Below, piece after piece: positions 1-39,638 of a stretch of 39,638 nucleotides of DNA (position 1 is the stretch's first letter; the number at the start of each line of letters is the position of its first letter). Below the pieces are notes generated by a model. That model saw nothing but the letters and a program-made list of their open reading frames with translations, did not search any database and had not been told where the DNA came from. The DNA is from Syntrophaceae bacterium (GTDB taxonomy: Bacteria > Desulfobacterota > BSN033 > UBA1163): NCBI GenBank assembly GCA_013388645.1, contig JACAEV010000092.1, positions 1 to 39,638 on the forward strand, in the 5' to 3' direction. Position numbers and translations under genes: made by a program.

Positions 1-81
1 GAGATCCGATTCTGGTGTGAAGGGAAGTTGATCGATACCCATAAAGTCAAAAGCTCTGATCTCGAAGGTGTGCACTTTTAA
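1..81 (+). CDS. C-terminal end of a probable IS transposase (partial)
   Basis: An open frame enters from the left edge and stops at TAA 79-81, giving 26 residues that begin EIRFWCEGKLIDTHK and end GVHF. The pattern of a short beta strand, a polar 'EGKLI..HK' turn and a terminal VHF resembles the extreme C terminus of DDE integrase-type transposases, in which the last strand follows the catalytic core. Just after the stop, AAAAGTG and CACTTTT form an inverted pair around TG (about 87-102), and GTGTGCACTTTTAAA occurs twice (about 69-83 and 90-104), as at an IS end. The family is a guess because only the tail is visible. Confidence 0.4.
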   Translation, partial: EIRFWCEGKLIDTHKVKSSDLEGVHF

Positions 82-605
82 ATTGAAAAGTGTGCACTTT
101 TAAAAAGTTGGTAACAGTCTTTTTTATGAGATTTTTAAAACAGTCCAAAAATCTCTGATTATATAATGATGAGACGATTGCACAGATTACAAATTTATTG
201 ATAAATAATAAAATTCTACGTAATCATTTTTAAATCTGTGTGACCAAGAGAGCATAAAGTAGTTTTTTAGAATCCTCTTTATTGGTGTTCCAGAAAAGTT
301 TTAAAGTAGCTGTCACTGAAGGAGGCTGTCTTTCAAATATGATCTTTGCTATCGAAAACCTTTTTATGCCCCATTTTGTTAGAGCTTTAAAATATATCTG
401 CTAAATCGTCTGAAAAAAACTTTCTCATCCCAAATAGGTCCCCATAAATAAGAGATTATCATTAAGATTCCAATTGAGAAAAAAGATTGACAGTGAGGAA
501 TGAGAGTAAAGAAATTTAGCTTAAGAGATGTCGGAGAAAGGAGAAACCTGGATAAAATCTGGCGGCTCGGAAGTTTACGAAAAAACATAATTTATTGAAA
601 TTAAT

Positions 606-741
606 TTGATGAACTCGTAAAAAGTCCGATTCAGCCCATTATTGTCATTCCCGTGAAAACGGGAATCCGGTGAATTCAAATACTTCTGGACTCCTGCTTT
701 CGCTGGAGTGACGGGTGGGGAGACTTTTTACGAGACCCTCA
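606..741 (+). repeat. 136-bp dispersed repeat with terminal inverted repeats, copy 1
   Basis: The element is bounded by ACTCGTAAAAAGTC on the left and GACTTTTTACGAG on the right, which are inverted copies of each other. Inside are two smaller hairpins, CCCGTGAAAACGGG and TCCTGCTTTCGCTGGA. A near-identical copy of the same length lies in reverse orientation at 23304-23439. With no coding capacity, defined ends and two copies 22.6 kb apart, it looks like a MITE or a large REP-type element. Which transposase would mobilise it cannot be told from this window. Confidence 0.85.
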
Positions 742-771
742 CAATTTTGAATTTATAAGATAATTTTTCCA

Positions 772-800
772 TTGACACAATAAACATATTGTATTATGTT
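772..800 (+). promoter_or_regulatory. Probable sigma-70 promoter of the RHH-HEAT-ParA operon
   Basis: A perfect TTGACA at 772-777 is followed after 17 bases by TATGTT (795-800, 4 of 6 matches to TATAAT). TATTAT at 792-797 is a better hexamer but too close. The GTG start of the first gene lies 35 bases further on, behind a TAAGGGGGT ribosome site. Confidence 0.5.
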
Positions 801-834
801 GTAATATATTTAAATTTATTTAAGGGGGTTTTTA

Positions 835-1014
835 GTGCAGAAAAAAGTTGCCCGGACGATCTACATTAAAGATGAGCAGTTAGATGCCTTGAAGAGATTA
901 TCCGAGAAAACCAAAGTCCCCCAGTCTGTTTATGTGAGGGAGGCTTTGGATATGTTACTGGAAAAATATTCTGAACAGTTGAAATTCGAATTCAAAGAAT
1001 ATTTCAAAGGATGA
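835..1014 (+). CDS. Ribbon-helix-helix (CopG/Arc type) DNA-binding protein
   Basis: This small 59-residue protein starts at GTG behind TAAGGGGG. It opens with a basic strand (VARTIYIKDEQL), then a helix LDALKRLSEKT, a turn, and a second helix PQSVYVREALDMLLEKY. That is the usual RHH order: beta strand for base contact, then two helices for dimerisation. The acidic/aromatic tail FEFKEYFKG is short. It is the first gene of the compact operon that continues with the HEAT and ParA genes. Many ParA systems pair the ATPase with an RHH centromere-binding or autorepressor protein (ParG or omega type), so it may autoregulate the operon or anchor ParA cargo to DNA. The fold call is good; the target is unknown. 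Confidence 0.75.
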   Translation: MQKKVARTIYIKDEQLDALKRLSEKTKVPQSVYVREALDMLLEKYSEQLKFEFKEYFKG

Positions 1015-1054
1015 TCTCTTACTAAACATCTCAGTGGTGAGTAGAGAAGGTGAT

Positions 1055-1810
1055 ATGGCAGATCGTTTCCGATTAATTTATCTAAAATCGTCAGGATCAG
1101 AAGAAACAGATTTTAATGTTTCTTCGTCTTCCTCTGGTGACAGAAGGACGGACAGGCAAACCTCTTCTATTCCAGAATTCAATCTCTTAGAAACCATCTC
1201 ATCGGATAGAATTCTAAAACAGGCACAAGCTGACCTGAAACATCCAGATTCAAAAGTCAGGATTTTAGCGATCAAATATTATTTGGAGAAATCTTATCCC
1301 TCCATTCCCCTGTCACTCCTTCAGGAGTTTTTATCAGATCAGGAAGCTGAGATCAGAACAGAAGCGCTTTGTTGCTTGATTAAATTTCGGAGTCCCATCG
1401 TTTTGCCATTATTAAAAAAACATCTCAGAGATAGAGACCCAAAGGTCAGGGTGACGGCCTTAAGGGGGTTGTTCCGATATCAGGAGAAAATTGACTTTTC
1501 TATTCTCCTTCAATTTTTAAGTGACGAATCCATTTGGGTGAGGCGCAAAGTAGCGACTTTATTAGGTTGGGCTCAAATCGATGGTGCTTTACCCATCCTC
1601 GTGGAATTATCAAGGGATCAGAATGCCACGGTTCGAAAGGCCGCTCTTTTTTCTCTTTCCACTCTTTATCCCGATGAGAGCGAGAATCGCTTGATGGAGG
1701 CGATGACCGATTCGGATCCAAATCTTCGAACATGGGCGAGGATGACCCTTGAAAAAATAGCATCCAGGCCCTTGAAAAGAGGAGGGGCTTCCATGAGGGG
1801 ACGGGTTTGA
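1055..1810 (+). CDS. HEAT-repeat protein, possible PomY-like partner of ParA
   Basis: The ATG at 1055 is preceded by AGAAGG; an in-frame GTG at 1034 would add seven residues. The 251-residue protein has a polar, Ser-rich N-terminal stretch of about 60 residues, likely disordered. It then has six consecutive HEAT (PBS-lyase type) repeats, each with the D-x-x-x-x-V/I/L-R signature (for example HPDSKVR, DQEAEIR, DRDPKVR, DESIWVR, DQNATVR, DSDPNLR). The C-terminal tail is basic (RPLKRGG, RGRV). HEAT solenoids bind other proteins and carry no catalysis. The stop overlaps the possible TTG start of parA. In Myxococcus PomXYZ, a HEAT protein (PomY) works with a coiled-coil protein (PomX) and a ParA ATPase (PomZ). 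The same trio of folds occurs here, but orthology is inferred from architecture only. Confidence 0.72.
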   Translation: MADRFRLIYLKSSGSEETDFNVSSSSSGDRRTDRQTSSIPEFNLLETISSDRILKQAQADLKHPDSKVRILAIKYYLEKSYPSIPLSLLQEFLSDQEAEIRTEALCCLIKFRSPIVLPLLKKHLRDRDPKVRVTALRGLFRYQEKIDFSILLQFLSDESIWVRRKVATLLGWAQIDGALPILVELSRDQNATVRKAALFSLSTLYPDESENRLMEAMTDSDPNLRTWARMTLEKIASRPLKRGGASMRGRV

Positions 1811-1827
1811 GAAAAGAAAGAATATCC

Positions 1828-2838
1828 ATGGCGACGCAATCATTACCCCTGATTCAAAAGGCCCAAATTTTAGGAGATATGGTTTACTCGCCAATGGCCT
1901 TTGCAAAGATTCTCGGGATTTCAAGGCAAGAGCTTATCGATAAAGAGGCAAAAGGGACCCTTCCCCCAGCGAAGAGAAATTCTCGTCGCGAACGTTTTTA
2001 TAGACCAGAGGATATAAACAAATATCGACATTTTCTGGGACTTCCCCCCCTCATCCCCTCCGTTCGGAAACAGCTCTTTCTCAACTTTAAAGGAGGAACG
2101 GGAAAAAGTACTATCTCTGCCTCTTATGGTTTTCGTCTTGCCCAAATGGGAGTGCGGACACTCTTGATCGATTTGGATCCACAAGGCCATCTGACCCAAT
2201 GCTTGGGTCTCAACAGTCAACAATTTCCAAAAACTCTTTTCAATGCTCTCATTGAGAAAGAAGAAATTGAAAAGATCGTTGTCAAAACAGATCTTCCCAC
2301 CCTGGACATCATTCCCTCCAACTTGAATCTTTCTCCAGTGGAACTGTCCCTCTTTTCGATGAATTCGAGAGAGTTCCGATTGAGGCGTCTTCTCAGCACC
2401 GTGGAGAAGAACTATGATTTGATCTTGATGGATGCCTCCCCCAGCATCGGTCTTTTAAATCTCAATGCCATCCTCGCCTCCAACGATCTCATCATTCCCG
2501 TTTTAGCCGATTTTCTCTCCTACCATGGACTAAAGATTTTATTCGAAACCCTTTCCACCATTGAAGAAGATTTTGCTTTTGTCTTCGAAAACATCTTTAT
2601 CTTTCTCAATCGCTATAATGAATCCCATCGAATTTGTAAACGCTCGAAGCAGGCGCTGGAAACCCACTATGAAAAGTACCTCCTCAACACGGTGATTCGC
2701 CAGGATACAAAGATTGCAGAGGCGACCAGCCAGGGGACTCCCATCTTCCTATTCGCTCAGTCCTCAAAGGGCGCAGAGGATATCCAGAGCCTCATCGATG
2801 AAATACTCGGACTGAAAGGAGCTGATCATGTCGGATGA
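1828..2838 (+). CDS. ParA/MinD-type ATPase with N-terminal MerR-like helix-turn-helix
   Basis: Residues about 15-72 form a MerR-like winged helix (YSPMAFAKILGISRQELIDK, then a basic wing and YRPEDINKYRHFLGLPP). Next comes a ParA ATPase: deviant Walker A FKGGTGKST near residue 88, A' motif LIDLDPQGH, and Walker B LILMDASPS. The family forms ATP-dependent dimers that bind DNA nonspecifically and are released by a partner that stimulates hydrolysis. The ATG at 1828 gives 336 residues; a TTG at 1807, overlapping the upstream stop and preceded by a GAGGGG, would add seven. The gene overlaps the next one by 11 bases. The neighbours (HEAT protein, two coiled-coil proteins, RHH protein) argue for a chromosomal positioning system rather than plasmid partition: no ParB and no parS repeats are visible. 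Confidence 0.85.
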   Translation: MATQSLPLIQKAQILGDMVYSPMAFAKILGISRQELIDKEAKGTLPPAKRNSRRERFYRPEDINKYRHFLGLPPLIPSVRKQLFLNFKGGTGKSTISASYGFRLAQMGVRTLLIDLDPQGHLTQCLGLNSQQFPKTLFNALIEKEEIEKIVVKTDLPTLDIIPSNLNLSPVELSLFSMNSREFRLRRLLSTVEKNYDLILMDASPSIGLLNLNAILASNDLIIPVLADFLSYHGLKILFETLSTIEEDFAFVFENIFIFLNRYNESHRICKRSKQALETHYEKYLLNTVIRQDTKIAEATSQGTPIFLFAQSSKGAEDIQSLIDEILGLKGADHVG

Positions 2839-3160
2839 ATTCACCAACAACGTCGCACAGAAATTTCCCAATACCCTGAGCCGGGAGCCCGTTGAAAGGC
2901 CTTGGGATGTTGCGGAATCCCGAACCCTCTCTTCTTTGAAGAGACCTACAGAAGAATTGAAGAAAGACGAATTGACGGAACGAATTGATACGCTTTATTC
3001 TGAGCTTCGTTCTTCTTTGACGGTGCGATCTGCCTTAGAATTTGATTTGAAAAAAGCCAATCGCATTCTGGAAGAGGTGAATCGTGTCAAAGGAGAAGTG
3101 GAAAAGATCATTGAAATGTTAAGGGTGATGGATGAATATATGAGAGAACGGATCAAGTGA
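2828..3160 (+). CDS. Small coiled-coil protein 1 of the ParA operon
   Basis: The 110-residue product starts at ATG 2828 inside the end of parA, behind AAGGAG. The first 50 residues are polar and probably unstructured. Residues about 50-105 form a heptad-rich helix (ELTERIDTLYSELRSSL and onward). Its opening DEFTNNVAQKFPN matches DGFDTNVAEKMPK near the start of the next gene. Its helix section LTVRSALEFDL also matches SAQTKRALEMDL there, so the two genes are probably paralogous. I recognise no named family. Translational coupling to parA and a shared N-terminal motif suggest a ParA-interacting adaptor, comparable in position to PomX or McdB partners. Confidence 0.7.
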   Translation: MSDEFTNNVAQKFPNTLSREPVERPWDVAESRTLSSLKRPTEELKKDELTERIDTLYSELRSSLTVRSALEFDLKKANRILEEVNRVKGEVEKIIEMLRVMDEYMRERIK

Positions 3161-3223
3161 TCTCCTTTCCTTTTTCAGAACGAGGGGGGGAGGAAAAGGC
3201 CGAATAGCTGAGGAGGATACAGG

Positions 3224-4054
3224 ATGAAGCTAAGAAGTCAAGCGATCACGGCTGATGGATTCGATACGAATGTCGCAGAAAAGATGCCAAAGATCCGAAA
3301 GCTGGAGGAAGCCTTTCCCCCACCTTTGGAAGAAGAATTTCTTCCGCTGAAAGAAGATCGTCACGAACCCATGATCGAGGGAAGACCTCCTGAGAAGCAG
3401 ATCGAAAGGGAGATGATCTTCGAAACTCCCAAGAAAACGGGCGAGACAGAGCAGAATTTAGATGTCCTCCACTTGATTGAGGATCTCCATGCACAACTTC
3501 TCGCTTCGGCCCAGACGAAGAGAGCCCTTGAGATGGATTTGGCTTCCTATAAGAAGACCATCCATCGATTGTCCCAAGATAATCAGGAATTACATGACCA
3601 ATTGGAGACCTTTCGAAAAGAATACCATAGGCTCAAGGAGGTCCAGTCCGAATCGGATTACCTTCAAGAAGAGAATACAGAAGCCCTTGAAAAAATTAAG
3701 GAGTTTCAACAGGAATTGAAGGACCTGAGACAAGCTCTGAACAAGGCTACCCAGGAAAAAGAGGAGGCCTTCCACCGAATCCATGAACTGGAAGCCCAAA
3801 TGGAGCAAAATGAAGTGGTTAAATTGAAGGGGAAGTTAAAGGAGAGAGAGGCCTCCTTTTTCTCTGAGGAAAGTCGTGAACTTCAATCCAGACTGGAAGA
3901 GGCCCTGGCCCAGAATTTAGATCTGGAGAGAAAGTATGAAAGTTTGAAGAAATCCTTTCACGAGGTGAGAGAATCTCTCACCCTCCTAAGGGATTCCTGT
4001 AAAGCAAATTACTACAACCTGTCGGAGAACCCTGAATCATTAGAAAATCATTGA
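3224..4054 (+). CDS. Coiled-coil protein 2 of the ParA operon, possible PomX-like scaffold
   Basis: This 276-residue protein follows a strong GAGGAGG site. The N terminus has a basic start (MKLRSQ), the DGFDTNVAEKMPK motif shared with the previous gene, and a Pro/Glu-rich linker to about residue 80. From about residue 85 to 265 it is an almost unbroken, highly charged coiled coil rich in E, K, L and Q. It has no signal peptide, membrane segment or catalytic motif. A long C-terminal coiled coil behind a short conserved N-terminal peptide is the layout of Myxococcus PomX, whose N-terminal peptide stimulates the PomZ ATPase. That is an analogy in architecture; sequence homology cannot be claimed here. 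Confidence 0.7.
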   Translation: MKLRSQAITADGFDTNVAEKMPKIRKLEEAFPPPLEEEFLPLKEDRHEPMIEGRPPEKQIEREMIFETPKKTGETEQNLDVLHLIEDLHAQLLASAQTKRALEMDLASYKKTIHRLSQDNQELHDQLETFRKEYHRLKEVQSESDYLQEENTEALEKIKEFQQELKDLRQALNKATQEKEEAFHRIHELEAQMEQNEVVKLKGKLKEREASFFSEESRELQSRLEEALAQNLDLERKYESLKKSFHEVRESLTLLRDSCKANYYNLSENPESLENH

Positions 4055-4170
4055 CAACTTACAATCATTGAGTTATAAAAAATTTTGTAGACGACATCAT
4101 TATTTCCCTCTTTCATCCCCTCTCGGGTACCTATTCCACACAGAAGGGATCTTTTCGTGGGAGAATTTTT

Positions 4171-5859
4171 TTGAAAATTCGATTAATCGATCCAGCTTAT
4201 GAACATCCTTACTTCACCCACTCACAAAGAGTCATTAAAACCATTTGGTTTGCACGCCTCACACTGACCACGCTGGCCGCACTGACCCCTCCGGATATTG
4301 AGGTAAAGATCACGGATGAGAATGTAGAGCCCATCGACTTTGAAGAAGATGTGGATCTGGTCGGTGTGACTGGAATGTTAATGCATGCTCCGAGGGCTTA
4401 CGAGATCGCACAGAGGTTTCGCCAGAGAGGCATCCCTGTTGTGATGGGTGGACCTCATGCCTCAAGCCTTCCTCACGAAGCCAAGGAACATGTGGATGCG
4501 GTTGTGATCGGAGAAGCGGAGAATGTCTGGAAAGGATTGCTGGAAGACTTCAAGAAAGGATGCCTGAAACCTTTCTATCAAGCAGAGGCTTTCTGTTCGA
4601 TGCAAGGTCTTCCTTTTCCGAGACTCGATCTCCTTCGTAAAGAGGCTTATATGACGATCAACTGTGTCCAAACGTCCAGAGGCTGCCCTCACCAATGTGA
4701 TTTTTGTCACGTTACCCATTTTTTTGGGAAGACGTATCGTTGTCGTCCGGTGAAGGAAGTGATCGAAGAGGTGAAGCGGTTAGAGGGGAATTTCCTTGTC
4801 TTCATTGACGACAATATCGCCGGAAACCGACGTTACGCCAAAGAGCTCTTCACACAGTTGAAGCCCCTTAAAAAGAAATGGGCCAGCCAGGCGAGTATGA
4901 CCCTGACCCGGGACCCTGAACTTCTAAAGCTCGCTGCGGAGAGCGGATGCGTCTCTTTGTTCATCGGCGTTGAATCTCTTTCTCCAGAAAACCTGAGGGA
5001 TGTGAATAAGAGCTTTAACCAAATCCACCAGCTTGAGGAGGCGATGAAGGCCGTTCACGACCATGACATCATGGTCGTTGCAGGTTTAATTTTTGGATTG
5101 GATTATGATGATGAAGGGGTTTTTGAAAGGACGCTTCGTTTCTGTGAAAAGAATCGAATTGAACTGCCCAGTTTCTTCCTTCTCACCCCTTTGCCCGGAA
5201 CCCCGTTGTTTCAACGGATGGAATCAGAGGGCAGGCTTCTCCATAGAGATTGGTCTCAATATAATGGAGCCACCGTCGTTTTTAAGCCGAAGCTGATGAC
5301 TGAAGAGACGCTTCAGCAGGGATTTAATTGGGCGTGTAAAGAGGCCTATTCTTGGGGGTCCATTTTTAAGAGAGTTTTCCATCCGCAACAACGGTTCTTC
5401 ACGCGGACCCTTTCGAATGTTGCCTATCGTAGAATTGCCCAGAGGACACCCGAAGGGTATCTCCCAAGCCTTTCACGAATTTTGCAGAAGATGAATGACA
5501 CCATCCCTCTCCGGAATACTCGGGACCTCATTCAACAGATGGGGGAGAAAATTGCGGAGAAGCGGCTTTACATCGGTCAAAAAGCAGCTGACACACTCAA
5601 GCTTTATTCTATTTATAACGAACGACTTAGAACCCTTTTTGTCAGACTCGAAGGATCGATTGATCGGGAGGGTGCCAAGGAGTTGGTGAAGAGGCTGAAA
5701 GGGGTATTGAATGTAGAGATCCAAAAAGTCATCCTGGACTTTAAGGATGTAGGAGCATTTTCCTCAGAGGCGATCGCTCTCCTTTCCAGAAAAGGCCTTC
5801 TTCAGACCGAAGAGGGAAAGCTTTGGATCGCTGTAAACCCACCAGGTATCCATGATTAG
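4171..5859 (+). CDS. B12-binding radical SAM protein with C-terminal STAS-like domain
   Basis: Translation most likely begins at TTG 4171, seven bases after GGGAG, giving 562 residues. Residues 1-140 are a cobalamin-binding Rossmann-like domain (VDLVGVTGM, VVMGGPHASSLP, VVIGEAE). The radical SAM core carries Cys172, Cys176 and Cys179 in RGCPHQCDFC, followed by FIDDNI and GVESLS. Residues about 300-450 resemble the extension found in the DUF4070 branch of this superfamily. The last 80 residues (LFVRLEGSIDREGAKEL, VILDFKDVGAFSSEAI) look like a STAS domain, which usually mediates regulatory protein contacts. Such B12/rSAM enzymes often methylate unactivated carbons (hopanoid or bacteriochlorophyll types); the substrate here is unknown. 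It stands alone, 116 bases after the coiled-coil gene. Confidence 0.82.
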   Translation: MKIRLIDPAYEHPYFTHSQRVIKTIWFARLTLTTLAALTPPDIEVKITDENVEPIDFEEDVDLVGVTGMLMHAPRAYEIAQRFRQRGIPVVMGGPHASSLPHEAKEHVDAVVIGEAENVWKGLLEDFKKGCLKPFYQAEAFCSMQGLPFPRLDLLRKEAYMTINCVQTSRGCPHQCDFCHVTHFFGKTYRCRPVKEVIEEVKRLEGNFLVFIDDNIAGNRRYAKELFTQLKPLKKKWASQASMTLTRDPELLKLAAESGCVSLFIGVESLSPENLRDVNKSFNQIHQLEEAMKAVHDHDIMVVAGLIFGLDYDDEGVFERTLRFCEKNRIELPSFFLLTPLPGTPLFQRMESEGRLLHRDWSQYNGATVVFKPKLMTEETLQQGFNWACKEAYSWGSIFKRVFHPQQRFFTRTLSNVAYRRIAQRTPEGYLPSLSRILQKMNDTIPLRNTRDLIQQMGEKIAEKRLYIGQKAADTLKLYSIYNERLRTLFVRLEGSIDREGAKELVKRLKGVLNVEIQKVILDFKDVGAFSSEAIALLSRKGLLQTEEGKLWIAVNPPGIHD

Positions 5860-5896
5860 TTTCTTATCTCCCCCTAAAAAGAAAGAGAAGAATCCT

Positions 5897-6088
5897 TCAT
5901 CTTGAAAATCTGCGAGCGGCTCTCTGTCTTCTCCTTCGCGCCTCCTGCTGTTTTCTTTTCTTTTTTACAGAGGGCTTCTCATAGGACCTTCTTTTTTTCA
6001 ACTCCTTCAAGATCCCATCCCTGGCGAGTTGACGTTTCAAGGATTTAATCGCATTCTCAATCTGGTTGTTTTGAACTTTGATTTCCAA
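5897..6088 (-). CDS. rpsU: Ribosomal protein bS21
   Basis: The 63-residue, very basic product matches bS21. The N terminus is MEIKVQNNQIENAIKSLKR, followed by a helix containing LARDGILKELKKR, a YEKPS segment and an Arg/Lys-rich tail ending RRRQRAARRFSR. bS21 is a late-assembling 30S protein near the anti-Shine-Dalgarno end of 16S rRNA. The start is TTG on the minus strand, preceded by AGAGGAGAGGT. It lies 116 bases downstream of the RRM gene on the same strand, a pairing suggesting joint cold-shock or translation-related expression. Confidence 0.93.
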   Translation of the reverse strand: MEIKVQNNQIENAIKSLKRQLARDGILKELKKRRSYEKPSVKKKRKQQEARRRRQRAARRFSR

Positions 6089-6204
6089 TGACCTCTCCTC
6101 TGCCCATTCAATCGTTAGGTTTGAAAGGCCAGCCTAACCCACGTGTCGAAATAAAGGGTGAGCCCCTGGTCTCTCCAATGAAGGTGTTCTTTCCAAGCAA
6201 CGCC

Positions 6205-6498
6205 TCACCTGTTCCGATTTCTTTTCCCCTTGAACTCCCCTCCTCTTTTTTTCTGAGGTCTGGCCTCACTCACAATTAAGGGGCGCTCCATGAAGGTTTT
6301 CCCATTGATGAGGGAAATGGCTTTCTCCGCATCTGCGTTCGAGGTCATCTCCACAAAACCGAATCCTCTTGACCTTCCCGAATATGGATCGGTAACAATT
6401 TTTACCGATTGAACCGTACCTGCCTCCGAGAAGAGATTCTTCAAATCTTCTTCTGAGGCGCCAAATGGGAGATTTCCGACATAAAGTTTTAAATTCAT
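6205..6498 (-). CDS. RRM-domain RNA-binding protein
   Basis: The 97-residue protein is a single RNA recognition motif. It has RNP2 as LYVGNL at residues 5-10 and RNP1 as RGFGFVEM near residue 45, with a basic, Arg/Lys/Gly-rich tail (KKRGGEFKGKRNRNR). Bacterial single-RRM proteins of this size bind single-stranded RNA and are often cold-induced. A GGAGGAG site precedes the ATG. The gene is divergent from nfnA and upstream of rpsU on the same strand. A hairpin in the leader (6521-6555) and a consensus -35 at 6612-6617 suggest its own promoter and a structured 5' UTR. Confidence 0.92.
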   Translation of the reverse strand: MNLKLYVGNLPFGASEEDLKNLFSEAGTVQSVKIVTDPYSGRSRGFGFVEMTSNADAEKAISLINGKTFMERPLIVSEARPQKKRGGEFKGKRNRNR

Positions 6499-6520
6499 TT
6501 TTTTCTCCTCCGTAAATGAA

Positions 6521-6555
6521 AACCCCCAAGACTTTCTAAAGAGTCTCTGGGGGTT
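6521..6555 (-). promoter_or_regulatory. Leader hairpin of the RRM gene
   Basis: AACCCCCA (6521-6528) pairs with TGGGGGTT (6548-6555). An inner stem, AGACT with AGTCT, continues after a one-base bulge and closes a short loop. It lies 23 bases upstream of the RRM start codon, so it belongs to that transcript's 5' UTR. It could be a thermosensitive leader or an attenuator, since four Ts follow on the minus strand. Confidence 0.45.
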
Positions 6556-6588
6556 CCCAAAAACTTTTTATAAAGCTCTTTAGTCGTA

Positions 6589-6617
6589 TTTATGGACTAA
6601 ATTTATAAATCTGTCAA
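6589..6617 (-). promoter_or_regulatory. Probable promoter of RRM gene and rpsU
   Basis: Read on the minus strand, a perfect TTGACA (6617-6612) is separated by 17 bases from CATAAA (6594-6589, 4 of 6 matches to the -10 consensus). Transcription would start near 6580, giving a leader of about 80 bases that includes the hairpin. Confidence 0.5.
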
Positions 6618-6790
6618 GTTAAATTGTTTTGATTTTTGAATAGGTCAAAAACAATGACGGAAAGAGTGAAATCATGGCTTAAAACTCGTTTATGAGACTT
6701 GTAAATTTGACTATCTTTTTGATTTATATAATCTTTTTCAACTCCTTTTCAATCTATCACGGAAAATATTAGATGGATCGTAATAAAGGT

Positions 6791-6817
6791 TTGACATTTA
6801 AATTTACTTCGTATATA
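6791..6817 (+). promoter_or_regulatory. Probable promoter of nfnAB
   Basis: TTGACA at 6791-6796 is followed by a TA-run in which TATATA sits at 6812-6817 (15-base spacer) and again at 6814-6819 (17-base spacer). The nfnA start lies about 45 bases downstream behind AGGAGGGGGG. Confidence 0.6.
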
Positions 6818-6864
6818 TATAGGACGGACTTTGTGAAAAATTTATCAGAAAGGAGGGGGGGAGA

Positions 6865-7698
6865 TTGCATAAGATCATCTATAAAAGAGAAATGGCTGAA
6901 AAGACGGTGTGCCATTTTAAGGTAGAGGCATCCCGAATTGCCAGGAAGGCAAAACCAGGACAGTTTGTCGTGTTAAAGGTGAATGAAACGGGAGAGAGAA
7001 TCCCTTTAACTATGGGAGGGACCGATCCGACAACAGGAACGATCGATTTAATCTTTCAAGTGGTCGGAAAGACCACTGCCCTACTAAGAACCCTCAATGT
7101 AGGCGATGATATTGAGGATATCATCGGGCCATTAGGAAAACCGACCCATATTGAAAATATTGGAACAGTGATCTGTGTGGGAGGTGGAACCGGCGTGGCC
7201 GTGATGTACCCCATTACCAAAGCTTATAAAGAGGCAGGAAACCATGTGATTGCTATCATTGGCGCCCGAACCAAAGACCTCCTGATCTTAGAGGATGAGA
7301 TGAAGGCAGCCAGTCATGATTTAAGGGTGACAACGGATGATGGGAGTTACGGTGTCCATGGATTCGTGACCGATGTCCTTCGCAAAATTTTAGATGAGCG
7401 GAAGGATGTAAAATTGGTGGTAGGCATTGGCCCTGTGCCGATGATGAAGTTTTTATGTAAATTGACCAAGGAATACGGGGTCAAGACAATGGTCAGTTTG
7501 AATCCCATCATGGTGGATGCAACAGGAATGTGTGGAGCCTGCCGGGTCACCGTAGGTGGCAAAACAAGGTTTTGTTGTGTGGACGGCCCGGAATTCGATG
7601 GACATGAGGTTGACTATGATGAACTGGTAAAAAGGCAAAGGGCGTATCTCACTGAAGAGAAGGTTTCCATGGAAAAATTTATGGCGGCAGGAAAATAA
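6865..7698 (+). CDS. nfnA: NfnA, small subunit of NADH-dependent reduced ferredoxin:NADP+ oxidoreductase
   Basis: The 277-residue protein has an N-terminal FAD-binding barrel (RIARKAKPGQFVVLKV, RIPLTMGG) and a nucleotide-binding Rossmann domain (VICVGGGTGVAVMYP). Its C-terminal [2Fe-2S] region contains TGMCGACRVTVGGKTRFCCVDGP. This is the dihydroorotate-dehydrogenase electron-transfer-subunit family as found in NfnA/SudB. In Nfn complexes this subunit binds NAD(H) and FAD while the large subunit carries the bifurcating FAD. Translation starts at TTG 6865 after a very strong AGGAGGGGGG site. NfnB follows after 12 bases, fixing the assignment to Nfn rather than to a pyrimidine pathway. Confidence 0.9.
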   Translation: MHKIIYKREMAEKTVCHFKVEASRIARKAKPGQFVVLKVNETGERIPLTMGGTDPTTGTIDLIFQVVGKTTALLRTLNVGDDIEDIIGPLGKPTHIENIGTVICVGGGTGVAVMYPITKAYKEAGNHVIAIIGARTKDLLILEDEMKAASHDLRVTTDDGSYGVHGFVTDVLRKILDERKDVKLVVGIGPVPMMKFLCKLTKEYGVKTMVSLNPIMVDATGMCGACRVTVGGKTRFCCVDGPEFDGHEVDYDELVKRQRAYLTEEKVSMEKFMAAGK

Positions 7699-7710
7699 GG
7701 GGGGACGGAG

Positions 7711-9123
7711 ATGGCAGAGAAAGAAGAAAAAGAGAAAAAACCAAAAGTTCCAAGGCAAAAGATGCCGGAGCAGGAACCTAAGGCCAGAGCGAAAAATTTT
7801 GATGAGGTTCCTTTTGGATATACACCTGAATTGGCTCAATTAGAGGCGAGTCGCTGTCTTCAATGTAAAAAACCGAAATGTATTGAGGGATGCCCGGTAG
7901 AGATTGATATTCCGGCTTTTATCAAACTCATCAGCGAGGGGGATTTTGACGGTTCGGCCCGGAAATTGAAAGAGCGCAATAGCCTTCCGGCGATCTGCGG
8001 ACGGGTTTGTCCTCAAGAGGACCAGTGCGAAAAGCTTTGCATCGTTGGGAAGAAGGATCAACCCGTTGCCATTGGTAGGTTGGAACGATTTGCAGCAGAT
8101 TGGGAGAGGACGAAAGGAACAATTATCATTCCTGAGAAGGCGCCTTCGACAGGGAAGAAAGTAGCCGTAGTCGGATCAGGACCAGCGGGGTTGACCCTCG
8201 CAGGGGATCTCATTCTTAAAGGACATGAGGTCACGATTTTTGAAGCCCTCCATAAACCGGGTGGCGTTTTGATTTACGGCATCCCGGAATTCCGTCTTCC
8301 TAAGGCGATTGTTCAAGCCGAGGTCAACTATTTAGAGCGATTGGGTGTCAAGGTGGAGTGCAATTGTGTGATCGGAAGGATCGAGACCGTAGACGAACTG
8401 CTTCAAGAATATAATGCGGTATTCTTGGGATTGGGGGCAGGCCTTCCACAATTCTTGAATATTCCTGGAGAGAATTTTTGTGGAATCTATTCAGCCAATG
8501 AATACCTGACACGATCCAATTTGATGAAAGCCTACCTCTTCCCGAAATATGATACACCGATTGCTCGAGGGAAAAATGTGGCTGTTTTTGGGGCAGGGAA
8601 TGTGGCCATGGATTCAGCCAGAACAGCCCTTCGATTAGGAGCGGATACGGTCCGGATCATCTACCGGCGATCGCGGGATGAAATGCCAGCTCGTATTGAA
8701 GAAGTGCACCATGCAGAAGAAGAGGGCGTCCAATTTTACCTTCTCACCGCTCCCACCAAATTTTTAGGAGATGATAATGGTTGGGTCACCGGAGTGGAAT
8801 GCCTCCGGATGGAGTTGGGAGAACCGGACGATTCAGGAAGGCGCCGACCAATTCCTATCAAAGGCTCAGAATTTCAGTTAGAGTGCGATATGGCCGTCGT
8901 GGCGATTGGTGCAGGTGCGAATCCACTTCTTCCTACCACGACTCCGGGTCTCGACTTGAATAAAAGAGGGTACATTGTTGCAGACCTTGAAACTGGGAAG
9001 ACGTCCAAGCCTGGAGTTTGGGCAGGAGGAGATATCGTGACCGGATCAGCCACGGTGATTCTGGCCATGGGCGCAGGAAGAAAGGCGGCCAACTCGATTC
9101 ACGATTTTTTGATGAATAAGTAG
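7711..9123 (+). CDS. nfnB: NfnB, large bifurcating subunit (GltD-like)
   Basis: The 470-residue protein has a charged N-terminal extension and an [4Fe-4S] domain (CLQCKKPKCIEGCP, GRVCPQEDQCEKLC). Two nucleotide-binding folds follow (VAVVGSGPAGLTLAG and VAVFGAGNVAMDSAR). It ends with the family's GVWAGGDIVTGSATVILAMGAGR FAD motif. It is the NADPH-binding, FAD-bifurcating subunit that transfers electrons between NADPH, ferredoxin and, via NfnA, NADH. A similar GltD module is fused to the NuoF remnant at 27401-29353, so the window holds two diverged copies of this fold in different redox complexes. A bidirectional terminator follows the stop codon. Confidence 0.92.
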   Translation: MAEKEEKEKKPKVPRQKMPEQEPKARAKNFDEVPFGYTPELAQLEASRCLQCKKPKCIEGCPVEIDIPAFIKLISEGDFDGSARKLKERNSLPAICGRVCPQEDQCEKLCIVGKKDQPVAIGRLERFAADWERTKGTIIIPEKAPSTGKKVAVVGSGPAGLTLAGDLILKGHEVTIFEALHKPGGVLIYGIPEFRLPKAIVQAEVNYLERLGVKVECNCVIGRIETVDELLQEYNAVFLGLGAGLPQFLNIPGENFCGIYSANEYLTRSNLMKAYLFPKYDTPIARGKNVAVFGAGNVAMDSARTALRLGADTVRIIYRRSRDEMPARIEEVHHAEEEGVQFYLLTAPTKFLGDDNGWVTGVECLRMELGEPDDSGRRRPIPIKGSEFQLECDMAVVAIGAGANPLLPTTTPGLDLNKRGYIVADLETGKTSKPGVWAGGDIVTGSATVILAMGAGRKAANSIHDFLMNK

Positions 9124-9145
9124 AATCTGAGTCCTAATGAAAGAT

Positions 9146-9181
9146 AAAAAAGGGCAGAATGAAATGGTTCTGCCTTTTTTT
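9146..9181 (+). terminator. Rho-independent terminator after nfnAB
   Basis: GGCAGAA (9153-9159) pairs with TTCTGCC (9168-9174) around an eight-base loop and is followed by seven Ts. A run of As precedes it, which extends the stem and makes it usable on either strand. Confidence 0.85.
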
Positions 9182-9270
9182 ATAGAATGAATGGGTTTCT
9201 GATCCTTCAATACTTGGGAATCTCTACCTTTAATCTGCCTATGCCGCATCAGTTTTTGTTAGGAGAGGTT

Positions 9271-11535
9271 ATGAACGGAGCATATATACCGAAGATTGCG
9301 CAGGAGCTGAGTCTTACCCCAAAGCAGGTCCAAGCGACAGCAGACCTACTAAAAGAAGGGGCCACCATACCTTTTATCGCTCGATATCGAAAGGAAGTCA
9401 CGGGTTCCCTGGACGAAGTTTCCGTCACCGCCATTCGTGACCGACTCAATCAATTGGAAGAATTAGATAGGCGCCGCGAGGCGATCCTCAAATCTTTGGA
9501 GGAACGAGGACAACTCACCGATGAGTTAAAACAGAAGATCCTTTCAGCGGAGACCATGGTCGTTCTGGAAGACCTCTATTTACCTTATCGGCCCAAACGT
9601 CGGACTCGAGCAACTGTGGCCAAGGAGAAGGGATTAGAGCCATTAGCCCAGCGTCTTTTTGCACAAGATGACATGGATCCAATAACCGAGGCCGCTGCTT
9701 TTGTCGATCACGAAAAGGGGGTTGATTCCGCTGAAGACGCTCTTGCAGGAGCGCGTGATATCATCGCAGAATGGGTCAATGAAGATCAAACGGCCAGGGC
9801 GAGGATGCGGGATTTCTATTTATCAAAGGCTGTTTTTCGGTCAAAAGTTATTCCAGAAAAGCAGATGGAAGGAATCAAATACAAGGATTACTTTGACTGG
9901 GAGGAACCCGTCCATTCAGCGCCATCCCACAGAATTCTTGCCATGAGGCGGGGGGAAAAAGAGGGCTTTCTCACACTAAGAGTCAACGCTCCTCAGGAGG
10001 AAGCTCTGTGTCTCCTCGAAGGGCTTTTCGTAAAAGGGGAAGGGCCTTCATCCCAGGAGGTTAAGATAGCCGTGCACGACAGCTACAAGAGACTCCTCTC
10101 TTCTTCTATGGAGACCGAGATACGGATGACTACCAAAAAGAAAGCAGATGAGGAGGCGATCAAGGTCTTTGCCGAGAACCTTCGTCAACTTCTTCTTGCG
10201 CCACCCCTTGGTCAGAAGAATATCCTTGCCATCGATCCGGGTATACGGACAGGTTGCAAAGTAGTCTGCCTCGACTGCCAAGGAAAATTGTTATATCATG
10301 AAACCCTTTATCCTTTGCAGTCCGAGAAAGGTGCAGCGGATGCGGCGTCAAAGATTCTTGAGAGGTGTGAGAAGTTCTCCATAGAGACCATTGCCATTGG
10401 AAATGGGACAGGAGGTAGGGAAACAGAAGCGTTTCTTCGTCAGATCGATCTTCCGAAGCCTATTCAAGTGGTGATGGTCAACGAGAGCGGCGCCTCTGTA
10501 TATTCGGCGTCCGAGGTAGCACGAGCGGAATTTCCTGATCAGGATGTGACAGTCCGTGGAGCCGTGTCCATTGGCCGGAGGCTGATGGATCCGTTGGCAG
10601 AGCTCGTGAAGATCGAGCCCAAATCGATTGGGGTGGGTCAATACCAACATGATGTGGATCAAGGGGCATTGAGGAGCAGTCTCGATGATGTGGTGGTGAG
10701 CTGTGTTAACCGTGTGGGTGTAGAAGTGAATACGGCAAGCAAACAACTTCTCTCTTATATCTCAGGGTTAGGATCTCAGCTTGCCATGGGGATCGTGGAG
10801 TATCGGAATGAACATGGTCCGTTTCGATCGAGGGAAGAGCTCAAACAGGTACCTCGATTAGGGCCCAAAGCGTTTGAACAAGCGGCAGGTTTTTTACGGA
10901 TTAGGGATGGGGTCAATCCCTTGGACCGAAGCGCAGTCCATCCTGAGAGCTACCCCATTGTGGATGCCATGGCAAGGGACCTGGGTTGTTCGGTTCTGGA
11001 TCTGATGGTTGACGATACGCTTCGGAGGAAAATCGATCTCGAGCAATACGTCTCGGATAAAGTAGGTCTTCCCACATTAAACGATATTCTGCAGGAACTT
11101 TCCAAACCCGGTCGTGATCCTCGTGAGCAGTTCGAAATCTTTCGATTTGCAGAGGGGGTTGAAAAGATAGAAGATGTCAAACCAGGAATGAAACTTCCTG
11201 GCATCGTAACGAATATTACCGCTTTTGGTGTTTTTGTCGATATCGGCGTCCATCAAGATGGATTGGTTCATCTCAGCGAGATCTCGAATCGTTTTGTGAA
11301 AGACCCCGCCGAAGTGGTGAAAGTTCATCAAAAGGTATGGGTGACCGTTTTGGGGGTGGATCTCGAAAGAGGTCGGATCTCACTTTCCATGAAAAGTAAT
11401 CAGTCTCCCCCTCATGAGATTTCAAAGACCCATGAGACGAAGAGGGAAGAGAGGAGACAGGAGAGGCAGCAGAAAAGCACTTTTATCAATCATCCTTTTG
11501 AAGCCGCTTTAAAAAATAAAAAGAATAAACCCTAA
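9271..11535 (+). CDS. tex: Tex, RNA-binding transcription accessory protein
   Basis: From ATG 9271, placed directly after AGGAGAGGTT, the product is 754 residues, close to the usual Tex length. It has the Tex N-terminal helical domain (IAQELSLTPKQVQATADLL, TIPFIARYRKEVTGSLDE) and the YqgF-like nuclease fold (ILAIDPGIRTGCK, about residue 316). Helix-hairpin-helix motifs (LLSYISGLGSQLA, VPRLGPKAFEQAAGFLRI) and a C-terminal S1 domain (about 640-710, GIVTNITAFGVFVDIGVHQDG) follow. A Lys/Arg-rich tail ends the protein. Tex binds nucleic acids and associates with transcription. An upstream in-frame ATG at 9187 lies in the terminator tail and lacks a ribosome site. The gene is convergent with the bactofilin gene, four bases apart. 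Confidence 0.95.
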   Translation: MNGAYIPKIAQELSLTPKQVQATADLLKEGATIPFIARYRKEVTGSLDEVSVTAIRDRLNQLEELDRRREAILKSLEERGQLTDELKQKILSAETMVVLEDLYLPYRPKRRTRATVAKEKGLEPLAQRLFAQDDMDPITEAAAFVDHEKGVDSAEDALAGARDIIAEWVNEDQTARARMRDFYLSKAVFRSKVIPEKQMEGIKYKDYFDWEEPVHSAPSHRILAMRRGEKEGFLTLRVNAPQEEALCLLEGLFVKGEGPSSQEVKIAVHDSYKRLLSSSMETEIRMTTKKKADEEAIKVFAENLRQLLLAPPLGQKNILAIDPGIRTGCKVVCLDCQGKLLYHETLYPLQSEKGAADAASKILERCEKFSIETIAIGNGTGGRETEAFLRQIDLPKPIQVVMVNESGASVYSASEVARAEFPDQDVTVRGAVSIGRRLMDPLAELVKIEPKSIGVGQYQHDVDQGALRSSLDDVVVSCVNRVGVEVNTASKQLLSYISGLGSQLAMGIVEYRNEHGPFRSREELKQVPRLGPKAFEQAAGFLRIRDGVNPLDRSAVHPESYPIVDAMARDLGCSVLDLMVDDTLRRKIDLEQYVSDKVGLPTLNDILQELSKPGRDPREQFEIFRFAEGVEKIEDVKPGMKLPGIVTNITAFGVFVDIGVHQDGLVHLSEISNRFVKDPAEVVKVHQKVWVTVLGVDLERGRISLSMKSNQSPPHEISKTHETKREERRQERQQKSTFINHPFEAALKNKKNKP

Positions 11536-11539
11536 TCCC

Positions 11540-11920
11540 CTAAGTCACTACCTTCTCGGGACTGGTTTGATCCATCTTTTGGTCGGATTTTACCACCATG
11601 TTGGAGTTTCCATCGAAAATCCCACCTTCATGAATTACCAGGATAGGGGTAGAGAGGGTTCCATGTAACTTCCCTTTAGAGTGAATCTCGACTCTTTCTT
11701 TGGCCGCGATTTCTCCTTCTATCATGCCATTGAGGGTTAAGATATTGGTTTCTACTTTCCCTTTGATCACTGCTGTTTCACCAATAATGAGTGTCCCATC
11801 ATGGTAAATTTCTCCCTCCATCTTTCCGTCAAGACGAAATATTCCCTCAGAGATGATTTTCCCATGAAAGGTGGAATCCTTCCCCCCAAAGACATTCATC
11901 TCTTCGATGTTATGCTTCAT
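11540..11920 (-). CDS. Bactofilin (polymer-forming cytoskeletal protein)
   Basis: The 126-residue protein has the bactofilin beta-helix core built from short hydrophobic turns (GKIISEGIFRLDGKMEGEIYHDG, read in parts; LIIGETAVIKGKV; LTLNGMIEGEI). The flanking ends are polar and disordered. Bactofilins polymerise without nucleotides into filaments at the membrane and help set cell shape, polarity or division placement. No transmembrane helix is seen, so membrane contact would be through the short N terminus. The ribosome site upstream of the ATG is weak. It is monocistronic and convergent with tex. Confidence 0.9.
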   Translation of the reverse strand: MKHNIEEMNVFGGKDSTFHGKIISEGIFRLDGKMEGEIYHDGTLIIGETAVIKGKVETNILTLNGMIEGEIAAKERVEIHSKGKLHGTLSTPILVIHEGGIFDGNSNMVVKSDQKMDQTSPEKVVT

Positions 11921-12430
11921 CGCTTTCAGCCGATCGGCTTTCCCGACCTCCCTTGTGAAGAGCGAAAAAACAACTCAATTTAAATTGCAGCAATATTGAT
12001 GCCAAAGATTATTAAGTTCAATGATCCCAGAATGAATTAAAATTTAAAGGGTTTTACAAAGGATCACCCAAGCCTTTATGTAAAATTTATAGCCAGGAGG
12101 ATAGATTTCGTTCCAATTTGTAACTCCATTAAAAATTATTCTTGGAACGTCTGGAGATCTCTAAGATTCAAGGGTTCGCTCTCTTTTTCGTCTGGAATTC
12201 GCTCCCTGATTGACGTTGTCTGATGACAGATCGGATCCTCCCCTTTGGTTGAGAATAAATTTGTTATAACCTCGCCAGCAGGCAGAAAGGCCTCAGAGCC
12301 TTTTAGAATGCGATATTTTTCTTAAGTGAGGTCAATACCCTTTCATATAAACAAAAGGATGTATGTTTAATGGGCGCCCCTTATTTCTTTAGCATTCAAA
12401 GGAGATCGCTCTAAAAGCTTTTTCAGCCTC

Positions 12431-12456
12431 CCTGCCTACCGGATGGTAGAGGCAGG
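12431..12456. repeat. REP-like hairpin
   Basis: CCTGCCTACC pairs with GGTAGAGGCAGG around GGAT, with a two-base bulge. No T-run follows, so it looks like a repetitive extragenic palindrome rather than a terminator. No second copy was noticed in the window. Confidence 0.45.
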
Positions 12457-12506
12457 CTTGCCCTCCATAAAAGTTGTGAGAAGCGTTCAATCAGGTAAAA
12501 AAAGAC

Positions 12507-12535
12507 TTGACAAATATTTTCTGATTATTTATATT
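12507..12535 (+). promoter_or_regulatory. Promoter of the arsenic operon
   Basis: A perfect TTGACA (12507-12512) and TATATT (12530-12535, 5 of 6 to the -10 consensus) are separated by exactly 17 bases. The -10 lies inside the first palindrome, so a repressor bound there would block RNA polymerase. Confidence 0.75.
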
Positions 12536-12541
12536 AATCAG
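12521..12541. promoter_or_regulatory. Operator-like palindrome 1 of the arsenic operon
   Basis: CTGATTA (12521-12527) and TAATCAG (12535-12541) are perfect inverted arms with a seven-base centre. The site covers the -10 hexamer. Confidence 0.65.
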
Positions 12542-12549
12542 TGAAATCT

Positions 12550-12570
12550 GATAAATTAGATTAATTTATC
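12550..12570. promoter_or_regulatory. Operator-like palindrome 2 of the arsenic operon
   Basis: GATAAATTA (12550-12558) and TAATTTATC (12562-12570) are perfect nine-base arms around GAT. The site sits between the promoter and the first start codon and differs in sequence from palindrome 1. Confidence 0.65.
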
Positions 12571-12582
12571 TTTCCTGAAGGA

Positions 12583-12909
12583 ATGGTGGAGGTGATGGAA
12601 GTGGTGAAAAAGCCTAAAAAAGGACCTGATTCTGCTTCCTCCTGCGAAAAAGGGAGTTGTTGTAAGGTGGAAGCGGTCATCAGTGTCGATGAGCGCGGGC
12701 AGATGGTTCTTCCCAAAGAGATTAGGGAAAAAGCCGATATCCATACCGGAGATAAGTTAGCCCTGGTCAGTTGGGAAAAGGATGGAAAAGTATGCTGTTT
12801 TACTTTTATCAAGGCCAACGAATTTGGAGACATGGTGAAAGGGTTGCTCGGTCCGATGATGAAAGAAGTGATGGCAAATGATAGTTCTCGATCACATGGA
12901 GGCAACTGA
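12583..12909 (+). CDS. AbrB/SpoVT-type DNA-binding protein with Cys-rich N terminus, likely arsenic operon regulator
   Basis: The 108-residue product has an N-terminal segment with Cys21, Cys26 and Cys27 (SSCEKGSCCKVEA). An AbrB/MazE swapped-hairpin DNA-binding fold follows (VISVDERGQMVLPKEIREKADIHTGDKLALV). A further Cys near residue 66 and a Met-rich helix (VKGLLGPMMKEVM) come after. The start is uncertain: ATG 12583, GTG 12586, GTG 12592 and ATG 12595 are all in frame behind AAGGA or GGTGGAGG. The next gene, arsM, begins two bases after its stop. Vicinal cysteines are the usual As(III) ligands in ArsR-type sensors. Their presence on an AbrB fold, plus the two palindromes upstream, suggests an arsenite-responsive autorepressor. 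That function is inferred. Confidence 0.8.
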   Translation: MVEVMEVVKKPKKGPDSASSCEKGSCCKVEAVISVDERGQMVLPKEIREKADIHTGDKLALVSWEKDGKVCCFTFIKANEFGDMVKGLLGPMMKEVMANDSSRSHGGN

Positions 12910-12911
12910 AA

Positions 12912-13748
12912 ATGGAAAAGGAGGAGATAAAAAAAGTCGTCAGAGAGGGTTATGGTAAGATTGCGAAACAAGGTCGCTCCTGTTGTGCCCCGGTGGATTC
13001 ATGCTGCGGAAGTCCTGATGTAACCAAGGATATCAGTCGAAAGATTGGGTACAGCGAAGAAGAATTGAAGTCTGTTCCCGAAGGAGCCAACTTAGGTCTG
13101 GGGTGTGGGAACCCGATTGCCTTAGCCTCCTTAAAGGAAGGAGAAGTCGTTCTCGATTTAGGTTCAGGTGCGGGCTTTGATTGTTTTCTCGCTGCGAACC
13201 AGGTAGGGAAAAAGGGGAGGGTGATCGGAGTGGATATGACTGCGGAAATGCTTGACCGAGCCAGAGAGAATGCCCGGAAGAGCCACTTCGACAATGTGGA
13301 ATTTCGACTGGGTGAGATTGAAAACTTGCCCGTGGGAGATCACCAGGTGGATATCGTCATCTCCAATTGTGTGATCAATCTTTCGCCTAACAAACCAAGG
13401 GTCTTTCAGGAAGCCTTCCGCGTCCTCAAGCCAGGTGGGAGACTGATGGTCTCAGATATTGTGCTTCTAAAAGAGCTCCCTGTGGAGATCAGAAATTCCT
13501 TGGATGCTTATGTGGGTTGCGTGGCAGGCGCCATTGTGAAGGCGGATTATCTTGAAGCGATTCAAGACGCAGGATTTAAGGAAACCAAAATCCTTGACGA
13601 AACGGTTTACCCTACCGAGTTGATAGCCGATGATCCGACCGTCCGAGAGTTGATGAAGAATTTAAACCTTTCCAGAGAAAAAGCTGAAGATTTGGCAAAC
13701 TCGGTGATCAGTATCAAGGTCTCCGCAATCAAGCCATTGGTCCACTGA
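12912..13748 (+). CDS. arsM: ArsM, arsenite S-adenosylmethionine methyltransferase
   Basis: The 278-residue protein starts with a Cys-rich segment (SCCAPVDSCCG). It then has the SAM-binding motif VLDLGSGAGFDCF, the acidic motif GVDMTAEMLDRA, and the ArsM cysteines in GLGCGNP, ISNCVINLSP and YVGCVAGA. These three conserved cysteines bind As(III) during successive methylations to mono- and dimethylated arsenicals. Cytosolic. It is two bases downstream of the AbrB-like regulator and is followed by an ArsN2-like acetyltransferase. No arsenite efflux pump (arsB or acr3) or arsenate reductase is in this window. Confidence 0.95.
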   Translation: MEKEEIKKVVREGYGKIAKQGRSCCAPVDSCCGSPDVTKDISRKIGYSEEELKSVPEGANLGLGCGNPIALASLKEGEVVLDLGSGAGFDCFLAANQVGKKGRVIGVDMTAEMLDRARENARKSHFDNVEFRLGEIENLPVGDHQVDIVISNCVINLSPNKPRVFQEAFRVLKPGGRLMVSDIVLLKELPVEIRNSLDAYVGCVAGAIVKADYLEAIQDAGFKETKILDETVYPTELIADDPTVRELMKNLNLSREKAEDLANSVISIKVSAIKPLVH

Positions 13749-13917
13749 GAGATGACAGAAGATGTAAAAGTTAAGATGACACAGTGAGTCCCCGGAAGGA
13801 AAGGAAACGAGTCACCTCTTCCTGACCGAATTGATTCCCTCTCGATCCTGTCTTAAACTCAAAGCCGGGAGGAATTGCCATCCAGGCGGTTTGCCGCTTT
13901 CGTTAAGAGGAATGAGC

Positions 13918-14403
13918 ATGATCAACCTAACCATTGAGGCCCCTTCTTCCAAGGATGAATTGCAGATCAGAAAACTTCTCACTCTATGTGAATTGCCCCA
14001 GAAGGACATTACCCCTGAGGGGCTTCACCACTTTTTGGTTTTGAAGGAAAAAGAAAAGATCATCGGGGTGGTGGGTTTGGAGGTTTTCGGTCCATTCGGT
14101 CTTCTACGGTCCCTGGCCGTGGATCCGAAATATCGCAGCCGTGGGTTTGCCCCTCGGTTGATCGAAAGGATGGAGGCTTATGCAGTTTCCCTCAATATAG
14201 AAATTTTGTATTTACTCACCATGACGGCAGAAGGGTTCTTTGCCAAATATGGTTATCAGAAAGTTGAAAGAAAATCTGCACCGCCTGTTATTCGAGGGAC
14301 GACTGAATTCGGGAGTCTCTGCCCGATCAGTGCGGTTTGTATGGTCAAGTCTCTAAAGATGAAATCATTCCAAAAGCCATCGTTGAGATTCGCCCATAAA
14401 TGA
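13918..14403 (+). CDS. ArsN2-like GNAT N-acetyltransferase
   Basis: The chosen ATG at 13918 lies six bases after AAGAGGA; ATG 13912 is too close to it. The 161-residue protein is a GNAT fold. The acetyl-CoA motif is LLRSLAVDPKYRSRGFAPRLIERM, followed by LYLLTMTAEGFFAKYGYQKVER and a C-terminal SLCPISAVCMVKSL. That C-terminal pattern is typical of the ArsN2 group found beside arsenic genes. Related ArsN1 enzymes acetylate arsinothricin-like organoarsenicals; the substrate of this branch is not settled to my knowledge. It lies 169 bases after arsM on the same strand, so cotranscription is plausible but not assured. Confidence 0.8.
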   Translation: MINLTIEAPSSKDELQIRKLLTLCELPQKDITPEGLHHFLVLKEKEKIIGVVGLEVFGPFGLLRSLAVDPKYRSRGFAPRLIERMEAYAVSLNIEILYLLTMTAEGFFAKYGYQKVERKSAPPVIRGTTEFGSLCPISAVCMVKSLKMKSFQKPSLRFAHK

Positions 14404-14442
14404 ATTGGGCAATGATAAAAAATTGACAAGAATTATAAATGC

Positions 14443-14469
14443 TTGACAATATGTCACGTTTTTTATGGA
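14443..14469 (+). promoter_or_regulatory. Possible promoter and palindrome upstream of the PilZ gene
   Basis: TTGACA occurs at 14423-14428 and again at 14443-14448. The second is part of the palindrome TGACA-ATA-TGTCA (14444-14456) and has TATGGA near the expected -10 distance. The PilZ start is about 140 bases further down. Confidence 0.3.
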
Positions 14470-14609
14470 AATATTCCAACTTAAATCTTTTTAAAAATTT
14501 GATTCAGGCCTTAAACTCCAGCCAGTTATGAAGCTCAATCAATTGACCTTCTCCTGGGCATAATTTTTGCTTTTGATTCCAGCAAAACTTAATTCATTGG
14601 AGTCATTCG

Positions 14610-14996
14610 ATGGAATTGATGGAAAAAAGCCTTACTTCAGAGAAAAGGAAATATCCGAGAGTGAATGTCGATTTGCCCGCCAAATATAGTAAAACTAATT
14701 TATTTTTCAAATTCGGCCGAGTGGTCAATGCCAGCGAGGGGGGATTACTTGTCCATCTTCCAGAGGAAATGGGAGTGGGTCAACGTCTCGCATTGAAACT
14801 TTTCTTCCCTTCCCGTTCTGAATTCAATACCCTTGAGGCGTCCGTCCAAGTGGTTTGGAAAGATATTCATCTGAGGAAGGATTGGACATGGGATTATCGG
14901 ACAGGAGTAAAATTTGTAAATATCCCTCAAGAGCATATGGCAAAGTTAAAAAACTTCTTAACCAATATTAAACGAAGAACCTTTTGCACGGCCTAA
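14610..14996 (+). CDS. PilZ domain protein, probable c-di-GMP receptor
   Basis: The 128-residue single-domain protein carries both PilZ signatures. The Arg motif is RKYPRVNV at residues about 13-20, and N-A-S-E-G-G near residue 43 is the (D/N)xSxxG motif. The beta-barrel closes with VVWKDI and YRTGVKFVNI, followed by a C-terminal helix. PilZ domains bind cyclic di-GMP and relay it to motility, secretion or polysaccharide machinery. A GGAG seven bases before ATG 14610 supports that start; ATG 14619 is an alternative. No diguanylate cyclase is nearby, so its output is unknown. Confidence 0.87.
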   Translation: MELMEKSLTSEKRKYPRVNVDLPAKYSKTNLFFKFGRVVNASEGGLLVHLPEEMGVGQRLALKLFFPSRSEFNTLEASVQVVWKDIHLRKDWTWDYRTGVKFVNIPQEHMAKLKNFLTNIKRRTFCTA

Positions 14997-15155
14997 AACA
15001 AAGGTACTGAATTAACTGCCGGTCAAAATAATCCGATTTCATTTCAATAGACCATCCTGTTCTTCTGGCCTTCCCTCTTTAGAAGCTCCTCTTGGAAGGG
15101 ATCTTTCATAATGAGGTCATTACCTTAGCATATTGACAGGCAGGCGTTTGGTTAT

Positions 15156-15455
15156 TTAGCATACCAGATGGTAGCGTTGAATTTCTGGTTCAGATGCGAC
15201 CAGGTTGGGTAATTTGAACAGCGCTCCTTTAAAATGCTCTGTAGCAAAGTGGGATTGGAGAGCTGTGTCGTTCTGCCATTCTTCTATCAAAGTGAAGTCG
15301 GTTGGATCTTCGTTGTTTTGGAGGAGATCATATTGGATACATCCAGACTCTTTGCGGGTAGGTTCCACCAGAGATTTTAAAATGGAAAGGAGTTCATTGA
15401 CCTTGTTCGGCCTTGCCTTAATCCTTGCAATCACCCTCAACGTATTTTCAGCCAT
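15156..15455 (-). CDS. ABM-family (YgiN-like) quinol monooxygenase-type protein
   Basis: The 99-residue protein shows the antibiotic-biosynthesis-monooxygenase fold: VIARIKARPNKVNELLSIL, then SGCIQYDLLQNNEDPTDF, LIEEWQNDTALQSHF, and a helix HFKGALFKL. These small cofactor-free or heme-associated proteins form dimers and act on quinols or as stress-related enzymes. The length is standard. AGAGGAAA precedes the ATG on the minus strand, and a perfect palindrome (15491-15510) lies 35 bases upstream. The substrate is unknown. Confidence 0.87.
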   Translation of the reverse strand: MAENTLRVIARIKARPNKVNELLSILKSLVEPTRKESGCIQYDLLQNNEDPTDFTLIEEWQNDTALQSHFATEHFKGALFKLPNLVASEPEIQRYHLVC

Positions 15456-15490
15456 CTATTATTTCCTCTCTTTCCTCCCTCCTGAATATT

Positions 15491-15510
15491 TTTATCAAAT
15501 TAATGATAAA
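15491..15510. promoter_or_regulatory. Palindrome upstream of the ABM gene
   Basis: TTTATCA (15491-15497) and TGATAAA (15504-15510) are perfect inverted arms around AATTAA. Placed 35 bases before the ABM start, it could be an operator. Confidence 0.4.
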
Positions 15511-15569
15511 GTTGACATGTGCTAAAATCAATAGGCTACCATTCTTTTTAAGTCGCACGATCCTTCAAT

Positions 15570-16286
15570 TTATATGGATCCAATCAGTCTTTTTAGATTT
15601 TTTGAAAGAATCCAATCCTTCTTTTCGTCCCCGATCGGTAGAGAAAGGATTTTTTCCAATTCCCCTTTCATCGTTCCAAAAGGGATGTCAGAACCGAACA
15701 AGATCCTCTCATGACCTATTTTTTCAATAAATTTCATCAATATGCTTGGGGATGCCAGGGCTGAATCAAAATAGACATTTTCTCTTGCCTTGAAGGTGTT
15801 TAGAAAATCTAAGGGATTTCCTCCCAGTGCCCCGAGATGAGGAATGATAATTTTTAAATGCTTCGTCTTTCTTATAAATGCTTCTGTGAAAGGAAATTCT
15901 TCCTCAAAAACGACGGGAAGATCCATTTTTTCTGATGCCTCAATGAATCCTTTTAGTCTGGCATCTTCTAAAACCTGATAGTTGGATGAACTATCCGAGA
16001 CCCCTCGCATCCAGTGCCACTTCCCACCATAAAATCCTTTTCCGTCAGGAATCGGTTTCATCGTTTCTGGGATGTAATAATAAGGAATCAATTTTTTAAT
16101 TTTTTTTGCCTCGTCAAGAAGTCTCTCATTGATTGCTTCATCTGCTAATGCTGTGGAGGGGAATGGAAAGATGACTATCTGACTCACTTTGCTTTGCTCT
16201 GCTTGCCTCAGGAGTTCCTGCGTGGTTACCTCTGTGCCCATGGATAAAGAGGGACCCCAGTGGGTGTGTGAGTCAATGATTTCCAT
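15570..16286 (-). CDS. Amidohydrolase-family (TIM-barrel) metal-dependent hydrolase
   Basis: The 238-residue protein begins MEIIDSHTHWGPS, the HxH metal site of the amidohydrolase-2 group. Later features are the barrel motifs IIIPHLGALGG (a further metal His), VYFDSALASP, and RILFGSDIPFG, whose Asp is the catalytic residue. Members hydrolyse or decarboxylate small carboxylates; the substrate cannot be told here. It is slightly shorter than many family members. It lies eight bases downstream of nfo on the minus strand, so the two are cotranscribed. Confidence 0.85.
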   Translation of the reverse strand: MEIIDSHTHWGPSLSMGTEVTTQELLRQAEQSKVSQIVIFPFPSTALADEAINERLLDEAKKIKKLIPYYYIPETMKPIPDGKGFYGGKWHWMRGVSDSSSNYQVLEDARLKGFIEASEKMDLPVVFEEEFPFTEAFIRKTKHLKIIIPHLGALGGNPLDFLNTFKARENVYFDSALASPSILMKFIEKIGHERILFGSDIPFGTMKGELEKILSLPIGDEKKDWILSKNLKRLIGSI

Positions 16287-16294
16287 TTACGATA

Positions 16295-17137
16295 TTAGTC
16301 CTCGACCAGACTTTTGATTACCCCCATATTTTTTAGATCCTCCACGGTATCTTTTCTGGGGGTCTCCATGATTCCGGGGAGATGTCTCAATAAAGGATGG
16401 TTGATCAAATATCTAAATCCCTCCAAACCAATATACCCCTCACCAATGTGCCAATGGCGATCTTTTCTTGATCCCAAAGGAGTCTTAGAGTCATTGAGAT
16501 GGAGAAGATGGAGTCTTTTCAATCCGATCGATTGTTCAAAGGTTTCAAGCGTTCTTTCGATTCCATCTTTGTTGGAAAGATCATAGCCTGCTTCAAAGGA
16601 ATGGGCGGTGTCAAGACAGATCCCCATTCTTTGATGGTCGTGTACCTTTTCAATAATTCTTTTGATCTGATCAAAGGTATATCCGATTTCCGTCCCCTGT
16701 CCAGCCGTATTCTCCAAAAGAAGAATGACATGATTCTTCACTTTTTCAAACGCCTGATCAATTCCCTGTGAAACCGCCTCAACGGCTTCCCCTTCTGATG
16801 ATTCCATTCGGTGACCTATATGAATGATCAGGTATTGGGCTCCTAATTCTTCTGCCCTTTGAAGGTCAGCAGCTATTGAATGGATTGACCGTTTGTAAAA
16901 TTTTGACTTGAAAGAAGCAATATTTGGGAGATAAGGCATGTGGAGAAAAATAGGAAAGAGAGTAGAGGATTGGACGGAGGATCGGAATGCTTTCACCTCC
17001 TCCTTATTGAGGAGGGAATATTTCCATCCCCTTGGGTTTCGTGAGAAGAATTGAATGGTTTCACAGCCCCTGAGGTTGGCTCTTTCAACGATCTTTGAAA
17101 ACCCTCCTGCAATGGAAATATGAAACCCAAATCGCAT
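16295..17137 (-). CDS. nfo: Endonuclease IV (deoxyribonuclease IV)
   Basis: The ATG at 17137 has an ideal AGGAGGTCC site and gives 280 residues, the standard length; the frame stays open further upstream but without initiation signals. The protein has the AP-endonuclease TIM barrel: FHISIAGGFSKIVERA, IQFFSRNPRGW, LIIHIGHR, LLENTAGQGTEIG, GICLDTAHSFEAGYD. The hallmark segment follows, LHLNDSKTPLG then DRHWHIGEGYIG, which supplies zinc ligands. It incises abasic sites in base excision repair. It is divergent from mvhD. Confidence 0.95.
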   Translation of the reverse strand: MRFGFHISIAGGFSKIVERANLRGCETIQFFSRNPRGWKYSLLNKEEVKAFRSSVQSSTLFPIFLHMPYLPNIASFKSKFYKRSIHSIAADLQRAEELGAQYLIIHIGHRMESSEGEAVEAVSQGIDQAFEKVKNHVILLLENTAGQGTEIGYTFDQIKRIIEKVHDHQRMGICLDTAHSFEAGYDLSNKDGIERTLETFEQSIGLKRLHLLHLNDSKTPLGSRKDRHWHIGEGYIGLEGFRYLINHPLLRHLPGIMETPRKDTVEDLKNMGVIKSLVED

Positions 17138-17175
17138 CGGACCTCCTTGAAGAGCAAAAGACTTAAAGTTATAAT

Positions 17176-17205
17176 AAAATATGAGAATTTCATCACCATT
17201 GTCAA
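17176..17205 (-). promoter_or_regulatory. Possible promoter of nfo-amidohydrolase operon
   Basis: On the minus strand TTGACA (17205-17200) is followed after 18 bases by TATTTT (17181-17176). It sits about 40 bases upstream of the nfo start. Confidence 0.4.
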
Positions 17206-17239
17206 TAAAAATGAGAAATAATCCCTCATTACTTTTTGC

Positions 17240-17268
17240 TTGACAAAAAGAGATGGTTGTTCTATTGA
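17240..17268 (+). promoter_or_regulatory. Possible promoter of the mvhD-fdh-hdr operon
   Basis: TTGACA at 17240-17245 with TATTGA at 17263-17268 (17-base spacer; 3 of 6 to the -10 consensus). The mvhD ATG is at 17322, so the leader would be about 45 bases. Confidence 0.4.
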
Positions 17269-17321
17269 AATAATACCAAATTAAAAATTTCACAAAGTTT
17301 TGAATTAGGTATACTAAAGGT

Positions 17322-17798
17322 ATGACAGAAGAATCCCAATTCAATCCAATAATCATTGCATTTTGCTGTCACTGGTGAAGCTACGCAGGTGCTGACCTCG
17401 CCGGGTCGTTGAGGTTGAAATACGCTGCCAATGTCTTGCCCATCCGCGTAATGTGCAGTGGAAGAATTTCTCCACATTTTATTTTGAAAGCATTTCAGGA
17501 GGGGGCAGATGGGGTCCTGGTCGCAGGTTGCCATATCGGGGAATGCCATTATGGAAAAGGAAATTACATCACTGCGAAAAGAATGGTGGTGATGAAGGAG
17601 CTCATCCAATTCATTGGCCTTTCCCCAACGCGATTAAGACTCGAATGGATTGCAACGTCAGAAGGAAATAAATTTGCCCAAGTGGTGAGTCATTTTACTG
17701 AAGAGATCACCCAGCTCGGGCCTTCTCCCTTAAGACCCAAGAGGATAGCGAAGTTTAAGCCAGGACAGGAAGTGGTAGGAGCCATAGGGATCCGTTAA
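17322..17798 (+). CDS. mvhD: MvhD/HdrD-linker iron-sulfur subunit, selenoprotein (Sec19)
   Basis: Read through the in-frame TGA at 17376-17378 as selenocysteine, this is a 158-residue MvhD (FlpD) protein. The N terminus is NPIIIAFCCHW-Sec-SYAGADLAGS, where the family normally has Cys at the Sec position. Cys45 (RVMCSGRI), Cys70 and Cys75 (VAGCHIGECHYGKGNY) are also present. MvhD carries a [2Fe-2S] cluster and passes electrons from a hydrogenase or formate dehydrogenase to HdrA. Here no hydrogenase genes follow; FdhB-like and FdhA do, so the donor is formate. Stopping at the TGA would leave 18 residues, and the conserved sequence on both sides of it rules out a frameshift. The AAGG before ATG 17322 is unusually close; TGA at 17301-17303 closes the frame upstream. 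Confidence 0.9.
17376..17415 (+). promoter_or_regulatory. UGA-Sec codon and candidate SECIS of mvhD
   Basis: After UGA 17376-17378, ACCTC (17395-17399) can pair with GAGGT (17411-17415), closing an 11-base loop that contains GGTC. The loop is about 25 bases past the UGA, compatible with bacterial SECIS spacing. The stem is shorter and less certain than in fdhA. Confidence 0.45.
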
Positions 17799-17809
17799 TA
17801 GAGAAAAGC

Positions 17810-18616
17810 ATGGATAAGACCCGGGAGAAAATGAAGAGGATGTTGGAGGAGAAAGAAGTCTCAGCCATTTTGGCTTTGAGAAGGAATCATGGTCATCCCA
17901 CTCCTTTTCTCTTTACCAAAGCAGAAGAATTGAAAGATTGGGTTGCTGATGAAGCCAACCGATATCCCCTGACCAAACTCCTTATTAAAATTGCAAGGAA
18001 ACATCAGAGCGATGTAATCGGCATCATTGTCCGGGGTTGTGAAGAGCGGTCTCTGGTTGAACTCTTGAAAAATTTTCAACTCCGGCAAGGAAAGGTAAAG
18101 GCAATTGGAATTGCCTGCAGTCAGGAATTGGCAAATCGATGTCGTTGCGATCAGCCTTTCCCCTCTCAGGTGGAAGAAGGGCAAGTGGCCAAACCTGCAA
18201 CGGACTTTTCAGATCTCGAAGAAATTGAAAAGCTAACCGAGGAAGACCGTTTTCAGTATTGGATGAGCCAATTTGGGAAGTGCATCAAATGCTATGGTTG
18301 TCGGAATATCTGCCCTGCTTGCTTCTGTCCAACTTGTACTCTTGAGGATGCGAACCTGATCAAACCCGGTGGGATGCCCCCCGAAATCCCCATTTTTCAT
18401 CTCCATAAGGCCTATCACATGGCTGATCGCTGTATCGATTGTGGTCTCTGTGAGGAGGCCTGCCCCATGGGAATTCCAGTGAGAAGGCTTTATCGGAGGG
18501 TGAAAAAATCGGTGAAGGACCTTTTTGGATATATCCCAGGGGAAAAAGAAGATGAGAAAGGACCTTTGGAATTTTTAGGTGATGGAAGTTATGAGCTCCC
18601 CGGAGCTGGCAAATGA
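17810..18616 (+). CDS. FdhB/FrhB-like iron-sulfur subunit of formate dehydrogenase
   Basis: The 268-residue protein has an N-terminal alpha/beta part (about 1-145). Two [4Fe-4S] motifs follow: Cys158-Cys161-Cys164-Cys168 (CIKCYGCRNIC) and Cys208-Cys211-Cys214-Cys218 (CIDCGLCEEAC). Extra cysteines lie between them (CFCPTC). The N-terminal half has GIIVRGCEERS and IGIACSQ, as in F420-hydrogenase/formate-dehydrogenase beta-type proteins. Between mvhD (11 bases upstream) and fdhA, it most likely carries electrons from the Mo/W-FdhA to MvhD-HdrA, possibly also through a flavin. Whether it can itself reduce F420 or NAD is not visible. Confidence 0.75.
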   Translation: MDKTREKMKRMLEEKEVSAILALRRNHGHPTPFLFTKAEELKDWVADEANRYPLTKLLIKIARKHQSDVIGIIVRGCEERSLVELLKNFQLRQGKVKAIGIACSQELANRCRCDQPFPSQVEEGQVAKPATDFSDLEEIEKLTEEDRFQYWMSQFGKCIKCYGCRNICPACFCPTCTLEDANLIKPGGMPPEIPIFHLHKAYHMADRCIDCGLCEEACPMGIPVRRLYRRVKKSVKDLFGYIPGEKEDEKGPLEFLGDGSYELPGAGK

Positions 18617-18713
18617 AAGAGGATGAAAAGGGTTGATGGGTTAAGGCTTTAAAGGCAGTGAGACGATAAAATTTCATTTTCTAAGTAAGTAATCCATAAC
18701 AGGGTCATCATTA

Positions 18714-20768
18714 GTGAATTACGAAACCGTTTTAACGACTTGTACCTATTGTGGCTGCGGCTGTGGACTTCTCTTGGAAGTATTGGATGGAGAGGTCGTG
18801 GGAACCCTTCCACAAAAAGATCACGTGATCAATGAGGGAGGGGCTTGTATCAAAGGGTGGAATGCCCATGAGTTCATCTATCATGAAGGAAGATTAAAAC
18901 ATCCTCTTATCCGAAAGGATAATTCTTTCAAAGAAGCCTCCTGGGAGGAAGCCCTGGAAGTGGTGGTTACTTGCCTTAAGAAGATTAAAGAGGAGAATGG
19001 TCCAGACAGTATTGCTGGTTTGACCTCAGCCCGATGTACGAATGAAGAAAACTATGTCTTTCAAAAGTGGATGAGAGCAGTGATCGGTACAAATAATGTG
19101 GATCACTGTGCCCGACTCTGACACTCCTCAACAGTGGCTGGTCTAGCCAAGTCATTTGGAAGCGGGGCCATGACCAATTCCACACCTGAGTTGGAAGATG
19201 CGGATTGCATTCTCATTACTGGTTCCAATACGACTGAGGCCCATCCCCTCGTGGCGAGTCGGATTTTCAAGGCGAAAGAAAAGGGCGCGAAACTGATCGT
19301 TATTGATCCAAGAAGAACACAGATCGCTCGTTATGCTGACCTCTTCGTCAGACAACAGTTGGGAACGGATGTTGCCTGGATTAATGGATTGATGCACATC
19401 ATCCTCAGAGAAGGTTGGGAGAATAAAGAATTTATCTCAACACGGACTGAGGGGTTCGAAGAGTTAAAAAAGGAGGTGCAGAATTACCCTCCAGAAAAGG
19501 TTGAAGAGATCACCGGAATTTCTAAGGGGGATTTGAGAACTATTGCTGAGACCTATGCGAAGGCAAAGAAGGGAACGATCGTTTATGCTATGGGTATTAC
19601 CCAGCATATTACCGGAACCGAGAATGTCCTTTCCTTGGCTAACTTGGCCATGCTTACCGGAAATATCGGTCGACTGAGTACAGGAGTGAATCCCCTCCGG
19701 GGCCAGAATAATGTCCAGGGGGCTTGCGATATGGGTGGGCTCCCCAATGTCTATACTGGATACCAATCGGTTGCAGACGAAGCCGTAGCTAAGAAGTTTG
19801 AGGAGGCGTGGAAAGTTCCCCTTTCGAGAAAACCAGGACTGACCATTATGGAGATGTTTCAGGCCATTGAAGAGGAAAAGGTAAAGGCTCTGTATATCAT
19901 GGGGGAGAACCCCATGGTAAGCGACCCAGACCTCCATCATGTGGAGAAGGTTTTGAAAAAATTGGACCTTCTGGTGGTCCAGGATATCTTTATGACGGAA
20001 ACGGCCAAACTCGCCCATGTGATCCTTCCTGGGGTGAGTTTTGCAGAGAAGGATGGGACCTTTAGCGCAACGGATCGGAGGGTTCAAAGAGTAAGAAAAG
20101 CGATCGAGCCTCTGGGAGAAGCCAAACCAGATCATGAGATTATCTGCCAGCTTGCCCAGAGAATGGGGGGGATCGATTTTCAATATGACTCTGTCGAAGA
20201 AATTTTCAGAGAGATTGCTCAAGTGACTCCGATCTATCAGGGAATCACCTATCAACGTATTGAGGAAGATGGAATTCAATGGCCCTGTCGAACTCCAGAG
20301 GACCAGGGAACGCTGTTCCTTCACAAAGATCAGTTCTCAAAAGGAAAGGGGTCTTTCTTCCCAATCCCCTATCGGCAGCCGGCCGAGCAAATTGATCAGG
20401 AGTTTCCCTTCTGGTTGACGACAGGAAGAATTGGTTTCCATTATCACACCCGAACCATGACCGGTGTTTCACCCTCTCTTCAGAAAGAGGCAGAAGAAGG
20501 CTATATAGAAATAAACCCCTTTGATGCCTCCGAACTGGGCATTGAAGAGGGGGAGGCCATCAAGGTGACCTCCCGGAGAGGGGAGATTCAGATCAAAGCA
20601 AAGTTGACTTTCGGGGTAGGCCGTCATGTGGTCTTCATCCCGTTCCATTTTGTGGAAGGGGCAGCCAATATTTTGACCAACACGGCGATCGATCCTGTTG
20701 CAAAAATCCCTGAATTCAAGGTTGGGGCGGTCAGAGTGGAGAAGGTGGAAGAAAGGATGAATGCTTAA
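18714..20768 (+). CDS. fdhA: FdhA, catalytic subunit of formate dehydrogenase, selenoprotein (Sec136)
   Basis: With the TGA at 19119-19121 read as selenocysteine, the frame gives 684 residues of Mo/W-bis-pyranopterin formate dehydrogenase. A [4Fe-4S] site at Cys10, Cys13, Cys17 and Cys45 (CTYCGCGC, GACIKGW) precedes the active-site segment HCARL-Sec-HSSTVAGLAKSFGSGAMTN. In that motif Sec or Cys ligates the metal and His follows. Cofactor-domain motifs follow (ITGSNTTEAHP, VIDPRRT, LTGNIGR, QNNVQGACDMG, GRIGFHYHTRTMTG). It oxidises formate to CO2 or the reverse. GTG 18714 is the start, eight bases after an AGGG. The TAA overlaps the hdrA ATG (TAATG), so expression with HdrA is coupled. The molybdopterin part of NuoG at 29439 resembles it but has Ser at this site. 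Confidence 0.95.
19119..19149 (+). promoter_or_regulatory. UGA-Sec codon and SECIS of fdhA
   Basis: After UGA 19119-19121, TGGCT (19135-19139) and AGCCA (19145-19149) form a perfect stem around the loop GGTCT (19140-19144). From my memory of E. coli fdhF, the same GGUCU apical loop occurs at the same codon distance (GGU at codon +7), so this is a strong SelB-binding candidate. Confidence 0.8.
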
Positions 20769-22759
20769 TGCCAAGAATCGGTGCCTTTATCTGCCATTGA
20801 GGAACCAACATCGCGTCCGTGGTTGACGTGAAGGCAGTGGTGGAGGCAATCAAGAAAATTCCTGGTGTGGTTTATGCCGCAGACCTCCAGTACAGCTGTT
20901 CTGATCTTGGTCAGGGGGCCATTAAAGAGGCGATCAAAGAACATCAGCTCGACCGGGTCGTCGTTTCCTCATGTAGCCCCCGAATGCACGAAATCACTTT
21001 TCAGCGGTGCATTGAGGCGGGTGGATTGAACCGATACCTTTTCGAGATGGCTAATATCCGTGAACAGGTTTCTTGGGTCACCCCAGATAAGGAAAGCGCA
21101 ACCGAGAAGGCCATCCGATTGACGGAAATAGCGGTTGCTAAAGCTTCAGCGCTCCAACCTCTCACACCAATGAAATCTCCTGTGGAAAAGAGGGCGCTGG
21201 TGATCGGAGGAGGGATCTCCGGAATTCAAGCTGCTTTGGATGTCAGCCTGGCGGGATATAAGGTGACCCTCGTTGAAAGACTTCCTACTATTGGTGGCCG
21301 AATGGCCCAGTTGGAAAAAACCTTTCCGACCCTCGATTGCTCTGCCTGAATACTCACTCCCCGGATGACGGAGTCATCCCATGATGAGAATATTGAGTTG
21401 ATGACCTATGCGGAGGTAGTCGATGTCAAGGGCTTTGTGGGGAACTTTGACGTGACCATTAGGAAGAAACCCAGGTATGTGGACATGACCAAATGCACCG
21501 GATGCGGCCTCTGCATAGAGAAATGTCCGACCAAAGTTCCAAGTGAATGGAATCTCGATATGGGATTGAGAAAATCCATTTATAAGCCTTTTGGCCAGGC
21601 TGTCCCCAATGTTCCGGTGATCGATACAGAGCATTGCCTCTTTTTTACCAAAGGGAGATGTAAGATCTGTCAAAAGCTCTGCCCTGCCGGTGCTGTTGAT
21701 TACGAACAGAAAGAGGAACTGGTGACAAAAAAATTCGGGGCAATCATTGTGGCGACCGGATTTACCCAATTTGACCCCAGTGCCTATGGAGAATATGGTG
21801 CCGGGAAATTTAAAGATGTCATCACTGGACTACATTTGGAGAGGATGCTTGACACCTCAGGGCCAACTGGAGGACATGTGGTTCGGCCTTCGGACCAGAC
21901 GGAGCCCAAGAATATTGTCTTCATCCAATGCGTGGGATCAAGGGATGAATCAAAAGGCCGCCCCTATTGTTCTCGAATCTGCTGTATGTACACAGCCAAA
22001 CAAGCGATCCTTCTCAAAGATCATTACCCGGAAACACAATCCTATATCTTTTATATTGATATCCGGGCGGCCGGAAAGAATTATGAGGAGTTTGTTAAAA
22101 GGGCTCAACGGGATTATGGGGCAATCTATATCCGAGGGAGGGTGTCGAAGATTTATGAAAAAGGCAATAAACTGATCGTCCGAGGGGTAGACACCTTAGC
22201 AGGCAGACAGGTGGAACTTGAAGCAGACCTCGTTGTTCTGGCGACGGCAGTCGTCCCTCAACCGGATGCCATAGATCTTGCAAAGATTCTAAATATTCCC
22301 TATGATCAGTATGGTTTTTATACGGAAGCCCATCCAAAACTCCAACCTGTCGAAAGCGTGACCAAAGGGATATTCCTCACCGGCTCCTGTCAGTTTCCGA
22401 AAGATATACCAGATTCCGTAGCCACTACCGGAGCCGCTTCGGTCAGAGCCTGTGAGATTCTCTCAAAGGACGAGTTGGTCCTCGACCCAAAAGTTGCCTT
22501 TGTCAACCCGGATATCTGCAGCGGTTGCCTCAATTGTGTGGAGGTATGCCCCTTTAATGCCATTGAGCCAATAGTCATCAATGGAAAGACGATCGCCCAA
22601 GTCATCCCCACTCTCTGTCATGGCTGCGGGAATTGTGCTTCGACATGTCGTACCAGTGCGGCCAATGTTCAGGGGTTTACCGATGATCAAATCTATGCCC
22701 AGGTGGCTTCCGTATTCGAGATTTTGAAAAAGGAGAATTTCCTTGAGTTATCTGAATAG
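20768..22759 (+). CDS. hdrA: HdrA, bifurcating FAD subunit with two selenocysteines (Sec11, Sec194)
   Basis: The frame from ATG 20768 crosses TGA 20798-20800 and TGA 21347-21349 and yields 663 residues, normal for HdrA. The motifs are FICH-Sec-GTNIA (usually CHCG) and TLDCSA-Sec-ILTP (usually CSACILTPKM). A thioredoxin-reductase-like FAD fold (ALVIGGGISGIQAAL, 143-157) is split by an inserted ferredoxin: Cys243, Cys246, Cys249, Cys253 and Cys290, Cys298, Cys301, Cys305. The FIQCVGSRD and YCSRICCMY cysteines that hold an HdrA cluster are present. A C-terminal 2x[4Fe-4S] ferredoxin (CSGCLNCVEVC, CHGCGNCASTC) ends the protein. HdrA bifurcates electrons from MvhD to ferredoxin and HdrBC. It is coupled to fdhA upstream and overlaps hdrC by 17 bases. 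Confidence 0.95.
20798..20824 (+). promoter_or_regulatory. First UGA-Sec codon of hdrA with candidate SECIS
   Basis: AACCAAC (20803-20809) can pair with GTGGTT (20819-20824) with one bulged A, leaving a nine-base loop. The hairpin begins only two bases after the UGA, closer than usual, so the element is tentative although the Cys-to-Sec position is convincing. Confidence 0.4.
21347..21379 (+). promoter_or_regulatory. Second UGA-Sec codon of hdrA with SECIS
   Basis: Thirteen bases after UGA 21347-21349, GGATGAC (21363-21369) and GTCATCC (21373-21379) form a seven-base perfect stem. The inner C-G pair may open to give the five-base loop CGGAG. Spacing and size suit a bacterial SECIS. Confidence 0.65.
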
Positions 22760-23306
22760 TCAAGATATTCACCAATTCAGAAACAGGGTCTTGGCCCTCA
22801 ATGGGGAGGACGTTTCCAGGTGCATCCAGTGTGGAAAATGTTCTGCAGGATGTCCGATCTCACCAGAGATGGACCTTCAACCGAACCAGGTAATCCGTTT
22901 CATTCAGATCAATGATCCCGCAACAGTTCTTAAATGTTCGACCATGTGGATCTGTGCCTCCTGTCAGACCTGTTCGGTTCGCTGCCCGGAGGAGATCGAC
23001 ATTGCCAAGATCATGGACTCCCTGAGGAAATTGGCGCTGGAGGCGAAAGTTCCGGTGGGCGAAGAAAAGGTGGTCAAATTTGATGAAATCTTTCTCGATT
23101 CGATTCGAAAACGGGGTCGGGTGCATGAACTCGAGTTGGTCATGAAGTATAATCTCGCCCTCCTTCAACCCTTCAAGGATGCTCATCTTGGGCCAGTGAT
23201 GTTCGCGCGAGGGAAATTGGGGATCTTAGGCCACAAGATTAAAGAAGTGAGGAAGATCAAAGAGATCTTTAAGAATAGCAGGCGAATCAAGCAATCGGAA
23301 TCATGA
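22743..23306 (+). CDS. hdrC: HdrC, iron-sulfur subunit
   Basis: The 187-residue protein has two [4Fe-4S] motifs, Cys27-Cys30-Cys33-Cys37 (CIQCGKCSAGC) and Cys71-Cys74-Cys77-Cys81 (CASCQTCSVRC). A helical C-terminal half follows (KIMDSLRKLALEAK onward). HdrC relays electrons from HdrA to the HdrB active site. The start is TTG 22743 inside the end of hdrA, seven bases after AAGGAG, so translation is coupled. The C-terminal tail (VRKIKEIFKNSRRIKQSES) is basic. The next gene, hdrB, is 229 bases away because of the inserted repeat. Confidence 0.93.
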   Translation: MSYLNSQDIHQFRNRVLALNGEDVSRCIQCGKCSAGCPISPEMDLQPNQVIRFIQINDPATVLKCSTMWICASCQTCSVRCPEEIDIAKIMDSLRKLALEAKVPVGEEKVVKFDEIFLDSIRKRGRVHELELVMKYNLALLQPFKDAHLGPVMFARGKLGILGHKIKEVRKIKEIFKNSRRIKQSES

Positions 23307-23439
23307 GGGTCTCGTAAAAAGTCTCCCCACCCGTTACTCCTACGAAAGCAGGAGTCCAGAAGTATTTGAATTCACTGGATTCCCGTTTTCACGGGAATGA
23401 CAATAATGGGCTGAATCGGACTTTTTACGAGTTCATCAA
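23304..23439 (-). repeat. 136-bp dispersed repeat, copy 2 (inverted relative to copy 1)
   Basis: This is the reverse complement of the element at 606-741 with only a few differences (for example ACTCCTACGAAAGC against ACTCCAGCGAAAGC in the compared orientation). It has the same ends (CTCGTAAAAAGTC and GACTTTTTACGAG) and length. It starts over the hdrC stop codon and separates hdrC from hdrB inside one operon. Confidence 0.85.
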
Positions 23440-23535
23440 TCATAGAATACTGAAAAAGGTGAAAAGAGACAAACCCTATTTGGGTCAGCCCAATAGTTCA
23501 ACCTTTTATCATTCTAATGTTTCAAGGAGTAGTGA

Positions 23536-24408
23536 ATGCAGGTAGGATATTATCCAGGTTGTTCTCTTGAGAGCAGTGCCAAAGAGTTTGATCTTTCCAT
23601 CCGAGCCATCCTTCAGGAAATGAAAATTTCATTGAAAGATATCCCTGATTGGAACTGCTGTGGAGCAAGCCCTGCCCATTATCTCAATGAAGAACTTGCC
23701 CAGGCTTTGCCTTATCGAAATCTGGTGAAGGCGGAAGAGGCCGGCTTGGATCGAGTGATCTCGCCCTGTCCAGCCTGCTATAGCCATTTGAAGCACATCC
23801 ATGAAGAGGTATTAAAAGAAACCCATTTAGCCGATCGCCTCGAGTCAATTGTTGGGAAGAAGTATAACGGGGGAATCGTATCAAAACACCTCCTTGACTT
23901 TATCAAAGAAGATATTGGTTTCGATCGATTAAAATCGAGCGTAAAACTTCCTCTCAGTCGATTAAGAGTCGTGAATTATTATGGTTGTCTGACGAGGCTA
24001 CCTGGCGTCCGAATCGACGATATGGAGAATCCAACACTGATGGACGAAGTCATCTCAATTCTGGGAGGAGAAGCATTGGAGTGGTCTCATAAAACCGAGT
24101 GCTGTGGAGCAAGCCTCTCCGTCTCCCGGACGGAGATTGCTTTGAGATTGGTGAACTCCATTCTCGAGGCGGCCAAGGAAAGGCAGGTAGATTGTATTGC
24201 GGTTGTCTGTCCCCTCTGTCAATCTAACTTAGATACCCGACAAGGGGACATTAATAAAAGGTTTGGAACAACCTATGAAATTCCCATTCTCTATCTCAGC
24301 CAGTTGATCGGCCTGGCACAGAAACTTAATTATTCCCAATTGGGGTTGGATCGGTTAGTGACCTCCCCCCAAAATATCCTGATCGAGAAGGGAATTATTG
24401 AAAAATAG
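23536..24408 (+). CDS. hdrB: HdrB, heterodisulfide-reductase-type catalytic subunit
   Basis: The 290-residue protein contains two complete CCG domains. The first has Cys9, Cys41-Cys42 (NCCGAS) and Cys78-x-x-Cys81 (SPCPAC). The second has Cys151, Cys189-Cys190 (ECCGAS) and Cys225-x-x-Cys228 (VCPLC). These ligate the pair of noncubane [4Fe-4S] clusters that reduce disulfides in methanogen HdrB. In bacteria the physiological acceptor is usually unknown. Both sites are intact, so the subunit should be active. ATG 23536 follows CAAGGAGT. It belongs to the operon with mvhD-fdh-hdrAC, though separated by the repeat. Confidence 0.93.
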   Translation: MQVGYYPGCSLESSAKEFDLSIRAILQEMKISLKDIPDWNCCGASPAHYLNEELAQALPYRNLVKAEEAGLDRVISPCPACYSHLKHIHEEVLKETHLADRLESIVGKKYNGGIVSKHLLDFIKEDIGFDRLKSSVKLPLSRLRVVNYYGCLTRLPGVRIDDMENPTLMDEVISILGGEALEWSHKTECCGASLSVSRTEIALRLVNSILEAAKERQVDCIAVVCPLCQSNLDTRQGDINKRFGTTYEIPILYLSQLIGLAQKLNYSQLGLDRLVTSPQNILIEKGIIEK

Positions 24409-24702
24409 AAAATAGTCTGATCGAATACCATTTCACAACTTCTAATTTAATTAAATGATTATAATCCCATTATTCTTTGAAAAATAGAATCTATAAACCT
24501 TGTTGTAAAATGTTATTTATTTCACTAATCATTTTTATACCCTTAATTATAGTCTCTTATTAATGAAATATTTTAAATAAAAACAATGGGTTATAATGAG
24601 CTTAAAAAAGCAATGCCTCTTATAAAATTTTTCTTGACAAAAGGAAGGCAATTTTGTAGTTTGATGCGGAAACAAGAAATTTTTCACAAATAAGGGGGGA
24701 GC
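24409..24702. other. AT-rich intergenic region between hdrB and nuoA
   Basis: No gene and no clear terminator hairpin is seen in these 294 bases. The only recognisable signal is the possible nuo promoter near its right end. Confidence 0.5.
24634..24662 (+). promoter_or_regulatory. Possible promoter of the nuo operon
   Basis: TTGACA at 24634-24639 with TAGTTT at 24657-24662 (17-base spacer, weak -10). NuoA starts 40 bases downstream after AAGGGGGGA. Confidence 0.4.
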
Positions 24703-25059
24703 ATGTTGATTGAATATTTTGCCATTCTCATCTATATTGCTATAGCCATTGTTTTTGCCCTCTTTGCGATTGTCGCTTCTGCCCTTTTAGGTCAGAGAAA
24801 ACCCACTGCTCTGAAAAAAGCACCTTACGAATGCGGAATGACGACGGTGGGCACTAGCTTCCGCAGAATCCCCATCAAGTACTACATCATCGCCATGCTT
24901 TTTCTCCTCTTTGATATTGAAGTGGTCTTCCTCTATCCCTGGGCAGTGGTTTTCAAGGAATTAAAAGTCTTTGCTTTTGTCTCGATGGCTGTCTTCATCG
25001 GAATTTTACTCATTGCCTATATCTATATCTGGAAAAAAGGAGCATTAGAATGGGAATAG
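24703..25059 (+). CDS. nuoA: NuoA, complex I membrane subunit
   Basis: The 118-residue protein has three transmembrane helices and the NuoA loop [24 protein letters not shown], whose Cys lies in the quinone-site loop. [18 protein letters not shown] follows and is strongly conserved. It is part of the quinone-proximal membrane module. It is the first gene of a thirteen-gene nuo locus and overlaps nuoB by 10 bases. Confidence 0.95.
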
Positions 25060-25565
25060 AAACCTATCTTGAAAAAACACCTTTTCTTCCTCTTTTGGAT
25101 AAAGTGGTCAATTGGGGGCGAATGTATTCGATCTGGCCAGTAACCTTTGGCTTAGCGTGTTGTGCACTGGAGATGATCGTCACCAGTTCGGCCACGTGGG
25201 ATATTTCTCGTTTTGGTTCAGAAGTTTTCAGACCTTCACCGAGGCAAGCAGATCTGATGATTGTTGCAGGGACCTTAACCAAAAAAATGGCCCCAATGGT
25301 CAAACGGATCTATGAACAGATGCCCGAGCCCAAATGGGTCATCGCTTATGGTGCCTGTGCCTGTTCAGGTGGCGTGTTCAAAACCTACAATGTGGTTCAG
25401 GGAGTGGATCAGATGATTCCTGTGGATATCTATGTTCCAGGGTGTCCACCCCGACCCGAATCATTGCTGACCGCCCTGGTTCAGCTCCAGAAGAAGATTC
25501 AAAAAGAGACATTAGCCAATCGGAAAAATGTTCGCATCGCTCTTGAACAAGACACCCATGAATAA
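25050..25565 (+). CDS. nuoB: NuoB, N2 cluster subunit
   Basis: The 171-residue protein has the N2 [4Fe-4S] ligands: the tandem cysteines in LACCALEM, then YGACACSGG and [10 protein letters not shown]2 donates electrons to quinone, so this complex should reduce quinone normally. It lies at the interface of peripheral arm and membrane. It overlaps nuoA and is followed by nuoC after 17 bases. The C-terminal tail is short and polar. Confidence 0.97.
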
Positions 25566-25582
25566 AATAAAAGGAAAAGGGA

Positions 25583-26071
25583 ATGGCTGAAATCAATCTC
25601 GCTGTAAAAAAATTGGAAGAAAAATTTCCGAATTCTGTTTTAGAGGTGAAGACGTTTCGGGGCGAAACCACCCTGAACGTCTCTAAAGAGAAAGTGGTTG
25701 AGATCTGTAAATTTCTCTATTCCGATCCTGACCTTCAATTCCAAATGCTCACCGATCTCTGCGCCGTTGATTTTTTCCCGGAACGCCCTCGTTTTGAGGT
25801 GGTTTATCTTCTTTACTCGATGAAAAATAATGAACGACTGAGGTTGAAAACGAGGGTAGAAGAGAACGAATCGATTTTGAGTGTGGAATCGATTTGGAAA
25901 GCAGCCAACTGGTTGGAGAGAGAGGTCTATGATCTTTTTGGAATTCATTTTGTGAACCATCCCGACCTGAGAAGGATTCTCCTCTGGGATGGTTTTCATG
26001 GCCATCCTTTAAGGAAAGATTATCCGGTTGAAGGACCGGATTTTGACAAACCATTTGTCCCCGAGGTTTGA
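25583..26071 (+). CDS. nuoC: NuoC, 30-kDa subunit
   Basis: The 162-residue protein has the typical NuoC ending: SIWKAANWLEREVYDLFGI, then HPDLRRILLWDGFHGHPLRKDYP. An N-terminal alpha/beta domain contains LTDLCAVDF. NuoC is a structural subunit beside NuoD and NuoB and is not fused to NuoD here. One base separates its stop from the nuoD start. Confidence 0.96.
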   Translation: MAEINLAVKKLEEKFPNSVLEVKTFRGETTLNVSKEKVVEICKFLYSDPDLQFQMLTDLCAVDFFPERPRFEVVYLLYSMKNNERLRLKTRVEENESILSVESIWKAANWLEREVYDLFGIHFVNHPDLRRILLWDGFHGHPLRKDYPVEGPDFDKPFVPEV

Positions 26072-26072
26072 T

Positions 26073-27245
26073 ATGGCAGAGACACGGTTAATGACCATCA
26101 ATATGGGACCCCAGCACCCCGCCACACATGGGGTGTTGAGGCTCGTGTTGGAATTGGACGGAGAGGTGATCGTGAAGGCCGTTCCCCATATCGGCCACCT
26201 TCATCGAGGGGTTGAGAAGCTCGCTGAAAGTAAAACGTATCACCAAGTCATTCCCCTCACCGACCGTTTGGATTACACCAATGCGATGGGTAATAACCTG
26301 GGCTATGTGTTAGCCGTGGAGAAACTACTGGGCATTGAGGTTCCCAAACGGGCCCAATATCTAAGAGTCATGATGGCTGAGCTTCAGAGGATCGCTGCCC
26401 ATCTCATCTGGTTGGGAACCCATGCCTTAGACATCGGCGCCATGACGCTTCTTTTTTACAACTTTCGTGAGAGGGAAGAGGTCCTGAGAATCTTTGAGGA
26501 GGTCGCCGGAGGGAGGCTCACGCCCACCTATATGAGAATTGGAGGTGTTTCGAAAGACCTTCCGGATGGGATCACCGATAAGATTTGGAGTTTCGTCCGA
26601 GCTTTTCCCGATCATATCAAAGAGTATGAAACACTTCTAACAAAGAATGTGATCTGGTTAAAGCGGACCCAGGGCATCGGGATCATTTCGAAAGAGGATG
26701 CGATCAATTGGGGAATGACAGGACCCAGCTTACGCGGGTCGGGTGTGAAATACGATGTGAGAAAAGCCTTTCCCTATTCGAGTTATGATGAGTTCGATTT
26801 CGATATCCCCATTGGTTCAGTGGGGGATGTTTACGATCGGTACATCGTGCGTTTGCGAGAGATGGAATGGTCAAATGCAATTGTAGAACAAGCCTTGGAG
26901 CGGCTACCCCAAGGTCCCATCCTTTCTGATAATCCTTGGGTGGCGCTTCCACCCAAAGACCATGTCCTCAAAGATATCGATGCGTTGATTCGGCAATTTA
27001 AGATTGCCTCAGAAGGCTTTCAGCCGCCCAAAGGTGAGGTCTATGTAAGCGTGGAGGCCTCAAAAGGAGAATTGGGATATTATCTCGTCAGCGATGGATC
27101 CAATCGGCCGATGAGGATGAGGATTCGACCTCCTTCTTTCCTCAATCTCAGTGCCCTTCCCAAGATGATTGAGGGAAGTTTGATCGCGGATGTGATTTCA
27201 GCCATCGGGAGCATTGATATCGTTTTAGGAGAAATCGATCGTTAG
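26073..27245 (+). CDS. nuoD: NuoD, 49-kDa quinone-site subunit
   Basis: From ATG 26073 the product has 390 residues. Key sections are MTINMGPQHPATHGVLRL (quinone headgroup His), PHIGHLHRGVEKLAE, GGRLTPTYMRIGGVSKDLP and the C-terminal DVISAIGSIDIVLGEIDR, identical in style to family members. It forms the quinone chamber with NuoB. Although the frame is open from TTG 26028, the GAGG and the nuoC stop favour 26073. After nuoD the operon has a 155-base structured spacer before the NuoF-like gene. Confidence 0.96.
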   Translation: MAETRLMTINMGPQHPATHGVLRLVLELDGEVIVKAVPHIGHLHRGVEKLAESKTYHQVIPLTDRLDYTNAMGNNLGYVLAVEKLLGIEVPKRAQYLRVMMAELQRIAAHLIWLGTHALDIGAMTLLFYNFREREEVLRIFEEVAGGRLTPTYMRIGGVSKDLPDGITDKIWSFVRAFPDHIKEYETLLTKNVIWLKRTQGIGIISKEDAINWGMTGPSLRGSGVKYDVRKAFPYSSYDEFDFDIPIGSVGDVYDRYIVRLREMEWSNAIVEQALERLPQGPILSDNPWVALPPKDHVLKDIDALIRQFKIASEGFQPPKGEVYVSVEASKGELGYYLVSDGSNRPMRMRIRPPSFLNLSALPKMIEGSLIADVISAIGSIDIVLGEIDR

Positions 27246-27255
27246 AAAATAAGGA

Positions 27256-27398
27256 AGAATGGAATACTGGAAAATTGGAATATTGGTAATAATACCAAAC
27301 AGAAAGAATCAAGAAATTTAACTTTGAGGAAGCAGAGTTTCCTCATCTCACCATTCCATTATTCCAACTATCCATGATTCCACTGGAAGAAGAGGTTC
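27256..27398. repeat. Inverted arms of short tandem repeats between nuoD and nuoF-like gene
   Basis: The left arm has repeated TGGAA/ATTGG units on the plus strand. The right arm (CATTCCATTATTCCAACTA, then CATGATTCCA) carries the same units inverted. Between them TGAGGAA (27325-27331) and TTCCTCA (27339-27345) form a seven-base hairpin. The whole can fold into a long imperfect stem in the mRNA. Confidence 0.6.
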
Positions 27399-27400
27399 TT

Positions 27401-29353
27401 ATGACAGACATCCTTTTTAGTAGTTGGGGTGGAGTGGTCACTGATAATCGAGGAAAACCCGAAGGGGAGAGGCAACCTGTCTCCACTCTCAATCTCCCCT
27501 TGGAATTGGAAAAAGAGAAAAAGATCAAGGCCTTTATTGGGTGGGATGGAATTGTCATTCGAGACCCGGAAGCCAATGTGGTTGATCTGATTCGTGCTTA
27601 CTTGGAGGCCGTCCAAAAGGAATCGTGCGGAAAGTGTACCCCTTGCCGGGTGGGCACGCGGATCATGGCGACGATCATGAATCGAATTGCTGAGGGGCAG
27701 GGTAGGGCAGAGGACCTAAATCAACTAAAATATCTTGGTGAGATGATCCGCAAAAGCTCCAAATGCAATTTGGGGCAGACCGGGCCCAAACCAGTGCTGG
27801 ATGCCATCGACCATTTTGAGGAACAATTCTCGGGGGCCATTCAGCTACAGAAAAAGATTCCTCGCCAGGAATATAAAGTCAAGGTCACCGCACCCTGTGA
27901 AAGCGCTTGTCCCTCCCACCTTCCCATTACACGGTATATCGAATTGATCAAAGAGGGAAGATTTGAAGAATCTTTGGCTCTCATTCGAGAGGCAACCTGT
28001 CTGCCTGGAATTTTGGGGAGGGTTTGCGTTCGACCCTGCGAAGATAACTGTCGTCGTGGAAATGTGGATGAATGCATCTCGATCAAATGGCTGAAACGAT
28101 TTGTGGCTGATTATGAAATCGATAAGAGGAGGCAACCCCTGCTGAAGAAGGAAGGGACTCGATCAGAAAAAGTAGCCGTCATCGGAGCAGGGCCAGCTGG
28201 ACTTTCCTGTGCTTATTACCTTGCCCTGAAAGGTTATCCTGTCACCATCTTTGAGAGGCTGGGGGAACCTGGTGGTATGGCAGCCATGGGGATTCCGGAC
28301 TATCGTCTCCCAAGAAATATTGTTGGATATGAAACCGAAGTGGTGAAGAAGTTAGGGGTCGAGATTCGTTATAACACTCAAGTGGGGAAGGATATTACGA
28401 TTTCACAGATGTTTGAGCAAGGTTACAGGGCCATCTTTATCGGGGTTGGAGCCCAAACCAATACACCTATGGGTGTGGAGGGGGAAGATAAAGGATATAA
28501 GGGATTCATTCCTGGTGTTTACTACCTCTTAGAAATCAATCAGGGGAGAGATCCCTATCCAGAGGGGAAGAGGGTTGTCGTGGTGGGTGGTGGAAACGTT
28601 GCCATTGACTGTGTCCGGTCTTCTTTCCGCATAGGCAAAGCAGATGTGAACCTGGTTTATCGTCGAACCAAAAAGGAGATGCCTGCGGATCGGGTGGAGA
28701 TTCATGATGCAGAAGAAGAGGGCGTAAAATTCCATTACCTCTGCAATCCCATTCGAATTGTTGCAAAAGAAGGCAAGGTTGTTGGAATGGAATGTATCCG
28801 AATGGAACTGGGCGAACCGGATGAAAGCGGAAGGAGACGCCCCGTGCCCATCAAGGGATCAGAATTTTTCATTGAGGCGGATATTGCCATCCCTGCCATC
28901 GGACAGGCGATCGACCTTTCTTTCCTTGAAGAAAAGGATGGAGTCAAGACCACAAAGCGATCCACCATCGCCGTCCAAGAGGGGACTTTCCTGACCAGTC
29001 GGCCAGGAATTTTCTCTGCTGGGGATTGTGTGACTGGACCCGATGTTTTGGTTCGGGCAGCCGGCCATGGGAAAAGGGCTGCTGAAAAGATTGATCTCTT
29101 CCTAAGAGGGATGGAAGTAAAAGAGTCTGAGGACGAACGCTTGGAGACGATGGTTGAGAAAATTAAGGTTTATAAAAAGGATGAGCAGATCGGGATCCCC
29201 GGCGGACAGAAGAGAGCCATGTTGAATATGCTTCCACCTGATTCGAGGAAATGGATTTTCGATGAGGTGGAGGAGGGATTTTCCATTCCCGTAGCCCAGA
29301 AGGAAGCAGAACGCTGTCTTCGATGTGTGCGGGTCGGACTTTTCGCCGTATAA
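27401..29353 (+). CDS. NuoF remnant (N3 cluster domain) fused to GltD-type FAD/NAD(P) oxidoreductase
   Basis: ATG 27401, after AGAGG, gives 650 residues. Residues about 40-140 match only the C-terminal NuoF part, with N3-type cysteines Cys76, Cys79, Cys82 (ESCGKCTPCRVGT) and Cys122 (SSKCNLGQTGPKPV). The large FMN/NADH-binding domain of ordinary NuoF is absent. Residues about 160-240 are a GltD dicluster domain (CESACPSHLPI, CEDNC). Two Rossmann folds follow (VAVIGAGPAGLSCAY at about 258; VVVVGGGNVAIDCVR at about 385), with GIFSAGDCVTGPD near the end. So FAD and NAD(P)H binding has moved to a GltD module, as in NfnB at 7711. It occupies the nuoEF position in the operon; no nuoE is present. The natural donor (NADPH, NADH or ferredoxin) is not settled by sequence. 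Confidence 0.88.
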   Translation: MTDILFSSWGGVVTDNRGKPEGERQPVSTLNLPLELEKEKKIKAFIGWDGIVIRDPEANVVDLIRAYLEAVQKESCGKCTPCRVGTRIMATIMNRIAEGQGRAEDLNQLKYLGEMIRKSSKCNLGQTGPKPVLDAIDHFEEQFSGAIQLQKKIPRQEYKVKVTAPCESACPSHLPITRYIELIKEGRFEESLALIREATCLPGILGRVCVRPCEDNCRRGNVDECISIKWLKRFVADYEIDKRRQPLLKKEGTRSEKVAVIGAGPAGLSCAYYLALKGYPVTIFERLGEPGGMAAMGIPDYRLPRNIVGYETEVVKKLGVEIRYNTQVGKDITISQMFEQGYRAIFIGVGAQTNTPMGVEGEDKGYKGFIPGVYYLLEINQGRDPYPEGKRVVVVGGGNVAIDCVRSSFRIGKADVNLVYRRTKKEMPADRVEIHDAEEEGVKFHYLCNPIRIVAKEGKVVGMECIRMELGEPDESGRRRPVPIKGSEFFIEADIAIPAIGQAIDLSFLEEKDGVKTTKRSTIAVQEGTFLTSRPGIFSAGDCVTGPDVLVRAAGHGKRAAEKIDLFLRGMEVKESEDERLETMVEKIKVYKKDEQIGIPGGQKRAMLNMLPPDSRKWIFDEVEEGFSIPVAQKEAERCLRCVRVGLFAV

Positions 29354-29438
29354 CGTGTTGGTGAGTCGTGAATGGTGAAAGGTGGTAAGATTTCACGAAT
29401 TACAAGTCACAAATCACGATCCACGAGGTTTAATAAGC
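29354..29438. repeat. Inverted GTGA/TCAC-rich spacer between nuoF-like gene and nuoG
   Basis: The left half contains repeated GTGAGTCGTGAATGGTGAAA-type units. The right half contains TTTCACGAATTACAAG, then TCACAAATCACGATCCACGA, the inverse pattern. It can fold as an imperfect hairpin. Same style as the spacers at 27256 and 34572 but with different unit sequences. Confidence 0.55.
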
Positions 29439-32066
29439 ATGCTAAAGCTGACGATTGATGGAAAAGAAGTGACAGGAAGACCGGATCAAACGATCCTGGA
29501 GGTCGCCAAAGAAAATGGGATTTGTATTCCCACCCTCTGTTATCACCCAAGACTGAGCCTGCTTAAGTCCTGCCGGATCTGTCTGGTCGAAGTCGAGGGT
29601 GCGGATATGCCCATGGCTTCCTGTGCGACACCTGTCATAGAAGGTATGGTCGTCCATACTCATACAGAGCGTGTCGAAAAAATGAGGCTTGAGGCGTTAA
29701 AACTTCTACTGGTCAACCATCCTCTGGACTGCCCGGTCTGCGATGCGGGAGGGGAATGTCAGCTTCAAAACCGAGCCTATGAATTTGGGATCAACCAGGT
29801 CGAGTTTGTCACCGAAAAAATTGAACGGCCATCGATCGAATATAGCACACCGTTGATTCGACAGTGGATGGATCGGTGCGTCATGTGCCTTCGTTGCATT
29901 CAAGCCTGCATTGATCTTCCAGGATGCGATGTCTTGGAGGTGGCGGAAACAGGTTATCATTCCCATGTGAAGGCCGCCCGAAAAGAGAATTGTATCTCTT
30001 GTGGAGAATGTCTCCATGTCTGTCCGGTAGGCGCTCTGACAGAGAACTTCAGTCCGATTAAAGGGAGGACATGGCAACTCAGAAGAACTCAAACCACTTG
30101 CACTTTCTGTGGATGCGGTTGTCAGTTGGAGCTGAACACCCTTGCCGATCGAAAGGTCGTTAAGGTGACGACCAAGAGTGAGGCAGGCGTTAATGAAGGG
30201 AGCCTTTGCGTTAAAGGGAGGTTTGGCTTCGATTTTATTCATCACCTTGACCGTCTTCAGAAACCTTTGGTGAAAAAATCTGGAGTTTTTATGGAGGCTT
30301 CTTGGGAAGAGGCCTTAGATCTGGTTGCCACGAAACTTCAAGAAATTAAAGAAAAATACGGTGCTCCCTATATGGGGGGCATTGCTTCCTCCCGGGCGAC
30401 CAACGAAGAGAATTATCTCTTTCAAAAATGGATGAGGGCCTGCATTGGGACAAATCATATTGATTCGGGTGCCCGACTCTCCAGCGGTCCTTCCCTATAC
30501 GGGATGATGGCTTCCCTTGGATGTGGGGCGATGACGCACTCGATGGAGGAGATAGCCGAAGCTGATTTCATCCTCATCGTCGGAGCGGATGTCCACGACG
30601 ACAACCTCATCTTCAGCCATAAGATGAGGGAAGCCATCCGAAGGAATGGTGCGAAGATCATTCTGGTCGATCCTCGAAAAAACCAATGGGAAAAATGGGC
30701 TGACCGATGGTTGAGGCCTGTCCCCGGAACCGATATCGCTTGGATCAATGGTCTGGTTCGCCTCCTGATCGGAAAAGGTGTTCTTTCGAGAGACTACATC
30801 GGTTCAAAGACAGAAGGCTTTGAGGCTTTCCAATTCTCCTTAAACCCATTCACCCCTGAGTTTGTCAAGGAGACAACAGGGGTTCCTTGGGCAGAGTTAG
30901 AAGGCGTCGCGAATCTTTATAAGACAGCTAAAAAGAGGGCGATCGTCTTTGGATCGGGCGTGACCCAACATGCCTATGGGGTGGAGATTGTTAAAGCGCT
31001 ATGTAACCTTGCTTTGTTGACTGGAGAGGTAGAGGAAGGAGGGGGAGGCGTTTATCCACTGCTCACACAGAACAATGCGCAAGGCGCTTTCGATATGGGA
31101 TGTCTTCCAGATTTTCTTCCCGGTTATCAAAGGTTGGATGATGAGAAGGCACACCGGAGATTTGTCGAAGTCTGGGATAGAGGGATTCCAGAAAAACCGG
31201 GTTTCTCCACCATGGAGATGTTTGATCGAATTTTAGAAGGGGATATCAAAGCCCTTTATGTTTTTGGTGAAGATCCTCTCCTCAATCTTCCCAATCCTGA
31301 GAAGCTGAAAAGCGGACTCCAAAAAATTGAATTTTTAGTGGTTCAGGATATCTTTATGACCCACCTTGGAAGTTACGCCCAGGTGATCTTACCGGGAGTC
31401 AGTTTTGCCGAAAAAGATGGGACCTTCACCAATATGGAGAGAAGGATTCAAAGGGTAAGGAAGGTCATCTCACCGATCGGTGATTCCATGCCTGATTGGA
31501 AAATCCTCTGTGATCTTTCAACCAGAATGGGTTACCCCATGGGATATCAGACCCCTGCTGAAGTCATGGAAGAAATTGCCACATTGGTTCCCTTCTATGC
31601 GGGAGTCAATTATTCCAGTTTAGAGAAGGGCGGGGTTCAATGGTTTTCGCAAAACGGATGGAGAAAGAAATTTTCAATTGTCGAATATCAAGGTCCCATC
31701 GAAAGACCTAATGATCAGTACCCGTTGTGGATCATTCCGAGAGGGTTTCATTATCATTATGGAATCGGGACCACCACCAAGAGAGCCATGGGGTTGGCGA
31801 AGGTTTTTCCAGAATGTTGTATTGAAGTCCACCCAGAGGATGCCGCCAAAACAGGATTAAGAGATGGAAATAAGGTGAGAGTGGTCTCCCCCCGTGGAGA
31901 GATAGAAACGATCTGTCGAATTTCAGAAGCCGTTCCCAAAGGGGTGGCTTACTTCGCCAACACCTTTTTCCCTGTTTTTGTGAATCACCTTTTATTCTCT
32001 GGATATGATGTGAAGCGTCAGCACCCTGAATACAAGGTCTTTATTGGAAGGGTAGAGAAACGATAA
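29439..32066 (+). CDS. nuoG: NuoG with full FdhA-like molybdopterin-fold domain
   Basis: From ATG 29439 the product has 875 residues. It carries a [2Fe-2S] site at Cys34, Cys45, Cys48 and Cys62, and the His94-Cys98-Cys101-Cys107 N5 site. Two [4Fe-4S] motifs follow (Cys147, 150, 153, 157 and Cys185, 188, 191, 195), then an N7-type site at Cys221, Cys224, Cys228 and Cys257. From about residue 270 a full molybdopterin-oxidoreductase fold follows that resembles the window's FdhA. At the FdhA Sec position it has Ser (DSGARLSSGPS), so formate oxidation is unlikely. It wires the NuoF-like flavoprotein to N2. The frame extends upstream to 29382, but GAGG before 29439 and the NuoG start pattern MLKLTIDGKEV fix the start. 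Confidence 0.94.
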   Translation: MLKLTIDGKEVTGRPDQTILEVAKENGICIPTLCYHPRLSLLKSCRICLVEVEGADMPMASCATPVIEGMVVHTHTERVEKMRLEALKLLLVNHPLDCPVCDAGGECQLQNRAYEFGINQVEFVTEKIERPSIEYSTPLIRQWMDRCVMCLRCIQACIDLPGCDVLEVAETGYHSHVKAARKENCISCGECLHVCPVGALTENFSPIKGRTWQLRRTQTTCTFCGCGCQLELNTLADRKVVKVTTKSEAGVNEGSLCVKGRFGFDFIHHLDRLQKPLVKKSGVFMEASWEEALDLVATKLQEIKEKYGAPYMGGIASSRATNEENYLFQKWMRACIGTNHIDSGARLSSGPSLYGMMASLGCGAMTHSMEEIAEADFILIVGADVHDDNLIFSHKMREAIRRNGAKIILVDPRKNQWEKWADRWLRPVPGTDIAWINGLVRLLIGKGVLSRDYIGSKTEGFEAFQFSLNPFTPEFVKETTGVPWAELEGVANLYKTAKKRAIVFGSGVTQHAYGVEIVKALCNLALLTGEVEEGGGGVYPLLTQNNAQGAFDMGCLPDFLPGYQRLDDEKAHRRFVEVWDRGIPEKPGFSTMEMFDRILEGDIKALYVFGEDPLLNLPNPEKLKSGLQKIEFLVVQDIFMTHLGSYAQVILPGVSFAEKDGTFTNMERRIQRVRKVISPIGDSMPDWKILCDLSTRMGYPMGYQTPAEVMEEIATLVPFYAGVNYSSLEKGGVQWFSQNGWRKKFSIVEYQGPIERPNDQYPLWIIPRGFHYHYGIGTTTKRAMGLAKVFPECCIEVHPEDAAKTGLRDGNKVRVVSPRGEIETICRISEAVPKGVAYFANTFFPVFVNHLLFSGYDVKRQHPEYKVFIGRVEKR

Positions 32067-32067
32067 G

Positions 32068-32124
32068 AGAGCTCTAAAAAATTAACAGGAGCTCTTTTGA
32101 GATTTCTTTGTTTTTAGAAATCTC
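32068..32124. repeat. Two consecutive hairpins between nuoG and nuoH
   Basis: AGAGCTC (32068-32074) pairs with GAGCTCT (32089-32095). GAGATTTCT (32099-32107) then pairs perfectly with AGAAATCTC (32116-32124) around an eight-base loop. No T-run follows the second, so it is not a standard terminator. Confidence 0.65.
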
Positions 32125-32140
32125 TTAGGGGAGAAGCAGG

Positions 32141-33160
32141 ATGCAACTGTTATATCTTCTCATTGAGATCATCGTCAAATGTGTGGTGGTTTTTGCCGGG
32201 TTGATGATCGTCGTAGCCTATTTAACCTGGTTCGAGCGTAAGGTGTTGGGGCATATCCAGATTCGGTTTGGTCCTAATCGTTGTGGACCGTTTGGATTAC
32301 TTCAACCTTTTTCAGATGCGGTGAAGGCCTTTTTCAAAGAGGACCTTGTTCCCGAACGATCGGATAAAGTGGTCTTTGTGATGGCCCCGATGATCTCCAT
32401 TATCGCAGCCATCAGCATTTTTGCTGTCATTCCATTTGGCAATCAGTTTACCATCCCTGGGACAGAATGGGTGGTCAAACTGCGGTTAGCCGATATCGAT
32501 GTTGGACTTCTCTACATCTTTGGCGTGGCCTCGCTCGGGGAATTCGGGATCGTCTTAGGAGGTTGGTCTTCCGGGAATAAGTATGGGTTGACCGGGTCCC
32601 TACGAGCAGCGGCTCAGATGATCAGTTATGAGGTGGCACTTGGCATTACCGTCGTTGGAGTGCTTATCCTTTCCCAAACTCTGCGATTGACCGAGATCGT
32701 TCGCCTTCAGGAAGGAGGGTTCTGGAATTGGAATATCTGGTATCAACCAGTTGCCTTCGTCCTGTACCTGATTTGCGGTCTGGCGGAGATCAACCGAACC
32801 CCATTTGATATGCCCGAAGCAGAAGCAGAATTAGCTTGCGGGTTCAACATTGAATACAGCAGCATGAAATTTGCCCTCTTCTTCATGGCAGAATATGCCC
32901 ATATGGTCACCATGGGCGCTCTGGCGGTGACCCTCTTTTTAGGAGGATGGCAACCGATCATTCCTCAGCTCAGTTTCATCCCAGGCATCGTCTGGTTCTG
33001 TGCAAAACTCTTTATCTTCCTGTTTTTCTTCGTCTGGCAGCGGGGGACCTATCCCAGACTCCGGTACGATCAGATCATGAAGTTTGGATGGAAGATTTTG
33101 ATTCCCTTGGCATTGATCAACCTTTTGATCACGGCATTGATCGTTTCATTAAAAGGGTAA
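32141..33160 (+). CDS. nuoH: NuoH, quinone-proximal membrane subunit
   Basis: The 339-residue polytopic protein (about eight helices) has the conserved AYLTWFERKVLGHIQIRFGPN start and GPFGLLQPFSDAVKAFFKED. Loop motifs SLRAAAQMISYEVALG, CGLAEINRTPFDMPEAEAELACGF and RGTYPRLRYDQIMKFGWK follow. These glutamates and arginines link the quinone chamber to the proton channel. ATG 32141 is preceded by GGGGAGAAGC. NuoI follows after 20 bases. Confidence 0.97.
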   Translation: MQLLYLLIEIIVKCVVVFAGLMIVVAYLTWFERKVLGHIQIRFGPNRCGPFGLLQPFSDAVKAFFKEDLVPERSDKVVFVMAPMISIIAAISIFAVIPFGNQFTIPGTEWVVKLRLADIDVGLLYIFGVASLGEFGIVLGGWSSGNKYGLTGSLRAAAQMISYEVALGITVVGVLILSQTLRLTEIVRLQEGGFWNWNIWYQPVAFVLYLICGLAEINRTPFDMPEAEAELACGFNIEYSSMKFALFFMAEYAHMVTMGALAVTLFLGGWQPIIPQLSFIPGIVWFCAKLFIFLFFFVWQRGTYPRLRYDQIMKFGWKILIPLALINLLITALIVSLKG

Positions 33161-33180
33161 ACTAAAGGAAGAGGCGTAAG

Positions 33181-33594
33181 ATGATCATTCCATTACTGAA
33201 GGGATTGAAGGTGACGCTAAGGTATTTCTTTTCCAGGCCCATCACGGTTCAATATCCAGAAGAGAAGATTCCTCCGGCGAAACGCTGGAGGGGCATTCAG
33301 TATTTTGAGAAGGATGAGCGTGGGAAAACCAAATGTGTGGGCTGCGGCCTCTGTATGGCGGTTTGCCCTTCACAATGTATTTATATTGAGACCGCTGAAG
33401 ATGAAGAGGGAAAACGATATCCGCTGACCTATGAACTGGATGCGAGCCGGTGTATCTTTTGCGGTTTTTGTGAAGAGGTATGCCCCGTGAATGCGATTTT
33501 TTTAGGAAAGAATTTTGAGTGGGTGGAGGAAGATCGAAGCCTTTATCGCATGACCACCGAGAGGCTCTTAGAAGAGAAGAAGTTGAATCCATAA
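33181..33594 (+). CDS. nuoI: NuoI, 2x[4Fe-4S] ferredoxin-like subunit
   Basis: The 137-residue protein has two cluster motifs, CVGCGLCMAVCPSQCI and CIFCGFCEEVCPVNAI, for N6a and N6b. An N-terminal amphipathic helix (LLKGLKVTLRYFFSRPITVQYPEE) lies on the membrane. It connects NuoG to NuoB. It is followed by a hairpin-bearing spacer of 121 bases. Confidence 0.97.
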   Translation: MIIPLLKGLKVTLRYFFSRPITVQYPEEKIPPAKRWRGIQYFEKDERGKTKCVGCGLCMAVCPSQCIYIETAEDEEGKRYPLTYELDASRCIFCGFCEEVCPVNAIFLGKNFEWVEEDRSLYRMTTERLLEEKKLNP

Positions 33595-33603
33595 ACCCAT
33601 TAT

Positions 33604-33668
33604 CCCCCTCTCCCTTGGTGGGAGAGGGTAGGGGTGAGGGAGGTCCTCCCATTTCCACCCCCACCTCA
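33604..33668. repeat. REP-like palindrome between nuoI and nuoJ
   Basis: CCCTCTCCC (33606-33614) and GGGAGAGGG (33620-33628) form a nine-base stem with loop TTGGT. A shorter palindrome, GGGAGGTCCTCCC, follows. A second C-rich stretch extends the possible fold. This is a typical G+C-rich extragenic palindrome. Confidence 0.65.
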
Positions 33669-33715
33669 ATCCTCTTCCTTGATGGGGGAGAAGGTTTTAA
33701 TATTGGAGTAAAACG

Positions 33716-34243
33716 ATGGCTGAAAATATTGGAACGATCTTTCAATGGTTAATCTTTTTGGGGATGGCTTTTCTCTCTGTCCTCGCCTCCTTTTTAGTCA
33801 TCACCCGAAAGAACCCGATTCACAGCGCTCTCTTTTTGGTGTTGACCTTACTCAGTGTGGCGGTGCTTTACCTTTTGCTCTACAGCCAATTCATTGCCAT
33901 CATCCAAGTCGTTGTTTACGCCGGTGCTATCGTCATGCTCATCGTCTTTGTCATCATGCTCCTGGATCTGGAGGTGGAGTTACGGTCCAAATTAAAAATC
34001 GTTTATTCAAAGGTGATCGGGGGCTTCTTAGCGATTCTTTTCCTTTTTGGAATTCTCTATGCCGTCGTGGCCAAATCCCCAACCGGGAAGGTGGGTCCTT
34101 ATACTCCGGATAAAGTCAGCACCAATGTGAAGGCGGTCGGTGAGGTGCTTTTTACTCAGTATCTTTTTCCATTTGAGATCATATCCATCCTTTTGGTGGC
34201 GGCTATCATCGGAGCGGTCATCTTAAGTAAGAAAAGGACATAA
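33716..34243 (+). CDS. nuoJ: NuoJ, complex I membrane subunit
   Basis: The 175-residue protein has five helices with conserved [20 protein letters not shown], then [25 protein letters not shown], which contains the pi-bulge helix. The C-terminal part is [21 protein letters not shown]. It forms part of the E-channel and the water path. NuoK follows after 10 bases. Confidence 0.96.
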
Positions 34244-34253
34244 GGAGAACACT

Positions 34254-34571
34254 ATGTGGGTTGTTCCAGAGATTCCCCCTGCTTTGTATTTAATGTTGAG
34301 CGGAGTACTTTTCACCATGGGCGTCATCGGAGCCCTAACGCGTCGCAATGCGATTGTGGTCTTCATGTGCATTGAGCTGATGCTGAATGCGGTGAACCTC
34401 TCTTTCGTCACCTTCTCCTATTTTCTCCAGTCCCTGGACGGAGTGATCTTCGCCTTCTTTGTGATGGCGGTGGCAGCAGCTGAGGCAGCGGTTGGGTTGG
34501 CCATCTTTGTGATGATCTATCGGTCAAGAGAAACGATCAATTTAGATGAGATCAATCTGCTCAAATGGTAA
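34254..34571 (+). CDS. nuoK: NuoK, complex I membrane subunit
   Basis: The 105-residue protein has three helices with the two buried glutamates of the family ([16 protein letters not shown] and [17 protein letters not shown]). It conducts protons between NuoJ and NuoN. Spacing to nuoL is 96 bases because of an inverted-arm insert. Confidence 0.96.
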
Positions 34572-34575
34572 AGAT

Positions 34576-34655
34576 AGTTCGGAGTATTTAGTTCGTAGTT
34601 CGTAGATTTTCGTTTTGAAACTCCGAACTCATAACTCTGAACTCCGAACTTAAAA
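34576..34655. repeat. Inverted arms of TTCGGAGT-type repeats between nuoK and nuoL
   Basis: The left arm contains AGTTCGGAGTATTTAGTTCG, then GTAGTTCGTAGA. The right arm contains ACTCCGAACTCATAACTCTG, then AACTCCGAACTT, which is its inverse. Each arm is itself a degenerate tandem of 7-8-base units. Folding would give a long imperfect stem in the mRNA. Confidence 0.65.
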
Positions 34656-34667
34656 AAGGAGTCCTAC

Positions 34668-36656
34668 ATGTTCGATTATGTCTGGTTGATCCCATTGTTG
34701 CCGGCGATCGGTTTCATGATCAATGGGCTATTTGGGAATCGTTTGGGGAAGAAGGTGGTCAGTTGGGTGGGGCCGATGGCGATCGGGCTCTCCTTTTTTG
34801 TCTCCATCCTCATCTTCTTCGAACTGATCGGAAGGCCCCCTGGACAGCGCTTCTTTGAGAAAATCATTTTTGATTGGGTGGTCTCAGGTTCATTCCAAAC
34901 CGTGATCGGATACCAGATCGATCCTCTCTCCATCCTGATGGCGTTGGTCGTCAGCGGGGTCAGCTTCTTCATCCATATTTATTCAGTGGGATATATGCAC
35001 GACGACCCAGGTTATACCCGATATTTCACCTATCTCAACCTGTTCGTTTTTATGATGCTCAATTTGGTCTTGGCGAACAACTTCCTGTTGATGTTTGTGG
35101 GATGGGAAGGCGTTGGTCTCTGCTCCTACCTCTTGATCGGCTTCTGGTATGAGAAAGATTCCGCTTCCAATGCCGGCAAGAAAGCATTTGTAGTCAACCG
35201 AGTGGGGGACTTCGGTTTCCTGCTTGGGATCTTCATGCTTTTCATCCATTTTGGGACTTTAGACTTCACCGATATCTTCGGTTCCCTTCAGAAAAATCCT
35301 CACCTGTTAAGTACGACTACGGCCACGACGATTGCCATTCTGCTTTTTATAGGTGCTTGCGGGAAATCGGCTCAGATTCCTCTCTACGTATGGCTTCCGG
35401 ATGCGATGGAAGGTCCAACTCCAGTCAGTTCTCTCATCCATGCTGCGACCATGGTGACGGCAGGGGTCTATATGGTCGCCCGATGTAATGTGCTTTATAG
35501 TCTGGCACCTATTGCCATGGCGATCGTGGCGATCGTCGGTGTGGCCACAGCGATTTATACAGCTTCGATTGGGTTCTGCCAAAACGATATCAAAAAAGTT
35601 CTGGCTTATTCTACCATCAGCCAGTTGGGCTATATGTTCTTAGGCGTCGGAGTCGGGGCGTTTAGCGCTGGCATTTTTCACCTGATGACGCATGCCTTTT
35701 TCAAAGGGCTCCTCTTTCTCGCTGCTGGAAGTGTGATGCATGCCCTCAGTGGCGAGTTGGATATGAGGAAGATGGGCGCCTTGAGAACTAAAATTCCCAT
35801 TACCTTCTGGACATTCTTCATCGCCACATTGGCCATCGCTGGAATTCCGGGTCTTTCCGGATTTTTCAGCAAGGATGAGATTTTGTGGCAAGCCTTTTCC
35901 AGTTCCCACGGCCATTTCTTATTGTGGCTGGTGGCGGCGATTGCTGCCGGGATGACCGCCTTTTATATGTTCAGAGCTCTATTTATGACTTTCTTCGGCC
36001 AGTCGAGGGTCGATGAACATGTCGCGCACCATATCCACGAATCGCCCAAAATCATGACGGTTCCCCTGATGATCCTGGCTGTGCTTTCTGTCATCGGAGG
36101 TTATATTGGCATTCCTCATGTTTTGGGAGGAGCGAATCATATCCATGAGTTCCTCGCTCCCGTATTAGGAGGAGGGGCGGAATCAGGCAAAGCCCATGCG
36201 GGGATGGCCATTGTCTCGCAGGCCTGGGCTTCAGCAGGAGAAGGAGGAGGACATTCGGCGGCCTTAGAACTTCTCATGATGGCCATCTCGGTGATCATCG
36301 CCCTCATTGGGATTGGGACGGCTTATCTCTTTTATATCAAGAATCCTGCACTTCCCAAAATGCTGGCGGAGAGGTGGAAGGGGCTCTATAAACTGGTCTT
36401 TAATAAATATTATGTGGACGAGCTCTATGAAATCCTCTTCATAAAATCTCTTAAGGGATTGGGAATAGGACTTTGGAGAGGATTTGATGACTTTGTGATC
36501 GATGGTTTGATCAACGGGGTCGCTTATCTGATTGGTTGGATTTCTGGGGGGGTGAGAAAAATTCAGACCGGCGTGGTCCAAAACTATGCTTTTTCAATCA
36601 TCATTGGCGGGATCGTGCTTGCCGCCTATTATATCGTGCGCGCTATTTTTTATTAA
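34668..36656 (+). CDS. nuoL: NuoL, distal antiporter-like subunit
   Basis: The 662-residue protein has the antiporter core: MFVGWEGVGLCSYLLIGFWY, KAFVVNRVGDFGF, LPDAMEGPTPVSSLIHAATMVTAG (read as adjoining parts), and KKVLAYSTISQLGYMFLG. The catalytic Glu and Lys residues are in place. The C terminus has the long lateral helix (about 560-600) and a last membrane anchor. A His-rich loop lies near residue 445 (DEHVAHHIHESP). It pumps protons or sodium. NuoM follows after 19 bases. Confidence 0.97.
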   Translation: MFDYVWLIPLLPAIGFMINGLFGNRLGKKVVSWVGPMAIGLSFFVSILIFFELIGRPPGQRFFEKIIFDWVVSGSFQTVIGYQIDPLSILMALVVSGVSFFIHIYSVGYMHDDPGYTRYFTYLNLFVFMMLNLVLANNFLLMFVGWEGVGLCSYLLIGFWYEKDSASNAGKKAFVVNRVGDFGFLLGIFMLFIHFGTLDFTDIFGSLQKNPHLLSTTTATTIAILLFIGACGKSAQIPLYVWLPDAMEGPTPVSSLIHAATMVTAGVYMVARCNVLYSLAPIAMAIVAIVGVATAIYTASIGFCQNDIKKVLAYSTISQLGYMFLGVGVGAFSAGIFHLMTHAFFKGLLFLAAGSVMHALSGELDMRKMGALRTKIPITFWTFFIATLAIAGIPGLSGFFSKDEILWQAFSSSHGHFLLWLVAAIAAGMTAFYMFRALFMTFFGQSRVDEHVAHHIHESPKIMTVPLMILAVLSVIGGYIGIPHVLGGANHIHEFLAPVLGGGAESGKAHAGMAIVSQAWASAGEGGGHSAALELLMMAISVIIALIGIGTAYLFYIKNPALPKMLAERWKGLYKLVFNKYYVDELYEILFIKSLKGLGIGLWRGFDDFVIDGLINGVAYLIGWISGGVRKIQTGVVQNYAFSIIIGGIVLAAYYIVRAIFY

Positions 36657-36675
36657 ATAAAAAGGAGCTGGTTTC

Positions 36676-38223
36676 ATGACAATTTTTGGAATTCCCATCC
36701 TATCGCTGCTGATTTTCTTTCCGATCCTTGGGGCCATTGTCCTATGCTTCATTCCTAAAGAGAATGGAAAAGCTCTCCGGTGGGTGACGTTGATCTTCTC
36801 TCTCGTTGAATTCATTTTCTCGTTACCCCTCTTCTTTTCTTTTGATTCCAAAACTGCAGCGATGCAATTTGTGGAGGATTGGTGGTGGATCGAGAGTTAT
36901 GGGATCAGCTACAAATTGGGCATTGATGGGATCAGCTTGCTCTTGGTCCTTTTGACCACCTTCTTAACGGTCCTCTGTATCCTCTGTTCTTGGACGGCGA
37001 TCACCTTCCGGGTAAAAGAATACATGATTTCGTTTCTTTTCCTCGAGACAGGGATGATCGGTGCTTTAGTCGCTCTCGATCTCATCCTTTTCTATGTCTT
37101 CTGGGAAGTGATGCTGATTCCAATGTACCTCCTGATCGGTGTCTGGGGTGATCCTAAGAGGAGAATTTACGCAGCGATCAAATTCTTCCTCTTCACCATG
37201 GCAGGAAGCGTACTGATGCTTGTAGCGATTTTGGCCCTCTATTTCCTTAACCAGAAGGCAACGGGTGTTTCCACCTTTGACGTGCTCGAACTTTATAAGT
37301 TGGGGTTACCGGTTGGAACACAGTACTGGCTCTTTGGAGCCTTTGCCCTTGCTTTTGCGATCAAAGTTCCAATGTTTCCATTCCATACCTGGTTGCCTGA
37401 TGCTCATACTGAGGCGCCGACGGCTGGGAGTGTGATCTTGGCAGGTGTCTTATTAAAGATGGGAACTTATGGGTTCATTCGATTTGCCATCCCCCTGTTT
37501 CCGAATGCAGCATTCGATCTGATGCCTCTGGTCTCTGTCTTGGCGATTATCGGGATTATTTATGGGGCGCTGGTTTCCATGATGCAACCCGATCTCAAGC
37601 GACTGGTTGCTTTCTCGAGCGTGAGCCACTTAGGATACGTCATGCTCGGGATGTTTGCCTTCAATATGCAAGGCATTCAGGGTTCGATCTATCAGATGCT
37701 CAACCATGGCATCAGCACCGGTTCCCTCTTTTTGATCGTCGGAATGGTCTATGAGCGCCGCCATACACGTCTCATCGCTGACTTCGGAGGACTCTCCAAG
37801 GTGATGCCCATCTATGCTGCCTTTTTCATGATCGTTACCCTCTCCTCCATTGGTCTGCCCGGGACCAATGGGTTTGTGGGAGAGTTTCTGATCCTGCTCG
37901 GGGCGTTTCAATCCAATATCGTCTATGGGGTATTGGCTGCCACAGGTGTCATCCTGGGAGCGGCCTATATGCTGTGGATGTTTCAGAGGGTGATGTTCGG
38001 TAAAATTACACGCCCTGAAAATGAAAAGCTCAAAGACCTCAATGCACGCGAGGTCAGTATTCTTGTCCCGATGGTAATCATGATTTTTCTGATGGGGATC
38101 TATCCGAAGCTTTTCTTTAGTAAGATGGATGTCAGCGTTGAGAAATTTATAAAGGATTTTAAGGGAAGGATAGAGATGAAAGCAGACCTTCCCTCACCAA
38201 AAGTTGCAGAAGTTAAAAAATAA
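36676..38223 (+). CDS. nuoM: NuoM, antiporter-like subunit
   Basis: The 515-residue polytopic protein has the key Glu in [21 protein letters not shown]. The conserved [20 protein letters not shown], then [19 protein letters not shown] and [20 protein letters not shown] are also present. Length and all channel residues are normal. It is ATG-started after AAAGGAGCTGG. The 72-base spacer to nuoN holds a two-tier hairpin. Confidence 0.97.
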
Positions 38224-38266
38224 TCCCCCTTACTCCCCCTTTAGCAAAGGGGGACGAAGGGGGATT
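38222..38266. repeat. Two-tier REP hairpin between nuoM and nuoN
   Basis: The outer arms AATCCCCCTT (38222-38231) and AAGGGGGATT (38257-38266) and the inner arms CCCCCTTT (38235-38242) and AAAGGGGG (38246-38253) are all perfect, with loop AGC. No T-run follows the outer stem, so readthrough into nuoN is expected. Confidence 0.75.
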
Positions 38267-38295
38267 TGTTATGTAATCATCGGAGGATTCTTTAA

Positions 38296-39638
38296 ATGAA
38301 AATACCAGAGATTGACCTCTATCTCATTGCACCGGAGATCATCATCACCGCTTTCGGGTTTTTGGTGCTTCTGGTGGACGTCTTTTTACCCAAAGAAGAG
38401 AGGAAAGGTTACCTCGGCATCATCAGTCTTGTTGGAATAATCCTCTCCTTTCTTTTTACCCTTCCTTTGATGGGATCCGTACAATCCGGTTTCCAGGGGA
38501 TGTTCATCTCAGATGGGTATGCTCTTTTCTTCAAGGTCACTTTTCTGATCATTGCTTTTCTGACAATCCTGATCTCCATGGGATACACTCAAAGAGAAGG
38601 AATTGCCTTCGGAGAATATTATGCCTTGATCCTTTTTTCAACTCTCGGAATGATGCTGATGGCCGCTGGCTCTCACTTGATCACTATCTTCCTCGGGTTG
38701 GAAACCATGTCCATTTCCATCTATATTCTGGCCGGAATGATGCGTGAGGATAAGAGGTCAGTGGAGTCGGCCTTGAAATATTTTCTTTTGGGCGCCTTTG
38801 CCACAGGATTTCTTCTATATGGCATTGCTCTTATTTATGGTGCGACAGGCTCCCTTCATTTAAAGGATATTGCCTCTTACATTGCCTCCAAAAGTCTCTT
38901 AAGAAACCCGATGCTCCTCATGAGCCTTGTCTTTCTCACCATTGGTTTTGGATTCAAGATTGCTTCGGTTCCTTTTCATATGTGGACACCGGATGTCTAT
39001 GAGGGGGCTCCGACCTCCATCACAGCTTTCATGGCCACGGGTGTCAAGGCAGCAGGGTTTTCAGCCTTGATTCGGGTCTTCTTTTCCGCCTTGCCTGCGT
39101 TTCGGCCTGATTGGACATCGATCATGTGGGTGATTTGTGTGGCGACGATGACACTCGGAAATATTGCCGCCATCTCTCAGAGCAATATCAAACGGATGCT
39201 CGCTTACTCAAGCATTGCTCATGCGGGTTATATTTTGGTTGCCTTTGTGGCAGGGAATGATTTGGGAACATCGGGCATTCTCTTCTACCTTATGGCCTAT
39301 GCCTTTATGAACATCGGCGCCTTTGCTGTGGTCATCCTCCTTGGAAAGAAGGGAGAAGAAAATACTCTGATTAATGACTATGCAGGGATTGGTTTCAAAT
39401 ACCCGCTTCTTGCCGCCTCAATGACCATCTTTCTCCTATCCATGGCCGGCATTCCTCCACTGGGTGGATTTATGGCTAAGTTCTATATCTTCAGCGCGGC
39501 AGTGAAAGAAAAATTTTATTGGCTGGCCATTATCGGCGTCTTGAACAGCGCGGTCTCCGTTTACTATTACCTCCGGGTCACGGTGCTCATGTACTTCAGG
39601 GAATCCGAACGTGAGATCACAGGACTCCAATTCTCACC
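38296..39638 (+). CDS. nuoN: NuoN, antiporter-like subunit (3' end beyond window)
   Basis: ATG 38296 follows CGGAGGATTC. The frame stays open to the window edge, giving 447 residues with the C terminus missing. Conserved parts are IFLGLETMSISIYILAGM with the channel Glu, VESALKYFLLGAFATGF, VPFHMWTPDVYEGAPTSITAF, IKRMLAYSSIAHAGY and LSMAGIPPLGGFMAKFYIF. Nothing suggests truncation; the gene simply continues past the edge. It is the final subunit in the order A-B-C-D-F'-G-H-I-J-K-L-M-N. Confidence 0.96.
   Translation, partial: MKIPEIDLYLIAPEIIITAFGFLVLLVDVFLPKEERKGYLGIISLVGIILSFLFTLPLMGSVQSGFQGMFISDGYALFFKVTFLIIAFLTILISMGYTQREGIAFGEYYALILFSTLGMMLMAAGSHLITIFLGLETMSISIYILAGMMREDKRSVESALKYFLLGAFATGFLLYGIALIYGATGSLHLKDIASYIASKSLLRNPMLLMSLVFLTIGFGFKIASVPFHMWTPDVYEGAPTSITAFMATGVKAAGFSALIRVFFSALPAFRPDWTSIMWVICVATMTLGNIAAISQSNIKRMLAYSSIAHAGYILVAFVAGNDLGTSGILFYLMAYAFMNIGAFAVVILLGKKGEENTLINDYAGIGFKYPLLAASMTIFLLSMAGIPPLGGFMAKFYIFSAAVKEKFYWLAIIGVLNSAVSVYYYLRVTVLMYFRESEREITGLQFS

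Follow-up and report, generated by a model that had tools for sequence, protein, structure and literature searches.

A candidate PomXYZ-type positioning operon in a Syntrophaceae bacterium outside the myxobacteria

Organisation of the locus

The window analysed here, a stretch of 39,638 nucleotides from a Syntrophaceae bacterium (contig JACAEV010000092.1), bears a compact operon on its forward strand (835–4054) that encodes a ribbon-helix-helix (RHH) protein, a HEAT-repeat protein, a ParA-type ATPase with an N-terminal MerR-like helix-turn-helix, and two coiled-coil proteins. The window starts at the contig end, and the known sequence 5′ of the RHH gene amounts to 834 bases only. The surroundings of the operon are chromosomal in character (nuo genes). 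The compact five-gene operon described in the initial annotation was recovered gene by gene, and the co-occurrence of coiled-coil, HEAT, and ParA proteins noted there has been confirmed both by the HEAT_2 and AAA_31 domain matches and by the conserved linkage of the genes.

The first gene (835–1014, GTG start) encodes the RHH protein of 59 aa (PF12651, RHH_3; 5e-18), which begins about 7 residues ahead of its domain and therefore lacks a long N-terminal arm such as activates ParF. The promoter region preceding its start (772–834, forward strand) comprises a TTGACA -35 element and an AT-rich direct repeat of the TATTGTATTATRTTGTATT type across the -10 region; a promoter scan gave a match at 772–800, and the TTGACA element together with the TATTGTATT-type repeat aligns across all 14 loci of the window's family. 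This repeat is likely the operator of the RHH protein, which is probably the autoregulator of the operon.

The second gene (1055–1810) encodes the HEAT-repeat protein of 251 aa (PF13646, HEAT_2; 2e-28). In its AlphaFold model, 12 helices make up six HEAT repeats (pLDDT about 83–97 across residues 50–240) preceded by a disordered N-terminus of ~40 residues. PomY of Myxococcus xanthus consists of a coiled coil, HEAT repeats, a disordered region with the α5 helix, and a winged-helix domain, and its coiled coil is required for the formation of PomY condensates. Neither the coiled coil nor the winged helix appears in the Pfam match or the model of the protein studied here, so that it is PomY-like in the HEAT array only. 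In distant relatives, the HEAT protein is acidic (pI 5–6).

The ATPase gene (1828–2838; 336 aa, PomZ-like; AAA_31, 2e-46) is followed by the gene for a short coiled-coil protein, CC1 (2828–3160; 110 aa), which shares its first 11 nt with the end of the ParA gene, and by that for a long PomX-like one, CC2 (3224–4054; 276 aa).

Conservation of the gene cluster

The order HEAT–ParA–coiled coil is kept in 26 of the 395 sampled genomes of the phylum, as well as in other metagenome-assembled genomes. Within the window's family, ParA was found in 14 of 17 genomes; in the remaining three, both ParA and the coiled coil are missing. Conservation of the five-gene order, which the initial annotation had proposed as a check, is a property of this family: RHH, HEAT, and the long coiled coil adjoin ParA in 14/14 carriers, with the short coiled coil alongside in 13/14, while distant genomes retain HEAT–ParA–coiled coil only, the RHH gene being absent from the distant loci (L032–L043). 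The linkage of the operon genes is not a matter of chance. In a 6.5 Mb genome of the same phylum (G398), a MerR-ParA (E 8e-69) has neither a HEAT nor a coiled-coil neighbour. In the distant loci, ParA is the slow partner, with 57–65% identity against 20–34% for the HEAT and coiled-coil proteins, and the genes neighbouring the module are unrelated between lineages.

The presence of an RHH gene, a ParA gene, and promoter repeats together recalls type Ib partition of the ParF–ParG kind, where the RHH protein would occupy the upstream repeats as a centromere and ParA would segregate a replicon or a chromosomal region. Such a role is quite improbable for this operon, since the RHH protein is missing from the distant modules and bears no ParF-activating arm, a peptide of the ATPase-activating type sits on the coiled-coil proteins (see below), the neighbourhood is chromosomal, and the genome already possesses its own Soj–ParB pair on a separate contig (C247). 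The absence of an adjoining ParB gene or parS site, claimed in the initial annotation, was borne out: the operon encodes no ParB, and parS-like sites number 0 in the window with up to three mismatches allowed. A plasmid partition system was also considered and rejected: tblastn against plasmids returned matches to ParA only, below 60% identity, and the best match covering the MerR domain (a Manganitrophus plasmid, 35%) is accompanied by ParB and by neither HEAT nor coiled coil. A defence system was likewise discarded, the PADLOC matches being of a generic coiled-coil/HEAT nature.

The ATPase and the N-terminal peptides of the coiled-coil proteins

The Walker A motif of the ATPase (K88–S94) is intact, and PomZ numbering maps onto the protein without gaps, so that the ATP-site D117 corresponds to PomZ D90 and the DNA-binding K295 to PomZ K268. 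Its N-terminus gives a weak HTH_17/MerR_1 match (residues 21–66, sub-threshold in Pfam) that is also seen in 8 of 17 relatives, and the corresponding region (~20–66) is modelled as a folded N-terminal domain. This MerR-like domain is probably common to PomZ, judging from the PomZ start MEAPTY (METPLY in the relatives) and the position of the ATP-site aspartate at 90 rather than at about 40. The idea that two DNA-binding modules had been added to a Pom-like set does not hold as originally worded: the MerR-like domain occurs across the entire ParA clade, and the autoregulator-like RHH protein is restricted to one family.

It has been reported that 21 PomZ residues, modelled as contacting the N-terminal PomX peptide (NPEP) or PomY α5, are conserved in PomZ but not in ParA/MinD (PMC13170346). 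At these positions, the ATPase of the operon shares 10 identities with PomZ (BLOSUM sum 69) and its relatives 10–12, in comparison with 3 for Soj from the same genome (sum 18) and 2–6 for plasmid ParAs (sums from -12 to 26); across ordinary ParA-family controls, the identities range from 1 to 6, and one other MerR-ParA reaches 8. Most of the non-identical positions are conservative. Of the acidic contacts E248, E256, and E275, some are replaced by Gln or Lys in the present ATPase, which would alter the salt bridges.

One could suppose that the ATPase is an ordinary orphan ParA, similar to Soj or to those of plasmids, lying beside unrelated structural proteins, and in overall fold and in its best matches in the PDB it indeed agrees with Soj/ParA (McdA matches less well than Soj in sequence and ranks lower in fold). 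This explanation is very improbable: the gene order is strictly co-conserved down to 57% ParA identity, ParA and the coiled coil are absent together, there is no ParB or parS, and the contact residues are unlike those of Soj. Moreover, in a ParA tree that did not include PomZ, the clade falls with other MerR-ParAs, apart from Soj and plasmid ParAs with only moderate support, although its deep placement is unsafe because of long branches.

The coiled-coil proteins provide a further link to the Pom system. The PomX peptide MKKAFEQNVSRAKPRLRLGALT is sufficient to activate PomZ (PMC7993993), and similar motifs lie at the very N-termini of both CC1 (EFTNNVAQKFPN) and CC2 (GFDTNVAEKMPKIRK), which start with F-x3-[VI]-A-x-K-[MF]-P. 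They agree with the PomX peptide at F5, V9, and P14, residue 5 being Phe in PomX and in distant relatives alike. When scored with a PSSM of the coiled-coil N-termini, the PomX peptide was outscored or equalled by about 10 of 141,395 background windows (6 with a CC2-only PSSM), and its score was reached by 9 of 20,000 shuffles (1 of 20,000 with the CC2-only PSSM). The pattern F-x3-[VI]-A-x-K-[MFIL]-P has three DNA matches in the genome of the window, two of which are the starts of CC1 and CC2. However, of the basic residues K13 and R15, which are essential for activation in PomX, Lys13 is not kept (Met in CC2, Phe in CC1), and Arg15 is replaced by Lys in CC2 and by Asn in CC1, leaving a basic residue 15 in CC2 only; both peptides have Lys at position 12. 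In CC2, the peptide is followed by an acidic, proline-containing linker (Glu/Pro-rich here versus Ala/Pro-rich in PomX) and then by a coiled coil from residue ~85. In CC1, it is accompanied by an ERPWDV motif. CC1 is a truncated paralogue of CC2, and the two should not be counted as separate parts of the system. Among solved structures, the coiled coil matched lamin-like coiled coils only, and none matched the PomX peptide.

Proposed function and relation to known systems

Gene content, linkage, and the similarity of motif and contact residues together make it likely that the operon encodes a nucleoid-based positioning module of the PomXYZ type. The PomXYZ-like reading of the initial annotation is supported in part, by the peptide on both coiled-coil proteins, the PomZ-type contact residues, and the Y–Z–X gene order; the HEAT protein, with its missing PomY domains, fits it in the HEAT array only. 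According to the proposed mechanism, the PomZ-like ATPase would dimerise with ATP and bind DNA non-specifically, while CC2 may form a scaffold by polymerising via its coiled coil, and may insert its N-terminal peptide into a groove of the DNA-bound dimer, thereby stimulating ATP hydrolysis. CC1 could supply a second activating or tuning peptide, and the HEAT protein, as a reduced PomY, might bridge the scaffold to the cargo, so that the assembly would travel along the nucleoid by repeated binding and release. The RHH protein would repress its own operon promoter via the repeats across the -10 region.

The most plausible cargo is FtsZ, i.e., the division site, since FtsZ was found and MinC and MinE were not. 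MinC occurs in none of the carriers of the module, but only 30 of the 395 phylum genomes have it, and because MinC is missing from most of the phylum, its absence is weakly informative and says nothing by itself. Another cargo is possible: the same ParA-plus-scaffold machinery might carry, for example, a multiprotein cytoplasmic assembly, a storage body, or a signalling cluster on the HEAT protein. The fast evolution of the HEAT and coiled-coil proteins, as expected of cargo adaptors, the lack of the coiled coil that PomY needs for condensates, and the unrelated genomic neighbours would fit this explanation. It is nevertheless rather unlikely, as the PomX-like peptide and PomZ-like contacts indicate the Pom branch, whose sole known cargo is the Z ring, and FtsZ is present without MinC/MinE.

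PomXYZ has been described from myxobacteria only (PMC7993993, PMC13170346). The operon, resembling a trimmed and partly duplicated version, suggests that a machine of this kind is not confined to them. It may represent a second lineage, reduced in its parts, of division-site positioning of the PomXYZ type in Min-less "Syntrophaceae"-type bacteria, in which a HEAT protein without further domains takes the place of PomY, alongside two paralogous activator scaffolds and a diverged NPEP/pocket pair; the system would then either predate myxobacteria or have spread beyond them. From a natural relative whose HEAT protein is minimal and whose activator exists as two paralogues, one would learn which parts of PomXYZ are essential; its diverged NPEP/pocket pairs would be test material for the recent structural model of how PomZ is activated, and it would be a candidate for the division-site system of bacteria that possess FtsZ but lack MinC or MinE.

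As to other known systems, McdAB, which positions carboxysomes, likewise combines a ParA ATPase with a partner bearing an N-terminal peptide and uses no DNA centromere, but it has no HEAT protein, and no carboxysome genes were seen here. Soj/ParA of ParABS, like plasmid ParA/RepA, has the ATPase fold in common with the operon's ParA, and the closest solved structures are of this kind, but here there is neither ParB nor parS, the genome keeps a separate Soj–ParB pair, and the contact residues differ. ParF–ParG also pairs a ParA with an RHH protein in a single operon preceded by repeats, whereas here the RHH protein is armless and not conserved with ParA. From PomXYZ itself, the operon differs by its host, which is only a distant relative of myxobacteria, by the HEAT protein (251 aa versus 682 aa in PomY, without the PomY coiled coil and winged helix), by two NPEP-bearing paralogues with Lys13 replaced, by 12–27 more residues ahead of the Walker motif, and by the probable RHH autoregulator found in one family. 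At the same time, the order of the M. xanthus loci pomY (MXAN_0634), pomZ (MXAN_0635), and pomX (MXAN_0636) equals that of HEAT–ParA–coiled coil, the coiled-coil protein shares the N-terminal F-x3-V-x4-P peptide and an acidic pI, and the ATPase has the equivalents of D90 and K268 and is identical to PomZ at half of the published contact positions. In both systems, the ATPase is conserved and its partners are divergent, PomX and PomY having been reported to diverge more than PomZ.

Operon organization and the conserved core

The five-gene set proposed in the initial annotation is genuine, with correct coordinates. It comprises an RHH gene (835-1014), a HEAT gene (1055-1810), a MerR-ParA gene (1828-2838), and genes for a short and a long coiled-coil protein, CC1 (2828-3160) and CC2 (3224-4054), all on the plus strand of the window, whose base 1 is the contig start. 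The first three have strong Pfam support (RHH_3, HEAT_2, and AAA_31, respectively). The 3′ end of ParA runs 11 nt into CC1, and the remaining intergenic gaps are 17-63 nt. The MerR-like domain of ParA gives a weak Pfam match, recurs among relatives, and forms a separate N-terminal fold in the predicted structure model. In 14/14 family loci, the RHH gene is preceded by a TTGACA box and, lying across the -10 region, a direct repeat of the TATTGTATT type; on the simplest reading, RHH would autoregulate its operon.

ParA is found in 14 of the 17 genomes of the window's family, and both ParA and the coiled coil are missing from the other three. RHH, HEAT, and CC2 adjoin ParA in all 14 carriers and CC1 in 13. 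The distant loci L032-L043 keep only HEAT-ParA-CC, in the same order (identity: ParA 57-65%, HEAT 24-34%, CC 20-35%). Among 395 phylum genomes, close ParA homologues (>550 bits) occur in 26, spread over three families, and one more has a distant MerR-ParA with no HEAT or coiled coil beside it. The window's phylum is inferred from how its relatives are named (“Syntrophaceae” and “Deltaproteobacteria” MAGs). NCBI places the “Deltaproteobacteria bacterium” placeholder in Myxococcota, but the genome collection assigns one genome of this kind, G053, which matches L043, to the window's phylum. In a large second family, the module has a PriA-like gene on one side and a two-component pair on the other. 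Since the HEAT-ParA-CC order is conserved in differing neighbourhoods, this three-gene core is portable yet kept together, with RHH and CC1 being additions of the window's family.

At L032:1689-6284, the module lies directly 3′ of ruvC-ruvA-ruvB on the same strand (genes named by reading translations). The second family has a fourth gene overlapping the 3′ end of the PomX-like gene (L034:8079-8321, L038:7933-8175, L041:7986-8225), which encodes a 79-80-aa coiled-coil protein (MDPDTTKKVSDLL...) without the N-terminal activating motif.

The N-terminal peptide and the ParA ATPase

Judged from sequence, the decisive clue to likeness with PomXYZ, the division-site positioning system of Myxococcus xanthus, is an N-terminal peptide resembling that of the coiled-coil protein PomX. 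A conserved peptide opens every coiled-coil protein of the module: EFTNNVAQKFPN in CC1 and GFD[KRT][NS]VAEKMPK in CC2 and distant relatives. M. xanthus PomX activates the ATPase PomZ via its first 22 residues, MKKAFEQNVSRAKPRLRLGALT (PMC7993993), which, start-aligned with the distant relatives' MKDGFDKSVAEKMPKIQ, match at F5, V9, P14, basic 15, and hydrophobic 16. With a PSSM from 39 N-termini, only 10/141,395 background windows (local ORFs) reach the PomX peptide score and 9/20,000 shuffles are as high; a CC2-only PSSM gives 6/141,395 and 1/20,000. The pattern F-x3-[VI]-A-x-K-[MFIL]-P has three DNA matches genome-wide in the window's genome, two being the CC1 and CC2 starts. However, Lys13 of the PomX peptide is replaced in the module. 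CC1, matched by the distant CC profile at 1e-7 (BLASTP E 0.001), is a truncated paralogue of CC2.

Published PomZ numbering maps onto the window ParA at a constant offset of 27, with D90 at D117 (within DLDPQG) and K268 at K295 (within QDTKIAEA). According to structural modelling from 2026, 13 PomZ residues contact the PomX peptide and 8 contact PomY alpha5, and the same paper describes them as conserved in PomZ, though not in ParA/MinD (PMC13170346). The window ParA is identical at 10/21 (BLOSUM sum 69) and its relatives at 10-12/21, against 3 for Soj of the window's genome, 2-6 for plasmid ParAs, 1-5 for other ParA-family controls, and 8 for one other MerR-ParA. PomZ itself probably has a short version of the MerR-like domain, because its start MEAPTY, taken from a primer (PMC7993993), is close to the METPLY/METSVY that begins this domain in relatives, and D90 lies ~50 residues further along than its Soj counterpart; the basis is six residues and one number. 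The ParA tree, in which PomZ is not included, has long branches.

A Candidatus Manganitrophus plasmid (L046:3977-5939) encodes an ordinary ParB together with a MerR-ParA that aligns to 95% of the window ParA at 35% identity, which shows that this ParA architecture extends beyond the module. Downstream of a distant MerR-ParA in genome G398 (L074:7500-9101, minus strand), a TTG-started gene specifies a protein of ~98 aa whose N-terminus is Lys-rich (LKAPEKKKPDYKKFIKR) and whose C-terminal segment is hydrophobic and probably membrane-spanning; it is possibly another, membrane-tethered ATPase activator.

Partner proteins, cargo, and comparison with PomXYZ

CC2 is acidic (pI 5.1; PomX, 4.9), with a Glu/Pro-rich linker followed by the coiled coil, and the window HEAT protein is basic (pI 9.4; PomY, 9.3), whereas distant HEAT proteins are acidic, unlike PomY. 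The modelled HEAT protein has 12 helices forming six repeats and a disordered N-terminus. Since PomY combines six or seven HEAT repeats with a coiled coil, a disordered region bearing alpha5, and a winged helix, most of PomY is absent here. In the window's family, a conserved DRFRLxYLKS (window 1055-1090) opens the disordered N-terminus and may serve as an additional docking peptide; it is missing from distant HEAT proteins, which have a Trp-rich C-terminal tail in common.

In the proposed mechanism, ParA-ATP dimers would coat the nucleoid, a CC2 scaffold with HEAT (and CC1) would bind ParA via PomX-like peptides and stimulate hydrolysis, and the cluster would travel on the nucleoid to an equilibrium position. 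By analogy with PomXYZ, the division machinery is the likeliest cargo, a different cargo being a serious rival. FtsZ is present in the window's genome; MinC and MinE were looked for there and neither was found, but the absence of MinC is weak evidence because MinC is rare across the phylum. The Soj-ParB pair of this genome lies on a different contig.

At L002:1444-3669, a bactofilin-like gene comes after the chromosomal soj-parB pair, and another bactofilin-like gene lies at window 11540-11920; bactofilins organise ParABS in Myxococcus. Elsewhere in the window's genome (L003:1450-2989), a MinD-like ATPase precedes a DnaJ-plus-HTH protein with a RodZ-like N-terminus.

The comparison with PomXYZ uses the published PomX peptide, PomZ residue numbers, and descriptions of PomX and PomY rather than full-length sequences. 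Because of the replaced Lys13 and the absent PomY domains, strict membership of PomXYZ is not claimed; better supported is that the module works like PomXYZ.
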